A stretch of DNA of 50,307 nt. Origin: Sunxiuqinia sp. (GTDB lineage Bacteria; Bacteroidota; Bacteroidia; Bacteroidales; Prolixibacteraceae). The notes under the pieces are model-generated. The model saw nothing but the letters and a program-made list of their open reading frames with translations, ran no database searches and was not told the origin of the DNA. The translations under genes were made by a program, and so were the position numbers. Location: positions 1-50,307 of the forward strand of contig JAGXIR010000013.1 of assembly GCA_024635605.1 (NCBI GenBank), written 5' to 3'. Below are positions 1-50,307 of this stretch, in pieces; the stretch's first letter is position 1, and each line of letters opens with the position of its first letter.

Positions 1-1
1 A

Positions 2-1156
2 AATTTTCTAATTGCCTACAATGTAAATCTCAATACAACTTCAACACGGCGCGCCAATTCCGTTGCTTTTGATGTTCGCGAAGCTGGTCGTGTGAAGCGA
101 GAAGGCAATCCGGTGACTGGAAAAATTGTGACCGATGAAAAAGGGGAGCCGGTTCGGATTCCCGGGAGTTTAAAAAAAGTACGTGCGATTGGTTGGTTTA
201 TTGAAGAATATGGAATTGCTCAAATTTCGATGAATCTGACTGACATTACGGTAACTCCCATTCATATTGCTTTTGATGAGGTTTGTAAGAGTGCAGAAAA
301 CCGTGGCTTGCGGGTAACTGGTTCTGAATTGGTGGGGCTGATTCCATTGCAGGCCATGCTTGATGCAGGAAAATATTTTTTGAGCAAACAACAGCGATCC
401 ACCGGAATTGCCGATGCTGAGCTTATCAAGCTTGCAATCAAGTCGTTGGGATTGGATGAATTGACAGCATTTAGCCCGCGCGAAAGGATTATTGAATATA
501 TGCTGGAAGATGAATCTGTCAAACTCAAAGATTTAAGCTTGCAGGCGTTTGCTGATGAAACAGCCTCTGAGTCGCCTGCGCCCGGTGGCGGTTCAATCTC
601 GGCTTATGTGGGTTCACTTGGCGCTGCTTTGGGCGGAATGGTCGCCAATCTTTCGGCACACAAACGTGGGTGGGACCATCGTTGGGAGGAGTTCTCTGCC
701 TGGGCTGAAAAAGGGAAAGCCTGCCAAAATGAATTGCTCAGCCTGGTAGATGAAGATACGAGAGCATTTAACCAGATAATGACTGCTTTCTGGATGTCGA
801 AATCAAGCAGCAAAGACATGAAGATCCGGAACAAAGCGATTCAGAACGCTACCTTGAATGCCATAAAAGTGCCGTTGAAGGTTATGAAAACCGCCTTCGA
901 ATCGATGGAAGTTATTGAAGCAATGGCGAAAATCGGAAATCCCAACTCGGTTTCTGATGCGGGAGTTGCAGCACTTTGTGCGCGAACGGCTGTTCATGGA
1001 GCTTACCTGAATGTATTGATTAATCTGGGTGGATATCAGGATAAAGCAGAAGCAGCGACCTTTAAACATGAAGCCACAGAGCTGCTTTTTCAGGCCGAAA
1101 TCCGGGAGCAGCTAATCCTGAAACTGGTGATGGAAAAAATTAATGGAGAGTCGTAG
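2..1156 (+). CDS. ftcD: Formimidoyltransferase-cyclodeaminase (bifunctional FtcD), 5'-truncated by window edge
   Basis: The frame stays open upstream of the listed GTG at 92 (…FLIAYNVNLNTTSTRRANSVAFDVREAGR…), which is the formiminotransferase core. The C-terminus has the cyclodeaminase signature (FADETASESPAPGGGSISAYVGSLGAALGGMVANLS). Confidence 0.93.
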   Translation, partial: NFLIAYNVNLNTTSTRRANSVAFDVREAGRVKREGNPVTGKIVTDEKGEPVRIPGSLKKVRAIGWFIEEYGIAQISMNLTDITVTPIHIAFDEVCKSAENRGLRVTGSELVGLIPLQAMLDAGKYFLSKQQRSTGIADAELIKLAIKSLGLDELTAFSPRERIIEYMLEDESVKLKDLSLQAFADETASESPAPGGGSISAYVGSLGAALGGMVANLSAHKRGWDHRWEEFSAWAEKGKACQNELLSLVDEDTRAFNQIMTAFWMSKSSSKDMKIRNKAIQNATLNAIKVPLKVMKTAFESMEVIEAMAKIGNPNSVSDAGVAALCARTAVHGAYLNVLINLGGYQDKAEAATFKHEATELLFQAEIREQLILKLVMEKINGES

Positions 1157-1165
1157 TTCATCAAC

Positions 1166-2041
1166 CTACAGGAAATCAGCGATTCGGTTTAAGTCGTCCA
1201 CTTTGTCTTGATAGCCAAGAGACTTATAACTTTCAATCAGGCTTTCCAGTAACTTTTTAATCATGAACTTATCTTCGCACGGTTCATAAAAATCATCAGT
1301 TCCAAACTGTTCGTTCCGGTTCAAAAAAAACTCGACTTCTTTTCGCCCAATGATGGCACCCTTGTTGGATGGATTGATGTAAAATAGAATGGATGACTTG
1401 TAATCACGGCCGTGAACTTCATGGGCCATTTCCGGATCAATGTAGGCCAGCAAGGGGGTTTTGGGAAAGTTGATAAACTGAACCGGAAATTTCAATTCCC
1501 GGGCAATCAAAGCGTATAATATTGCGACCGAGATGGCATTTCCTTTTTTTGTTTCAAACAGTTGGTTGATGTAACAATTTTGAGGTGAGTCCAGATGGTT
1601 CAAATTAACCGAGAATTTGTTCGTGTCGTAAAAAATGTGGTTTAGCACAGTAATTTTCTCCAGTGAGGTCAGTTTATTGCTGATTTCGAGCCAGACATCA
1701 TTTGAGATCTTTTGAATCTTTGATTTAATCGCTTTCAGTTTGAGATCCGGGTATTGATATTGGCTAATCAGAAAAAAACCTTCAAACAAATCGACCTGTT
1801 TTTGATTGCCCCAGTTCAGAATTTTTGTTCTGGTTTCGGCAAATTGGATTTGTTGAATAAGATTTTCAATTCGTGATTGTATGAGCTCATCCAGGCTGGT
1901 TTCCCATATTTTCTCCAGTTGGTCAATAATTCGTCCATCTTCACATAGCAACTGTTGTTCAATCTCTTCAAAAACTGCTTCGTCCGGATCATCCAGCAAA
2001 GCGATTAGTGCTTGTAGCCGTTCTTTCTTCATCATTGACAA
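1166..2041 (-). CDS. Transglutaminase-like (SirB1-type) family protein
   Basis: ORF 291 aa. The GNAISVAILYALIARELKFPVQFINFP motif is typical of transglutaminase-like/SirB1 proteins. Confidence 0.7.
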   Translation of the reverse strand: MSMMKKERLQALIALLDDPDEAVFEEIEQQLLCEDGRIIDQLEKIWETSLDELIQSRIENLIQQIQFAETRTKILNWGNQKQVDLFEGFFLISQYQYPDLKLKAIKSKIQKISNDVWLEISNKLTSLEKITVLNHIFYDTNKFSVNLNHLDSPQNCYINQLFETKKGNAISVAILYALIARELKFPVQFINFPKTPLLAYIDPEMAHEVHGRDYKSSILFYINPSNKGAIIGRKEVEFFLNRNEQFGTDDFYEPCEDKFMIKKLLESLIESYKSLGYQDKVDDLNRIADFL

Positions 2042-2045
2042 GCGA

Positions 2046-2915
2046 TTAAGTGGTTAGTTTATCTAAAACAAGCCGGACCAATTTTTCCATGTGAGGGTGG
2101 TAATTTTCGCTGGCTTGTTTTGTTGTCCGGTTGGCAATGATCAGGCACACGGTCAGTGCATCGTGGCCGAGCAGAGCTGAAAGTCCGTAAATGGCCGAAC
2201 ATTCCATTTCATAATTGGTAATCCGGAAGTCGTTGTAAGAGAAACGTTCAATTTTTTCATTCAAACAAGGATCGGCTATTTCCAGTCGCAATACCCGGCC
2301 TTGTGGTCCATAGAACCCGGGTGCTGAAATGGTTACTCCATCATGAAAAGACTCTCCTTTCATGAGTTGATACAAATGGTCAGACGAATTAACGACATAT
2401 GGTTTTGCAAGCTGCGGATTCCAGTCTGTGTGAACAGTGAAGTTTTGTTCAAAATCCAGATCGGAGATGATCTTTCTGTCGGCGTAGAAATTCAGTAAGC
2501 CGTCAAAACCGATGGCTTTTCGCGAAAGAACGAATGAGTTGACCGGCAGATCCTTCTGAAGGGCACCTGAGGTTCCAATGCGTATAATATTCAGCGAGCG
2601 TTTCTTTTCCTTAACTTCTTTTGTCTCTAAATCGATGTTGACAAGAGCATCCAGTTCATTCAGTACTATGTCGATGTTGTCCGTTCCTATACCAGTTGAA
2701 ATAATCGTAATCCTAGTGTTTTTATACGTTCCGGTTGTGGAAACGAATTCCCGATTTTCTATTTTGAATTCGATATTTGAAAAATGGGATGCGATTAATT
2801 CTACACGGGCAGGATCACCAACCAAAAGAACATAGTCTGCTATGTGTTCAGGTTTTAAGTGGAGATGAAAGATGCTTCCGTCTTTGTTAATAATCAATTC
2901 TGAGGAACCAATCAT
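2046..2915 (-). CDS. Nucleoside phosphorylase (uridine phosphorylase-like)
   Basis: ORF 289 aa. VLLVGDPARVELIASHF, ISTGIGTDNIDIVLNEL and NYEMECSAIYGLSALLGH are PNP/UDP family motifs. Confidence 0.85.
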   Translation of the reverse strand: MIGSSELIINKDGSIFHLHLKPEHIADYVLLVGDPARVELIASHFSNIEFKIENREFVSTTGTYKNTRITIISTGIGTDNIDIVLNELDALVNIDLETKEVKEKKRSLNIIRIGTSGALQKDLPVNSFVLSRKAIGFDGLLNFYADRKIISDLDFEQNFTVHTDWNPQLAKPYVVNSSDHLYQLMKGESFHDGVTISAPGFYGPQGRVLRLEIADPCLNEKIERFSYNDFRITNYEMECSAIYGLSALLGHDALTVCLIIANRTTKQASENYHPHMEKLVRLVLDKLTT

Positions 2916-3092
2916 ATAAAAAAGGTTTTTTGATCAGCTCAAATCTAAACAAAAAAAGTTGATTTAACCAAGTCGTTGTTGTTATGAATCAAGCATTTTA
3001 ATAGCTTTTTATTAAGATTCAACTGTTTATTCGAGGAATTCTGTAAAATTCTGCTACATTTACTTTTTAGTCAATTTATAAAAATCATACCA

Positions 3093-3911
3093 ATGGATTT
3101 CAATTTCAAAAAGTCGTATTTAATTATTGCAGGTGTCGTAGTTGTGGTGTTGTTGTTTTTCGGAAGCAGCATGTTTATTACCATTCAGCCAGGAGAGCGC
3201 GGAGTTATTTTTCGTCCGTTTAGCTCAGGTTTAGACAAAGAGAGTATTTATATTCCGGGCTTTCATGTTGTAGCTCCCTGGAACACATTGTTTGTTTACG
3301 ATGTGAAAGAGCAGGCGCGGGAAGAGACAATGGATGTGCTTGATAAGAACGGGTTGTCAGTCAATGTCGATGTGTCGGTGCGTTTTAACCCGATGTACGA
3401 TAAAATCGGTTTTCTGCACGAAGTGTTTGGAACACGTTACGTTGATCAGCTGATTATTCCAGAGGTGCGGTCCTCAGTACGTCAGGTTGCGGGACGCTTT
3501 ACGGCGGAGGAAATTTATTCGACTAAGCGTAGCGAGGTGGAGGCTTCAATTATTGAAGAAACCGGAAAGATTCTTGAGAAAAATCACATTGCCATGCGTG
3601 CATTACTGATTCGCTCAATCAACCTTCCCGACAAAATTAAAGCTGCTATTGAAACCAAGCTGGAAGAAGAACAGGCTTTTTTAACCTATCAGTATACCTT
3701 GCAAACAGCTGAGCAGGAAGCTGAGAAGAGACGGATTGAGGCGGAAGGAATCGCTCGTTTTAACAAGATTATTGATGCTTCGTTGACAACCAGTATTTTG
3801 AAGCAACGAGGAATTGAAGCGACCATCGAGTTAGCAACATCGCCGAATTCAAAAGTTGTGGTAATTGGTAACTCCAAAGATGGCTTACCTCTGATTTTGG
3901 GAAATAATTAA
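3093..3911 (+). CDS. Prohibitin/SPFH-domain membrane protein
   Basis: N-terminal TM, then IQPGERGVIFRPF…RSSVRQVAGRFTAEEIYSTKR…AEQEAEKRRIEAEGIARFNKII, which is prohibitin-like. Confidence 0.88.
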   Translation: MDFNFKKSYLIIAGVVVVVLLFFGSSMFITIQPGERGVIFRPFSSGLDKESIYIPGFHVVAPWNTLFVYDVKEQAREETMDVLDKNGLSVNVDVSVRFNPMYDKIGFLHEVFGTRYVDQLIIPEVRSSVRQVAGRFTAEEIYSTKRSEVEASIIEETGKILEKNHIAMRALLIRSINLPDKIKAAIETKLEEEQAFLTYQYTLQTAEQEAEKRRIEAEGIARFNKIIDASLTTSILKQRGIEATIELATSPNSKVVVIGNSKDGLPLILGNN

Positions 3912-3927
3912 AAAGATATTTATCGAT

Positions 3928-3964
3928 AAGCCGGCAAGCCTCATTGGGTTTGACCGGCTTTTTT
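3928..3964 (+). terminator. Rho-independent terminator
   Basis: AAGCCGG…CCGGCTT stem followed by TTTTTT, just after the SPFH gene. Confidence 0.75.
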
Positions 3965-3974
3965 ATTCAAAAAA

Positions 3975-4454
3975 ATGAAGAAGATTATCAACGTTCATCG
4001 TCATGATGATCCGGAAATTTACCGATGCATTGGCTGTTCGCCGCATAATCCAATCGGGTTGAAGCTGGAATTTTGGGATGATGGCGAATCGATCATTTCG
4101 ACGTGGAATCCGCGTCGTGAATTTGAAGGCTGGGTTGAGGTTTTGCATGGCGGCATCCAGGCTACGCTGCTGGATGAAATTGCAGCTTGGGTGGTTTATA
4201 CCAAATGCAAAACAGCTGGTGTTACGGCTGAATTAAAGGTGAGCTATAAAAGGCCGGTTTTTACAACCCAGGGCGAAATTTTGATTAAAGGGCGATTGGT
4301 AGCAATGAACAGGCGATTGGCTATTATTCATGCTCAGTTGTTTAACGCTGAAAATCAACTTTGTGCAGAAGCAGATGTCAAGTATGTTATTTTTTCGGAG
4401 GAAGTGGCCCGCAAGAAATACTATTACCCGGGAATTGATGCTTTTTACGAATAG
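3975..4454 (+). CDS. PaaI-family hotdog thioesterase
   Basis: ORF 159 aa. GCSPHNPIGLKLEFW…GGIQATLLDEIAAWVVYTKCKTAGVTAELKVSYKRPV is the hotdog/PaaI pattern. Confidence 0.85.
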   Translation: MKKIINVHRHDDPEIYRCIGCSPHNPIGLKLEFWDDGESIISTWNPRREFEGWVEVLHGGIQATLLDEIAAWVVYTKCKTAGVTAELKVSYKRPVFTTQGEILIKGRLVAMNRRLAIIHAQLFNAENQLCAEADVKYVIFSEEVARKKYYYPGIDAFYE

Positions 4455-4486
4455 CAAACTGAAAAAATCAGGTAATTTCGTCTCCT

Positions 4487-4744
4487 TTACACCGGATCAA
4501 GTTCCTCAATTAAAGGATACCAGGGAGCTGTGATGGTATTCGACCCCGAACTTTGAATGCTGTCGGTCTTATCATCAATCACCGGAACTTCTTTCTCCGG
4601 TTCAGTTTCAGGAATCTGGATTTGCTCAGCCGGAGCAGTAATAATGACACTATCGGTGGCGAATGGTTGTTCAATTTCTACCTGGTGAGTTAACTTCAGG
4701 CCTAACAAATAAAAAATTGAGGATGTGAGAATAATTAATTTCAT
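4487..4744 (-). CDS. Small hypothetical membrane-anchored protein (ORF extends to 4768)
   Basis: Hydrophobic N-terminus MKLIILTSSIFYLLGLKL followed by an acidic P/E-rich tail. Short, with no recognised family. Confidence 0.4.
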   Translation of the reverse strand: MKLIILTSSIFYLLGLKLTHQVEIEQPFATDSVIITAPAEQIQIPETEPEKEVPVIDDKTDSIQSSGSNTITAPWYPLIEELDPV

Positions 4745-4961
4745 AGCTGAATTCTTGAATGCAACCAAAATTAGGTTTTTTTAATTCATGTTTTGGTGAT
4801 TTATCGACGAACAGTCTATTTTTTTCTTTAAAAAATGTTAATAAGTCCGTCAATAGCTAATTCCTTCCAGATATTTGGTTAGGCCTCACCCAAATTTGTT
4901 ATGCACAACCTTAATGAATTTTGAAATTGCGCCCGAAGTTACAGCATTTTTGTTGTTTTAC

Positions 4962-5999
4962 TTAGTCTGCCCGTTTCGCCAAAAGTTCATCTTCGTTTGG
5001 GGGTGGAAAGTCGTGTTTCGGAAAAACAATGCCGGCATCGGCTCTTACACGATCCAGAATTTCCAATTGATCCAGTGTGGTTTGAAACGACATCATGTCA
5101 CTTTCAATTTTACCTTCATCCAGGCATTGCATCACATGTGCGGCTTCATATTGGTAGCCCTTTCCTTCAATGGCTTCAACCGGAACTTCTTCTTCGCACT
5201 CCATGCCTTTCTCCCAAATGGTGATTTGGGCGTTGGCGAACCAGCGTTTGTTGAGCCGCAGGTACCCCTGTTCGCACCAGTATTCCGTTTGAATTGATGA
5301 ATGAGAAGCAAAGCTTGATACCAGCGACGCCATGGCATTATTGGCGTATTTGAAACTCATGATGATGCTTTCCTCGCAGTTGGTAAATCCAAATTGGGTG
5401 TGGGTTTTTATCTCTGTTGGTTTTCCCAGGGCCATCAGCGAGGCAAAAACAGGATAAATACCGATATCTAAAAGCGAACCACCACCAAGGTCAATGTTGT
5501 AAAGTCGTTGGCTGGCATCTTTATCGGCATTGAAAGCAAAGTCGGAACGCACCATCTTTAGTTTGCCCAGCTTTTCAGATTGGAGGATCTCCATCGTTTT
5601 TATGAAAGCAGGCTGGAACCGTGTCCAAAAGGCTTCCATCAAAAAGGTGTTGTTTTCTTTGGCGCAGGCAATCATGTCGCGGGCTTCGCGGGCATTGATG
5701 GCAAAAGCCTTTTCGCAAAGGGTTGCTTTTTTGTGTGTCAGGCAAAGGAGTGCGTGTTCGCGATGATGGGAGTGGGGGGTAGCAATATAAACAATGTCAA
5801 CTTTTGGATCTTCTACCAAATCGGTATAGCTGCCATAGGCTTTCTCAAATCCGATCTCACTGGCAAATTCCTGTGCCCGAATCAGGTTTCTGGATGCCGC
5901 AGCATAAAGTCGGGCATTGGGAAGAAGTTTTAGATCTTCAGCAAATTTTCGGGCAATCTTCCCACATCCTAAAATTGCCCAGCAATATTGTTTGGTCAT
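4962..5999 (-). CDS. Gfo/Idh/MocA family oxidoreductase
   Basis: ORF 345 aa with Rossmann WAILGCGKIARKFAEDL, VDIVYIATPHSHHREHALLCL and CEKAFAINAREARDMI. Confidence 0.93.
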   Translation of the reverse strand: MTKQYCWAILGCGKIARKFAEDLKLLPNARLYAAASRNLIRAQEFASEIGFEKAYGSYTDLVEDPKVDIVYIATPHSHHREHALLCLTHKKATLCEKAFAINAREARDMIACAKENNTFLMEAFWTRFQPAFIKTMEILQSEKLGKLKMVRSDFAFNADKDASQRLYNIDLGGGSLLDIGIYPVFASLMALGKPTEIKTHTQFGFTNCEESIIMSFKYANNAMASLVSSFASHSSIQTEYWCEQGYLRLNKRWFANAQITIWEKGMECEEEVPVEAIEGKGYQYEAAHVMQCLDEGKIESDMMSFQTTLDQLEILDRVRADAGIVFPKHDFPPPNEDELLAKRAD

Positions 6000-6078
6000 A
6001 TTTTATCCAATTTTGGACGGCAAGATAAGCAATATCCACTAATTGAGACTTCAAAAAGCAAGCAGGTTTGTTACCAAA

Positions 6079-6645
6079 TCAGGAATCCATTTTTTTCAGT
6101 TCGAAAATGAAAGAATGGAGTTCTTTCTTGTAAAATTCAAAATAGTTTGACAGGTCATCAATCTTTTCCAATACGAAATCATTCAGTTCATCGTCACTGG
6201 AAATATGTGCCAGCTTATCCAAAAAATCCCAGCGATGATTTTCAAACCAGTTTTCATCGCGCAATTTTCGACGGCCTCCATAGCGGCTAAAGTAGTAGAT
6301 GTAAACGTCACTTACATGGTCCACGCTCGGGTCTTCAAGTAAACGGTTGAGGCCCCCCGAAACGGATCGTAACAAAAGCCAGTAGCGGTTAAATTCTTCA
6401 CTAAACTCGCAAAGGTATTTCAGGTTCTTTATTTTAATGTAGAATTCATGGATTTCATGTTTGATCAGGTAGGTTTCAAGTTCATCAATCACATCCGGAA
6501 TCTGATTGATGAATTCTTCAATGAATTCATTTTTCAATTTCGGATCCGTGTTATCTTTCGGATAACCGTATTCATGATTGAAATATTTATAAAACCTTTC
6601 GGCAGGAGTCATATTGTATTCTATTGGTAGGCTAATTTCAGACAT
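6079..6645 (-). CDS. Hypothetical protein (188 aa)
   Basis: Long clean ORF with natural composition; no family recognised. Confidence 0.6.
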   Translation of the reverse strand: MSEISLPIEYNMTPAERFYKYFNHEYGYPKDNTDPKLKNEFIEEFINQIPDVIDELETYLIKHEIHEFYIKIKNLKYLCEFSEEFNRYWLLLRSVSGGLNRLLEDPSVDHVSDVYIYYFSRYGGRRKLRDENWFENHRWDFLDKLAHISSDDELNDFVLEKIDDLSNYFEFYKKELHSFIFELKKMDS

Positions 6646-7131
6646 TTATTCTTAATTGTCAATAAGTTATATACAAGAGTTATTGAAACAGTGCTTTTGG
6701 TTATCAACGGGCCATATACACTGACCAAAATAGAGCGCATCTTTTCGATTAAAGGGCAATATATTAAAAGAACCAGCTAAATTGTTATTAAAAATTCAAT
6801 CTTGTCCAATTCGGATTTTCGTCTGATTTAATAAGATTTTTTAGCAAGCTTTAGTTTTAGAACATAAGCGAAATGCGAAATGTTTATCACGAAAGCTGAT
6901 TTGTTTAGTCTTGATTTTAAACGATTGAAAAAAACAAGATTGCTCGTTTTTACGCACGGTCGTACCGGCCTGGTTTTGCAGTTGTCGCCGGGAAAAGCTG
7001 GAATCACATGTGGCTAAAGAGCCTGAGGTAACATCCGATGGATAAAATGTGACCAACCAAGAAAAACGATGACCTTCTTGCTTTTACCTTGAACTCCGCC
7101 TAAATTTGCCGACTTAGCAAACCCAGTATTC

Positions 7132-8091
7132 ATGCATTCGAAAAAGAAGGTTCACCTGACTGAAAAATCAAGCTTGCATCCACGAAATAAGAACCGGGGG
7201 CGTTATGATTTTACGCACTTGGTTGCAGTTTGTACGGACTTGAGCAGATTTGTCCGACCGAATGATTATGGTGATGAATCGATTGATTTTGCTGATCCGG
7301 ATGCTGTTAAAACGCTGAATAAAGCATTGTTGATTTCAAATTACGGACTGACTTATTGGGACATTCCGGATGGTTATTTGTGTCCGCCCATCCCGGGTCG
7401 GGCCGACTACATTCACCACATGGCCGACTTAATGCGTGAGTACAACGCGGGCCAAATTCCCACTGGCTCTACCATCACCTGTCTTGATGTTGGCACAGGT
7501 GCCAATGTCATTTACCCAATTATTGGCACGATGGAGTATGGCTGGACATTTGTTGGTTCCGATATTGATGAACCCGCCCTTGAGTCGGCCCGCACAATTG
7601 TTCTCAGGAATCCGCACTTGAAAGGAAAAATTAACTTGCGAAGGCAATCCAATACGAACAATATTTTCAGAGGGATCATCCAAGCCAATGAGCGGTTTGA
7701 CCTGACCATCTGCAACCCGCCATTTCATGCTTCACAGGCGGAGGCCGAGTCGGGAACCATACGCAAACTTCGGAATCTGAATAAGGAGGCTGTCGACCAA
7801 TCACAGTTGAACTTTGGCGGTAGGCATCATGAATTGTGGTGCGAAGGTGGTGAAGCAGCCTTTGTGAAGAAAATGATTCAGCAAAGCCGACAATTTGCGA
7901 CTTCTTGCTTTTGGTTTTCCACCTTGATTTCGAAACAGGAGAAGCTACAAGGAGTCTATCGGGCACTCCGGCAGGCCGAAGCCATTGAGGTGAAAACCAT
8001 TCCGATGGGGCAGGGCAACAAAACCAGCCGCGTGGTTGCCTGGACTTTTCTAACAAAAGCTGAGCAAGAGAAATGGTTAAGGAGAGAATGA
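7132..8091 (+). CDS. rlmF: 23S rRNA (adenine(1618)-N(6))-methyltransferase
   Basis: LHPRNKNRGRYDFTHL, CLDVGTGANVIYPIIG, LTICNPPFHASQAEA and GGRHHELWCEGGEAAFV are characteristic RlmF motifs. Confidence 0.95.
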   Translation: MHSKKKVHLTEKSSLHPRNKNRGRYDFTHLVAVCTDLSRFVRPNDYGDESIDFADPDAVKTLNKALLISNYGLTYWDIPDGYLCPPIPGRADYIHHMADLMREYNAGQIPTGSTITCLDVGTGANVIYPIIGTMEYGWTFVGSDIDEPALESARTIVLRNPHLKGKINLRRQSNTNNIFRGIIQANERFDLTICNPPFHASQAEAESGTIRKLRNLNKEAVDQSQLNFGGRHHELWCEGGEAAFVKKMIQQSRQFATSCFWFSTLISKQEKLQGVYRALRQAEAIEVKTIPMGQGNKTSRVVAWTFLTKAEQEKWLRRE

Positions 8092-8108
8092 CGAAGACAT
8101 GAAAATGT

Positions 8109-8693
8109 TTAGCTGGTCTTTTTAACAAACTTGGTCAGAATCACAATTTGCTGGCCGTTTACGCGGCCTTCAATTTGCTCCGGATTGTCGTGTACAATTG
8201 AAATGCCCCGAACCGCAGTTCCGCGTTTGGCGGTAAAGCTGGTTCCTTTCACATTCAGGTCTTTGGTCAACACCACGGTGTCGCCAGCCTGAAGCGCCAC
8301 GCCATTGCAATCCATGTGTTTGGCTTCGTTGCCTTGACTGCTGTCGCCTTCGCCGCCTGCTTTGGCCCAAGCCAATACGTCGTCTTCCAGGTAAAGCATA
8401 TCCAATAGATTTTGCGCCCACAGTTCAGCTTTCAAGCGGTTGAGCATACGCCACGCCATCACTTGAACAGCAGGCTCCTGGCTCCACATACTATCGTTTA
8501 AACAATGCCAGTGGTTAACATCCAGCACTTCCGGATTTTCGATCTGTTCCAGGCAGCGATCGCACAAAAGAACGCTTTTATCCACGGCAACATTGGTTTT
8601 TGGCGGAATCTCATAAACACTTAATTCGTTGGTCGATCCGCATAATTCGCATGCTGATCCGCTTCGCTCGTGTAGTTTCTTCTCCAGGCTCAT
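8109..8693 (-). CDS. phnA: PhnA-family zinc-ribbon protein
   Basis: CELCGSTNELSVYEIPP…LLCDRCLEQI zinc ribbon plus the C-terminal DCNGVALQAGDTVVLTKDLNVKG domain. Confidence 0.9.
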   Translation of the reverse strand: MSLEKKLHERSGSACELCGSTNELSVYEIPPKTNVAVDKSVLLCDRCLEQIENPEVLDVNHWHCLNDSMWSQEPAVQVMAWRMLNRLKAELWAQNLLDMLYLEDDVLAWAKAGGEGDSSQGNEAKHMDCNGVALQAGDTVVLTKDLNVKGTSFTAKRGTAVRGISIVHDNPEQIEGRVNGQQIVILTKFVKKTS

Positions 8694-8866
8694 TTAAACG
8701 ATTGTATTGAATGGGTTTTGCTATTTTGCTTTTTTGAAGGGCCCAAAGATAAGCCAGAAAAATTTAAATCAGTCCATCCTTCTCCTTTATTTCAAAAGGG
8801 GCAGGTCGGGAACAGAAGTTGGTCCCATTGCTGAGACCCGAGGCTGAAGAAACCTGCTTGCCCAAA

Positions 8867-9118
8867 AGCCAGAGTATGACGCCGGGTAGCCAGATAAACT
8901 TGCCAAGTCGCCAGACGAACTCAGCTACCCGCCAGGCGATGTCGCCAACTGTCAAGAAAGCAGTCTGCGGGAGCCAGACGAACTCAGTGATTGCCACGGA
9001 GTCAGTCCGGAGGAGCCAGACGAAGTCGCCGACCCTCCAGACGAACTCAGCGAGGAGCCAGACGATGTTGGCGGGGCGCCAGAACATCAACAGGACGCGG
9101 CAAGACGAGAAAAACACA
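8867..9118. repeat. Degenerate 21-bp tandem repeat, 12 units, core GCCAGACGAACTCAG
   Basis: Hand alignment gives units starting at 8867, 8888, 8909, 8930, 8951, 8972, 8993, 9014, 9035, 9056, 9077 and 9098, all 21 bp, with AGCCAGACGAACTCAG-like cores. Both strands are stop-free over the array. Confidence 0.88.
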
Positions 9119-9184
9119 TGAACTGGTAAATCAGGTAGGGGCTCATCGAATCAGACAGTTGCTTTGGCTAAACGCAGACAGTAT

Positions 9185-9202
9185 GGGTTTGGGCTAAAGC
9201 CC
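9185..9202 (+). repeat. REP-like palindromic element GGGTTTGGGCTAAAGCCC
   Basis: GGGCTaAAGCCC near-palindrome preceded by GGGTTT. An inverted copy lies at 9426-9444. Confidence 0.65.
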
Positions 9203-9222
9203 AGCTTGAGGCGTCGCAACGG

Positions 9223-9242
9223 CCCGGCCCTGAAGGGCCGGG
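9223..9242. repeat. Perfect GC hairpin CCCGGCCC-TGAA-GGGCCGGG
   Basis: 8-bp perfect stem with a TGAA loop, in non-coding DNA beside the REP-like element. Confidence 0.75.
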
Positions 9243-9425
9243 TTACTGACTGGTGCAGCACTCATCGTCAGTAGAAGAAAGATGATAAGCACAATCGGTA
9301 ACCTTCGAAATGACTAGAAATCACAAGCACGATCAAAAATCCCCGGAGTCATCCTATGAGAAGCCAACGATAGCATCAGTAAGCCTCGGATTCATCCGGG
9401 GGACACGAAACAGCCTGCATCGGCC

Positions 9426-9444
9426 GGGCTTTAGCCCAAAACCC
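9426..9444 (-). repeat. Inverted copy of the REP-like element (GGGCTTTAGCCCAAAACCC)
   Basis: Reverse complement GGGTTTTGGGCTAAAGCCC matches the 9185-9202 copy with one extra T. Confidence 0.65.
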
Positions 9445-9741
9445 ATTTAAAGGCGTCCAAGCCGAACAAATGACATCAAGCAGAAAACAACTGAATGGTT
9501 TACCAGCAAAAACCATTATCTTGGTGACTGGAAAATGAAGGGCGTTGGTATATTGAGCGTTCGTAAACAGTCGAACAGTTTAATAAAAAATGAGTTATAA
9601 ACTCAAGACAGCTCACCCCTCGTTACCGCTTCGCTTAAACAAGGGGCAAGCCGGAGGAGCAACCTGTTAATTCGACTTAAGGTTTGCCTCGTTAAACTAT
9701 ATAGGAATTTCTTGAACCTATTTGACTTAAAAACAAATACT

Positions 9742-10209
9742 ATGAGAAAACTATCTTACTTATCTGTTCTACTTTTTGTTAGCCTATTTTCAGTAGTAAC
9801 CTTCATTATTCCGATTGAAACAAAAGCGCAGTCGATAGTTTATAAAACGTATTACTTATCAACGAACGAAACTGACTCTGCTTTTATTAAAAAGAATAAA
9901 ATTGAGTTTTATAAAACACAGCAAAAAAAGGAATATCCACGAGTTGAATTCTATACGGATTCAAAATTCAGTTATTTTTATAACATTAAAACTGATACAA
10001 TAAATGTTGCAAATAAAGAAACTGGCTTATATGTAACTAAAGTAATAGAAAATTCTGATAAGATTACAGGTAGTTATGGTATGGCAGTAGTAAGCGATAG
10101 TAAAGACAGCTCACGAATTGTAGCTTTGATAATAACCTTAAATAATGAAGAAACTATCGAATATGACATCATTGAAGAAGACACAAGGATAGTTTTAACA
10201 AAAAAATGA
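9742..10209 (+). CDS. Hypothetical secreted/lipid-anchor-free small protein (ORF track start 9712; ATG at 9742 preferred)
   Basis: MRKLSYLSVLLFVSLFSVVTFIIPIETKAQS looks like a signal peptide. The body is K/T/I-rich and markedly AT-rich compared with its neighbours. Confidence 0.6.
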   Translation: MRKLSYLSVLLFVSLFSVVTFIIPIETKAQSIVYKTYYLSTNETDSAFIKKNKIEFYKTQQKKEYPRVEFYTDSKFSYFYNIKTDTINVANKETGLYVTKVIENSDKITGSYGMAVVSDSKDSSRIVALIITLNNEETIEYDIIEEDTRIVLTKK

Positions 10210-10210
10210 A

Positions 10211-10280
10211 TTGGTTACAACAATTGGCCCCTAATAAAGCGTTGCTTGCATACGCTTTATTGGAGGCTGTGTTGGACCAA
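10211..10280. repeat. 70-nt imperfect stem-loop directly after the orphan gene
   Basis: Nested pairing: TTGGT/ACCAA, CAACA/TGTTG, CCCCTAATAAAGCGT/ACGCTTTATTGGAGG, loop TGCTTGCAT. Confidence 0.7.
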
Positions 10281-10460
10281 ACATGGACTGCTTGCAACCA
10301 ACTGCTTGTTAGTTTTTTGACTGTCGTATTTTCAATCTGGTTTTTTAAAGAATCGTCAGGCAGTGGCGCGACCGGATCTATCATTCGGATCGAAGCTTGT
10401 CGGTGAGGGCTTCACTCCAAGTGAAACCCTCACTATTTCAACATTCGACCTCTGTCAAAT

Positions 10461-10952
10461 TCACTTTTTTGCCGGGTTGTATTTGAAATAGTACAGGTGG
10501 TCCATCGTGCGGATGTGTGCGGGAATTTCGCGGACGCGAGTGCCGACCACATCCACCAGCATGAGGTTCCGGCAGCTGCTTAGGTTGGGCAACTCAGTTA
10601 AGGCAGCATTGCCATTCAGATGTAACTGTTCGAGTTTTGTGCAGTGGGAGAGTAGCGAGCTGACTTCTTTCAGCTTGTTGTTTCGCACAGATAAAATCCG
10701 CAGGTTGGTCAGGTTATTGATCCAGTTTGGCAGTTCGGTGAGTTGGTTGTTGTCAAGGATCAACACTTCAATGCCCGGCAAATTGGCGCGTATCGGAACT
10801 TCCTGCAAGTTTTGGTAGCTCAAATCCATGATTCGTTGTGGTGTGCTCGTTATTCCGCGTCCCTCAAAGAGTTCCACCGGATTGCTTTCCTGCGAAAACA
10901 CGGATACGCTCATCAGAAGTAGTGCTATGGGTAACAGTTGTAGTCGTTTCAT
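10461..10952 (-). CDS. Secreted leucine-rich repeat protein
   Basis: Signal peptide MKRLQLLPIALLLMSVSVFSQ, then LRRs (LPGIEVLILDNNQLTELPNWINNLTNLRILSVRNNKLKEV). Confidence 0.85.
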   Translation of the reverse strand: MKRLQLLPIALLLMSVSVFSQESNPVELFEGRGITSTPQRIMDLSYQNLQEVPIRANLPGIEVLILDNNQLTELPNWINNLTNLRILSVRNNKLKEVSSLLSHCTKLEQLHLNGNAALTELPNLSSCRNLMLVDVVGTRVREIPAHIRTMDHLYYFKYNPAKK

Positions 10953-11252
10953 ATTTCTAAATCATTGTTTCTGTATAAATAACGTATTTTTCTGTCTTTT
11001 CGTTTCTAAAGGTTGACCTAATGGTTTATTTTGGTTGTGTGGACCTGGCCTTGATACACCAATCTATAAGTTTTGATCCTCCCTTGATCTGGACTTTTTG
11101 CAAAGAACCAGCAGATAGAATACAACGAAGGCGTAGCGATTTTTAAGTCCCCCACTTCACCGTGCGTTGAAAGCGGCGATGGCCGAAAACCGGTGACCCC
11201 AGAGTTCGTACCATAGCAGGTGGTTGGGTTCCTTCCCTTTTTTAAGAGCTTG

Positions 11253-11271
11253 TCCCGAACTCGCTTCGGGA
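11253..11271. repeat. Palindromic element TCCCGAA-CTCGC-TTCGGGA
   Basis: Perfect 7-bp stem in a long intergenic region. Confidence 0.6.
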
Positions 11272-11350
11272 GAAGGTGTCCCGATCTCCATCGAAAACGG
11301 AAGGGTCAGAAAATTACCAAGCAATTCCAAAGCCCGAATGCTGCTTCGGT

Positions 11351-11402
11351 GGGGCGTTGCCCCAAACCCCAAATACTTTTTTGTTTTGACACAAAAAAGT
11401 AT
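11351..11402. repeat. Composite intergenic palindrome element (GGGGC-GTT-GCCCC, then ATACTTTTTTGT-TTTGAC-ACAAAAAAGTAT)
   Basis: Two adjacent perfect hairpins (5-bp and 12-bp stems) within non-coding DNA. Confidence 0.7.
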
Positions 11403-11648
11403 TCAAAAAAAGTCAAGGCTGACGATGTTTTGGCTGGAAAACTACGGGTCAGTCACTCCCCGAAAACCAACTCCGATCGGGAATACAGGATCGTCAAACA
11501 GGGTTTTCTTAACCAGTCCCATCGCTGTTTCCTTCCCTTGTTTTCCAAAGCCAAACCCACGTAGGCCGCCTAAGCCCGCTTGCTTGAAGGCTCATCCTGC
11601 GCCTTCCCAACCATTTAGCATGAGTGCAAAGAAGCATAAGAAAATAAA

Positions 11649-11672
11649 AAAGGAGGTCAGCTGACCTCCTTT
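11649..11672. terminator. Perfect palindrome, probable terminator of the tricorn-like gene
   Basis: AAAGGAGGTCAG|CTGACCTCCTTT, 24-bp perfect palindrome just past the minus-strand stop at 11689, with A-rich sequence (U-run on minus) following. Confidence 0.75.
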
Positions 11673-11688
11673 CGTTTTCGCGAAGAAT

Positions 11689-14600
11689 TTATTTTGTCTT
11701 GTCCGGTGCTTCCGGTACAGGAGGCAGCGGTTTGTATTCGGTTTTTACTTTTTCTTTGATCACCTCAATGGCTTTTTCCAATTGGGCATCATTACCCAGA
11801 TATTCCTGGTGAGGATCGTTGTCGAGCACGATGTCCGGATCAACGCCATAGCCTTCAATAATCCATTCGCTTTTCTCGGATGAATAAGAGGCAAACTCCG
11901 GCTTGTTCAGTTCAGCACCGTCAATAAAAGGAAGCGAGCCGCTGATACCAACAACGCCACCCCAACTGCGGGTTCCAATGACGGTTCCGAGATTGTAATG
12001 TTTGAAGGCATAGGGGAACAAGTCGCCGTCCGAAGCCGAGTAGCGGTCAATCAGCAGCACTTTGGGCCCAAGCATCATTTGCCCGGGAACCGGCGTTGGA
12101 TGCGTGGCGTTGCGCCGGATATTGGCTCGCTGGGCCACCCGCTGCAAGCGCTCAATAAGCATGGGCGAAACATTGCCGCCGCCATTGCCGCGATCATCAA
12201 TGATCAGGCCTTTTTTGTTGAGCTGCGGATAGAATAATTCGGTAAACTGATTCAAGCCGTTCATGCCCATGTCGGGCACGTGAATGTATCCCACTTCGCC
12301 GTTGGTCGCTTCATTGACTTTTTTGATGTTGGTTTGAACCCAATTGTAGTAGTACAAGTTCGATTCGTCGGTTATTGGGGTGACCAGCACCTGGCGGGCG
12401 CCGCTTTCCGACGGATTGCTGTTGATCGTCAGTTCCACTTCCTTGTTGGCTTTTCCAACCAGCAGCGAAAACAGATCCTGAGTCGATTGCGTGCTCACCC
12501 CATCAATGGCGATAATATAGTCGCCGGCTTTGGCATTCACGCCCACTTCTTTCAGCGGCGAGCGTAAGCCTTTGTTCCAGTTCGTACCATTTAGTATTTC
12601 ATCAATTTTGAAATAACCTGACGGGTCTGCACTAATCTTGGCTCCCAGCAACCCGGTTTGAATCCGCTTGGGTTCGGGCCGGTCGCCACTTTGTACGTAG
12701 GCGTGCCCCACATTCAGTTCGCCAATCAATTCGCCAATAATGTAGGTCAAATCGTCGCGGTGCCGGGCATGCGGAACCAGTACGGCGTATTTTTCGTGCA
12801 TCGCTTCCCAGTCCAGTCCGTGCATGTTTTCAACATAGAAGAAGTCGCGCATCTGGCGCCAGCTTTCATCGTAAATCTGTTTCCATTCGGTCTGGTAATC
12901 TACCCAAACGTTCATGTTCGACAAATCAATGGTTTCTTCCAGATTGACTTTGGATGTTGGTAAGTCAATAACGGCCCATTTACTATCTTGCACAACCAGC
13001 ATTTTGTTGTGGTTTGCCGAGATGCCAAAGTTGAATTTTCCCAAGACAGTCTCTTTTTTCTTATCTAAGTCATACAATTTGGCATTGCGGTCATCGCTGT
13101 AATCGACGTAATAAACCTTGTCGCCCACACAGGATGCATTGTAGTAATTGGATGCTGAAATTGGAAGTGAAACAATCCGATCGGCCAGTCCGTCAAGGTC
13201 AATTTTGACAGTTTTGTCATCCTGTTTTTCATCGGCTTTGTCGTCTTTCTTATTCTTTTCTTCTTTGGCCTCACTTTCCACTTTTACGGTGTCATTTTCC
13301 GGTGCAAATGGCGATTTGGTTTCCTCCGACAGAATGGCCAGGTAAATGCGCGACATCTTGGTGTAGGCGTGGTTCCATTCGGTTTGGCTGTAGGTTGGGT
13401 TGAAATCGCGGGCCGAAACAAACACGATGTATTTGCCATCGCTGGAGAACGACGGAGAACCGGAATCGTACCAGTTGTCGGTTACTTCGTGCAGGTTTTT
13501 GCTGTTCACCGCGTAGAGCATGATTTTAGAGAAACGGTTATCGGACGACTCGGCAAAGGTAATCCACTTGCTGTCGGGCGACCAGTTGTACGCTCTGATC
13601 AGACCATACTCGGAAGTTTGTACCGTGGTTGTTTTTTTCGAGTCGATATCGACATAGCGGAGCCGGTGTTTGCGGTCTGACCACATGATTTTTTTGCTGT
13701 CGGGCGACCATTCGAGGCTGAACTTGTAAGTGTCGGCATTTTTAGTCAACTGGATCGCTTCGCTTTTGCCTTGTTGATCCTGGATGTAAACTTCAAACTC
13801 GCCAGACTGATCACTCAGGTAGGCAATGTATTTGCCATCGGGCGACCAAACGGCGCTGCGTTCGTGTGCTCCCGGGGTTTTGCTCAGGTTGTTGGTGATT
13901 CCCTTTTTTGCCGGAACATTGAATACTTCGCCACGGGCCGAAAAAACAACACGCTCGCCATTGGGCGACACATCACCATCGGTAATCCGTTTCGAGGCAT
14001 CTTTCCATTCGTTGCGGGCATACACAAAATCGTTGTTAATGTGAATCGCAACTTTTACCGGTTGCTTGTCGGTCACGTTCATTTTGTAGAGGTAGCCGCC
14101 GTTTTCAAACACGATGTGATCGCCTCCAATCGACGGAAATTTGACATCGTATTCTGTAAAATTCGTCACTTTTTCAATCGCTTTGGTTTTGGTGTTGTAC
14201 ACGAAAATATTCATAGTGCGATCGCGGTCGGATAGGAAGAAAATCTCGTCGCCGGCCCACATCGGGATAATATCCTGGGCTTTATTGTCGGTTAGGTTTT
14301 TAACTTCTTTTGAGTTGAAGTCAAACAGCCAGATATCATCGGCCATGCCACCTTCATAATATTTCCAGGTGCGAAACTCGCGGAAAACCCGGTTAAATGC
14401 CAGTTGGTTACCATCGGGCGAGTAGCTTATAAAACCACCTTCGGCCAAGGGAAGCTCTGTTGACAGGCCGCCTTCGACAGGCACCTGAAAAAGTTGTCCT
14501 TTAAAGGAGTTGAAGCTTTGCTTGCGCGAACGGTAAACGATATTCTTGCCATCCGGAGTCCAGCTCATCACAATGTTGTTGGGTCCCATTCGATCCGAAA

Positions 14601-14943
14601 CTTTGTCGCGGCCCAAGGTGGCAGTGTGCGTCAATCGTTTTGGGGAACCACCGCTGGCTGGCATGACAAACACTTCGGTGTTGCCATCGTACTGGCCGGT
14701 AAAAGCCAGCTTGCTGCCATCCGGAGAAAAACGGGCGAATAGCTCGAAGCCACCATCATTGGTTAGTTTTCGGGCTGTGCCGCCATCGGCAGCGACAGTA
14801 TAGAGATCGCCGGCATAGGTAAACACGATTTGATTGCCGGAAATAGCAGGAAAACGAAGCAGTCGGGCTTCGCCGGTCTGCGCCGAAACGAAATTGATTC
14901 CCAGCAGGAATACAATAATAAATGAGAGATAAATTCTACGCAT
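11689..14943 (-). CDS. Tricorn protease-like S41 family peptidase (beta-propeller, PDZ, protease)
   Basis: ORF 1084 aa with signal peptide, repeated SPDGK/WSPDSK propeller motifs, PDZ-like GDYIIAIDGVSTQS, and C-terminal LIIDDRGNGGGNVSPMLIERL … ASDGDLFPYAF. Confidence 0.93.
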   Translation of the reverse strand: MRRIYLSFIIVFLLGINFVSAQTGEARLLRFPAISGNQIVFTYAGDLYTVAADGGTARKLTNDGGFELFARFSPDGSKLAFTGQYDGNTEVFVMPASGGSPKRLTHTATLGRDKVSDRMGPNNIVMSWTPDGKNIVYRSRKQSFNSFKGQLFQVPVEGGLSTELPLAEGGFISYSPDGNQLAFNRVFREFRTWKYYEGGMADDIWLFDFNSKEVKNLTDNKAQDIIPMWAGDEIFFLSDRDRTMNIFVYNTKTKAIEKVTNFTEYDVKFPSIGGDHIVFENGGYLYKMNVTDKQPVKVAIHINNDFVYARNEWKDASKRITDGDVSPNGERVVFSARGEVFNVPAKKGITNNLSKTPGAHERSAVWSPDGKYIAYLSDQSGEFEVYIQDQQGKSEAIQLTKNADTYKFSLEWSPDSKKIMWSDRKHRLRYVDIDSKKTTTVQTSEYGLIRAYNWSPDSKWITFAESSDNRFSKIMLYAVNSKNLHEVTDNWYDSGSPSFSSDGKYIVFVSARDFNPTYSQTEWNHAYTKMSRIYLAILSEETKSPFAPENDTVKVESEAKEEKNKKDDKADEKQDDKTVKIDLDGLADRIVSLPISASNYYNASCVGDKVYYVDYSDDRNAKLYDLDKKKETVLGKFNFGISANHNKMLVVQDSKWAVIDLPTSKVNLEETIDLSNMNVWVDYQTEWKQIYDESWRQMRDFFYVENMHGLDWEAMHEKYAVLVPHARHRDDLTYIIGELIGELNVGHAYVQSGDRPEPKRIQTGLLGAKISADPSGYFKIDEILNGTNWNKGLRSPLKEVGVNAKAGDYIIAIDGVSTQSTQDLFSLLVGKANKEVELTINSNPSESGARQVLVTPITDESNLYYYNWVQTNIKKVNEATNGEVGYIHVPDMGMNGLNQFTELFYPQLNKKGLIIDDRGNGGGNVSPMLIERLQRVAQRANIRRNATHPTPVPGQMMLGPKVLLIDRYSASDGDLFPYAFKHYNLGTVIGTRSWGGVVGISGSLPFIDGAELNKPEFASYSSEKSEWIIEGYGVDPDIVLDNDPHQEYLGNDAQLEKAIEVIKEKVKTEYKPLPPVPEAPDKTK

Positions 14944-15192
14944 ACGTATTCAATTTAAATTTTATCAATAAGGTTGTAAGAATGTTCACTAAGCTATTGG
15001 TATCATTTGGTCATTTCAATTACAGTGTTCATACAAACATTTCTGTTTTGATAACAACTGGTTGGCTGAAAGGTTATTTCTGTATAAAATTAAGCATGCA
15101 ATGAACTGCTTTATGAACAGATTCTGTAGCTATTTGTCCTTATTTGTAAAGCGAATTTGAAGAATTCGAAACTGAAAAGGCCAAAATTGACT

Positions 15193-15801
15193 ATGATTAA
15201 ACTTCTCATCATCCGTCACGGAGAAACCATTGAAAATGCCGGCAATATTTGTCAAGGGCAGCAGCATGGGTGCTTGTCTGAATTAGGAATTCAGCAGGCT
15301 AAGAATTTAGCTTCCAGTTTGAAAGATGAGTTGATTGATGTGTTGTATTCAAGTGACTTGCAGCGGGCGATCGATACGGCCAACGAAATTTTGACATTTC
15401 ATTCGAAACTGGAATTGCAAACCGATACACTTTTGCGCGAACGCTCTCTGCCTTTGTGGGAAGGCCTGCGGTTTCCTGAAAACTGGAAGTGGGAGTACTT
15501 GCCCGAAGGTTCAGAAACAAACGAAGATATGATGAACAGGGCCCGGCAGTTCATTTCGAAATTACTGAAAACGCAAGATGGGAAATATGTAGCTGTGGTT
15601 ACGCATGGCGGTATGATTCGGGCTTTTCGCACCGTTATTGCCAACAAACCGGCCAGCGACTATTTTTCGTGGGATGTAAGCAAAAATACTTCCGTGAGCC
15701 GGGTTGAACTGCATGTTGATGGCAATCACAGGCTGCTGGAGGTAAATAATACGGATCATTTGGATCTGGAAACGCCCGGAACCGCTCAATTGTTTTCGTG
15801 A
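15193..15801 (+). CDS. Histidine phosphatase family protein (phosphoglycerate mutase-like)
   Basis: MIKLLIIRHGETIENAGNICQGQQHGCLSELGIQQA…VAVVTHGGMIRAF. ATG at 15193 preferred over the TTG at 15157. Confidence 0.92.
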   Translation: MIKLLIIRHGETIENAGNICQGQQHGCLSELGIQQAKNLASSLKDELIDVLYSSDLQRAIDTANEILTFHSKLELQTDTLLRERSLPLWEGLRFPENWKWEYLPEGSETNEDMMNRARQFISKLLKTQDGKYVAVVTHGGMIRAFRTVIANKPASDYFSWDVSKNTSVSRVELHVDGNHRLLEVNNTDHLDLETPGTAQLFS

Positions 15802-15912
15802 GAAAATTAATAGAAGATTAAATTCACCGGATATTGCAGGGTGTGCCTTCAGTAAAATTTTTAGCTGTGAAAAAAAGCGTAATTTTGCCTTCCAAACTTC
15901 AAGAAAGTAATT

Positions 15913-16503
15913 ATGATACTAGATAAACACCCGGACGCAGAGGCGTTGATTTTTGACTTAGATGGAACGCTATCCGATTCGCTTCCCCTTCACATTGCTT
16001 CCTGGTACACGGTTTGCGAACACTACAATTGCAAATTCGACCCGTCAATCATGGAAGAAATGACCGGCGTGCCTACCATTGAGTTTGCCCACCGGATCAT
16101 CCGCGACAATGGTATGAAAGGCGTTGACCCGGTGGAAATGGTTCGAATGAAACAACAGACGTTTTGGAACAGCATTGATCAACTTCGGCCACACGAGTCG
16201 GTTGTTCGTTTGGTGCATCAGTATCATGGAAAAATTCCGCTGACGGTGGGTACCGGGGCGAGTCGCACTAGTGCCGAGCTGCAGTTGAAAGCTCTGAAAA
16301 TCTATGATTTGTTTGATGCCATTGTTACGGCCGATGATGTGACCGAGCACAAACCCTTACCGCAAACTTTTTTGAAATGTGCTGAGCTGGTGAAAATTAA
16401 CCCGGAGAAGTGCCATGTATATGAAGACGGAGTTTTGGGCATGAAAGCCGCTAAATCGGCCGGTATGTTTTTGACCGATGTGCGTCCGTTTCTGAAAAAC
16501 TAG
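15913..16503 (+). CDS. HAD-family hydrolase (beta-phosphoglucomutase-like)
   Basis: LIFDLDGTLSDSLPLHIASW, VGTGASRTSAELQL and HVYEDGVLGMKAAKSAGM. Confidence 0.93.
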   Translation: MILDKHPDAEALIFDLDGTLSDSLPLHIASWYTVCEHYNCKFDPSIMEEMTGVPTIEFAHRIIRDNGMKGVDPVEMVRMKQQTFWNSIDQLRPHESVVRLVHQYHGKIPLTVGTGASRTSAELQLKALKIYDLFDAIVTADDVTEHKPLPQTFLKCAELVKINPEKCHVYEDGVLGMKAAKSAGMFLTDVRPFLKN

Positions 16504-16525
16504 CAGATTCAATTAGCCTGATTCC

Positions 16526-17452
16526 ATGCAAAACTACTGGTTATCGTTTTCTACTATCCTCCCGCTTTTTTTGGTGGTTTTGGTCGGTCTGCTTTTCAGT
16601 CGGACGAAGTCGTTTAAAAAAGAGTGGATTGATGTCTTGAACGACTATGCGCTGTGGATTGGTTTCCCGGCGCTGATTCTGGTGGCCCTGTTTAAGTTGG
16701 ATGTTCCGTTGTCCGAATATATTGATCTGGTTGGCTGGAATTCGGCATACATAGTATCGGCTATGCTGCTGGCTTTTCCGGTGGCTAAGCTTTTCAGATT
16801 GAGCACCGACACCTTGCGCACCTTGGTTTTGGCTTTTTCATTTGGCAACGTATCCTACCTCGGCATTCCGGTTTTAATGAATGTTTATGGTGTCGAAATA
16901 CTGGCTGAATCTACTTTGCTGTCGGCGGTTTATTTGTTTTGGCTGTTCACCCTGGGCATTATTTTGGTTGAAGTTTTGGGGGAGCGCGATGTCAATCCTC
17001 TTGTTGTGGTGAAGAACCTGCTTCAGAATCCTTTGCTTATCGCTGTTTTGCTTGGCTTATTGGTTTCCATCCTGAAAATTGACGTACCGGAGATTTTGAT
17101 GAAAGGTCTCGATTTGTTTGCTACTTCGGTAACGGCGGTGGTTTTATTTTCGCTGGGACTGTTTTTGGGAACGCACCCATTTGGAAAGCTTAAGGAGTGG
17201 TTGCCGGTGGCGGCCTTTTCAATAGTTATTTTGTTGGTTTTGCCTTTGGCATTTTATGGTGTCGTTCGGTTTTTGGGAGTTTCGTTCGATATTCGTTCGA
17301 GCATTTTGGAAGCCGCTATGCCCATGGGGTTAACGCCATACGTTTTATCCGTGAAATATAAGCTGAATGCGACTTTCGCCTCGAAGGTGGTGGTGTTGAG
17401 TACGATGCTCAGTGTTTTTACGCTGCCCTTATGGATCCAGATCCTTGGCTAA
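16526..17452 (+). CDS. AEC family transporter (auxin efflux carrier-like)
   Basis: 308 aa polytopic protein. FLVVLVGLLFSRTKSFKKEWIDVLNDYALWIGFPALI and ILEAAMPMGLTPYVLSVKYKLN are typical of the family. Confidence 0.87.
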   Translation: MQNYWLSFSTILPLFLVVLVGLLFSRTKSFKKEWIDVLNDYALWIGFPALILVALFKLDVPLSEYIDLVGWNSAYIVSAMLLAFPVAKLFRLSTDTLRTLVLAFSFGNVSYLGIPVLMNVYGVEILAESTLLSAVYLFWLFTLGIILVEVLGERDVNPLVVVKNLLQNPLLIAVLLGLLVSILKIDVPEILMKGLDLFATSVTAVVLFSLGLFLGTHPFGKLKEWLPVAAFSIVILLVLPLAFYGVVRFLGVSFDIRSSILEAAMPMGLTPYVLSVKYKLNATFASKVVVLSTMLSVFTLPLWIQILG

Positions 17453-18400
17453 GTAGTTGGTCAGTTCGAAGCCGATTCGTTCAAAATCAATTTCCTTCCC
17501 TATAAAAACAAGTCGGTTTTTGGGAGATTCGTCGGGCATAATCAGGCTGCCTTCCGAATAGCTCGTGCCACCGCCAACGGATTGCACCACAATTCTGTTG
17601 GGGTTGTCCTGCGTAAAGAGAATGCCTTTGATGCGGTAAATTTCGAGTTGATTGATGGCCGCAAAATAATCGAACCAATATTTGAATCGTTCCAATTTGA
17701 TATGGCCTGAAAATTCGTGGGTGAACGTGGTGTATTTTTTCGCTTCAACCAAACGGAACATAAACGGTTCAGCCATTTTTTGTTCCAGCCTTCCTTGTAC
17801 TTTCTCTGCAAAATCGTCGAGATGAAATTCGTTGTCTTTTCCAAATTCCGTAGCGATTGCTTCAGCGGTTCCATTCCAGGCGGCCAGCCTTTTGGTGATG
17901 TCGGCCAGTGCTGTTTTTGAAACCAGATCGGTTTTGTTGATGATGAGTAAATCGCTGACGATAACCTGCAATTGCTGTTCGCGCTCACTCATTTGTTGCT
18001 CAAAATTTTGGGCGTCAACTAGACAGACACTCCCGGCAAGCGTATATTTTTCTTTCAACTCCGGGTCTTCATAAAAAGGCTTGATGACATTTGAAAGATC
18101 CGCTACTCCGGTGGTTTCAATGAGCAGGTAATCAATTTCGCCGGCCTTTTCGGCGAGGTCGAGCAGGGTTAAAGAAAATTCGTTGAAAATGGAACAGCAG
18201 ATGCAGCCGTTACTCAGGTCGAAAATATTTTCACTTCGCATGCCCACAATCAAATCCTGATCGATGGATTGCTGTCCAAGTTCATTTTCAACCAGAGCCA
18301 GTTTGAGGTGCTGGTGATTGCGTATCACTTCGTTAATAAAGGTCGTCTTACCGGCTCCAAGAAAACCGGTGACAATAACGACGGGTATTTTTTTATCCAA
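17429..18400 (-). CDS. CobW/YjiA-type GTP-binding metallochaperone (ORF extends to a TTG at 18427)
   Basis: KKIPVVIVTGFLGAGKTTFINEVI P-loop, CICCSIFNEFS metal-binding CxCC motif and INKTDLV. No ATG is present; TTG at 18400 gives MDKKIPVVIV. Confidence 0.9.
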   Translation of the reverse strand: MDKKIPVVIVTGFLGAGKTTFINEVIRNHQHLKLALVENELGQQSIDQDLIVGMRSENIFDLSNGCICCSIFNEFSLTLLDLAEKAGEIDYLLIETTGVADLSNVIKPFYEDPELKEKYTLAGSVCLVDAQNFEQQMSEREQQLQVIVSDLLIINKTDLVSKTALADITKRLAAWNGTAEAIATEFGKDNEFHLDDFAEKVQGRLEQKMAEPFMFRLVEAKKYTTFTHEFSGHIKLERFKYWFDYFAAINQLEIYRIKGILFTQDNPNRIVVQSVGGGTSYSEGSLIMPDESPKNRLVFIGKEIDFERIGFELTNYLAKDLDP

Positions 18401-18458
18401 TTCCAAATTCCAAATTTTAAATTCCAAGTTTCAAGCCCTTTTCGGTACGCTTCTGTTC

Positions 18459-19496
18459 CTAATCATTAATACTCATTCGGGCAAATGGGACGGCATCCTG
18501 CCCGGCAAACTGCTTTTTCTGGTATTTGTAATAGCCGGTAATGGCAATCATGGCGGCATTGTCCATGGTGAAGGCAAACTTGGGAATAAAGAGGTTCCAT
18601 TTGCGTTTTTCAGCTTCGGCTTTTAGGGCGTTTTGCAAGCCCGAATTGGCAGAAACACCGCCACCAACAGTAATTTCGTTGATGCCGGTTTGCTTGGCTG
18701 CTTTCACCAGCTTGTCCATTAAAATATCGATGATGGTTTTTTGAAGCGAAGCACACAAATCGGCTTGGTTTTCTTCAATGAAGTTATCGTTTTCTTTGAT
18801 TTGGTCGCGCAGGAAATACAGAAAGCTTGTTTTCAGTCCGCTGAAACTGTAGTCCAGGTCTTTAATGCGGGGCTTTGAAAATTGAAAGGCATTGGGATTC
18901 CCTTCTTTGGCCAGTTTGTCGACTAAGGGGCCACCGGGGTAGGGCATGCCCATTACTTTGGCGCATTTGTCGAACGCTTCGCCGGCGGCATCGTCAATGG
19001 TTTGTCCGATCACTTCCATCTCCAGGTGACTTTTTACAACAATGATTTGAGAATTTCCTCCCGACACCAGCAAATTAAGATGTGGAAATTTGGGCTCGCT
19101 AAATTCAACATCTTTTTCCTGAATAAAATGCGCCAAAACATGCCCCTGCAAGTGGTTGATTTCAATCATGGGAATACCGGCAGCCAGCGAAAAACCTTTC
19201 GCAAAGGAGGTTCCTACGAGTAACGAACCCAGCAAACCCGGGCCACGCGTATAGGCCACAGCCGAAATTTCATCAAGGCTGATTCCGGCCTGCTTAATGG
19301 CCTGGTCGACTACGGGCACAATGTTTTGCTGGTGTGCTCGCGAAGCCAGCTCGGGTACAACACCGCCATAAGCTTCGTGAACTTTTTGGCTGGCTATAAT
19401 ATTCGACAGCAAACAACCGTTCTTGATAACAGCAGCCGAGGTGTCGTCGCACGATGACTCAATTCCTAAAATGATGATATCTTTTTTGTTATTCAT
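18459..19496 (-). CDS. tsaD: tRNA N6-adenosine threonylcarbamoyltransferase
   Basis: ILGIESSCDDTSAAVI, GVVPELASRAHQQNIVPVV, NHLQGHVLAHF and VSGGNSQII. Confidence 0.97.
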   Translation of the reverse strand: MNNKKDIIILGIESSCDDTSAAVIKNGCLLSNIIASQKVHEAYGGVVPELASRAHQQNIVPVVDQAIKQAGISLDEISAVAYTRGPGLLGSLLVGTSFAKGFSLAAGIPMIEINHLQGHVLAHFIQEKDVEFSEPKFPHLNLLVSGGNSQIIVVKSHLEMEVIGQTIDDAAGEAFDKCAKVMGMPYPGGPLVDKLAKEGNPNAFQFSKPRIKDLDYSFSGLKTSFLYFLRDQIKENDNFIEENQADLCASLQKTIIDILMDKLVKAAKQTGINEITVGGGVSANSGLQNALKAEAEKRKWNLFIPKFAFTMDNAAMIAITGYYKYQKKQFAGQDAVPFARMSIND

Positions 19497-19624
19497 GAAA
19501 ACCAATTTTCAGCGTTAAATTCAATTAATTTAACTGTTGAACCTAACGATTTACGTGGAATTTAGTTTATTTTGTTTTCAAATTACCGAGGGACAAAATT
19601 ATCAAAAAATCGATTAAAATAGTA

Positions 19625-22600
19625 TTGTGGGGTTTCGGGATTCTAATCGTCCTGATGTTGGGGAGTTATATAGCTTTCCAGTCCAGTGTGGTCCAAACAT
19701 TTTTGGTCAGGCAAATTGCGAATAACCTTTCGGAACGCCTGAATACGCGGATAACATTGAAAAGTGTGGACATTCGTTTTTTCAATCAGGTTATCTTAAA
19801 TGAATTTCTGGTTGAAGATCAGCAGCAGGATACCTTACTTTATGTGGGACGAATGGCAGCATCGATCGATGATTTGAGCGTGAAGCGGAAAATGATCGAC
19901 TTGTCATCGCTTGATATGCAGCAGACCAAAATCTTTGTTTCGCTCACCGAAGATAATCTGCCCAATTATAAATTTATTTTCGACGCGCTCCGCACGAATA
20001 AACAGAAAGATAGCTGGGATTTTATCTGCCAAAATTTTCTTTTCAGTGATACCCGATTGGGCTATTCTTATTATAAAACGGAGGAGCCACGAGCCATTGA
20101 TTTGTATGATATTCATTTAGATGTGAGTGATTTTGTATTGCATCATGATTCCTTATCGTTCAACATTAACGAAATGAGTTTGGACGATCGCAAAGCCTTT
20201 CAATTAAGTTCGTTAAGCACGCAACTGGTTTCCTCCAATCACATGGTGAAACTCAGGAACCTGCGGGTTGCAACTCCGCATTCGGTTATTGTCAATGCCG
20301 ATGTTACCATTGATCAAACCGGAATGCAGGAGGACAAGGATTTTTCGTCGTTAAGGCTGGATGTTGACTTGAAAGAAACGGTTTTGGATTTTGTTGATGT
20401 GAGCCAGTTGGTGCCTTCCTTACGGGGAATGGATTTGAAGATTGATCTCTCGGGACGGGTTTATGGAACCATTGCCGATTTGAAAGCCAAGGATTTGCAA
20501 ATGAACATTGGCCGAAATACCCGGCTGGTTTGCGATTTTTATACCAATGGCTTGCCCGATTTGGATCAGACCTATATCTCGCTGGATTTGAAAAATTCAA
20601 CAGCCGATTTTAAGGATTTGAGCCAAATAAAATTGCCCAATTCTTCAAAAGCTGATTACCTGGAGTTTTCTCCCTTGTTGCACGATGCAGGTGTTGTTCA
20701 TTACGAAGGAAATTTCACTGGATTTTTAAGCGATTTTGTCGCATACGGAACCGTTCGGTCCAATTTCGGACAGATAAAAACTGACCTTTCTTTTGTTCCG
20801 TTACAGGGAAACCGGATGAAAGTTAACGGAAGCGTAAAGACGGTCAACTTTGAGTTGGGCGAGTTTACTCAGTACGATAAGGTTGAACGGGTAACTTTCA
20901 ACGGGCAGGTGAATGGTTCGTTTCATAAAATAAGCCGGGCTTTTAATGTTGCCCTTGCGGGTGTTGTGGACAGCCTGATTTTTAATGATTATAAGTTTAA
21001 GAATCTCACCCTCGACGGAACCGTTCAGGATAGAAAGTTTGAAGGTAATTTGAGCATTCAGGATCCGAATCTCGATGCAGGTTTTGTTGGTAAACTGGAC
21101 TTTAACGCGCCAGTTCCTGAGTTCGATTTTGAGCTGAATCTGAAGCAAGCCAACCTGGTTGCGCTGAATATCGATCACAGTTACGAAAAGTCCATGCTTT
21201 CGATGGAGTTGAATGCCAATTTCAAGGGCAACAGCATTGACAACCTGAACGGAAATATTTGGGTAGATGAAGGACAATACCTAAACGAGTACGACACCTT
21301 GCAGCTCAATAGTTTAAGTGTCAGTACTTATTATGATGATGTCGCTCATCTTTGGGTTCGATCTGATTTTGCTGATGCTCACATCGCAGGAAACTATTCT
21401 TTTCTGACCCTTTTGGGGAGCTTTAAGAATTTGGTTCATCGCTATTTACCATCATCGGGAATTGATTTCAACAAGAATATGACGTTGAACCAGTTCAATT
21501 TTGAGGTGATGGTGAAGGATATGGAGCCGCTTACTAAAGCGTTGTTTCCTGAATTGTATATTGGAACAGCTGAAATTATCGGGCGCTTTGATGATCAGCA
21601 ACTGACCCTGGATTTGGTGGCCGATATTCCGCGAATGGAATACCGCAATTTAGTGTTCAATGGCTACTCGTTGTCGGTTCATACCAATGACAAGATTGAA
21701 TTCAAGAGCCGCTTGGAAGAGTTGCAATTGAATGAGAATCAGCGAATGTACAACCTGGCTATTCTGGCCGATGCCGCCGATGACCGACTGAACTCTAAGA
21801 TAGTCTGGAATAATTTTCATGAAGAAACATACAGCGGAGAGCTTGAAACCCAGATCGATTTTATGAAAACCGGTTACGACCGAACACATGTTGATGTGGA
21901 GGTTTTACCATCGCGGATTTACGTTTCAGATACCCTTTGGACAGTGCATCCTTCGCAAATAACAATTGATTCAACAAGAATTGCTGTTGATAACTTTCAT
22001 ATTTCGAATAAAAGCCAGCAATTTACGCTGGATGGCGTGATTTCGAAAGATAAAAGTGACCGATTAAATTTAAGGGTGAACGAGTTGAATTTAGGTCATT
22101 TAAATTCACTCGTGCAGCGGAACTTCGAAGTTGAAGGAATTCTGAGTGGAACAGCAAGTGTTTTTGATGTTTATGAACGCGCTTTGTTTTTATCTGATTT
22201 GAGGGTTAATGATTTGAGTTTCCGCGACCATGAGATTGGCGAGCTCAGTGTTGTTAGTAAGTGGGATCGCGAGTCGGAGGAGATTCAGGCTGAATTGCAG
22301 ATCGACAGTAAAAACCTTCAGGCTTTTTATGCTTATGGCACGTACACTCCGGAAAACGATTCGATTGATTTTTTTGCCAGTTTGAATGATTTGTCACTGA
22401 CGATTTTGCAGCCGATTTTGCAAAATAGCTTTCAAGATATTCGCGGTCGTGGGACCGGCGATGTGTGGATTCACGGGAATACTGAAAAAATTCTGCTCGA
22501 TGGCGACGTGCTTGGCCTCGACGCTGGTCTGGCAATGAAAGCACTTCAGGTAGATTATTATTTTAGCGACACCATCAGTTTCCGATCCGACTCCATCGTG

Positions 22601-23980
22601 TTTGACCACATTCAAATAACCGATTACCAGGGAAACAAGGGGATTTTCAATGGATCAATCCGGCATGATAATTTTGGAAATATGGATTATGACCTGGCTT
22701 TGCGTACGTCCCGGTTGATGGCCATGAATACGACTTTCAGAGATAATGAACGATTCTACGGAAAAGCTTATGCCAAAGGTGCTTTGGAAATTCGCGGACA
22801 TGGGCAGGACCTTACTTTAACGTCGGAAGCAACGAGCTTAAGTGGCACATCCATTAATATCTCCTTAGATTATGAAGCGGAAGCGCAGGAATATGATTTC
22901 ATTCATTTTTTGAATAGCGAAACACAGCTTTCCGACTCACCGGAGCGGAAAGTGCAAACCGACAAGTCGAACGTTAAGATGAACTTCGATTTTAATGTTA
23001 CGCCCGATGCACTGGTTCAGCTGATTTATAATTCGCAGATTGGCGATATGATTCGATCGCGGGGAACAGGCGACATACAGGTTCGCATTGACCCGGATTT
23101 CAATATTACCATGTTTGGAGAGTATCGGGTCGATCAGGGCGACTATTTATTCACCCTTCAAAATGTGATTAATAAAAAGTTTGAAATAGCGCGTGGAGGG
23201 ACTATTCGTTGGAATGGAGAACCTTACGATGCCATTATCGATCTTGAAGCGAGGTATCGTTTAAAGGCTTCCTTAACTGAGCTTTTTCCCAATTCGGTCG
23301 AAAATATTGACTACGCTCAGCGAATTCCGGTCACCTGCGGCATTTTTCTTACCGACAACCTGAATGATCCGTCAATCGCTTTCGATATTAACTTTCCCAC
23401 AGCTGAAGACCGGATAAAAGATCAGGTTCAGCAATTTATCAGTACCGAGGAGGAGATGAACCGGCAAATTTTATCATTGTTGGTATTGGGACGGTTTTAT
23501 ACCCCGGAATACCTGCGCGGATCGTACCAGGCATCCAACTCCAATGTGGTTGGATCTACGGCCAGCGAGTTGTTTTCTAATCAGCTAAGCAACTGGTTGT
23601 CACAAATTAGCAATGATTTTGATGTCGGCGTGAATTATCGTCCGGGAACTCAAATGTCGGACGATGAAATTGAACTGGCCCTGAGCACGCAAATTTTTAA
23701 TGACCGGGTGACTTTAAATGGAAATATTGGCAACAACAGTACTACAAATGCTGCACGTTCCAATAACAATGATCTGGTTGGCGATTTTGATTTGAACGTG
23801 AAACTGACCAACAATGGTAAGCTTCAGCTGAAAGCCTATAATCGATCTAATAATAACCTGATTTATGAGACTTCACCTTATACCCAGGGTATCGGAATTT
23901 CATACCGTGAGAACTATGACAATTTTACGGAGCTCTGGCATAAAATGACACGATTGTTCGGAATTCGACAAGAGGATTGA
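19625..23980 (+). CDS. tamB: Translocation/assembly module TamB-domain protein
   Basis: 1451 aa with a single N-terminal TM, long beta-rich repetitive body and C-terminal DUF490/TamB motif (GDYLFTLQNVINKKFEIARGGTIRWNGEPYDAIIDLEARY). The start codon is uncertain (no ATG). Confidence 0.92.
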   Translation: MWGFGILIVLMLGSYIAFQSSVVQTFLVRQIANNLSERLNTRITLKSVDIRFFNQVILNEFLVEDQQQDTLLYVGRMAASIDDLSVKRKMIDLSSLDMQQTKIFVSLTEDNLPNYKFIFDALRTNKQKDSWDFICQNFLFSDTRLGYSYYKTEEPRAIDLYDIHLDVSDFVLHHDSLSFNINEMSLDDRKAFQLSSLSTQLVSSNHMVKLRNLRVATPHSVIVNADVTIDQTGMQEDKDFSSLRLDVDLKETVLDFVDVSQLVPSLRGMDLKIDLSGRVYGTIADLKAKDLQMNIGRNTRLVCDFYTNGLPDLDQTYISLDLKNSTADFKDLSQIKLPNSSKADYLEFSPLLHDAGVVHYEGNFTGFLSDFVAYGTVRSNFGQIKTDLSFVPLQGNRMKVNGSVKTVNFELGEFTQYDKVERVTFNGQVNGSFHKISRAFNVALAGVVDSLIFNDYKFKNLTLDGTVQDRKFEGNLSIQDPNLDAGFVGKLDFNAPVPEFDFELNLKQANLVALNIDHSYEKSMLSMELNANFKGNSIDNLNGNIWVDEGQYLNEYDTLQLNSLSVSTYYDDVAHLWVRSDFADAHIAGNYSFLTLLGSFKNLVHRYLPSSGIDFNKNMTLNQFNFEVMVKDMEPLTKALFPELYIGTAEIIGRFDDQQLTLDLVADIPRMEYRNLVFNGYSLSVHTNDKIEFKSRLEELQLNENQRMYNLAILADAADDRLNSKIVWNNFHEETYSGELETQIDFMKTGYDRTHVDVEVLPSRIYVSDTLWTVHPSQITIDSTRIAVDNFHISNKSQQFTLDGVISKDKSDRLNLRVNELNLGHLNSLVQRNFEVEGILSGTASVFDVYERALFLSDLRVNDLSFRDHEIGELSVVSKWDRESEEIQAELQIDSKNLQAFYAYGTYTPENDSIDFFASLNDLSLTILQPILQNSFQDIRGRGTGDVWIHGNTEKILLDGDVLGLDAGLAMKALQVDYYFSDTISFRSDSIVFDHIQITDYQGNKGIFNGSIRHDNFGNMDYDLALRTSRLMAMNTTFRDNERFYGKAYAKGALEIRGHGQDLTLTSEATSLSGTSINISLDYEAEAQEYDFIHFLNSETQLSDSPERKVQTDKSNVKMNFDFNVTPDALVQLIYNSQIGDMIRSRGTGDIQVRIDPDFNITMFGEYRVDQGDYLFTLQNVINKKFEIARGGTIRWNGEPYDAIIDLEARYRLKASLTELFPNSVENIDYAQRIPVTCGIFLTDNLNDPSIAFDINFPTAEDRIKDQVQQFISTEEEMNRQILSLLVLGRFYTPEYLRGSYQASNSNVVGSTASELFSNQLSNWLSQISNDFDVGVNYRPGTQMSDDEIELALSTQIFNDRVTLNGNIGNNSTTNAARSNNNDLVGDFDLNVKLTNNGKLQLKAYNRSNNNLIYETSPYTQGIGISYRENYDNFTELWHKMTRLFGIRQED

Positions 23981-24070
23981 GGCACGAAAGTTGTATATTA
24001 GCAGCCGGTCAGAATCGCAAGTCTGATCTTGTTACTTTAAGTAGTAACTTTGTAAATATTCATTATTTTT

Positions 24071-24106
24071 GAGGGGTATAATAAATGCTTTTATACCTCG
24101 TTTTTT
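24071..24106 (+). terminator. Intrinsic terminator-like hairpin between tamB and exbB
   Basis: GGGGTATA…TATACCTC stem followed by GTTTTTT. Confidence 0.65.
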
Positions 24107-24130
24107 ATGTGTTCCTCTAAATAAAAATTT

Positions 24131-24838
24131 ATGTTTGGAAATATTCTTTTACAAGTTTCGAATGCAGCCGGAGAAAGCGCCGAAGCACTGGCCGAATCAG
24201 CAGGTCAAGATGGGATTGTAACCCGTTTTTTTGATTTGGCATTAAAAGGTGGATGGATTATGATCCCCATTCTGGTGCTTTCATTAATCGCTGTATTTAT
24301 TTTTTTCGATCGGTATTTTGCAGTTAAAAAGGCCGGCAAGGTTGATTATTCGCTACTTGAACGCGTGAAGGATTATATTTCGCAGGGAAATATAGAAGCG
24401 GCATTGTCGTTGGCCCGCTCACAGGATAACCCAACCGCCCGGATGATTCAGAAGGGAATAAGCCGGATTGGACGTCCGATGGCTGATGTGAACTCAGCGA
24501 TTGAAACCGTTGGCAACCTTGAAATTGCCAAGCTGGAAAAGGGCTTGCCTGTTTTGGCCAGTGTGGCTGGTGGTGCTCCTATGATTGGATTTCTTGGAAC
24601 TGTGATTGGGATGATTCAGGCATTTTACGATATGGCAAACGCCGGTAGTAACATTGATGTAACTTTGTTGTCGTCCGGAATTTACCAGGCCATGGTAACA
24701 ACAGTTGCAGGTTTGACCGTTGGTATCATCGCTTATTTCGCCTATAATATTTTGGTTGCCAATGTTGAAAAGGTAGTTTTTAAAATGGAAGCAGCCACTT
24801 CCGAATTTCTTGATCTATTAAATGAACCAGCAAGATAA
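24131..24838 (+). CDS. exbB: MotA/TolQ/ExbB proton channel family protein
   Basis: GGWIMIPILVLSLIAVFIFFDRYF and VASVAGGAPMIGFLGTVIGMIQAFYDMA…GIYQAMVTTVAGLTVGIIAYFAYN. Confidence 0.93.
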   Translation: MFGNILLQVSNAAGESAEALAESAGQDGIVTRFFDLALKGGWIMIPILVLSLIAVFIFFDRYFAVKKAGKVDYSLLERVKDYISQGNIEAALSLARSQDNPTARMIQKGISRIGRPMADVNSAIETVGNLEIAKLEKGLPVLASVAGGAPMIGFLGTVIGMIQAFYDMANAGSNIDVTLLSSGIYQAMVTTVAGLTVGIIAYFAYNILVANVEKVVFKMEAATSEFLDLLNEPAR

Positions 24839-24843
24839 CAGTA

Positions 24844-25254
24844 ATGGCCTTAAGAAGAAGAAATAAAGTCGATGCCAGTTTCAGCATGTCCTCCATGACT
24901 GATATTGTGTTCTTGTTGCTGATTTTCTTTATGGTAACCTCTACTTTAATTGCGCCCAATGCATTAAAGTTGCTGTTGCCGCAAAGTAACAATCAAACGG
25001 CAGCAAAGCCGATGACTACGGTTTCCATTACAGCCGATTTGAAATATTTTGTCAATACCGGAGGGGAAGTTGAACGCGTCGCATTCCACGAAATAGAACC
25101 GGCTTTGCAACTTGCTATTGGCGATAACTCCGAAGCTTATGTGTCACTTCATGCCGATAAGTCGGTTCCGATTGAGCAAGTTGTTAAAGTGATGAATATT
25201 GCCAAACGCAACAAGTATAAAATGATTTTGGCCACTGCGCCGGAAGGACGTTAA
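24844..25254 (+). CDS. exbD: ExbD/TolR biopolymer transport protein
   Basis: FSMSSMTDIVFLLLIFFMVTSTLIAPNALKLLLPQS. Confidence 0.93.
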   Translation: MALRRRNKVDASFSMSSMTDIVFLLLIFFMVTSTLIAPNALKLLLPQSNNQTAAKPMTTVSITADLKYFVNTGGEVERVAFHEIEPALQLAIGDNSEAYVSLHADKSVPIEQVVKVMNIAKRNKYKMILATAPEGR

Positions 25255-26255
25255 TGAGCTACATTGAACAACATAAAAGGGGATTTGTCGGGACAGTTAT
25301 TTTTCACGTGATTGTTCTAATATTACTCTTGTTATTTGGATTTTTCACCAAACTTCCATTACCTGGCGAAGAAGGTATTCTTGTCAATTTTGGCAATACT
25401 GATCAGGGAAGCGGACCACAGGAACCTGCACCAAGCCGGCAAACATCACCCCCTGTTGTTCAGGAGGAAAAAGAAGTCACACCACCGCCAGTTACACCAC
25501 CTCCACCCACACCAGCAGTTTCACAGCCCGAGGTTAAGGAAGAAGTGATGACACAGGATTTCGAGGAATCTGCAGCGATTGATGCAGCCAAAAAGAAGCA
25601 GGCCGAAGAAAAAAAGCGCTTGCAGGAACAGGAAAACAAAAAAAGGCAAGAAGAGCTTGACCGGCAGCGAAAAGTAGAACTAGAAGCACAACGTAAAGTT
25701 GAACTCGAGCGTCAGCGCCAGGCCGAATTGGAACGCCAACGATTAGCAGAGGCAGCAGAACGTCAGCGAAAGGCTGAAGAGGAACGCAAACGCAAGGAAG
25801 CCGAACAACAAAAAATTGCTGAGATCAATAATCGGGCATCGAATGCTTTTGGAGCCGGAGGTGCCGGAACAAGTGATTCGGAAAGTACCGGGCAAGGCGT
25901 TTCTTCCTCTGGAGGAAACCAGGGTTCGCAGAATGGTTCACCCAACTCTCCGAATTATGGCGATGGAGGCGGACAAGGAAATGGAATTTCGTATGATTTG
26001 GGCGGCCGCGGGCATATAGATACACCTCTGCCTGTTCATCCAGGCAATGAACAAGGCAAAGTTGTTGTGACGATTCGGGTTGACCAGTCTGGTAGAGTGA
26101 TTAGCGCTGAGCCGGGTGCGCCTGGATCAAGTATTACCAATTCTCAATTTTATAAGGCTGCCCAACAGGCCGCTTTGAAAGCCCGGTTTAAAGAAGATCC
26201 GTTGGCTCCGGCGGTTCAGAAGGGTACCATTACTTATAACTTTCGATTGAATTAA
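25254..26255 (+). CDS. TonB/TolA-like energy transducer
   Basis: N-terminal TM, P-rich and K/E/R/Q-rich linker, and a C-terminal TonB-like domain (GKVVVTIRVDQSGRVISAEPGAPGSSITN…AAQQAALKARF). Start overlaps the exbD stop. Confidence 0.88.
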   Translation: MSYIEQHKRGFVGTVIFHVIVLILLLLFGFFTKLPLPGEEGILVNFGNTDQGSGPQEPAPSRQTSPPVVQEEKEVTPPPVTPPPPTPAVSQPEVKEEVMTQDFEESAAIDAAKKKQAEEKKRLQEQENKKRQEELDRQRKVELEAQRKVELERQRQAELERQRLAEAAERQRKAEEERKRKEAEQQKIAEINNRASNAFGAGGAGTSDSESTGQGVSSSGGNQGSQNGSPNSPNYGDGGGQGNGISYDLGGRGHIDTPLPVHPGNEQGKVVVTIRVDQSGRVISAEPGAPGSSITNSQFYKAAQQAALKARFKEDPLAPAVQKGTITYNFRLN

Positions 26256-26265
26256 AAACTGAGTT

Positions 26266-27015
26266 TTATTCGTTCCAGATTTCCCAGGCTTTTTCGGCTT
26301 GTAAGTGAAGCATCTCCAACCCGTTCTTAGTTGCTGCTACTTTCGCTTTTCCTTTTTTCAGAAATAAAGTTTCTTCCGGGTTATAAACCAAGTCGTAGAG
26401 AATATGATTTGCCGTGAGGTGTTCGTATGGAATTGCCGGGCAATTGTCAACATTGGGATAAGTGCCTAACGGAGTGGCGTTGATAACAATGAGATGATCT
26501 TTGAGTATGGCTTCGTCGATTTGATGATAGCTTAATTCTTTGGGAGCCAATTCATTTTTTGTTGTTGCTGAAATGTAGTCGATTTTGTGTTTATTCAGAA
26601 CATATTTGATCGCTTTTGATGCCCCGCCTGTTCCCAGAATCAATGCCTTTCGATGCATGGTTTTCAGCATGGGGAGGATTGAATGCTCAAAACCAAAGCA
26701 GTCGGTGTTGAAGCCTTTTAGTTTAATCTGATTGTTTGAGTGGCTAATTTTTATTGTATTGACAGCCCCCACTTCAGCCGCCTGGTCATCAATCTCATCA
26801 AGATAAGGAATAATGGCTTGTTTATATGGAATGGTGCAATTGAGTCCAACAATGTGCTCATTCTGTTTGAAGATATCAGGAAAGTCATCGATTCGATCCA
26901 GTTCAAAATTCAGGTATTCATGATCCGTCAATCCCTCTTTTTCAAACTTCTTTTGAAAAAATCCTTTGGAAAAAGAATATCCCAGTCGGTAGCCAATTAG
27001 TCCGTAAGTTTTCAT
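26266..27015 (-). CDS. aroE: Shikimate dehydrogenase
   Basis: YGLIGYRLGYSFSKGFFQKKF, GLNCTIPYKQAIIPYLDEID and ALILGTGGASKAIKYVL. Confidence 0.95.
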   Translation of the reverse strand: MKTYGLIGYRLGYSFSKGFFQKKFEKEGLTDHEYLNFELDRIDDFPDIFKQNEHIVGLNCTIPYKQAIIPYLDEIDDQAAEVGAVNTIKISHSNNQIKLKGFNTDCFGFEHSILPMLKTMHRKALILGTGGASKAIKYVLNKHKIDYISATTKNELAPKELSYHQIDEAILKDHLIVINATPLGTYPNVDNCPAIPYEHLTANHILYDLVYNPEETLFLKKGKAKVAATKNGLEMLHLQAEKAWEIWNE

Positions 27016-27947
27016 TTTTGTATGCGCTTCGATATTCCTTCAATAACAAAAATAAGAGCAAATCCGGCAATGGCCAGGCTTATAGCACCGAGTAGTTGAG
27101 GTGATTGTCCGGTTAGCGCTTCGTAGTTTGTGGGCAGAACGTTTTGTTCCAGAAGTGGCTTTATTTCTCCGTGGCGGTCAGTAAAAGTTTCTACCACCTC
27201 TTTCCACGGCCAGACTTTATTCAATGAGCCGATCATAAAACCTGCAAGCAAAGCGATGGTTAAATCATAATAGCGTTTTAGAAGCCAGCTGAGTATGTTC
27301 GAAAACAGAACAATTCCAATGGCAGCACCCATCAGAAAAACAGCAATAACAGGCAAGTTAAAGCTCGAAATAGCACCTAAAATAAACTTGTACATTCCCA
27401 GAAGCACTAAAATGAAACTACCTGAGATCCCTGGTAAAATCATCGCGCAAATTGCGATAGAGCCAGATAAAAATACAAAAACATAACCGGTGTGTGCTTC
27501 AGCAGGAGTAGTTACGGTTATAAAATAGGCGATAACAGTGCCGGCCGTAAGCGCAATAAAAGTCACTGCATTCCAACGACCAATATCCTTTCCAACATAG
27601 ACTGCAGAAGCGATAATCAGCCCAAAAAAGAAAGACCAGATCAATATCGGATGATGATTAAGCAAGTACTCCAACCCTTTGGCCAAGGATAAAACGCTTA
27701 TGCCAATACCAAGAACAACAGCAAATAAAAAATTACCATTTATTTCATTCCAGAAAGCCTTGAATTTACCAGTGAAAAATAATTTCAACGAGTTAAAGTT
27801 GACAGATTTTATGGAATCAATCAATTCCTGGTATATTCCGGTTATAAATGCAATTGTGCCGCCTGAAACTCCGGGAACAACGTCTGCAGCTCCCATTCCC
27901 ATTCCTTTTAATACAATCAGCAGGTACTCTCTTAACGATCGATTCAT
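27012..27947 (-). CDS. DUF368 domain-containing membrane protein
   Basis: MNRSLREYLLIVLKGMGMGAADVVPGVSGGTIAFITGIYQELI; ATG at 27947 preferred over 28094. 4-nt overlap with aroE. Confidence 0.92.
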   Translation of the reverse strand: MNRSLREYLLIVLKGMGMGAADVVPGVSGGTIAFITGIYQELIDSIKSVNFNSLKLFFTGKFKAFWNEINGNFLFAVVLGIGISVLSLAKGLEYLLNHHPILIWSFFFGLIIASAVYVGKDIGRWNAVTFIALTAGTVIAYFITVTTPAEAHTGYVFVFLSGSIAICAMILPGISGSFILVLLGMYKFILGAISSFNLPVIAVFLMGAAIGIVLFSNILSWLLKRYYDLTIALLAGFMIGSLNKVWPWKEVVETFTDRHGEIKPLLEQNVLPTNYEALTGQSPQLLGAISLAIAGFALIFVIEGISKRIQK

Positions 27948-28056
27948 GTGTGTTTTTTTTGTGGAAAGCAAAAATAGGTCAGGAATTAAGAAAAAGAAAG
28001 ATTTGACGAGTATTTTAATTGAATTTGATTTTAAGAAAATATACGTCAGACATAAT

Positions 28057-28758
28057 CTACGATTTGAGCAAATTGACCGTATGACAAGCGACAACAGCAG
28101 CTGTTTCGGTTCTTAGACGGCTTTCGCCTAGGCTAACCGGGATAAATCGGTTCTGAATAGCCAGCTTAACTTCCTCTTCCGAGAAATCACCTTCAGGTCC
28201 AATCAGAATTAAATTGGATTCGCTCGAATCAAGTTCATCTTTGAGTTCCCGTTTATCCTGTTCATAGCAGTGAGCAATAAACTTTCTACCATCAAAATCC
28301 GATTCCAATATGCTTTTAAAGGGAGTCAACCGATTTAGCTTTGGCAAATAAGCCTTTGCAGACTGCTTCATGGCTGAAATAATCACCTTTTCGAGCCGTT
28401 CATTTTTAATCACTTTTCGTTCTGAGTGATCGCACAAAATCGGAGTAATTTCATCCACTCCAATTTCGGTCGCTTTCTCAAGAAACCATTCAAAACGATC
28501 AATGTTTTTTGTGGGTGCTACGGCCAAATGCAAATAGTGATTTCGTTTGTTGAACTCACTTATTTTTTTTATGATTTCAACCTCACATCTTTTAGGATGC
28601 GCATCAACTATTTGAGCCTCAAAAAAATTTCCGCTGCCATCAACCAATTGGATTTTGTCTCCATTCGCGAGTCGCAAAACACGAACAGCATGCTTTGATT
28701 CTGTTTCGTCTAGATAGAAATTTGAATCGGTGATGTCTGGCGTATAAAATAGCTGCAT
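28057..28758 (-). CDS. rsmE: 16S rRNA (uracil(1498)-N(3))-methyltransferase
   Basis: MQLFYTPDITDSNFYLDETESKHAVRVLRLANGD … LILIGPEGDFSEEEVKLA … SLGESRLRTETAAVVA. Confidence 0.95.
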   Translation of the reverse strand: MQLFYTPDITDSNFYLDETESKHAVRVLRLANGDKIQLVDGSGNFFEAQIVDAHPKRCEVEIIKKISEFNKRNHYLHLAVAPTKNIDRFEWFLEKATEIGVDEITPILCDHSERKVIKNERLEKVIISAMKQSAKAYLPKLNRLTPFKSILESDFDGRKFIAHCYEQDKRELKDELDSSESNLILIGPEGDFSEEEVKLAIQNRFIPVSLGESRLRTETAAVVACHTVNLLKS

Positions 28759-28821
28759 ATGAATTGTTTTTACAAAAATAGCTAAATACAGTTTGACCGA
28801 AAGCAACAGAATGAAAAATAA

Positions 28822-28855
28822 ATCCCCGGAATTTCAAGGCTGATTTTCCGGGGAT
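28822..28855 (-). terminator. Rho-independent terminator of sixA
   Basis: ATCCCCGGAA…TTCCGGGGAT perfect 10-bp stem; T-rich on the minus strand. Confidence 0.7.
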
Positions 28856-28886
28856 AAATTTGGTTGTCGATATTTTCAAACTCGTA

Positions 28887-29381
28887 TTATTTTAGCATCC
28901 TGGGTGTTAGGTGGAATGCCAAGTCACCACCCCGTGCTGAAACCTCTTTCCAGCTTGGGACATCAAAATCGACACCAACAGTTGAACAAGTTGGCATATC
29001 GCTGTTGAATAACTTGACCAGATTATTGGTCAGGTGATAAACCAGCGGGTTATGGCCAAAAATAAAAACGGTTTGTACTTCTTCGGAAATTTCACGCAAA
29101 AGATCAATAAATTCTTGTGTCGTCATTCCCTCATATAACTCATCTTCAATCTGGATTGAATTAATTTGATAGCGGAAATTTTCAGCATAAATGGTAGCTG
29201 TTTTCAAAGCCCTTTTTGCCGGGCTTGAAATAATCAGGTCAGCTTTTACTCCATCACCCATTAATTTTGAACTAATCCGATTTGCATCATCTTTTCCCCG
29301 ATCCCGAAGTTTTCTGCTAAAATCATCATCATAGCCGTATGGCACTGCTTTCGCATGGCGAACAATCACAACTCTTTTCAT
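28887..29381 (-). CDS. sixA: SixA-type histidine phosphatase
   Basis: MKRVVIVRHAKAVPYGYDDDFSRKLRDRGKDDANRIS…ISSPAKRALKTATIYAE…IFGHNPLVYHL. Confidence 0.9.
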   Translation of the reverse strand: MKRVVIVRHAKAVPYGYDDDFSRKLRDRGKDDANRISSKLMGDGVKADLIISSPAKRALKTATIYAENFRYQINSIQIEDELYEGMTTQEFIDLLREISEEVQTVFIFGHNPLVYHLTNNLVKLFNSDMPTCSTVGVDFDVPSWKEVSARGGDLAFHLTPRMLK

Positions 29382-29508
29382 TCGATTAGTTTTCTATGTT
29401 TGATCATTAATGTAAAACGTAAATTCCGGTTAAAAATCGGTATAAATAAACAATTTTTCAGTCAAAATTACTCTATTTTTGAGAACCTATAGACATTAAA
29501 ACATCTAG

Positions 29509-30021
29509 ATGAGAAGAATTGGGTTATTATCGGATACACATGGCGCTCTGAGTAAGCGTATTGTGCGATTTTTTGAAAACGTTGATGAAATATGGCATGC
29601 CGGCGATATTGGCACGGAAAAATTGGCAGACAAATTAACTGATCTGAAACCCCTCCGAGCTGTTTACGGAAATATTGACGGATATGTATTACGCAGGATG
29701 TATCCCGAAACTCTTCGGTTTTTTTGTGAGGACGTTGATGTGCTAATAACCCACATCGGAGGCTATCCCGGGCGATATGAACCACGAATTCGGAAAATGA
29801 TCTATTCCAATCCTCCCCAGCTATTTATCTCCGGACACTCCCACATATTGAAAGTAATGCATGATAAAAAAACTCACTGCTTGCATATCAATCCCGGAGC
29901 TGCAGGAAATAACGGGTTTCATCATGTTTGTACCGCAGTACGTTTTAAAATTGATGGCAAGAATATTAAAGAGCTGGAAGTGTTGGAATTTGAACGATCA
30001 GAATTCTCCGATATAGAATGA
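29509..30021 (+). CDS. YfcE-type metallophosphoesterase
   Basis: MRRIGLLSDTHGALSKRIVRFFENVDEIWHAGDIG…AVYGNIDGY…FISGHSHILK…HINPGAAG. Confidence 0.93.
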   Translation: MRRIGLLSDTHGALSKRIVRFFENVDEIWHAGDIGTEKLADKLTDLKPLRAVYGNIDGYVLRRMYPETLRFFCEDVDVLITHIGGYPGRYEPRIRKMIYSNPPQLFISGHSHILKVMHDKKTHCLHINPGAAGNNGFHHVCTAVRFKIDGKNIKELEVLEFERSEFSDIE

Positions 30022-30026
30022 TAAGA

Positions 30027-30077
30027 CTATGAATTATAAATATAGAATAATAGATCTATAATTTGTAAATATAGAAT
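30027..30077 (+). repeat. Two 22-bp direct repeats at 29-bp spacing (30027-30048 and 30056-30077)
   Basis: CTATGAATTATAAATATAGAAT versus CTATAATTTGTAAATATAGAAT (19/22 identical by hand count). Palindrome ATAGATCTAT lies at 30050-30059. Confidence 0.85.
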
Positions 30078-30093
30078 TTATGGACTATATTTG
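30062..30093 (+). promoter_or_regulatory. Bacteroidota-type promoter of satD (-33 TTTG, 20-nt spacer, -7 TATATTTG)
   Basis: TTTG at 30062-30065 and TAtaTTTG at 30086-30093 match the TTTG-N19-21-TAnnTTTG consensus. The start codon GTG lies at 30098. Confidence 0.7.
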
Positions 30094-30097
30094 AGAT

Positions 30098-30748
30098 GTG
30101 AAAAAGATTGCCGTTATATCAGCCGATATTATAAATTCTTCAAAGTTTGAAGAACATGCTTTTATTGATACGATGCATGTACTTGAAGAACCAGCCGGGA
30201 ACTATTTGGTTAATCGGGGAGAACCTGTTTTGTCGAGTCGGGGAGATAGCTTTCAGTTGATGACAACAGATGTTCAAAAGTCATTTTATAAAGCCATTTT
30301 TCTGAAATCATATTTTAAAAGGAAACAAATAGGTTTAAAAAGTGAGAAAGGACAAGAAGCCATTGATATTCGCATTTCATTGGCCGTTGGCCTGTCAAAA
30401 ACAATTCCTGAGGATATTGGAAAGTCGATGGAGGAACCATTTGTGCTTTCCGGTAGGGCACTCGATCAGATGAAAAAGAAAAAGCAAACATTCATTATAA
30501 CAACAAGCCATGAGGAATACAATAAAGAGCTGGAATTATCATGTGCTTTTTTAGATAATATTTTTGACAGCTGGACACTGGCACAGGCTGAAGTTATTTA
30601 TTATCTTGTTCAGGGATTTAAGCAAACAGAAATTGCAAGTCAGTTGAACCTATCTCAGCCATCGGTTAGTAGCCGAATTCAGCTTGCCCGATGGAGTTTA
30701 ATCGAAAAAATGAATGATCGCTTTCTTGAAATTATCGAAAAGTTATAA
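30098..30748 (+). CDS. satD: SatD family protein with C-terminal HTH
   Basis: KKIAVISADIINSSKF…RGDSFQLM… then FKQTEIASQLNLSQPSVSSRIQLARW (HTH). Confidence 0.82.
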   Translation: MKKIAVISADIINSSKFEEHAFIDTMHVLEEPAGNYLVNRGEPVLSSRGDSFQLMTTDVQKSFYKAIFLKSYFKRKQIGLKSEKGQEAIDIRISLAVGLSKTIPEDIGKSMEEPFVLSGRALDQMKKKKQTFIITTSHEEYNKELELSCAFLDNIFDSWTLAQAEVIYYLVQGFKQTEIASQLNLSQPSVSSRIQLARWSLIEKMNDRFLEIIEKL

Positions 30749-31476
30749 TGGCTATGATTCTATTTCTTAGATTATTAATCGCTCACTTACTTGCTGATTT
30801 TTTATTGCAACTAGGGTCGTGGGTGAAAGATAAAAATGAACGCGGAATAAAATCGCTGAAATTATTTTTGCATGTATTGGTCGTTACTGCGGTATCCGTC
30901 GTTTTTACGCTGGATCACTTTTCGTGGCAAATTCCTGTTTTTATTTTCCTGTTTCACTACCTGATTGACCTCGCTAAAATTTATTTAAAACCATCTAAAA
31001 TCAATCAATTGGGTTGGTTTTTGGCCGACCAATTTTTTCATATTCTTGCTATTTTTGCTGTTGTAGCCATCGTTGGTGAACTCTCTTCTGATTGGAGGGA
31101 GCCATTTGCAGCGTTAATTTCAACTCCGGAATTCCTCATTGTGTTGCTGGCCTATCTTTTTATTATCTGGCCGTCCATGATTATAATTAACCTGGCAACA
31201 AAGCGTTGGCAAAGCCAAATTAATCATAGTGTGGGGCCAGGTTTGCAAAATGCCGGCAAGTGGATCGGAATTCTGGAACGTATACTTGTGCTGACTTTTG
31301 TACTTACAGCACAATTTCAAGCCATTGGATTTTTAATTGCCGCCAAATCAATTCTGCGAATTTCAGTTAAAAGTGAAGATAGCGCCCGGCTGCTATCGGA
31401 GTATGTGCTAATTGGTACTTTTATCAGTTTTACCATTGCTATTTTAATCGGACTGCTTGCCAGTTCCATGCTTTAA
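30748..31476 (+). CDS. DUF3307 domain-containing membrane protein
   Basis: FLRLLIAHLLADFLLQLGSWVKDKNERGIKSLKLFLHVLVV; polytopic, start codon overlaps the satD end. Confidence 0.85.
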   Translation: MAMILFLRLLIAHLLADFLLQLGSWVKDKNERGIKSLKLFLHVLVVTAVSVVFTLDHFSWQIPVFIFLFHYLIDLAKIYLKPSKINQLGWFLADQFFHILAIFAVVAIVGELSSDWREPFAALISTPEFLIVLLAYLFIIWPSMIIINLATKRWQSQINHSVGPGLQNAGKWIGILERILVLTFVLTAQFQAIGFLIAAKSILRISVKSEDSARLLSEYVLIGTFISFTIAILIGLLASSML

Positions 31477-31497
31477 ACTTTTTGTCAAATCGAATTA

Positions 31498-32325
31498 CTA
31501 TTGAAAGGCGCAGGCAATCCACTTGTTGCGTTCTTTTATTTCGATTTTCGTGAGCAGCAATTCCGATGCCCTTCCCAGAATATCTTCCAGATCATTTTCG
31601 TAGAACCCACTAACAAGCAATAATCCACCCTCATTTAAAACCGAAACATACTTTTCAATATCCTGAAGAATAATATTTTTTTGGATGTTTGCCAGAATCA
31701 CATCAAACCTTCGTTCCCCTAAAAGTTGCGCATCACCGATGGAAGCTTCGAGGTTGCTGATGCCGTTCAGGCGCGAATTTTCAACTGTTGCTTCAAACGA
31801 CCAATTGTCAATGTCTATGGCAGTAACACTTTCAGCCCCCAGCATTGATGCGTAAATTCCCAGAATTCCAGTGCCACAACCCATGTCTAAAACCGTTTGT
31901 CCTTCCAGGTTGATTTCCGAAAGATGTTCCATCATCAGGCTGGTGGTTTCGTGATTGCCCGTTCCAAAAGCCATATTTGGTTCAATTACAATTTCGTACT
32001 GAGCTTTGGGATATTCCTTATGAAAAGGAGCACGGATCAATACCTGATTATTGATCAACAAAGGTTGAAAATAGTTTTTTTCCCATTCTTCGTTCCAGTT
32101 AATGTCCGGCATTTCTTCCTCCGAAAAATCAACCTGAAAAGAAACCTCTGAAAGACAAGCTCTAATGTCATTGGTCGTCACTTTATCCACAGGAAAAAAA
32201 GCGTTCACCTCATCGGTCGTTTCATCAAAACTTTCAAAATCGAGTTGCGAAAGGTAAGCGACCAAAATTTCGCGGTTGGTTTCATTATCCGGTGAAAGGC
32301 TGAAGATAGCTTTTGTATATTTCAT
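31498..32325 (-). CDS. prmA: Ribosomal protein L11 methyltransferase
   Basis: EPNMAFGTGNHETTSLMMEHLSEI…VLDMGCGTGILGIYASMLGA. ATG at 32325 (MKYTKAIF) preferred over 32379. Confidence 0.95.
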   Translation of the reverse strand: MKYTKAIFSLSPDNETNREILVAYLSQLDFESFDETTDEVNAFFPVDKVTTNDIRACLSEVSFQVDFSEEEMPDINWNEEWEKNYFQPLLINNQVLIRAPFHKEYPKAQYEIVIEPNMAFGTGNHETTSLMMEHLSEINLEGQTVLDMGCGTGILGIYASMLGAESVTAIDIDNWSFEATVENSRLNGISNLEASIGDAQLLGERRFDVILANIQKNIILQDIEKYVSVLNEGGLLLVSGFYENDLEDILGRASELLLTKIEIKERNKWIACAFQ

Positions 32326-32342
32326 TTTTTTTTGCGGCAAAG

Positions 32343-32375
32343 ATAAAAAAAGCCACCCGGCAAAAACCAGATGGC
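32343..32375 (-). terminator. Rho-independent terminator of tpiA
   Basis: Minus strand GCCATCTGG-TTTTTG-CCGGGTGGC followed by TTTTTTT. Confidence 0.8.
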
Positions 32376-32403
32376 ACAATTAATATTTTGTGTCTTTTAA
32401 AGA

Positions 32404-33162
32404 CTAGTATGCATTGATAATCGCCAGGAAATCTTCAGCTTTCAACGAAGCGCCACCAATAAGTCCGCCATCAATATCAGGACTAGCAAACAGTTCATTG
32501 GCATTTTTAGGGCTGCAGCTTCCGCCATACAGAATGGAAGTTTCTTCGGCAACCTCAGCACCAAATTTATCAGCAATCAACCCGCGGATGAAGGCCAGCA
32601 TTTCCTGAGCTTGCTCTGAACTTGCGGTAACACCAGTTCCAATAGCCCAAATTGGTTCGTAAGCAATAATGATTTTTGAAAAATCTTCAACCGAAAGATT
32701 GAAAACTGTTTCCTCCAATTGAGTTTTTACGAAATCGTTTTGTGTTTCGGCTTCACGAATATCTAAGGCTTCGCCGCAGCAGTAAATCGGAGTTAGACCG
32801 TTTTCTAGGGTGAGCGTCACTTTTTTGTTCAATATTTCGCTGGTCTCACCATAGTATTCACGTCTTTCCGAGTGACCTAAAATCACATATTCGGCACCAG
32901 TTGACTTAACCATAGCCGCTGAAACTTCGCCCGTAAAAGCACCTTTAGCCTCGGCTGCGCAGTTCTGAGACGATACACCGATCCGGTTTGTGTCAATAGC
33001 ATCAACAACACTGGCAATGTGGGTGAATGGTGTTCCGAGAACAACCACAACATCTTTGGCACCTTCTTTAGCAACCAGTTCGTTTACAGCTTTCGCCAAT
33101 TCAACACCTTCCTGAACGGTTGTGTTACATTTCCAGTTACCGGCAACAACTTTTTTTCTCAT
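32404..33162 (-). CDS. tpiA: Triosephosphate isomerase
   Basis: [18 protein letters not shown]…[12 protein letters not shown]…[11 protein letters not shown]…[14 protein letters not shown]. Confidence 0.98.
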
Positions 33163-33613
33163 GTTTTTTATTTTTTTTGATGGATAGTGATTCTATTTTG
33201 CGAGCAAAATTAAGAAAAAGGAGATGAACACAACTATATATTCAATCGATCATTTTAGAATTTAACTTTTGGTTAAACCGGTTTTCTAAGAAGTGAAAAA
33301 GTTGTCGAAATTTTCATGATTGTAAACCCGTTGCAAATGAAATTTAGCTGGTTATGACTTTTAATATTCAATGGAGATATCCCTGTTTTTTATAAAAGAA
33401 GTCAAATCACAGAGCTCGACTAGCATTCAAAATGTGTTTTTCAGCAGGTTTTAGTAGGTTGTGTAACATGGTTATTTTTCGAAATTACAGTAAGTGTCTT
33501 ATCGTTAGTGTGTTTTGGTTTTGTTTGCTGCTGGATGAGATGATGGATCGTAATGAAAAAAGAAAAGTTTCACATATTTATGTAATTTAGCCGCCAAACA
33601 AAACCTTAAAAGT

Positions 33614-36600
33614 ATGGGCCCTCTTTTTGTTCTTTTAGGGAGTGACTTTAGTCATCAGAAATTTATTCCCTTAATGAATGATTTGCAAGAGATTAATTTC
33701 TTGTATTTCAGTAGCTATGATCTGGTTTTGAATGCCATTTCCCATGCCAGTCCGGATGCGCTTTTAATTCATGAGCCGGATTATTTCCAAATTACTTCCG
33801 ATCCACAACTTAACGATATTGATCGTTTGAATATACCGCTCATCCTTGTTTCAGAGAAGGAATCCGTTGATGAACCAGCCGATTCAGATGTTCACATCTT
33901 GCCCGAAGATTTTACGAAAGCCCGGTTCTTATCCATGCTCACGGATGAGATTTTGAAAAGGCCGATTGCTGTGCATTCAGCAAAAATCCTTGATTTAATT
34001 ATTCGCCACATCCCCATTGCTCTTTTCTGGAAAGACAGAAACCTGACTTACCTGGGGTGTGACCAGATCTTTTCTAATGATCGAGGTTTAAATAGTCCTG
34101 CCGATGTTGTTGGCCTCACAGATTTTGATTTATATCCGCCTGATGTTGCCGCAAACAACAGGAATATCGATAAGGAGGTGATTCAGTCGGGAGTGCCCCT
34201 GTTGAACTTCGAAGAGGAAGAGACTTTTGCTAATGGCAGTGTTGGTATTTTGCGCAAAAGTAAAATACCAATAAAAGATTCTACTGGTGAAGTGATTGCA
34301 GTTATGGGGCTTTACGAACGTATTACCGATCAAGTTCGTATTCAGAAAAATCTAAAAGCCGAACAGCATTATTTGCAAATGCTAATGGATAATATCCCGG
34401 ATACGATCTATTTTAAAGATCGGGATTCCAAGTTCTTGCGAGTCAACAAATCTCAGGCACAGACAATTGGATTGAACGATGCGCTGGAGGCTGTAGGGAA
34501 ATCGGATTTCGATTTCTTTGACATGGACCATGCCCGGCAAGCTTTTTTAGATGAGCAGGAACTCATGAGGAATGGAAAACCGCTGATCAATAAGTTGGAA
34601 TACATTAAGACTGCTGAAGGCCACAAATATGTGACCTCCTCCAAAATTCCTTTGAAAAATGAAACAGGAGATTGTATTGGAATGGTCGGGCTTAGTCGCG
34701 ATGTGACCACGGAGCATTTAATTAAGCAAGAACTCAGGCATGAACAAGAGCTTTTGACTTCATTGATGGATAATATTCCGGATCGGATCTTTTTTAAAGA
34801 TGTCCATTCTCGGTTTACTCGGGTAAATAAGGCCCACTTCTCTTCAAACGATATTAAAAGTAGTCAAGATATTATCGGAAAAACTGATTTTGACATTTAT
34901 CCGAAGGAAATAGCGGAGGAATTATATGCACGGGAAAGAACGATTTTCAAAACAGGCATGCCGCAGATTAAAGCGATCGAGAAAAAGATGAAATCTGACG
35001 GATCTACGGTTTGGTCGTCGGTTACAAAAGTTCCAATTCGGAACGATCGGGGTGATATAATCGGACTTGTTGGTATTTCGCGCGATGTTACCAAAGAGGA
35101 GTTGGCCACGCAAGAGTTAAATCGAGCCAAGGAAAAAGCTGAATATGCCAATCGAGCCAAGAGTCTCTTTCTTGCCAACATGTCACATGAGATCAGAACT
35201 CCCATGAATGGTGTTATTGGTATGGCCGATATATTGAAACGCACCGATCTTGTTCCTTTTCAGCGCGATTATTTGGATGTTATCATCAAATCAGGGCAAA
35301 CCCTGCTGTCGATTATTAATGATATTTTGGATTTTTCAAAAATTGAATCCGGGAAACTGGATTTGGAATTTGCTCCTGTTAATATCCGCACGGTCGTCGA
35401 AGAGGTGGCTGATGTGCAGATTATCCAGGCAAATGAAAAGTCGCTCGACTTTTTGACTTATGTTGATCCGGATATTCCCGAATATATTTTGGGAGATTAT
35501 GTCCGTTTAAAACAAGTGATCACAAATTTGTCCAACAATGCCGTTAAATTCACTGCTAAAGGGGAGGTATGCGTATCTGCTGAATTGGTTCGCACGATAG
35601 GTAAGGAGCACGAGGTTTTATTCATGGTGAAAGATTCCGGGATTGGAATCCCCAAGGTTCATCAGGATAAATTGTTCCAGTCGTTTACCCAGGTTGACAG
35701 CTCCACCACGCGGAAGTTTGGCGGGACTGGATTGGGCCTTGCTATTTGCCAGAAACTGGTGGCGGCAATGGGCGGAAAAATAGAGCTGAAAAGCGAAGAT
35801 GGCAAGGGTGCAGAATTTTCTTTTCGCCTCAAGTTTAAGGAGACGAAAGGAAGAAAGGATAGTTTCAGGCTTAAAAGTGTCTCGTTTGAAAACTTGCATG
35901 CTTTTGTTGTTGATGATAATAAAACCAACCGCAATATTTTTAGAGAGTATCTTGAAACTTGGAAAGTCAATGTTCATGAGGCCTCCGGTGGTGAAGAGGC
36001 TCTGACAAAAATGATCCGGCTGAAAGAAGAAGGTATTTCGGTTGATTTTGCATTGTTGGATTTCCAAATGGCAGAGATGGATGGTATTGAGCTGGCCCGA
36101 AGACTGAAAGAAATACCTGATCTCGACTCACTGCGAATCATTTTGGTTTCGTCGGTAACTGATGCAATAAACCGGAGTGATTTGTCAGATTCTGACTTTG
36201 ACTTCTATCTGAATAAGCCGGTGAAGTTGCAACAGTTGTATCAGGTCATCGCCTCAGTAATCGGGAAGCCGAAAAGTAAAGACGAGGTGGGGCAGGAAAT
36301 TGAAGTATTGAAGACTAACTTGCAGAACAAACGGATTATGATTGTGGAAGACAATCAAATTAATATGAAGGTGGCCCTGCATTCGATCAATAGTTTTTGC
36401 CCCAACATTTGTTTGGCTTACGATGGAAGGCAAGCTGTAGAGCTTTTTCGGAAAGAAGCGGTTGATTTTATCTTGATGGACATCCAAATGCCGGTGCTTA
36501 ATGGTATTGAAGCTACCAAGCAGATCCGGGAAATTGAGAAGCAGCGCAAGGTCACTACTCCAGTGAAGATTATTGCCATGACTGCGAATACCATGAAGGA

Positions 36601-36694
36601 AGATGTTGAATATTGCCTGGAAATTGGAATGGATGCTTTTCTTGGAAAACCATTCCGGGTAAATGACCTGATTGACGTACTTAATTTCGATTAG
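33614..36694 (+). CDS. Hybrid sensor histidine kinase: N-terminal receiver-like domain, three PAS, HisKA-HATPase, two REC
   Basis: Three repeated (D)NIPDxIxFKD PAS modules, FLANMSHEIRTPMNGVIGM (H box), GTGLGLAICQKL (G box), and two receivers (VVDDNKTN…LLDFQM; IVEDNQIN…LMDIQMP). Confidence 0.95.
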   Translation: MGPLFVLLGSDFSHQKFIPLMNDLQEINFLYFSSYDLVLNAISHASPDALLIHEPDYFQITSDPQLNDIDRLNIPLILVSEKESVDEPADSDVHILPEDFTKARFLSMLTDEILKRPIAVHSAKILDLIIRHIPIALFWKDRNLTYLGCDQIFSNDRGLNSPADVVGLTDFDLYPPDVAANNRNIDKEVIQSGVPLLNFEEEETFANGSVGILRKSKIPIKDSTGEVIAVMGLYERITDQVRIQKNLKAEQHYLQMLMDNIPDTIYFKDRDSKFLRVNKSQAQTIGLNDALEAVGKSDFDFFDMDHARQAFLDEQELMRNGKPLINKLEYIKTAEGHKYVTSSKIPLKNETGDCIGMVGLSRDVTTEHLIKQELRHEQELLTSLMDNIPDRIFFKDVHSRFTRVNKAHFSSNDIKSSQDIIGKTDFDIYPKEIAEELYARERTIFKTGMPQIKAIEKKMKSDGSTVWSSVTKVPIRNDRGDIIGLVGISRDVTKEELATQELNRAKEKAEYANRAKSLFLANMSHEIRTPMNGVIGMADILKRTDLVPFQRDYLDVIIKSGQTLLSIINDILDFSKIESGKLDLEFAPVNIRTVVEEVADVQIIQANEKSLDFLTYVDPDIPEYILGDYVRLKQVITNLSNNAVKFTAKGEVCVSAELVRTIGKEHEVLFMVKDSGIGIPKVHQDKLFQSFTQVDSSTTRKFGGTGLGLAICQKLVAAMGGKIELKSEDGKGAEFSFRLKFKETKGRKDSFRLKSVSFENLHAFVVDDNKTNRNIFREYLETWKVNVHEASGGEEALTKMIRLKEEGISVDFALLDFQMAEMDGIELARRLKEIPDLDSLRIILVSSVTDAINRSDLSDSDFDFYLNKPVKLQQLYQVIASVIGKPKSKDEVGQEIEVLKTNLQNKRIMIVEDNQINMKVALHSINSFCPNICLAYDGRQAVELFRKEAVDFILMDIQMPVLNGIEATKQIREIEKQRKVTTPVKIIAMTANTMKEDVEYCLEIGMDAFLGKPFRVNDLIDVLNFD

Positions 36695-36735
36695 TGGAAA
36701 GGCGCCATAAATTGATGTCTCAGCGGAAGCCGGCA

Positions 36736-37083
36736 TTAAAAGCTTAGTGAGTGCCAACCTTCTTTTAAATAGTCGCTCAACTGATCGCCCATCCCTTTCG
36801 TATCAATATTCATTTTTTTGAACTGATCGGTCACACCATACATGTCTGTGCAGCGTTTGCAGGCTTCTACCTGAACTCCCTGTTCCTGCATGGTTTTGAT
36901 CTTGTCCTGAAGCATTTGATTCTCGCTGAGCAATTTGGCCGATGGCCCCCAGACAACCAATACGACCTCGTCAAACCAGCCATTCTTTTTGGCACCCTCG
37001 GTGTACATCAAGCAGACTTTTTCGGCTACTTCCGGGTCGCCGCTTGTCCATAAAACGACTATTCTATTGTTTTTTGTTTTCAT
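36736..37083 (-). CDS. DsrE family protein
   Basis: RIVVLWTSGDPEVAEKVCLMYTEGAKKNGWFDEVVLVVWGPSAKLL…GVQVEACKRCTDMYG. Confidence 0.75.
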   Translation of the reverse strand: MKTKNNRIVVLWTSGDPEVAEKVCLMYTEGAKKNGWFDEVVLVVWGPSAKLLSENQMLQDKIKTMQEQGVQVEACKRCTDMYGVTDQFKKMNIDTKGMGDQLSDYLKEGWHSLSF

Positions 37084-37214
37084 TTCGAAATCTGGTTAAT
37101 TGAAGCGTTTTGCCGAAAATGCAAGCAAAACGTTCAAAGTTAATAACGCTATTGTTTTGTGTCATCTAATAAAATAAGACTATTTGGCACGAATCCAAAA
37201 ATAAATTGAAACGA

Positions 37215-37255
37215 AAAGCAGGGTGTTACCAGTCGAACTAATAACACCCTGCTTT
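37215..37255 (-). terminator. Rho-independent terminator of the GH2 gene
   Basis: Perfect 14-bp stem AAAGCAGGGTGTTA…TAACACCCTGCTTT, between minus-strand genes. Confidence 0.78.
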
Positions 37256-37323
37256 GATCGGCTGTTTGCAAGGCTTTAATGCGTGAACTAAAGTGATCAC
37301 GAAAAATGGAAAAGTCCGTGATT

Positions 37324-40080
37324 TTAGTTGAAATCAAAGGTAAGTTTCATTATCAGTTTTCCACCATGCATTTTTGCTGAGCTAAATTGATTTGACGTTG
37401 ATTGCGGCCCGAGTCGGTTGGCATCCATAAATTTCGTTCCAATAGCATTGATTCCGTGAAGGAATGAAATGTCACCAGAAGGATATTCAAGCTTTGTTCG
37501 TGCTGGTGCTGCTGGTTCGTCCGGTGTTAACATGTGCAGGAAAATGTCGTTGCTATGGACGTACACTGTAAATCCAGAATTCGACTTTCCTTCAATTTCA
37601 GCCCAATAGACTTCAGAATGATACCCTTTAAACTCGGGATAAATGAAGCCAGATTCGCCTGTTATTGTGTTGTTGTAAGCTTTCTCCCACAGTCCAAAAT
37701 TCACCCCCTTCATTCGGTTTTTGTACACGCGATAAGGACCATTTCCAAGCCATTTCATACTGGCCACATTCTCCTCAGGGAAATCGAATGTTATTCCCGC
37801 AAACTGACTGCGCCCACTTGGTTCGTAGGCAACTTCCAAATCGACTCGTCCATTTCCATCAATCGTCCACTTTAGGTAGTCATCGTTTTCGTAAGTCACT
37901 TCAACTTGCAGATCATTATCCACGAATGAATGACTGAACTGCTTCAGCTTCTTTTCGCGGCTCACAAATACAGGTCCGTTGGACAGCGGAATAAGTTGCC
38001 CTTGTTTTTTGATTTCCGCAATGGTGCCATTCTCTTTTTTGAATGAAATCGTGATTTCGCCAGCGGTTACCGTCAGCGCCGAATTAGTTTCTTCAACCGT
38101 GGGTTGTGATGAGGAATTTCCAGTTAATAGCTCTTGTGCTTTCTCTTGCGCTTTTTTAACCGGCCACGACCAGGTGTTTAAATGACGTCCCTGGGGGTCA
38201 GTCGCCGTTATTCGAAGGGCATCAAACGTTTGCCAGTCAGCCGGCAAGTTCAGCTTGAGTAGGCCTCTGCTTCCCGGAGCGAGGTCGAGCTTAAGTTTTT
38301 CAGTTGAATCAATGGTTTCATTTGCATTTTGTCCCGGAGTTGAAAAACCGACCCATTCAGCAATGACAGAGCACTCGTTAAGGTTGGTGAAAAAGTAACG
38401 GTTCTCTATATTGAAAACGCCATTGAAATCAGGCGTGATGTAACGCTTTTCAAACTGAATGGGCGCCCAAATTTCCTTGATGGTATAAAAACTGCCTTCC
38501 TTTTCGTTGTACGGTCCCAAAATTCCGTCGGGCGCATGGTTGCCATCGCTGTCAAGTTGGTTATTTCTGTCGGTGCGTTCAACCGATTCATCGGCAAAAA
38601 CCCAAAGGAAACCACCGGCGCAAAGCGGATCGTCCCACATTCGAAGCCAGTAGTCTTCTAAACCGGCACCGTGTCCGCCATCGTAAAGACCATGCAGAAA
38701 CTCTGTTGGAAAGTAGATTTTTCGCTTGCTGAATCCATCCAGCGACAAATAATTGTAGTCGATATAATGCAAGGTATTGGTCATCTCGTAATCCTGCCAA
38801 GGATGAATCACGATTCGTTGCTGAATATCCAGCTCGGCAAAGTCGTCGTTCAATGTGTTATTTTCGCCACCTTCATTTCCGTTTGCCCAAATAATAACAG
38901 ACGGATGGTTGACATCACGTGCAATCATTTCTTCCAGCAGTTTTCGGCCCACCACATCATCGTACGATGGTTTTTGCCAGGCGGTAAGCTCATCAATAAC
39001 AACCAAGCCAATCGAGTCGCACACTTCCAGAAAATGCTTGTCGGGCGGATAATGCGACATGCGCACGGCGTTCATATTCATGTCTTTCATTAGGTTGACA
39101 GCAGTGATGCTTAAATCTTTTGACGACGTTCGCCCGTATTTCGGGTGAAAGGTGTGGCGGTTAACACCCTGCATTTTTATTTTTACGCCATTTAAATATA
39201 TGCCGTCGCTTTCGCGCACTTCAACGGTGCGAAATCCCATGCGCTCGGTGTGCTGATGAATGACCTGTCTGTTTTTATCTAAAATACTGAAAACAGTCTG
39301 GTACAAGTTCGGAAATTCCGGCGACCAGATGTCAGGATTACTAAACGTGCCGGAAACACTGGATACAGATTCGGTGGCATCTACCGAAAACGAAACTTTG
39401 GTTTCACCGCTCAGAGTTTGAATGTCAACCCGGATTTTTGATGCATTTTTCGCATTTGCCAGGTAAACATCTGCCTTGAATTCGCCATTAGCTTTCGCAT
39501 CAACAGCTACACGCTGAATGTTTGTTTTAGGCTTGGCTTCGAGAAAAACGGGACGAAATATACCGCCAAAAATCCAGAAATCGGCTTTGCGTTCGGCCAG
39601 GCTAACCGATTCATTGTCCGAGTGTTTTTTGACAAACACCTCAAGCTGGTTTTCCTGGCCAACTTTCAGCAGTTTACTAATGTCGTACCTAAACTGGTAA
39701 AAAGCCCCTTGGTGAATGGGGCCAGCCAGTTTTCCATTTATTTTTACCTCGGCATCCGTCATCACGCCGTCAAAAACAATGGTGACTTCTTTGTCTTTCC
39801 AATCTTTTGGAATACTGAACTGGTATCGGTACCGCCCGGTTTCATTTAAACGTTTTTCAAAAGGAACATGTCCGTAGTCGTAGCTTCCAAAACCTTGCTG
39901 CTCCCAGCACGATGGAACCGCAATGCTTGTCCACTCACCCGAATTTCGTCCTTCAGAGCAATAGAATTCCCAATCAACGGTATTTTCGGCACCAGTGCCT
40001 GAGAGGTACACCGTTTCGGTTTGTTGTGCAACTGAAAAAAGAGAAAGTAGCAAGAGTAGGTTTAGTGTGAATAGTTTCAT
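37324..40080 (-). CDS. Glycoside hydrolase family 2 protein (beta-galactosidase-like)
   Basis: 918 aa with signal peptide, jelly-roll N-terminus, GVNRHTFHPKYGRT, MNAVRMSHYPPDKHFLEVCDSIGLVVIDE and VIIWANGNEGGENN. Confidence 0.93.
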   Translation of the reverse strand: MKLFTLNLLLLLSLFSVAQQTETVYLSGTGAENTVDWEFYCSEGRNSGEWTSIAVPSCWEQQGFGSYDYGHVPFEKRLNETGRYRYQFSIPKDWKDKEVTIVFDGVMTDAEVKINGKLAGPIHQGAFYQFRYDISKLLKVGQENQLEVFVKKHSDNESVSLAERKADFWIFGGIFRPVFLEAKPKTNIQRVAVDAKANGEFKADVYLANAKNASKIRVDIQTLSGETKVSFSVDATESVSSVSGTFSNPDIWSPEFPNLYQTVFSILDKNRQVIHQHTERMGFRTVEVRESDGIYLNGVKIKMQGVNRHTFHPKYGRTSSKDLSITAVNLMKDMNMNAVRMSHYPPDKHFLEVCDSIGLVVIDELTAWQKPSYDDVVGRKLLEEMIARDVNHPSVIIWANGNEGGENNTLNDDFAELDIQQRIVIHPWQDYEMTNTLHYIDYNYLSLDGFSKRKIYFPTEFLHGLYDGGHGAGLEDYWLRMWDDPLCAGGFLWVFADESVERTDRNNQLDSDGNHAPDGILGPYNEKEGSFYTIKEIWAPIQFEKRYITPDFNGVFNIENRYFFTNLNECSVIAEWVGFSTPGQNANETIDSTEKLKLDLAPGSRGLLKLNLPADWQTFDALRITATDPQGRHLNTWSWPVKKAQEKAQELLTGNSSSQPTVEETNSALTVTAGEITISFKKENGTIAEIKKQGQLIPLSNGPVFVSREKKLKQFSHSFVDNDLQVEVTYENDDYLKWTIDGNGRVDLEVAYEPSGRSQFAGITFDFPEENVASMKWLGNGPYRVYKNRMKGVNFGLWEKAYNNTITGESGFIYPEFKGYHSEVYWAEIEGKSNSGFTVYVHSNDIFLHMLTPDEPAAPARTKLEYPSGDISFLHGINAIGTKFMDANRLGPQSTSNQFSSAKMHGGKLIMKLTFDFN

Positions 40081-40202
40081 TCGGAATGGTTTAGGTTTTC
40101 AGTATAATAGCTTCAAAAAGCGAACGGATGCAAGATAAAATTTTTTTTGGTCTGATGGAATTGAGCTGAAAATAAATTGTTTGTCGGCAGCCTCTCAGTC
40201 CA

Positions 40203-40721
40203 TCAATCCTTCAATTTGTGAATCGGAATCAAGTCGAAATCGCTGTGGGGGAGCTTGTGTTCTTTTAGAAATTCTTGATTGAGCAAAAACAGTTTGCTGT
40301 TGAATTTGTCCTGAGGAAAGGTATTTTCGGGCGTGAAGTCTTCATCGTCAAACTCCGTAAAATTCAGTTCGCAGGCCGACAGTTCCCATTGGTCGTCATT
40401 CATAAAAAGAAGCGGCAACCCATGCGTTCGGCAAATGATGGGGCGGTGCTCATAAATCTGGCAGGCGTGGTCTTTCAGAAAAATGCAGCTGCCATCAACC
40501 GATTCCTGCCTCTCCACCGGTTGATCGTTCAGTGCCTGTTTTATCGCATGAAATTCGATGGGAAAGACCTGGTAGTCCATGCAACACAAGTCGCATCCTT
40601 TTTTACAGGCGAGGTGTTTCTGGTGCATTGTGGCAAGTGTTTCTGTCAGCTGATCGACTTGCTTACGGAAGTGGAGGTATTTTTTCTCTGAATTTTTCAT
40701 ATTTCTGAACTTGGGCATCAA
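40203..40721 (-). CDS. YkgJ family Fe-S/zinc cysteine cluster protein
   Basis: CKKGCDLCCMDYQVFPIEF…CIFLKDHACQIYEHRPIICRTHGLPL. Confidence 0.88.
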   Translation of the reverse strand: MMPKFRNMKNSEKKYLHFRKQVDQLTETLATMHQKHLACKKGCDLCCMDYQVFPIEFHAIKQALNDQPVERQESVDGSCIFLKDHACQIYEHRPIICRTHGLPLLFMNDDQWELSACELNFTEFDDEDFTPENTFPQDKFNSKLFLLNQEFLKEHKLPHSDFDLIPIHKLKD

Positions 40722-40851
40722 AGTTAAGGAAAATTTAGATGGGCTATTGAAGGTATCGTTATTCGCTTTGTCTCACTGTTAACAAATTCACCTTATTATT
40801 CACAATAATCTGTTTTCAGAATCATTCGAATGTTTCTTCCTGAGGAATTTT

Positions 40852-40877
40852 TATCTTTGTGGCGTGTTATATAACAC
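40852..40877 (+). promoter_or_regulatory. purL -7-like element TATCTTTG (40852-40859) and perfect 14-bp palindrome GTGTTATATAACAC (40864-40877)
   Basis: Seen directly. -7 consensus TAnnTTTG matches; no good -33 was found. Confidence 0.5.
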
Positions 40878-40903
40878 ATCACTTAATCATTAACCGATTC
40901 AAC

Positions 40904-43900
40904 ATGATTTTATTCTTTAAGACTCTTCAAAACAGCATCATTGCAGTCCAGACCACTGTTTCTTTTACCGACGAAGACATACAAAAACTGAACTGGTTGT
41001 TTGGTGAGGCTATCTTGATTGCGCACGACAAACTAACCGGTTTTTTTGTTGGTCCCCGAAAAGAAATGATCACGCCCTGGAGTACCAATGCGGTTGAAAT
41101 AACGCAGAACATGGGCTTAGAGGGTATTGTGCGGATGGAGGAGTTTGTTGAAGTGCCGGATCGTTCAGTGGGCTACGATCCCATGCTGAAACGGTTGTAC
41201 GAAGATTTGAATCAGACCATTTTTACAATCAACAAAAAGCCGGAGCCGATCCTCGAAATCGATGATATTGCTGCATACAACGAGCAAGAAGGGCTGGCGT
41301 TAAGCACGGATGAAATCACCTATCTGGATTCGGTTGCCGAAAAAATGGGGCGCAAGCTGACCGATGGCGAAGTGTTTGGTTTTTCGCAGGTCAACTCGGA
41401 ACACTGCCGTCATAAGATTTTCAACGGAACTTTCGTGATTGATGGGGTGGAGCAGGAAATGTCGCTCTTTCAAATGATTAAGAAAACATCAAAAGAAAAT
41501 CCCAACCAGATTATTTCGGCCTACAAAGACAACTGTTCTTTTGTGCAGGGGCCGGTGGTGGAACAATTCGCCCCAAAAACACAGGATAAATCCGATTATT
41601 TCGAGGTAAAAGAAATAGAAACCGTGCTTTCGCTGAAAGCCGAGACACATAACTTTCCAACTACGGTGGAACCTTTTAACGGAGCCGCTACCGGAACCGG
41701 TGGCGAAATTCGCGACCGGATTGCCGGAGGAAAGGGTAGCCTGCCCATTGCCGGAACCGCGGTGTACATGACGTCCTATCCGCGTACCGAAGATGCTCGT
41801 AGCTGGGAGCAAGCCACTGAAGAACGTCCGTGGTTATACCAAACACCAGAAGAAATCCTAATTAAGGCTTCGAATGGGGCTAGCGATTTTGGAAATAAGT
41901 TTGGACAGCCGATCATTACCGGTTCGGTACTGACATTTGAACACTTCGAGAATTATAAAAAATACGGTTACGATAAAGTCATTATGTTGGCTGGCGGTAT
42001 CGGTTTTGCCGCTAAAAAAGACAGCTTAAAAGATAAGCCAGGCATTGGCGACAAAGTGGTCCTGTTGGGCGGCGACAACTACCGCATTGGCATGGGCGGT
42101 GGAGCTGTTTCGTCGGTAGCAACGGGCGAATTTAAAAACGCCATTGAGCTGAACGCCGTACAGCGCGCCAACCCCGAGATGCAAAAGCGGGCGTACAACG
42201 CCATTCGTGCCCTGGCCGAAGCGGATGATAACCCGATTATCTCCATTCACGACCACGGTGCTGGCGGACACTTGAACTGCCTTTCAGAACTGGTGGAAGA
42301 AACCGGAGGGAAAATTGATACCAGTAAGTTGCCGGTTGGCGATCCTACTTTGTCGCAAAAGGAAATCGTCGGTAACGAATCGCAGGAGCGCATGGGCTTG
42401 GTGATTAGTGAAAAACATGTGAATCTGCTGAAAAAGATAGCTGATCGCGAGCGGGCACCGATGTATGTGATTGGTGAAACAACTGGCGATATGCAGTTCA
42501 CTTTCGAAAATTCGAAAACCGGTGAAAAACCGATTGACTGGCAATTGGCCTACATGTTTGGAAATCCGCCCAAAACTGTGTTGACCGACACCACAGAGAA
42601 GGCCAATTTTGCTGACTTGGCTTACGATCAGGATCAAATTGAAACGTATTTGGAAGATGTGCTTCAGCTGGAATCGGTTGCTTGTAAAGACTGGCTGACC
42701 AACAAGGTAGACCGCTCGGTAACCGGACGCATTGCCAAGCAGCAGGGCGCAGGCAAATTGCATCTTCCGCTAAACAATGTTGGTGTGATTACGCTGGATT
42801 ACCAGGGGAGAAGTGGCATCGCCACGACGATCGGTCATGCTCCGGTTGCCGGGATGGTCAATGCTGAAAGTGGGTCCATTCTTTCGATCGCCGAATCGCT
42901 GACCAACCTGATTTGGGCGCCGATGCCTGAGAAAATGAAAAGTGTTTCGCTGAGCGCCAACTGGATGTGGCCGGCAAAAAACGCAGGCGAAAATGCACGG
43001 ATATACAAAGCTGTAAAAGCGGCCAGCGATTTTGCCTGTGCTTTGGGGATCAATATTCCTACGGGAAAAGATTCGATGTCGATGACCCAGAAATACAAAA
43101 ATGATGTGGTTTATTCCCCTGGAACCGTGATTATATCAGCTTCGGGCGAAGTGACTGACGTGAAAAAAGTGGTGGAGCCGGTGGCTGTGAACGATGCCAG
43201 CCAGCCGCTTTATTATATCGACTTCTCATCAACTCCGCTGGTGTTGGGGGGAAGCGCTTTTGGGCAAATCATCAACAAGTTGGGACAAGATGCGCCAACG
43301 GTGGCTGATCCCGCTTATTTCTTGAAAGCGTTTAATGCAATTCAGGACTTGATTGAAGATGAATTGATTTTGGCAGGTCACGATGTGGCGTCGGGCGGTT
43401 TGATTACCACCTTGCTGGAATTGTGTTTTAGCGATAATGAAACCGGATTGAACCTGGACTTGACTGGCTTGGGCGAGCAGGATTCGGCTAAAGTGTTCTT
43501 CAATGAAAATCCCGGGATTGTGATTCAGGCTGCTGATGCGGAAACACTCGAATCCAAGTTGAAAATTGCTGGTGTGAAGTTCGTTAAAATAGGACAACCT
43601 GCCGGGAAACGAGCTTTCACAGTTAAAAACTTCAAGGCTGAATTTGAATTGGATATTGATTCCCTGCGCGAGTTGTGGTTCAAATCATCTTACCTGATGG
43701 ACCGCAAGCAGAGTGGGGAAGCGCTGGCTTTGGAGCGTTTCAAAAACTATAAAAGAAATGAGCTGCATTACGATTTCAAAAACTTCACCGGAAAAGCGGC
43801 CGATTATGGCATCGATTTGAATCGTCGTACGTCAAGTGGAATCAAAGCGGCCATCATCCGTGAAAAAGGGGTGAATGGTGATCGTGAAATGGCTTACATG

Positions 43901-44593
43901 TTGTACTTGGCTGGTCTGGATGTAAAAGATGTACACATGACCGACCTGATTGCCGGGCGCGAGACGCTGGAAGATATTAACCTGATTGTGTTTGTGGGTG
44001 GTTTTTCCAATTCCGATGTGCTGGGCTCAGCCAAAGGATGGGCCGGTGCTTTCAAATACAACGAAAAAGCTCGCATCGCTCTGGAAAACTTCTACAAGCG
44101 CAACGATACGTTGAGCCTTGGAGTTTGCAATGGTTGTCAGCTGATGGTTGAGCTTGGCCTGCTTTATCCGGAGCATGAACAAATGCCAAAAATGCTGCAC
44201 AACGAGTCGTACAAGTTTGAGTCTGCCTTTGTAAATGTGGAGATTGCCGAAAATGACTCGGTCATGCTCAAATCAATGGCCGGCATGAAGCTGGGTGTTT
44301 GGATTGCGCATGGCGAAGGGAAATTCAGCTTGCCATACAGCGAAGACCAATACCATATTCCGTATAAATACAGCTACGATTTTTATCCCGGAAACCCGAA
44401 TGGATCGGACTACAATACCGCTTCCATTTGCTCGAAAGATGGTCGTCACCTGGTAATGATGCCTCACATGGAGCGTGCCTTTAAGCCTTGGCACTGGCCA
44501 TATTATCCGACAAACAGGAAAAAAGACGAAGTGGCGCCCTGGATTGAGGCTTTTGTGAATGCACGGGAATGGATTAAAAAGAATAAGCAATAA
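40904..44593 (+). CDS. purL: Phosphoribosylformylglycinamidine synthase
   Basis: Long-form PurL: FGFSQVNSEHCRHKIFNG, AETHNFPTTVEPFNGAATGTGGEIRD, glutaminase GVCNGCQLMVELGL. ATG at 40904 preferred over the GTG at 40859. Confidence 0.97.
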   Translation: MILFFKTLQNSIIAVQTTVSFTDEDIQKLNWLFGEAILIAHDKLTGFFVGPRKEMITPWSTNAVEITQNMGLEGIVRMEEFVEVPDRSVGYDPMLKRLYEDLNQTIFTINKKPEPILEIDDIAAYNEQEGLALSTDEITYLDSVAEKMGRKLTDGEVFGFSQVNSEHCRHKIFNGTFVIDGVEQEMSLFQMIKKTSKENPNQIISAYKDNCSFVQGPVVEQFAPKTQDKSDYFEVKEIETVLSLKAETHNFPTTVEPFNGAATGTGGEIRDRIAGGKGSLPIAGTAVYMTSYPRTEDARSWEQATEERPWLYQTPEEILIKASNGASDFGNKFGQPIITGSVLTFEHFENYKKYGYDKVIMLAGGIGFAAKKDSLKDKPGIGDKVVLLGGDNYRIGMGGGAVSSVATGEFKNAIELNAVQRANPEMQKRAYNAIRALAEADDNPIISIHDHGAGGHLNCLSELVEETGGKIDTSKLPVGDPTLSQKEIVGNESQERMGLVISEKHVNLLKKIADRERAPMYVIGETTGDMQFTFENSKTGEKPIDWQLAYMFGNPPKTVLTDTTEKANFADLAYDQDQIETYLEDVLQLESVACKDWLTNKVDRSVTGRIAKQQGAGKLHLPLNNVGVITLDYQGRSGIATTIGHAPVAGMVNAESGSILSIAESLTNLIWAPMPEKMKSVSLSANWMWPAKNAGENARIYKAVKAASDFACALGINIPTGKDSMSMTQKYKNDVVYSPGTVIISASGEVTDVKKVVEPVAVNDASQPLYYIDFSSTPLVLGGSAFGQIINKLGQDAPTVADPAYFLKAFNAIQDLIEDELILAGHDVASGGLITTLLELCFSDNETGLNLDLTGLGEQDSAKVFFNENPGIVIQAADAETLESKLKIAGVKFVKIGQPAGKRAFTVKNFKAEFELDIDSLRELWFKSSYLMDRKQSGEALALERFKNYKRNELHYDFKNFTGKAADYGIDLNRRTSSGIKAAIIREKGVNGDREMAYMLYLAGLDVKDVHMTDLIAGRETLEDINLIVFVGGFSNSDVLGSAKGWAGAFKYNEKARIALENFYKRNDTLSLGVCNGCQLMVELGLLYPEHEQMPKMLHNESYKFESAFVNVEIAENDSVMLKSMAGMKLGVWIAHGEGKFSLPYSEDQYHIPYKYSYDFYPGNPNGSDYNTASICSKDGRHLVMMPHMERAFKPWHWPYYPTNRKKDEVAPWIEAFVNAREWIKKNKQ

Positions 44594-44598
44594 AATCG

Positions 44599-44628
44599 AA
44601 AAAGGCTCTCATTTTGGGAGCCTTTTTT
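44599..44628 (+). terminator. Rho-independent terminator of purL
   Basis: AAAGGCTC…GAGCCTTTTTT. Confidence 0.85.
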
Positions 44629-44780
44629 GTTCGGCTGTTCAGTTGAAAAAAATCGTTTTTAGTGTCTTTATTTCGATCGTTGCATAGGTTTAAACAAGCA
44701 GTTTTAGTACTTTTGGTTTTCAAGTTAACCTAAATTACTAATTATTAATGGCACACGTCTGTGCATTTTCAATTTAAATC

Positions 44781-45518
44781 ATGAGAAGAAGTATTTTATC
44801 AGCCATCTTCATGGCAGCTATCACGCTGGGTGCAATTTCGGCCTCAGCTCAAAAAGTAAATCAATTAACTAAGAAAGAGAAAAAGCAAGGTTGGGAACTG
44901 CTGTTCAACGGAAGCGACTTCGATGGTTGGCGGCAATGCAATGGGGAGACGATGCCTCCAAACTGGACCATTGAAGATGATGCCATGAAAGTGCTTTTAG
45001 GCGAGGGTAAACAGCCCGGACAGGGTGCCAACGGCGATATTCTTTACGGTGAAAAGAAGTATCAGGACTTCGAACTTTCAATTGATTGGAAAGCCAGTGA
45101 TCAAGGCAACTCGGGTATTTTCTACTATGTACGCGAAGTTCCGGGTCAGCCCATTTATTTTGCAGCTCCTGAAGTTCAGGTGTTGGACAATGAAAATGCG
45201 TCGGATAACAAGATCGATACGCATCTCGCTGGCTCGCTCTATGACATGATTGCGGCCGACCCGGCAACGGTTAATCCTGCCGGCTCTTGGAATACGGTGG
45301 TGATTAAAGTGAAAGACGGAAAAGCGACTCATACCATGAATGGTACTGAGGTTCTTTCCTATACGCTGTGGACTCCCGAGTGGGATGAACTCGTCCAAAA
45401 CAGCAAGTTCAAAAGCTTCCCGGGATTTACTGAAGGGATTGCTCGTGAAGGTTATATCGGCTTGCAGGATCACGGTTATCCGATTTGGTTTCGCAATGTT
45501 AAAATCAGAGAATTGTAG
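44781..45518 (+). CDS. DUF1080 domain-containing protein (3-keto-disaccharide hydrolase-like)
   Basis: Signal peptide; GWELLFNGSDFDGWRQCNGE…YQDFELSIDWKASDQGNSGIFYYV…GYIGLQDHGYPIWFRNVKIREL. Confidence 0.93.
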   Translation: MRRSILSAIFMAAITLGAISASAQKVNQLTKKEKKQGWELLFNGSDFDGWRQCNGETMPPNWTIEDDAMKVLLGEGKQPGQGANGDILYGEKKYQDFELSIDWKASDQGNSGIFYYVREVPGQPIYFAAPEVQVLDNENASDNKIDTHLAGSLYDMIAADPATVNPAGSWNTVVIKVKDGKATHTMNGTEVLSYTLWTPEWDELVQNSKFKSFPGFTEGIAREGYIGLQDHGYPIWFRNVKIREL

Positions 45519-45564
45519 CATGCACTGAGCCGTTTGTTTCTTACGAATGGTAAGGCCAAAATAT

Positions 45565-45607
45565 AAAAACACTTTCAGCAGGTACTCGCCTGACCGAAAG
45601 TGTTTTT
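45565..45607 (+). terminator. Rho-independent terminator of the DUF1080 gene
   Basis: AAAAACACTTTC…GAAAGTGTTTTT 12-bp stem. Confidence 0.8.
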
Positions 45608-45722
45608 GTTTTGAAATATGTCTTGTTTTTTTATTTAAGCTAGAGAATCTGCCATTTTTCTTATCAAACTGAATAAAAGTTCACTAAAAATCAACATATT
45701 TGCAATGGACAGTTATTGATAG

Positions 45723-47750
45723 ATGAAAGCTTTAGTTTTAAATATGTTACTGTTTGTTGCCTGGTTTTCAACTTGGGGGCAGCAAATGCCAGATAGTTTG
45801 ACAATGAAACTACCGGAATTATCTGGAATGGAACGCGCGGAAGCTTTGGTTCAGCTTGCCTTGAATTATGCAACTACAGATAGCGCTCAAAGTCTTTCTT
45901 ACGCCAACGAGGCCATTGATTTAGCCGAATCTTTGGGGGATTCTGTCAACTTGGGGCTTGCGATCTTTAATCGAGGGGAGTGCTATTATTATTTTGATGA
46001 GTACGAAGCAGCTCTGGAAAGCTACAGTACATCCCTTGAAATCTTCGAAGAGTTGAGTGATTCTGTTAATATAGGTGATACTCATAACGCCATTGGTCTG
46101 GCTTACTACTTTACCGGGGAATATAACTCAGCAGTGAGTCACTTTTATAAGTCGTTAAATTATTTACAACGAGCGAAGCATGCTGAAAAAGCTGCCAATG
46201 TGTATTCAAACCTGGGGTTGGTTTTTTCCCGGATTGGAGAATACAACAAGGCCTTGCAGAATTATCGGGTTGCTTCAGCGATGAATGCTGCGATTCCTGA
46301 TTCAACAAGTTTAGCGGTTAATTTTAATGGGATGGGAGTTTCATTCTATAATTTGGAGCAATATGATTCCTCTAAAGTGTATTACAATAAAGCCTTAAAC
46401 TTGTTTAAACTACAGGTTAATCGTCAACGCGAGGCGATCGCGTTGAATAATATCGCAAATATCTATGTCAATACCGGCGATAGTTTGCAAAAGGCATTAA
46501 GCTCCTATGAGCAAGCAATCGGCGTATTTGAGGATTTGGGAGATTTAAGAAGTAAAGCCCATACACTGGAAGGACTAGGTTGCGTATATCGAGAGTTGAA
46601 AAACTACTCGAGGGCTGTGCAGGTGTTTCATGAAAGTTTGAAGCTGACTGATGAAAATGGCTACGGTTACTATTTACAACAGCTTAATTATTATGATCTT
46701 GCATTGACTTACGAGCGGATGGGCCGTATGGATGATGCTTACAATGCTTTCAAACTATACAGCGCGTTTAAGGATAGCCTGCTTCGGGAGGAACGATTAA
46801 ACCAAGTGGCTGAACTCGAGCAGAAATACCTGACGCAGCAAAAGGAAGTTGAAATAGAACGCTTAAATGCTTCGCGGCAAATCGATCAACTGAAAATACA
46901 GCGAAACGAAGAGGTCCGTGCTTTTGGAATGATTGCCATTGTGTTGCTTGTGGTTACAATCTTCTTGATTTCAGTAGCTTACATGAATAAAAGAAAGCGT
47001 AATCAATTGTTGAGCATGAAGAATGAACGAATTGAGGATCAGCGCCTTGAACTTGAAAAGTTGAATGCTTCAAAGAACAAGTTTTTTTCCATCATTGCGC
47101 ACGACTTGAAGAATCCATTTCATACCGTGATGGGATACGCTTATTTGATACACAAAGAATCTAACGGCTTTTCAGCGGATGAGATGAAAAAGTATGCTGG
47201 TGATATTTATCGTTCGGCGAATTCAATTTTCAGACTTCTCCATAATTTATTGGACTGGGCGCACTCTCAAACCGGGACTTTGGCTTATACGCCTCAGAAA
47301 GTTAGCTTCCTGGAAGTGTATGCGAGTACTGAAAGCCTGATCAAGCCAGTTGCTGATCAGAAACGGATCAGCTTGCACACCGAAATTTCCGAAGATGTTT
47401 ATGTTTATGCTGATCCGAGAATGTTGGAAACTGTGATGCGCAACTTGGTCAATAATGCTATTAAGTTTACTCACCAAGGGGGACTGGTGGAAGTGAAGGT
47501 GGAAAGCGAAGGGCACAAAGTGGTTGTTTGTGTAGAAGATAACGGAGTGGGAATGTCATCTTCGGATGTGAGGAGTTTGTTCCAAATTGACTCCAAATTG
47601 AAGAGAAAAGGCACCAACAATGAGGATGGCTCAGGGCTCGGACTTCTGGTTTGCAATGAATTTGTTCAAAAAAATGGCGGCAAAATCTGGGTTGATAGTC
47701 AAAATGGAAAGGGCAGCCGGTTTTTCTTCTCGGTTCCCCGAAGTGTGTAG
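45723..47750 (+). CDS. Tetratricopeptide-repeat sensor histidine kinase
   Basis: Signal peptide, TPR repeats, TM near residue 400, FFSIIAHDLKNPFHTVMGYAYLI (H box), NLVNNAIKFTHQGG and GSGLGLLVCNEFV. Confidence 0.93.
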   Translation: MKALVLNMLLFVAWFSTWGQQMPDSLTMKLPELSGMERAEALVQLALNYATTDSAQSLSYANEAIDLAESLGDSVNLGLAIFNRGECYYYFDEYEAALESYSTSLEIFEELSDSVNIGDTHNAIGLAYYFTGEYNSAVSHFYKSLNYLQRAKHAEKAANVYSNLGLVFSRIGEYNKALQNYRVASAMNAAIPDSTSLAVNFNGMGVSFYNLEQYDSSKVYYNKALNLFKLQVNRQREAIALNNIANIYVNTGDSLQKALSSYEQAIGVFEDLGDLRSKAHTLEGLGCVYRELKNYSRAVQVFHESLKLTDENGYGYYLQQLNYYDLALTYERMGRMDDAYNAFKLYSAFKDSLLREERLNQVAELEQKYLTQQKEVEIERLNASRQIDQLKIQRNEEVRAFGMIAIVLLVVTIFLISVAYMNKRKRNQLLSMKNERIEDQRLELEKLNASKNKFFSIIAHDLKNPFHTVMGYAYLIHKESNGFSADEMKKYAGDIYRSANSIFRLLHNLLDWAHSQTGTLAYTPQKVSFLEVYASTESLIKPVADQKRISLHTEISEDVYVYADPRMLETVMRNLVNNAIKFTHQGGLVEVKVESEGHKVVVCVEDNGVGMSSSDVRSLFQIDSKLKRKGTNNEDGSGLGLLVCNEFVQKNGGKIWVDSQNGKGSRFFFSVPRSV

Positions 47751-47808
47751 TTTTTCCCGTAAAATGTTAAGATGGCCTCCGTTTTGTGAAATCAGAGAAT
47801 TGGCTGGC

Positions 47809-48357
47809 TCATTCAACCAACATAGCCTTCGCCAGTTGATCCGATTTTTCCTTACCGGAAAGCTCTTCCACAAGTTGCAGCGCAAACTTTAGGGCAGTTC
47901 CAACACCTCTCCCTGTCACAACATTACCCGAAACTGTGGTTGGCGTTTTCAGTACTTCGGCACCGTGCAATTCGTGTTCAAAGCCAGGATAGCAAACGGC
48001 TTTTTTGTCTTTCAAAATTCCCAAATGCCCGAAAACAATAGGACCAGCGCAGATGGCTCCCAACAATTTATTATCACGATTAAACTGAAGAATTTGTTTT
48101 TGCAATCCCGTGTGGAGATCCAGATTTGTTGCTCCCGGTATACCTCCCGGTAAAACCAGCGCATCAATGGTTGAATAATCCAGCTCGGAGAACAATACAT
48201 CGGCGATGATCGGAATTTGATGCCCGCCGATAACTTTGGTAGATTCGGTGATTGATACCGTTGTGACTTCAAGATTGGCCCTTCTAAGAACATCAATGAT
48301 TGTAACGGCTTCGATCTCTTCAAATCCGGTTGCTAAGTGTAAAGCTATTTTTTTCAT
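47809..48357 (-). CDS. DJ-1/PfpI family (DJ-1-type) protein
   Basis: MKKIALHLATGFEEIEAVTIIDVLRRANLEVTTVSI…LVLPGGIPGATNL…GAICAGPIVFG. ATG at 48357 preferred over 48429. Confidence 0.92.
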   Translation of the reverse strand: MKKIALHLATGFEEIEAVTIIDVLRRANLEVTTVSITESTKVIGGHQIPIIADVLFSELDYSTIDALVLPGGIPGATNLDLHTGLQKQILQFNRDNKLLGAICAGPIVFGHLGILKDKKAVCYPGFEHELHGAEVLKTPTTVSGNVVTGRGVGTALKFALQLVEELSGKEKSDQLAKAMLVE

Positions 48358-48402
48358 GTCGGTTGTAATTAAAATTTCCAAGTACGATGCCCTTAAAAAT
48401 AA

Positions 48403-48434
48403 AAAAAATGATCCGTAATTACGAACCATTTTTT
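48403..48434 (-). terminator. Terminator hairpin between sigma factor and DJ-1 genes
   Basis: AAAAAATG…CATTTTTT stem containing CGTAATTACG. Confidence 0.6.
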
Positions 48435-48467
48435 GTACCCGATATGATCACTTGATAAATCTAATAA

Positions 48468-48974
48468 TTAGATCGCATATTCTTTTAATGCTTTTTCCAA
48501 TTTTTTTCTGGTAAAGAAAATCCGGCTCTTCACTGTTCCCAGCGGAAGATTCAATTTGTCGGCGATTTCCTTGTATTTATAACCGTCTAAAAACATCTTG
48601 AAAGGCACTTTATATTCATTTTCAAGTGCATTGATATTTTTGATAATTTCCTTTGAACTATAGAATGAATCAGGCGAAGGATAGATTTTATCTTTCGAAA
48701 ATTTAAGATGAAAATCATTGTTCGCACCATCAAATGTACTCTTTGCTTTCACGTTTCTACGGTAGTTGTTAATAAACGTGTTTTTCATGATCGTATAAAT
48801 CCACGCTTTGAAATTGGTGTTCTGCGTAAATTTGTCACGATAAGTGAGCGCTTTTAAAAACGTCTCTTGTAACAGATCTTGTGCTTTTTCCTGATCAGCG
48901 GTCAAACTAAGTGCATAGTAAAGCAATTTATCTTGCAATCCTAGCAATGCGTTGTTAAATTGAACTTGTGTCAT
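48468..48974 (-). CDS. ECF-type RNA polymerase sigma factor
   Basis: AQDLLQETFLKALTYRDKFTQNTNFKAWIYTIMKNTFINNYRR…YKEIADKLNLPLGTVKSRIFFTRKKLEKAL. Confidence 0.95.
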   Translation of the reverse strand: MTQVQFNNALLGLQDKLLYYALSLTADQEKAQDLLQETFLKALTYRDKFTQNTNFKAWIYTIMKNTFINNYRRNVKAKSTFDGANNDFHLKFSKDKIYPSPDSFYSSKEIIKNINALENEYKVPFKMFLDGYKYKEIADKLNLPLGTVKSRIFFTRKKLEKALKEYAI

Positions 48975-49687
48975 GGCAGCGTGTTTTTTTGATTATTGTT
49001 TAGAACAAATATAAATAACGATTACGGTTTTAAAAAGGATTGTTTAATCTTTTATTATTAGATTTTATTTATTCATGATAAAAAATATTGATTGTGGCTG
49101 ATTTCTAGTGTTTAATGAATTAATACGAAGTTTACATAAATTTGTTTGACTATTTCTTTATGTCCTCAAACAACTTATTTTTATCTGGATTGTCTATGAA
49201 TTAGACTTCTGGTTTTGTATTTTAAGCTGAAGTTTTGAGCAAATAACCTCATTTTTACATCCAGTCTCCTTGTTTTACTTCGATCCATAACGCTTCAATA
49301 TTTTTATCTACAATCCGATTTTTGTATTTCATTTATATGCCTTTTTCAACAACTACTGTGCGGAATAAATATCTGGGCTGAATAGAAAAGCATTTTTTAA
49401 TGCAATAGGCTGATTGGTAGTTAGATGTTTTTTGATCGTGGTTGAACTGAATCGTATTTCGTATGCTGTTTGCGTGTATTGAAAAATCTACAGTTGAGGT
49501 GTGGATTCTACATATTTCCAATCAAAACGGTAGGAACTGATTTTTACGTTCAACGAATTGTTACAGAACGATCGGGGATTCTAAAGAGCACGTCTGCTAA
49601 TGCGAAAAGTGGAAGAATACAACTTTCGGGTGTTAAAAGATATTTTTACATTTGCGGCTTCTGATTACTTATTCGTAATTAAAATCA

Positions 49688-50307
49688 ATGAAAAAGTTAA
49701 ATTTTAACCACAAAAGAGCTGGTATGCTTGTCTTCAAGCGATGGAGTGGTCAAAAGTATTCTTTGTTTCAAGCACTTAAAAAACAGGTTCGCATTGCCGT
49801 TTTGGCTGTGAGTTATTTTTTGGTTGCCGGAATCAACGATGCTGTTGCCCAACCCGAACGTTCGGAAGTTAAGATGGAGTTTGATCTCGAGGAGATCGAA
49901 GTCAGTGCCCAGCGAGCGCCTGTGACTTATTCGCAGGTGGCACGGATTATATCCGTGATTGAGAAAGATCAAATTGATGCGGCTCCGGTCAACAGTATTC
50001 AAGACCTCCTGGAGTATGCATTGAGTGTTGATATCCGGCAAAGGGGAACACATGGTGTTCAGGCCGATGTTTCTATTCGGGGAGGTTCCTTCGATCAAAC
50101 ACTCATCCTTTTAAATGGAATTAATCTTTCCGACCCGCAAACCGGTCATCACAACCTCAACCTACCGGTTAGTTTTAAAAGCATCAAGCGTATCGAGATT
50201 TTGGAAGGTCCGGCGGCCCGTGTTTATGGTCCCAATGCTTTTTCGGGAGCAATTAATATTGTTACCGAACCTTCGGAAAACGACCAGATAGCGATTGATT
50301 TGAGCTA
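49688..50307 (+). CDS. TonB-dependent receptor (BtuB-like plug region), 3'-truncated by window edge; missed by the ORF track
   Basis: Frame opens at ATG 49688 and stays open to the end: FDLEEIEVSAQRAPVTYSQVARIISVIEKDQIDAAPVNSIQDLLEYALSVDIRQRGTHGVQADVSIRGGSFDQTLILLNGINLSDPQTGHHNLNLPV…RIEILEGPAARVYGPNAFSGAINIVTE. Confidence 0.93.
   Translation, partial: MKKLNFNHKRAGMLVFKRWSGQKYSLFQALKKQVRIAVLAVSYFLVAGINDAVAQPERSEVKMEFDLEEIEVSAQRAPVTYSQVARIISVIEKDQIDAAPVNSIQDLLEYALSVDIRQRGTHGVQADVSIRGGSFDQTLILLNGINLSDPQTGHHNLNLPVSFKSIKRIEILEGPAARVYGPNAFSGAINIVTEPSENDQIAIDLS

Follow-up and report, generated by a model that had tools for sequence, protein, structure and literature searches.

A probably non-coding 21-bp direct-repeat array in Sunxiuqinia that may have spread as a module of helically phased binding sites

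A 21-bp tandem array in Sunxiuqinia sp. is spanned by long open reading frames on both strands, each of which reads as a string of heptapeptides. The question raised by this locus is whether either peptide is real, whether the array instead acts as DNA, or whether it is simply a decaying repeat. The window analysed here is a stretch of 50,307 nucleotides (contig 179) from an incomplete genome, 71% complete. The point matters, as annotation pipelines would call such frames hypothetical proteins, and the array appears to be a case in which long frames on both strands, with peptide-like heptads, arise from periodic non-coding DNA. On the basis of sequence comparison, we put at about even the chance that this is one non-coding, helically phased direct-repeat array, possibly of binding sites, that has spread as a module.

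A period of 21 is confirmed over positions 8868–9098. Over 230 bases, the identity at lag 21 is 0.46 at position 8867, the highest value anywhere in the 50 kb, against a background with a mean of 0.28 and an sd of 0.04, and at lag 42 it is 0.58 over 126 bases. A PWM scan recognises units at 8868, 8889, 8910, 8931, 8973, 9015, 9036, 9057 and 9078, all in a single 21-bp register, with spacings of 21, 21, 21, 42, 42, 21, 21 and 21; the 42-bp gaps are filled by strongly divergent units at 8952 and 8994. A previous sequence-only reading described twelve consecutive units with a conserved GCCAGACGAACTCAG core. The 21-bp array is indeed real, but there are about 11 degenerate units, the last unit of that count (at 9099) cannot be recognised, and the copy number given by Tandem Repeats Finder is only 2.7. 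The 15-base core occurs exactly only twice, with one further copy carrying one mismatch. The array is better described by the degenerate unit GCCAGACGA[A/T][C/G]TC[G/A][G/C]CGAnnn (129 units, 10 arrays), in which the conserved core of the family is the 9-bp CCAGACGA and the remainder is partly conserved. The features of the locus are collected in Table 1.

Table 1. Features of the array locus, in window coordinates.
Positions	Strand	Feature	Basis
8764..9117	-	Open frame, Trp-ending heptads, GTG start, 117 aa, judged spurious	ORF listing; no coding signal, no Pfam match
8819..9121	+	Open frame, S/T/Q-rich heptads, TTG start, 100 aa, judged spurious	ORF listing; no coding signal, no Pfam match
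8826..8867	+	Relic of terminator-type hairpin, GAAACCTGCTTGCC..., truncated	Alignment with L027/L028; flanks of 12 copies compared
8868..9098	+	21-bp direct-repeat array, consensus GCCAGACGAAcTCaGCGAnnn	Lag-21 autocorrelation, PWM scan, unit list
9099..9150	+	First part of conserved tail, GGCAAGACGAGAAAAACACATGAACTGGTAAATCAGG	Alignment with L027/L028; flank comparison
9150..9500	.	Inserted member of a different dispersed palindromic repeat family (GGGCTAAAGCCC / CCGGATTCATCCGG), splitting the tail; boundaries approximate	BLAST matches
9505..9654	+	Rest of tail, ending in GAGTTATAAACTC and the REP-type hairpin CACCCCTCGTT...AAACAAGGGG	Alignment; 79% identity to L027

A BLAST search for the unit in relatives, as the sequence-only reading had proposed, found homologous arrays at other loci in three genomes of the same genus, one of which is Sunxiuqinia dokdonensis DH1 (G005). 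The array or its tail is matched in six genomes of the genus, arrays also occur in one further genus of the family (G405), and the tail motif is found in Gaoshiqia sediminis as well. The arrays lie at L027, L028 and L034 in G005, at L029 and L032 in G001, at L030, L031 and L033 in G006, and at L195 and L201 in G405; L035 is a truncated array at another place in the genome of the window. Homology extends to the individual units, most arrays having a variant unit like TCAAGAAGTCAGTC in the same part, and a comparison of unit counts shows that homologous arrays differ by whole units. L027 and L028, which are separate loci, are 92% identical over the entire 485-bp module, from hairpin to REP-type hairpin. 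At the loci syntenic to the window, G001 has a short spacer with no array (L037), and G005 (L036) is without this array and has a different one. The latter (L036:2832-3083, syntenic to window position 8795) is a 21-bp array of perfect or compensated hairpin units, TCCAYG-N5-CRTGGA-ACAG, with a fold z-score of -6.3 against shuffles. Beyond the family, a scan of about 300 genomes in the phylum for the unit pattern gave one doubtful match. No match to two exact units turned up in the genome contigs scanned, and no earlier description of such arrays was found in the literature searched.

The complete module consists of a terminator-type hairpin, the 21-bp array, with some 10 to 14 units, and a tail about 150 bp long. 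In L027, L032, L030 and L201, which represent four species in two genera, the array follows the same gene, whose product ends ...RARVIVD* (the L027 protein has no Pfam match), together with the hairpin of that gene, AACCGGC..GGGGAAACC..GCCGGTT, followed in most of the four by a T-rich stretch. L028, L195 and L035 carry that hairpin at unrelated places, and the window keeps a relic of it. Since the hairpin has been carried along to unrelated places, the module has been duplicated, and the locus of the ...RARVIVD* gene would be the source of the other copies. Judged by alignment, the window copy is a derived and partly damaged one, with a truncated hairpin and a tail interrupted by another repeat. 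Within the insertion, 9186-9297 matches many loci in G005 and G003, and 9374-9448 matches L036; the remainder of the tail aligns with L027 query 380-524. The REP-type hairpin at the end of the tail is present in the window, L027 and L028, and absent in the G006 copies. Downstream of one array copy in G006 there is a Piwi-domain protein of 666 aa (L030:3631-5631, Pfam PF02171).

Both open frames are found where they had been placed, and neither has a Pfam match. The proposal that they represent a real repeat peptide under selection fails. Substitutions between homologous units are even over the codon positions in every frame (14/11/17 per phase for the window against L027, 25/30/24 for L029 against L032). 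In six frames and 11 comparisons there is no consistent excess of synonymous change: the dN/dS-type check suggested earlier, made here against a null of random placement, gives amino acid changes equal to those from randomly placed substitutions, and the single z-scores below -2 fall in different frames for different pairs. In L030, L031, L033 and L034 there are 3-6 stops in each of the two frames. Stops in orthologous arrays and an even spread of substitutions had both been named in advance as signs against a peptide.

The openness itself needs some comment. The +2 and -2 frames are open in seven arrays (the window, L027, L028, L029, L032, L195 and L201), and if substitutions are placed freely, the probability of finding zero stops is about 0.1 to 0.4 per comparison of diverged copies, which is mildly unusual and speaks for a peptide. 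When position-specific substitution patterns are kept, however, stop-free +2 and -2 frames are expected in most comparisons (P 0.36 to 1.0), and the earlier suggestion that openness on two strands could follow from a stop-free unit is borne out. Both frames are open because the core is conserved position by position and the period is divisible by three. Stops would come mainly from the core codons CAG (+) and TGG (-), and a C-to-T change in them creates CTAG, which is avoided in the sampled genome of the same genus (340 seen against about 785 expected). Coding was rejected in each of the six frames on these grounds, and the array is very probably non-coding on both strands. The two long frames would be side effects of a unit that is poor in stops and spans a whole number of codons.

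The conservation of the array was then compared between copies. Net unit spacing is always a multiple of 21 in the 12 arrays, with no non-21 net spacing in any of them; net spacing is used here because cheap-gap pairwise alignment put mostly compensating gaps inside the arrays. The next 64 bp of the tail vary in length from 63 to 65 among six copies. With units compared in a fixed register (MAFFT shifted units when sub-arrays were aligned), the core is the slower-changing part of the unit in the window copy and in those of G005: divergence is 1.6% at core sites and 7.7% in the rest for L027 against L028, and 11% and 21% for the window against L027. Information content and divergence along the unit have a correlation of -0.71. 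Within single arrays the data reject uniform decay (P 0.012 for the window, < 0.001 for L029 and L032), and in each of the six main-family arrays tested the variance between positions is larger than under the uniform-rate null, the test assuming that units are independent (a star phylogeny). Part of the core has been lost from the G006 arrays, and two of the three comparisons there show similar divergence inside and outside the core. We take the uneven conservation and the fixed register as evidence for constraint at the DNA level, with the caveats that a star phylogeny is assumed and that homogenisation, by exchange between units, could also hold the 21-bp register.

On the basis of these observations, the most likely explanation, although a tentative one that we would place somewhat below even, is that the array is a helically phased row of candidate DNA-binding sites. 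Because 21 bp corresponds to two turns of B-DNA, every core would lie on the same face of the helix, which suggests a role at the DNA level: the array would offer a protein, either sequence-specific or nucleoid-type, a series of weak sites. The loss of core in G006 and the damage to the window copy count against this, as does the fact that no core common to independent 21-bp arrays was found. The analysis turned up no binding protein, and none is known.

In iterons, the direct repeats of plasmid replication origins, units of about 17-22 bp are helically phased, which puts their sites on one face of the DNA. The array resembles them in that its direct repeats are phased at about two helical turns, with all spacings multiples of 21. 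It differs in having more units, which are far more degenerate, and in having several copies in a genome, next to housekeeping genes. A Pfam scan of neighbouring frames (YjdM/PhnA, an RNA methyltransferase, a leucine-rich repeat protein and a tricorn-type protease) identified no replication initiator beside the array. A CRISPR array was also considered and rejected: the repeats themselves are diverged, with a 9-bp core, and there is no cas gene among the neighbouring frames scanned.

Nearly as likely, and ranking just below helically phased sites, is a neutral minisatellite. The array would then have arisen by tandem duplication, been copied to several loci with neighbouring repeats, and be decaying without function, with unit exchange holding its lengths at multiples of 21. 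This agrees with the differences by whole units between homologous arrays, with the copies that are truncated (L035), interrupted (the window tail) or degenerate (G006), and with the REP-type repeats that crowd the same intergenic regions. Bacterial minisatellites and VNTR loci are likewise tandem and intergenic, with a unit number that varies between relatives. The array differs from them in that its units are strongly diverged with a conserved core, that exact register is kept over large divergence, and that it recurs at dispersed loci. Uniform decay would not give a conserved core beside a variable remainder, and the retention of one copy in the same place across four species and two genera counts against a neutral origin and for phased sites. 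The decaying minisatellite of the earlier reading is thus hard to square, on its own, with the strict 21-bp register and the slower-changing core, but it is still a serious rival.

A further proposal concerns how the copies spread, and is compatible with an array of binding sites. The module could be a non-autonomous element moved by REP-associated (Y1/RAYT) transposases, in which the array travels as a passenger between two hairpins; we consider this unlikely. Some copies do end at the REP-type hairpin, and tail matches adjoin Y1_Tnp genes in G004 and G005. In Gaoshiqia sediminis (L101:1640-2570), a Y1-type (RAYT-like) transposase frame lies between REP hairpins, the one that follows it being, as read by eye, the same hairpin; just beyond is a different 21-bp array, a relative of which occurs in L102. 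On the other side, REP hairpins do not bound every copy, those of G006 having no REP tail; an adjoining array is absent from most Y1_Tnp loci; and the hairpin on the left, at the shared locus, belongs to the neighbouring gene and is terminator-like, not a REP of the same type. REP/BIME elements and RAYT transposases are associated with GTAG- and CGTC-tagged palindromes (PMC3733652). The module is similar in being intergenic and dispersed with hairpins at or near the ends of its copies, and different in that the unit is a direct repeat, not a palindrome, and in that an array is absent from most RAYT loci.

Transcription of the module into a structured non-coding RNA is very improbable, and this reading was rejected for this family: although L027 gives a better fold than shuffles on its minus strand (z -3.9) and a terminator-like hairpin precedes the array, the window copy gives z-scores of only -0.5 and -1.4 and L029 -0.5, the RNAalifold covariation term is about zero, and there is no Rfam match for the window or four relatives. 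Least probable of all is a protein-coding heptapeptide repeat on one or both strands, which the comparisons of substitutions and stops given above have already mostly refuted.

It is of interest that 21-bp arrays of other kinds are present in the genus. In about 1.6 Mb from three of its genomes, intergenic repeats with periods of 17 to 70 fall mostly at 21-22, 41-42 and 63 bp, the non-coding filter being a simple ORF-length rule, such that a few of the listed repeats may be coding. A 400-kb sample of another genus (G017) has none at these periods and many at 11 bp. Several of the arrays found in the genus have one conserved part and one variable part. ACGAAT occurs at a 21-bp spacing in 16 partly overlapping places in G001 and G005, several new arrays among them, against one at a 20-bp spacing; MCGAAY as a core common to all 21-bp arrays received no support when arrays found independently were tested without bias. 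That periods of 21 and 41-42 bp are in excess in the genus is a lead only. Together with the two-turn spacing, this excess raises the question of phased DNA sites or of how such arrays form. A more doubtful extension is that Sunxiuqinia and Gaoshiqia might contain a whole class of degenerate arrays between genes, with a phasing of two or four helical turns (21 or 41-42 bp) and units that differ by locus, predicted to be protein docking or chromosome-organising sites; the window array would be one family of this class.

Some individual arrays deserve mention. In G003 (L011:963-1256), a 21-bp array inverts midway, with CGAGTA units followed by TACTCG units, and forms a giant interrupted palindrome. 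Two long 21-bp arrays in G005, at L219:300-551 and L222:245-454, have units CCGAATnTGYGCTCnAYGCAT and CCGAATAGAGAATGAATCACT respectively, and the former begins a few bases past an apparent gene stop codon. The G017 sample gave 13 period-11 matches in 400 kb, and contains intergenic 11-bp arrays of mirror-image palindromes (L133, L136, L137, L139, L141, L143, L147, L148 and L150), for example TTTGTTCATGG facing CCATGGACAAA. Within the window itself, a 29-bp AT-rich tandem repeat lies between two frames at 30011-30093, and a periodicity of 15 and 24 bp is seen at 25475-25720, in or near a frame of 333 aa.
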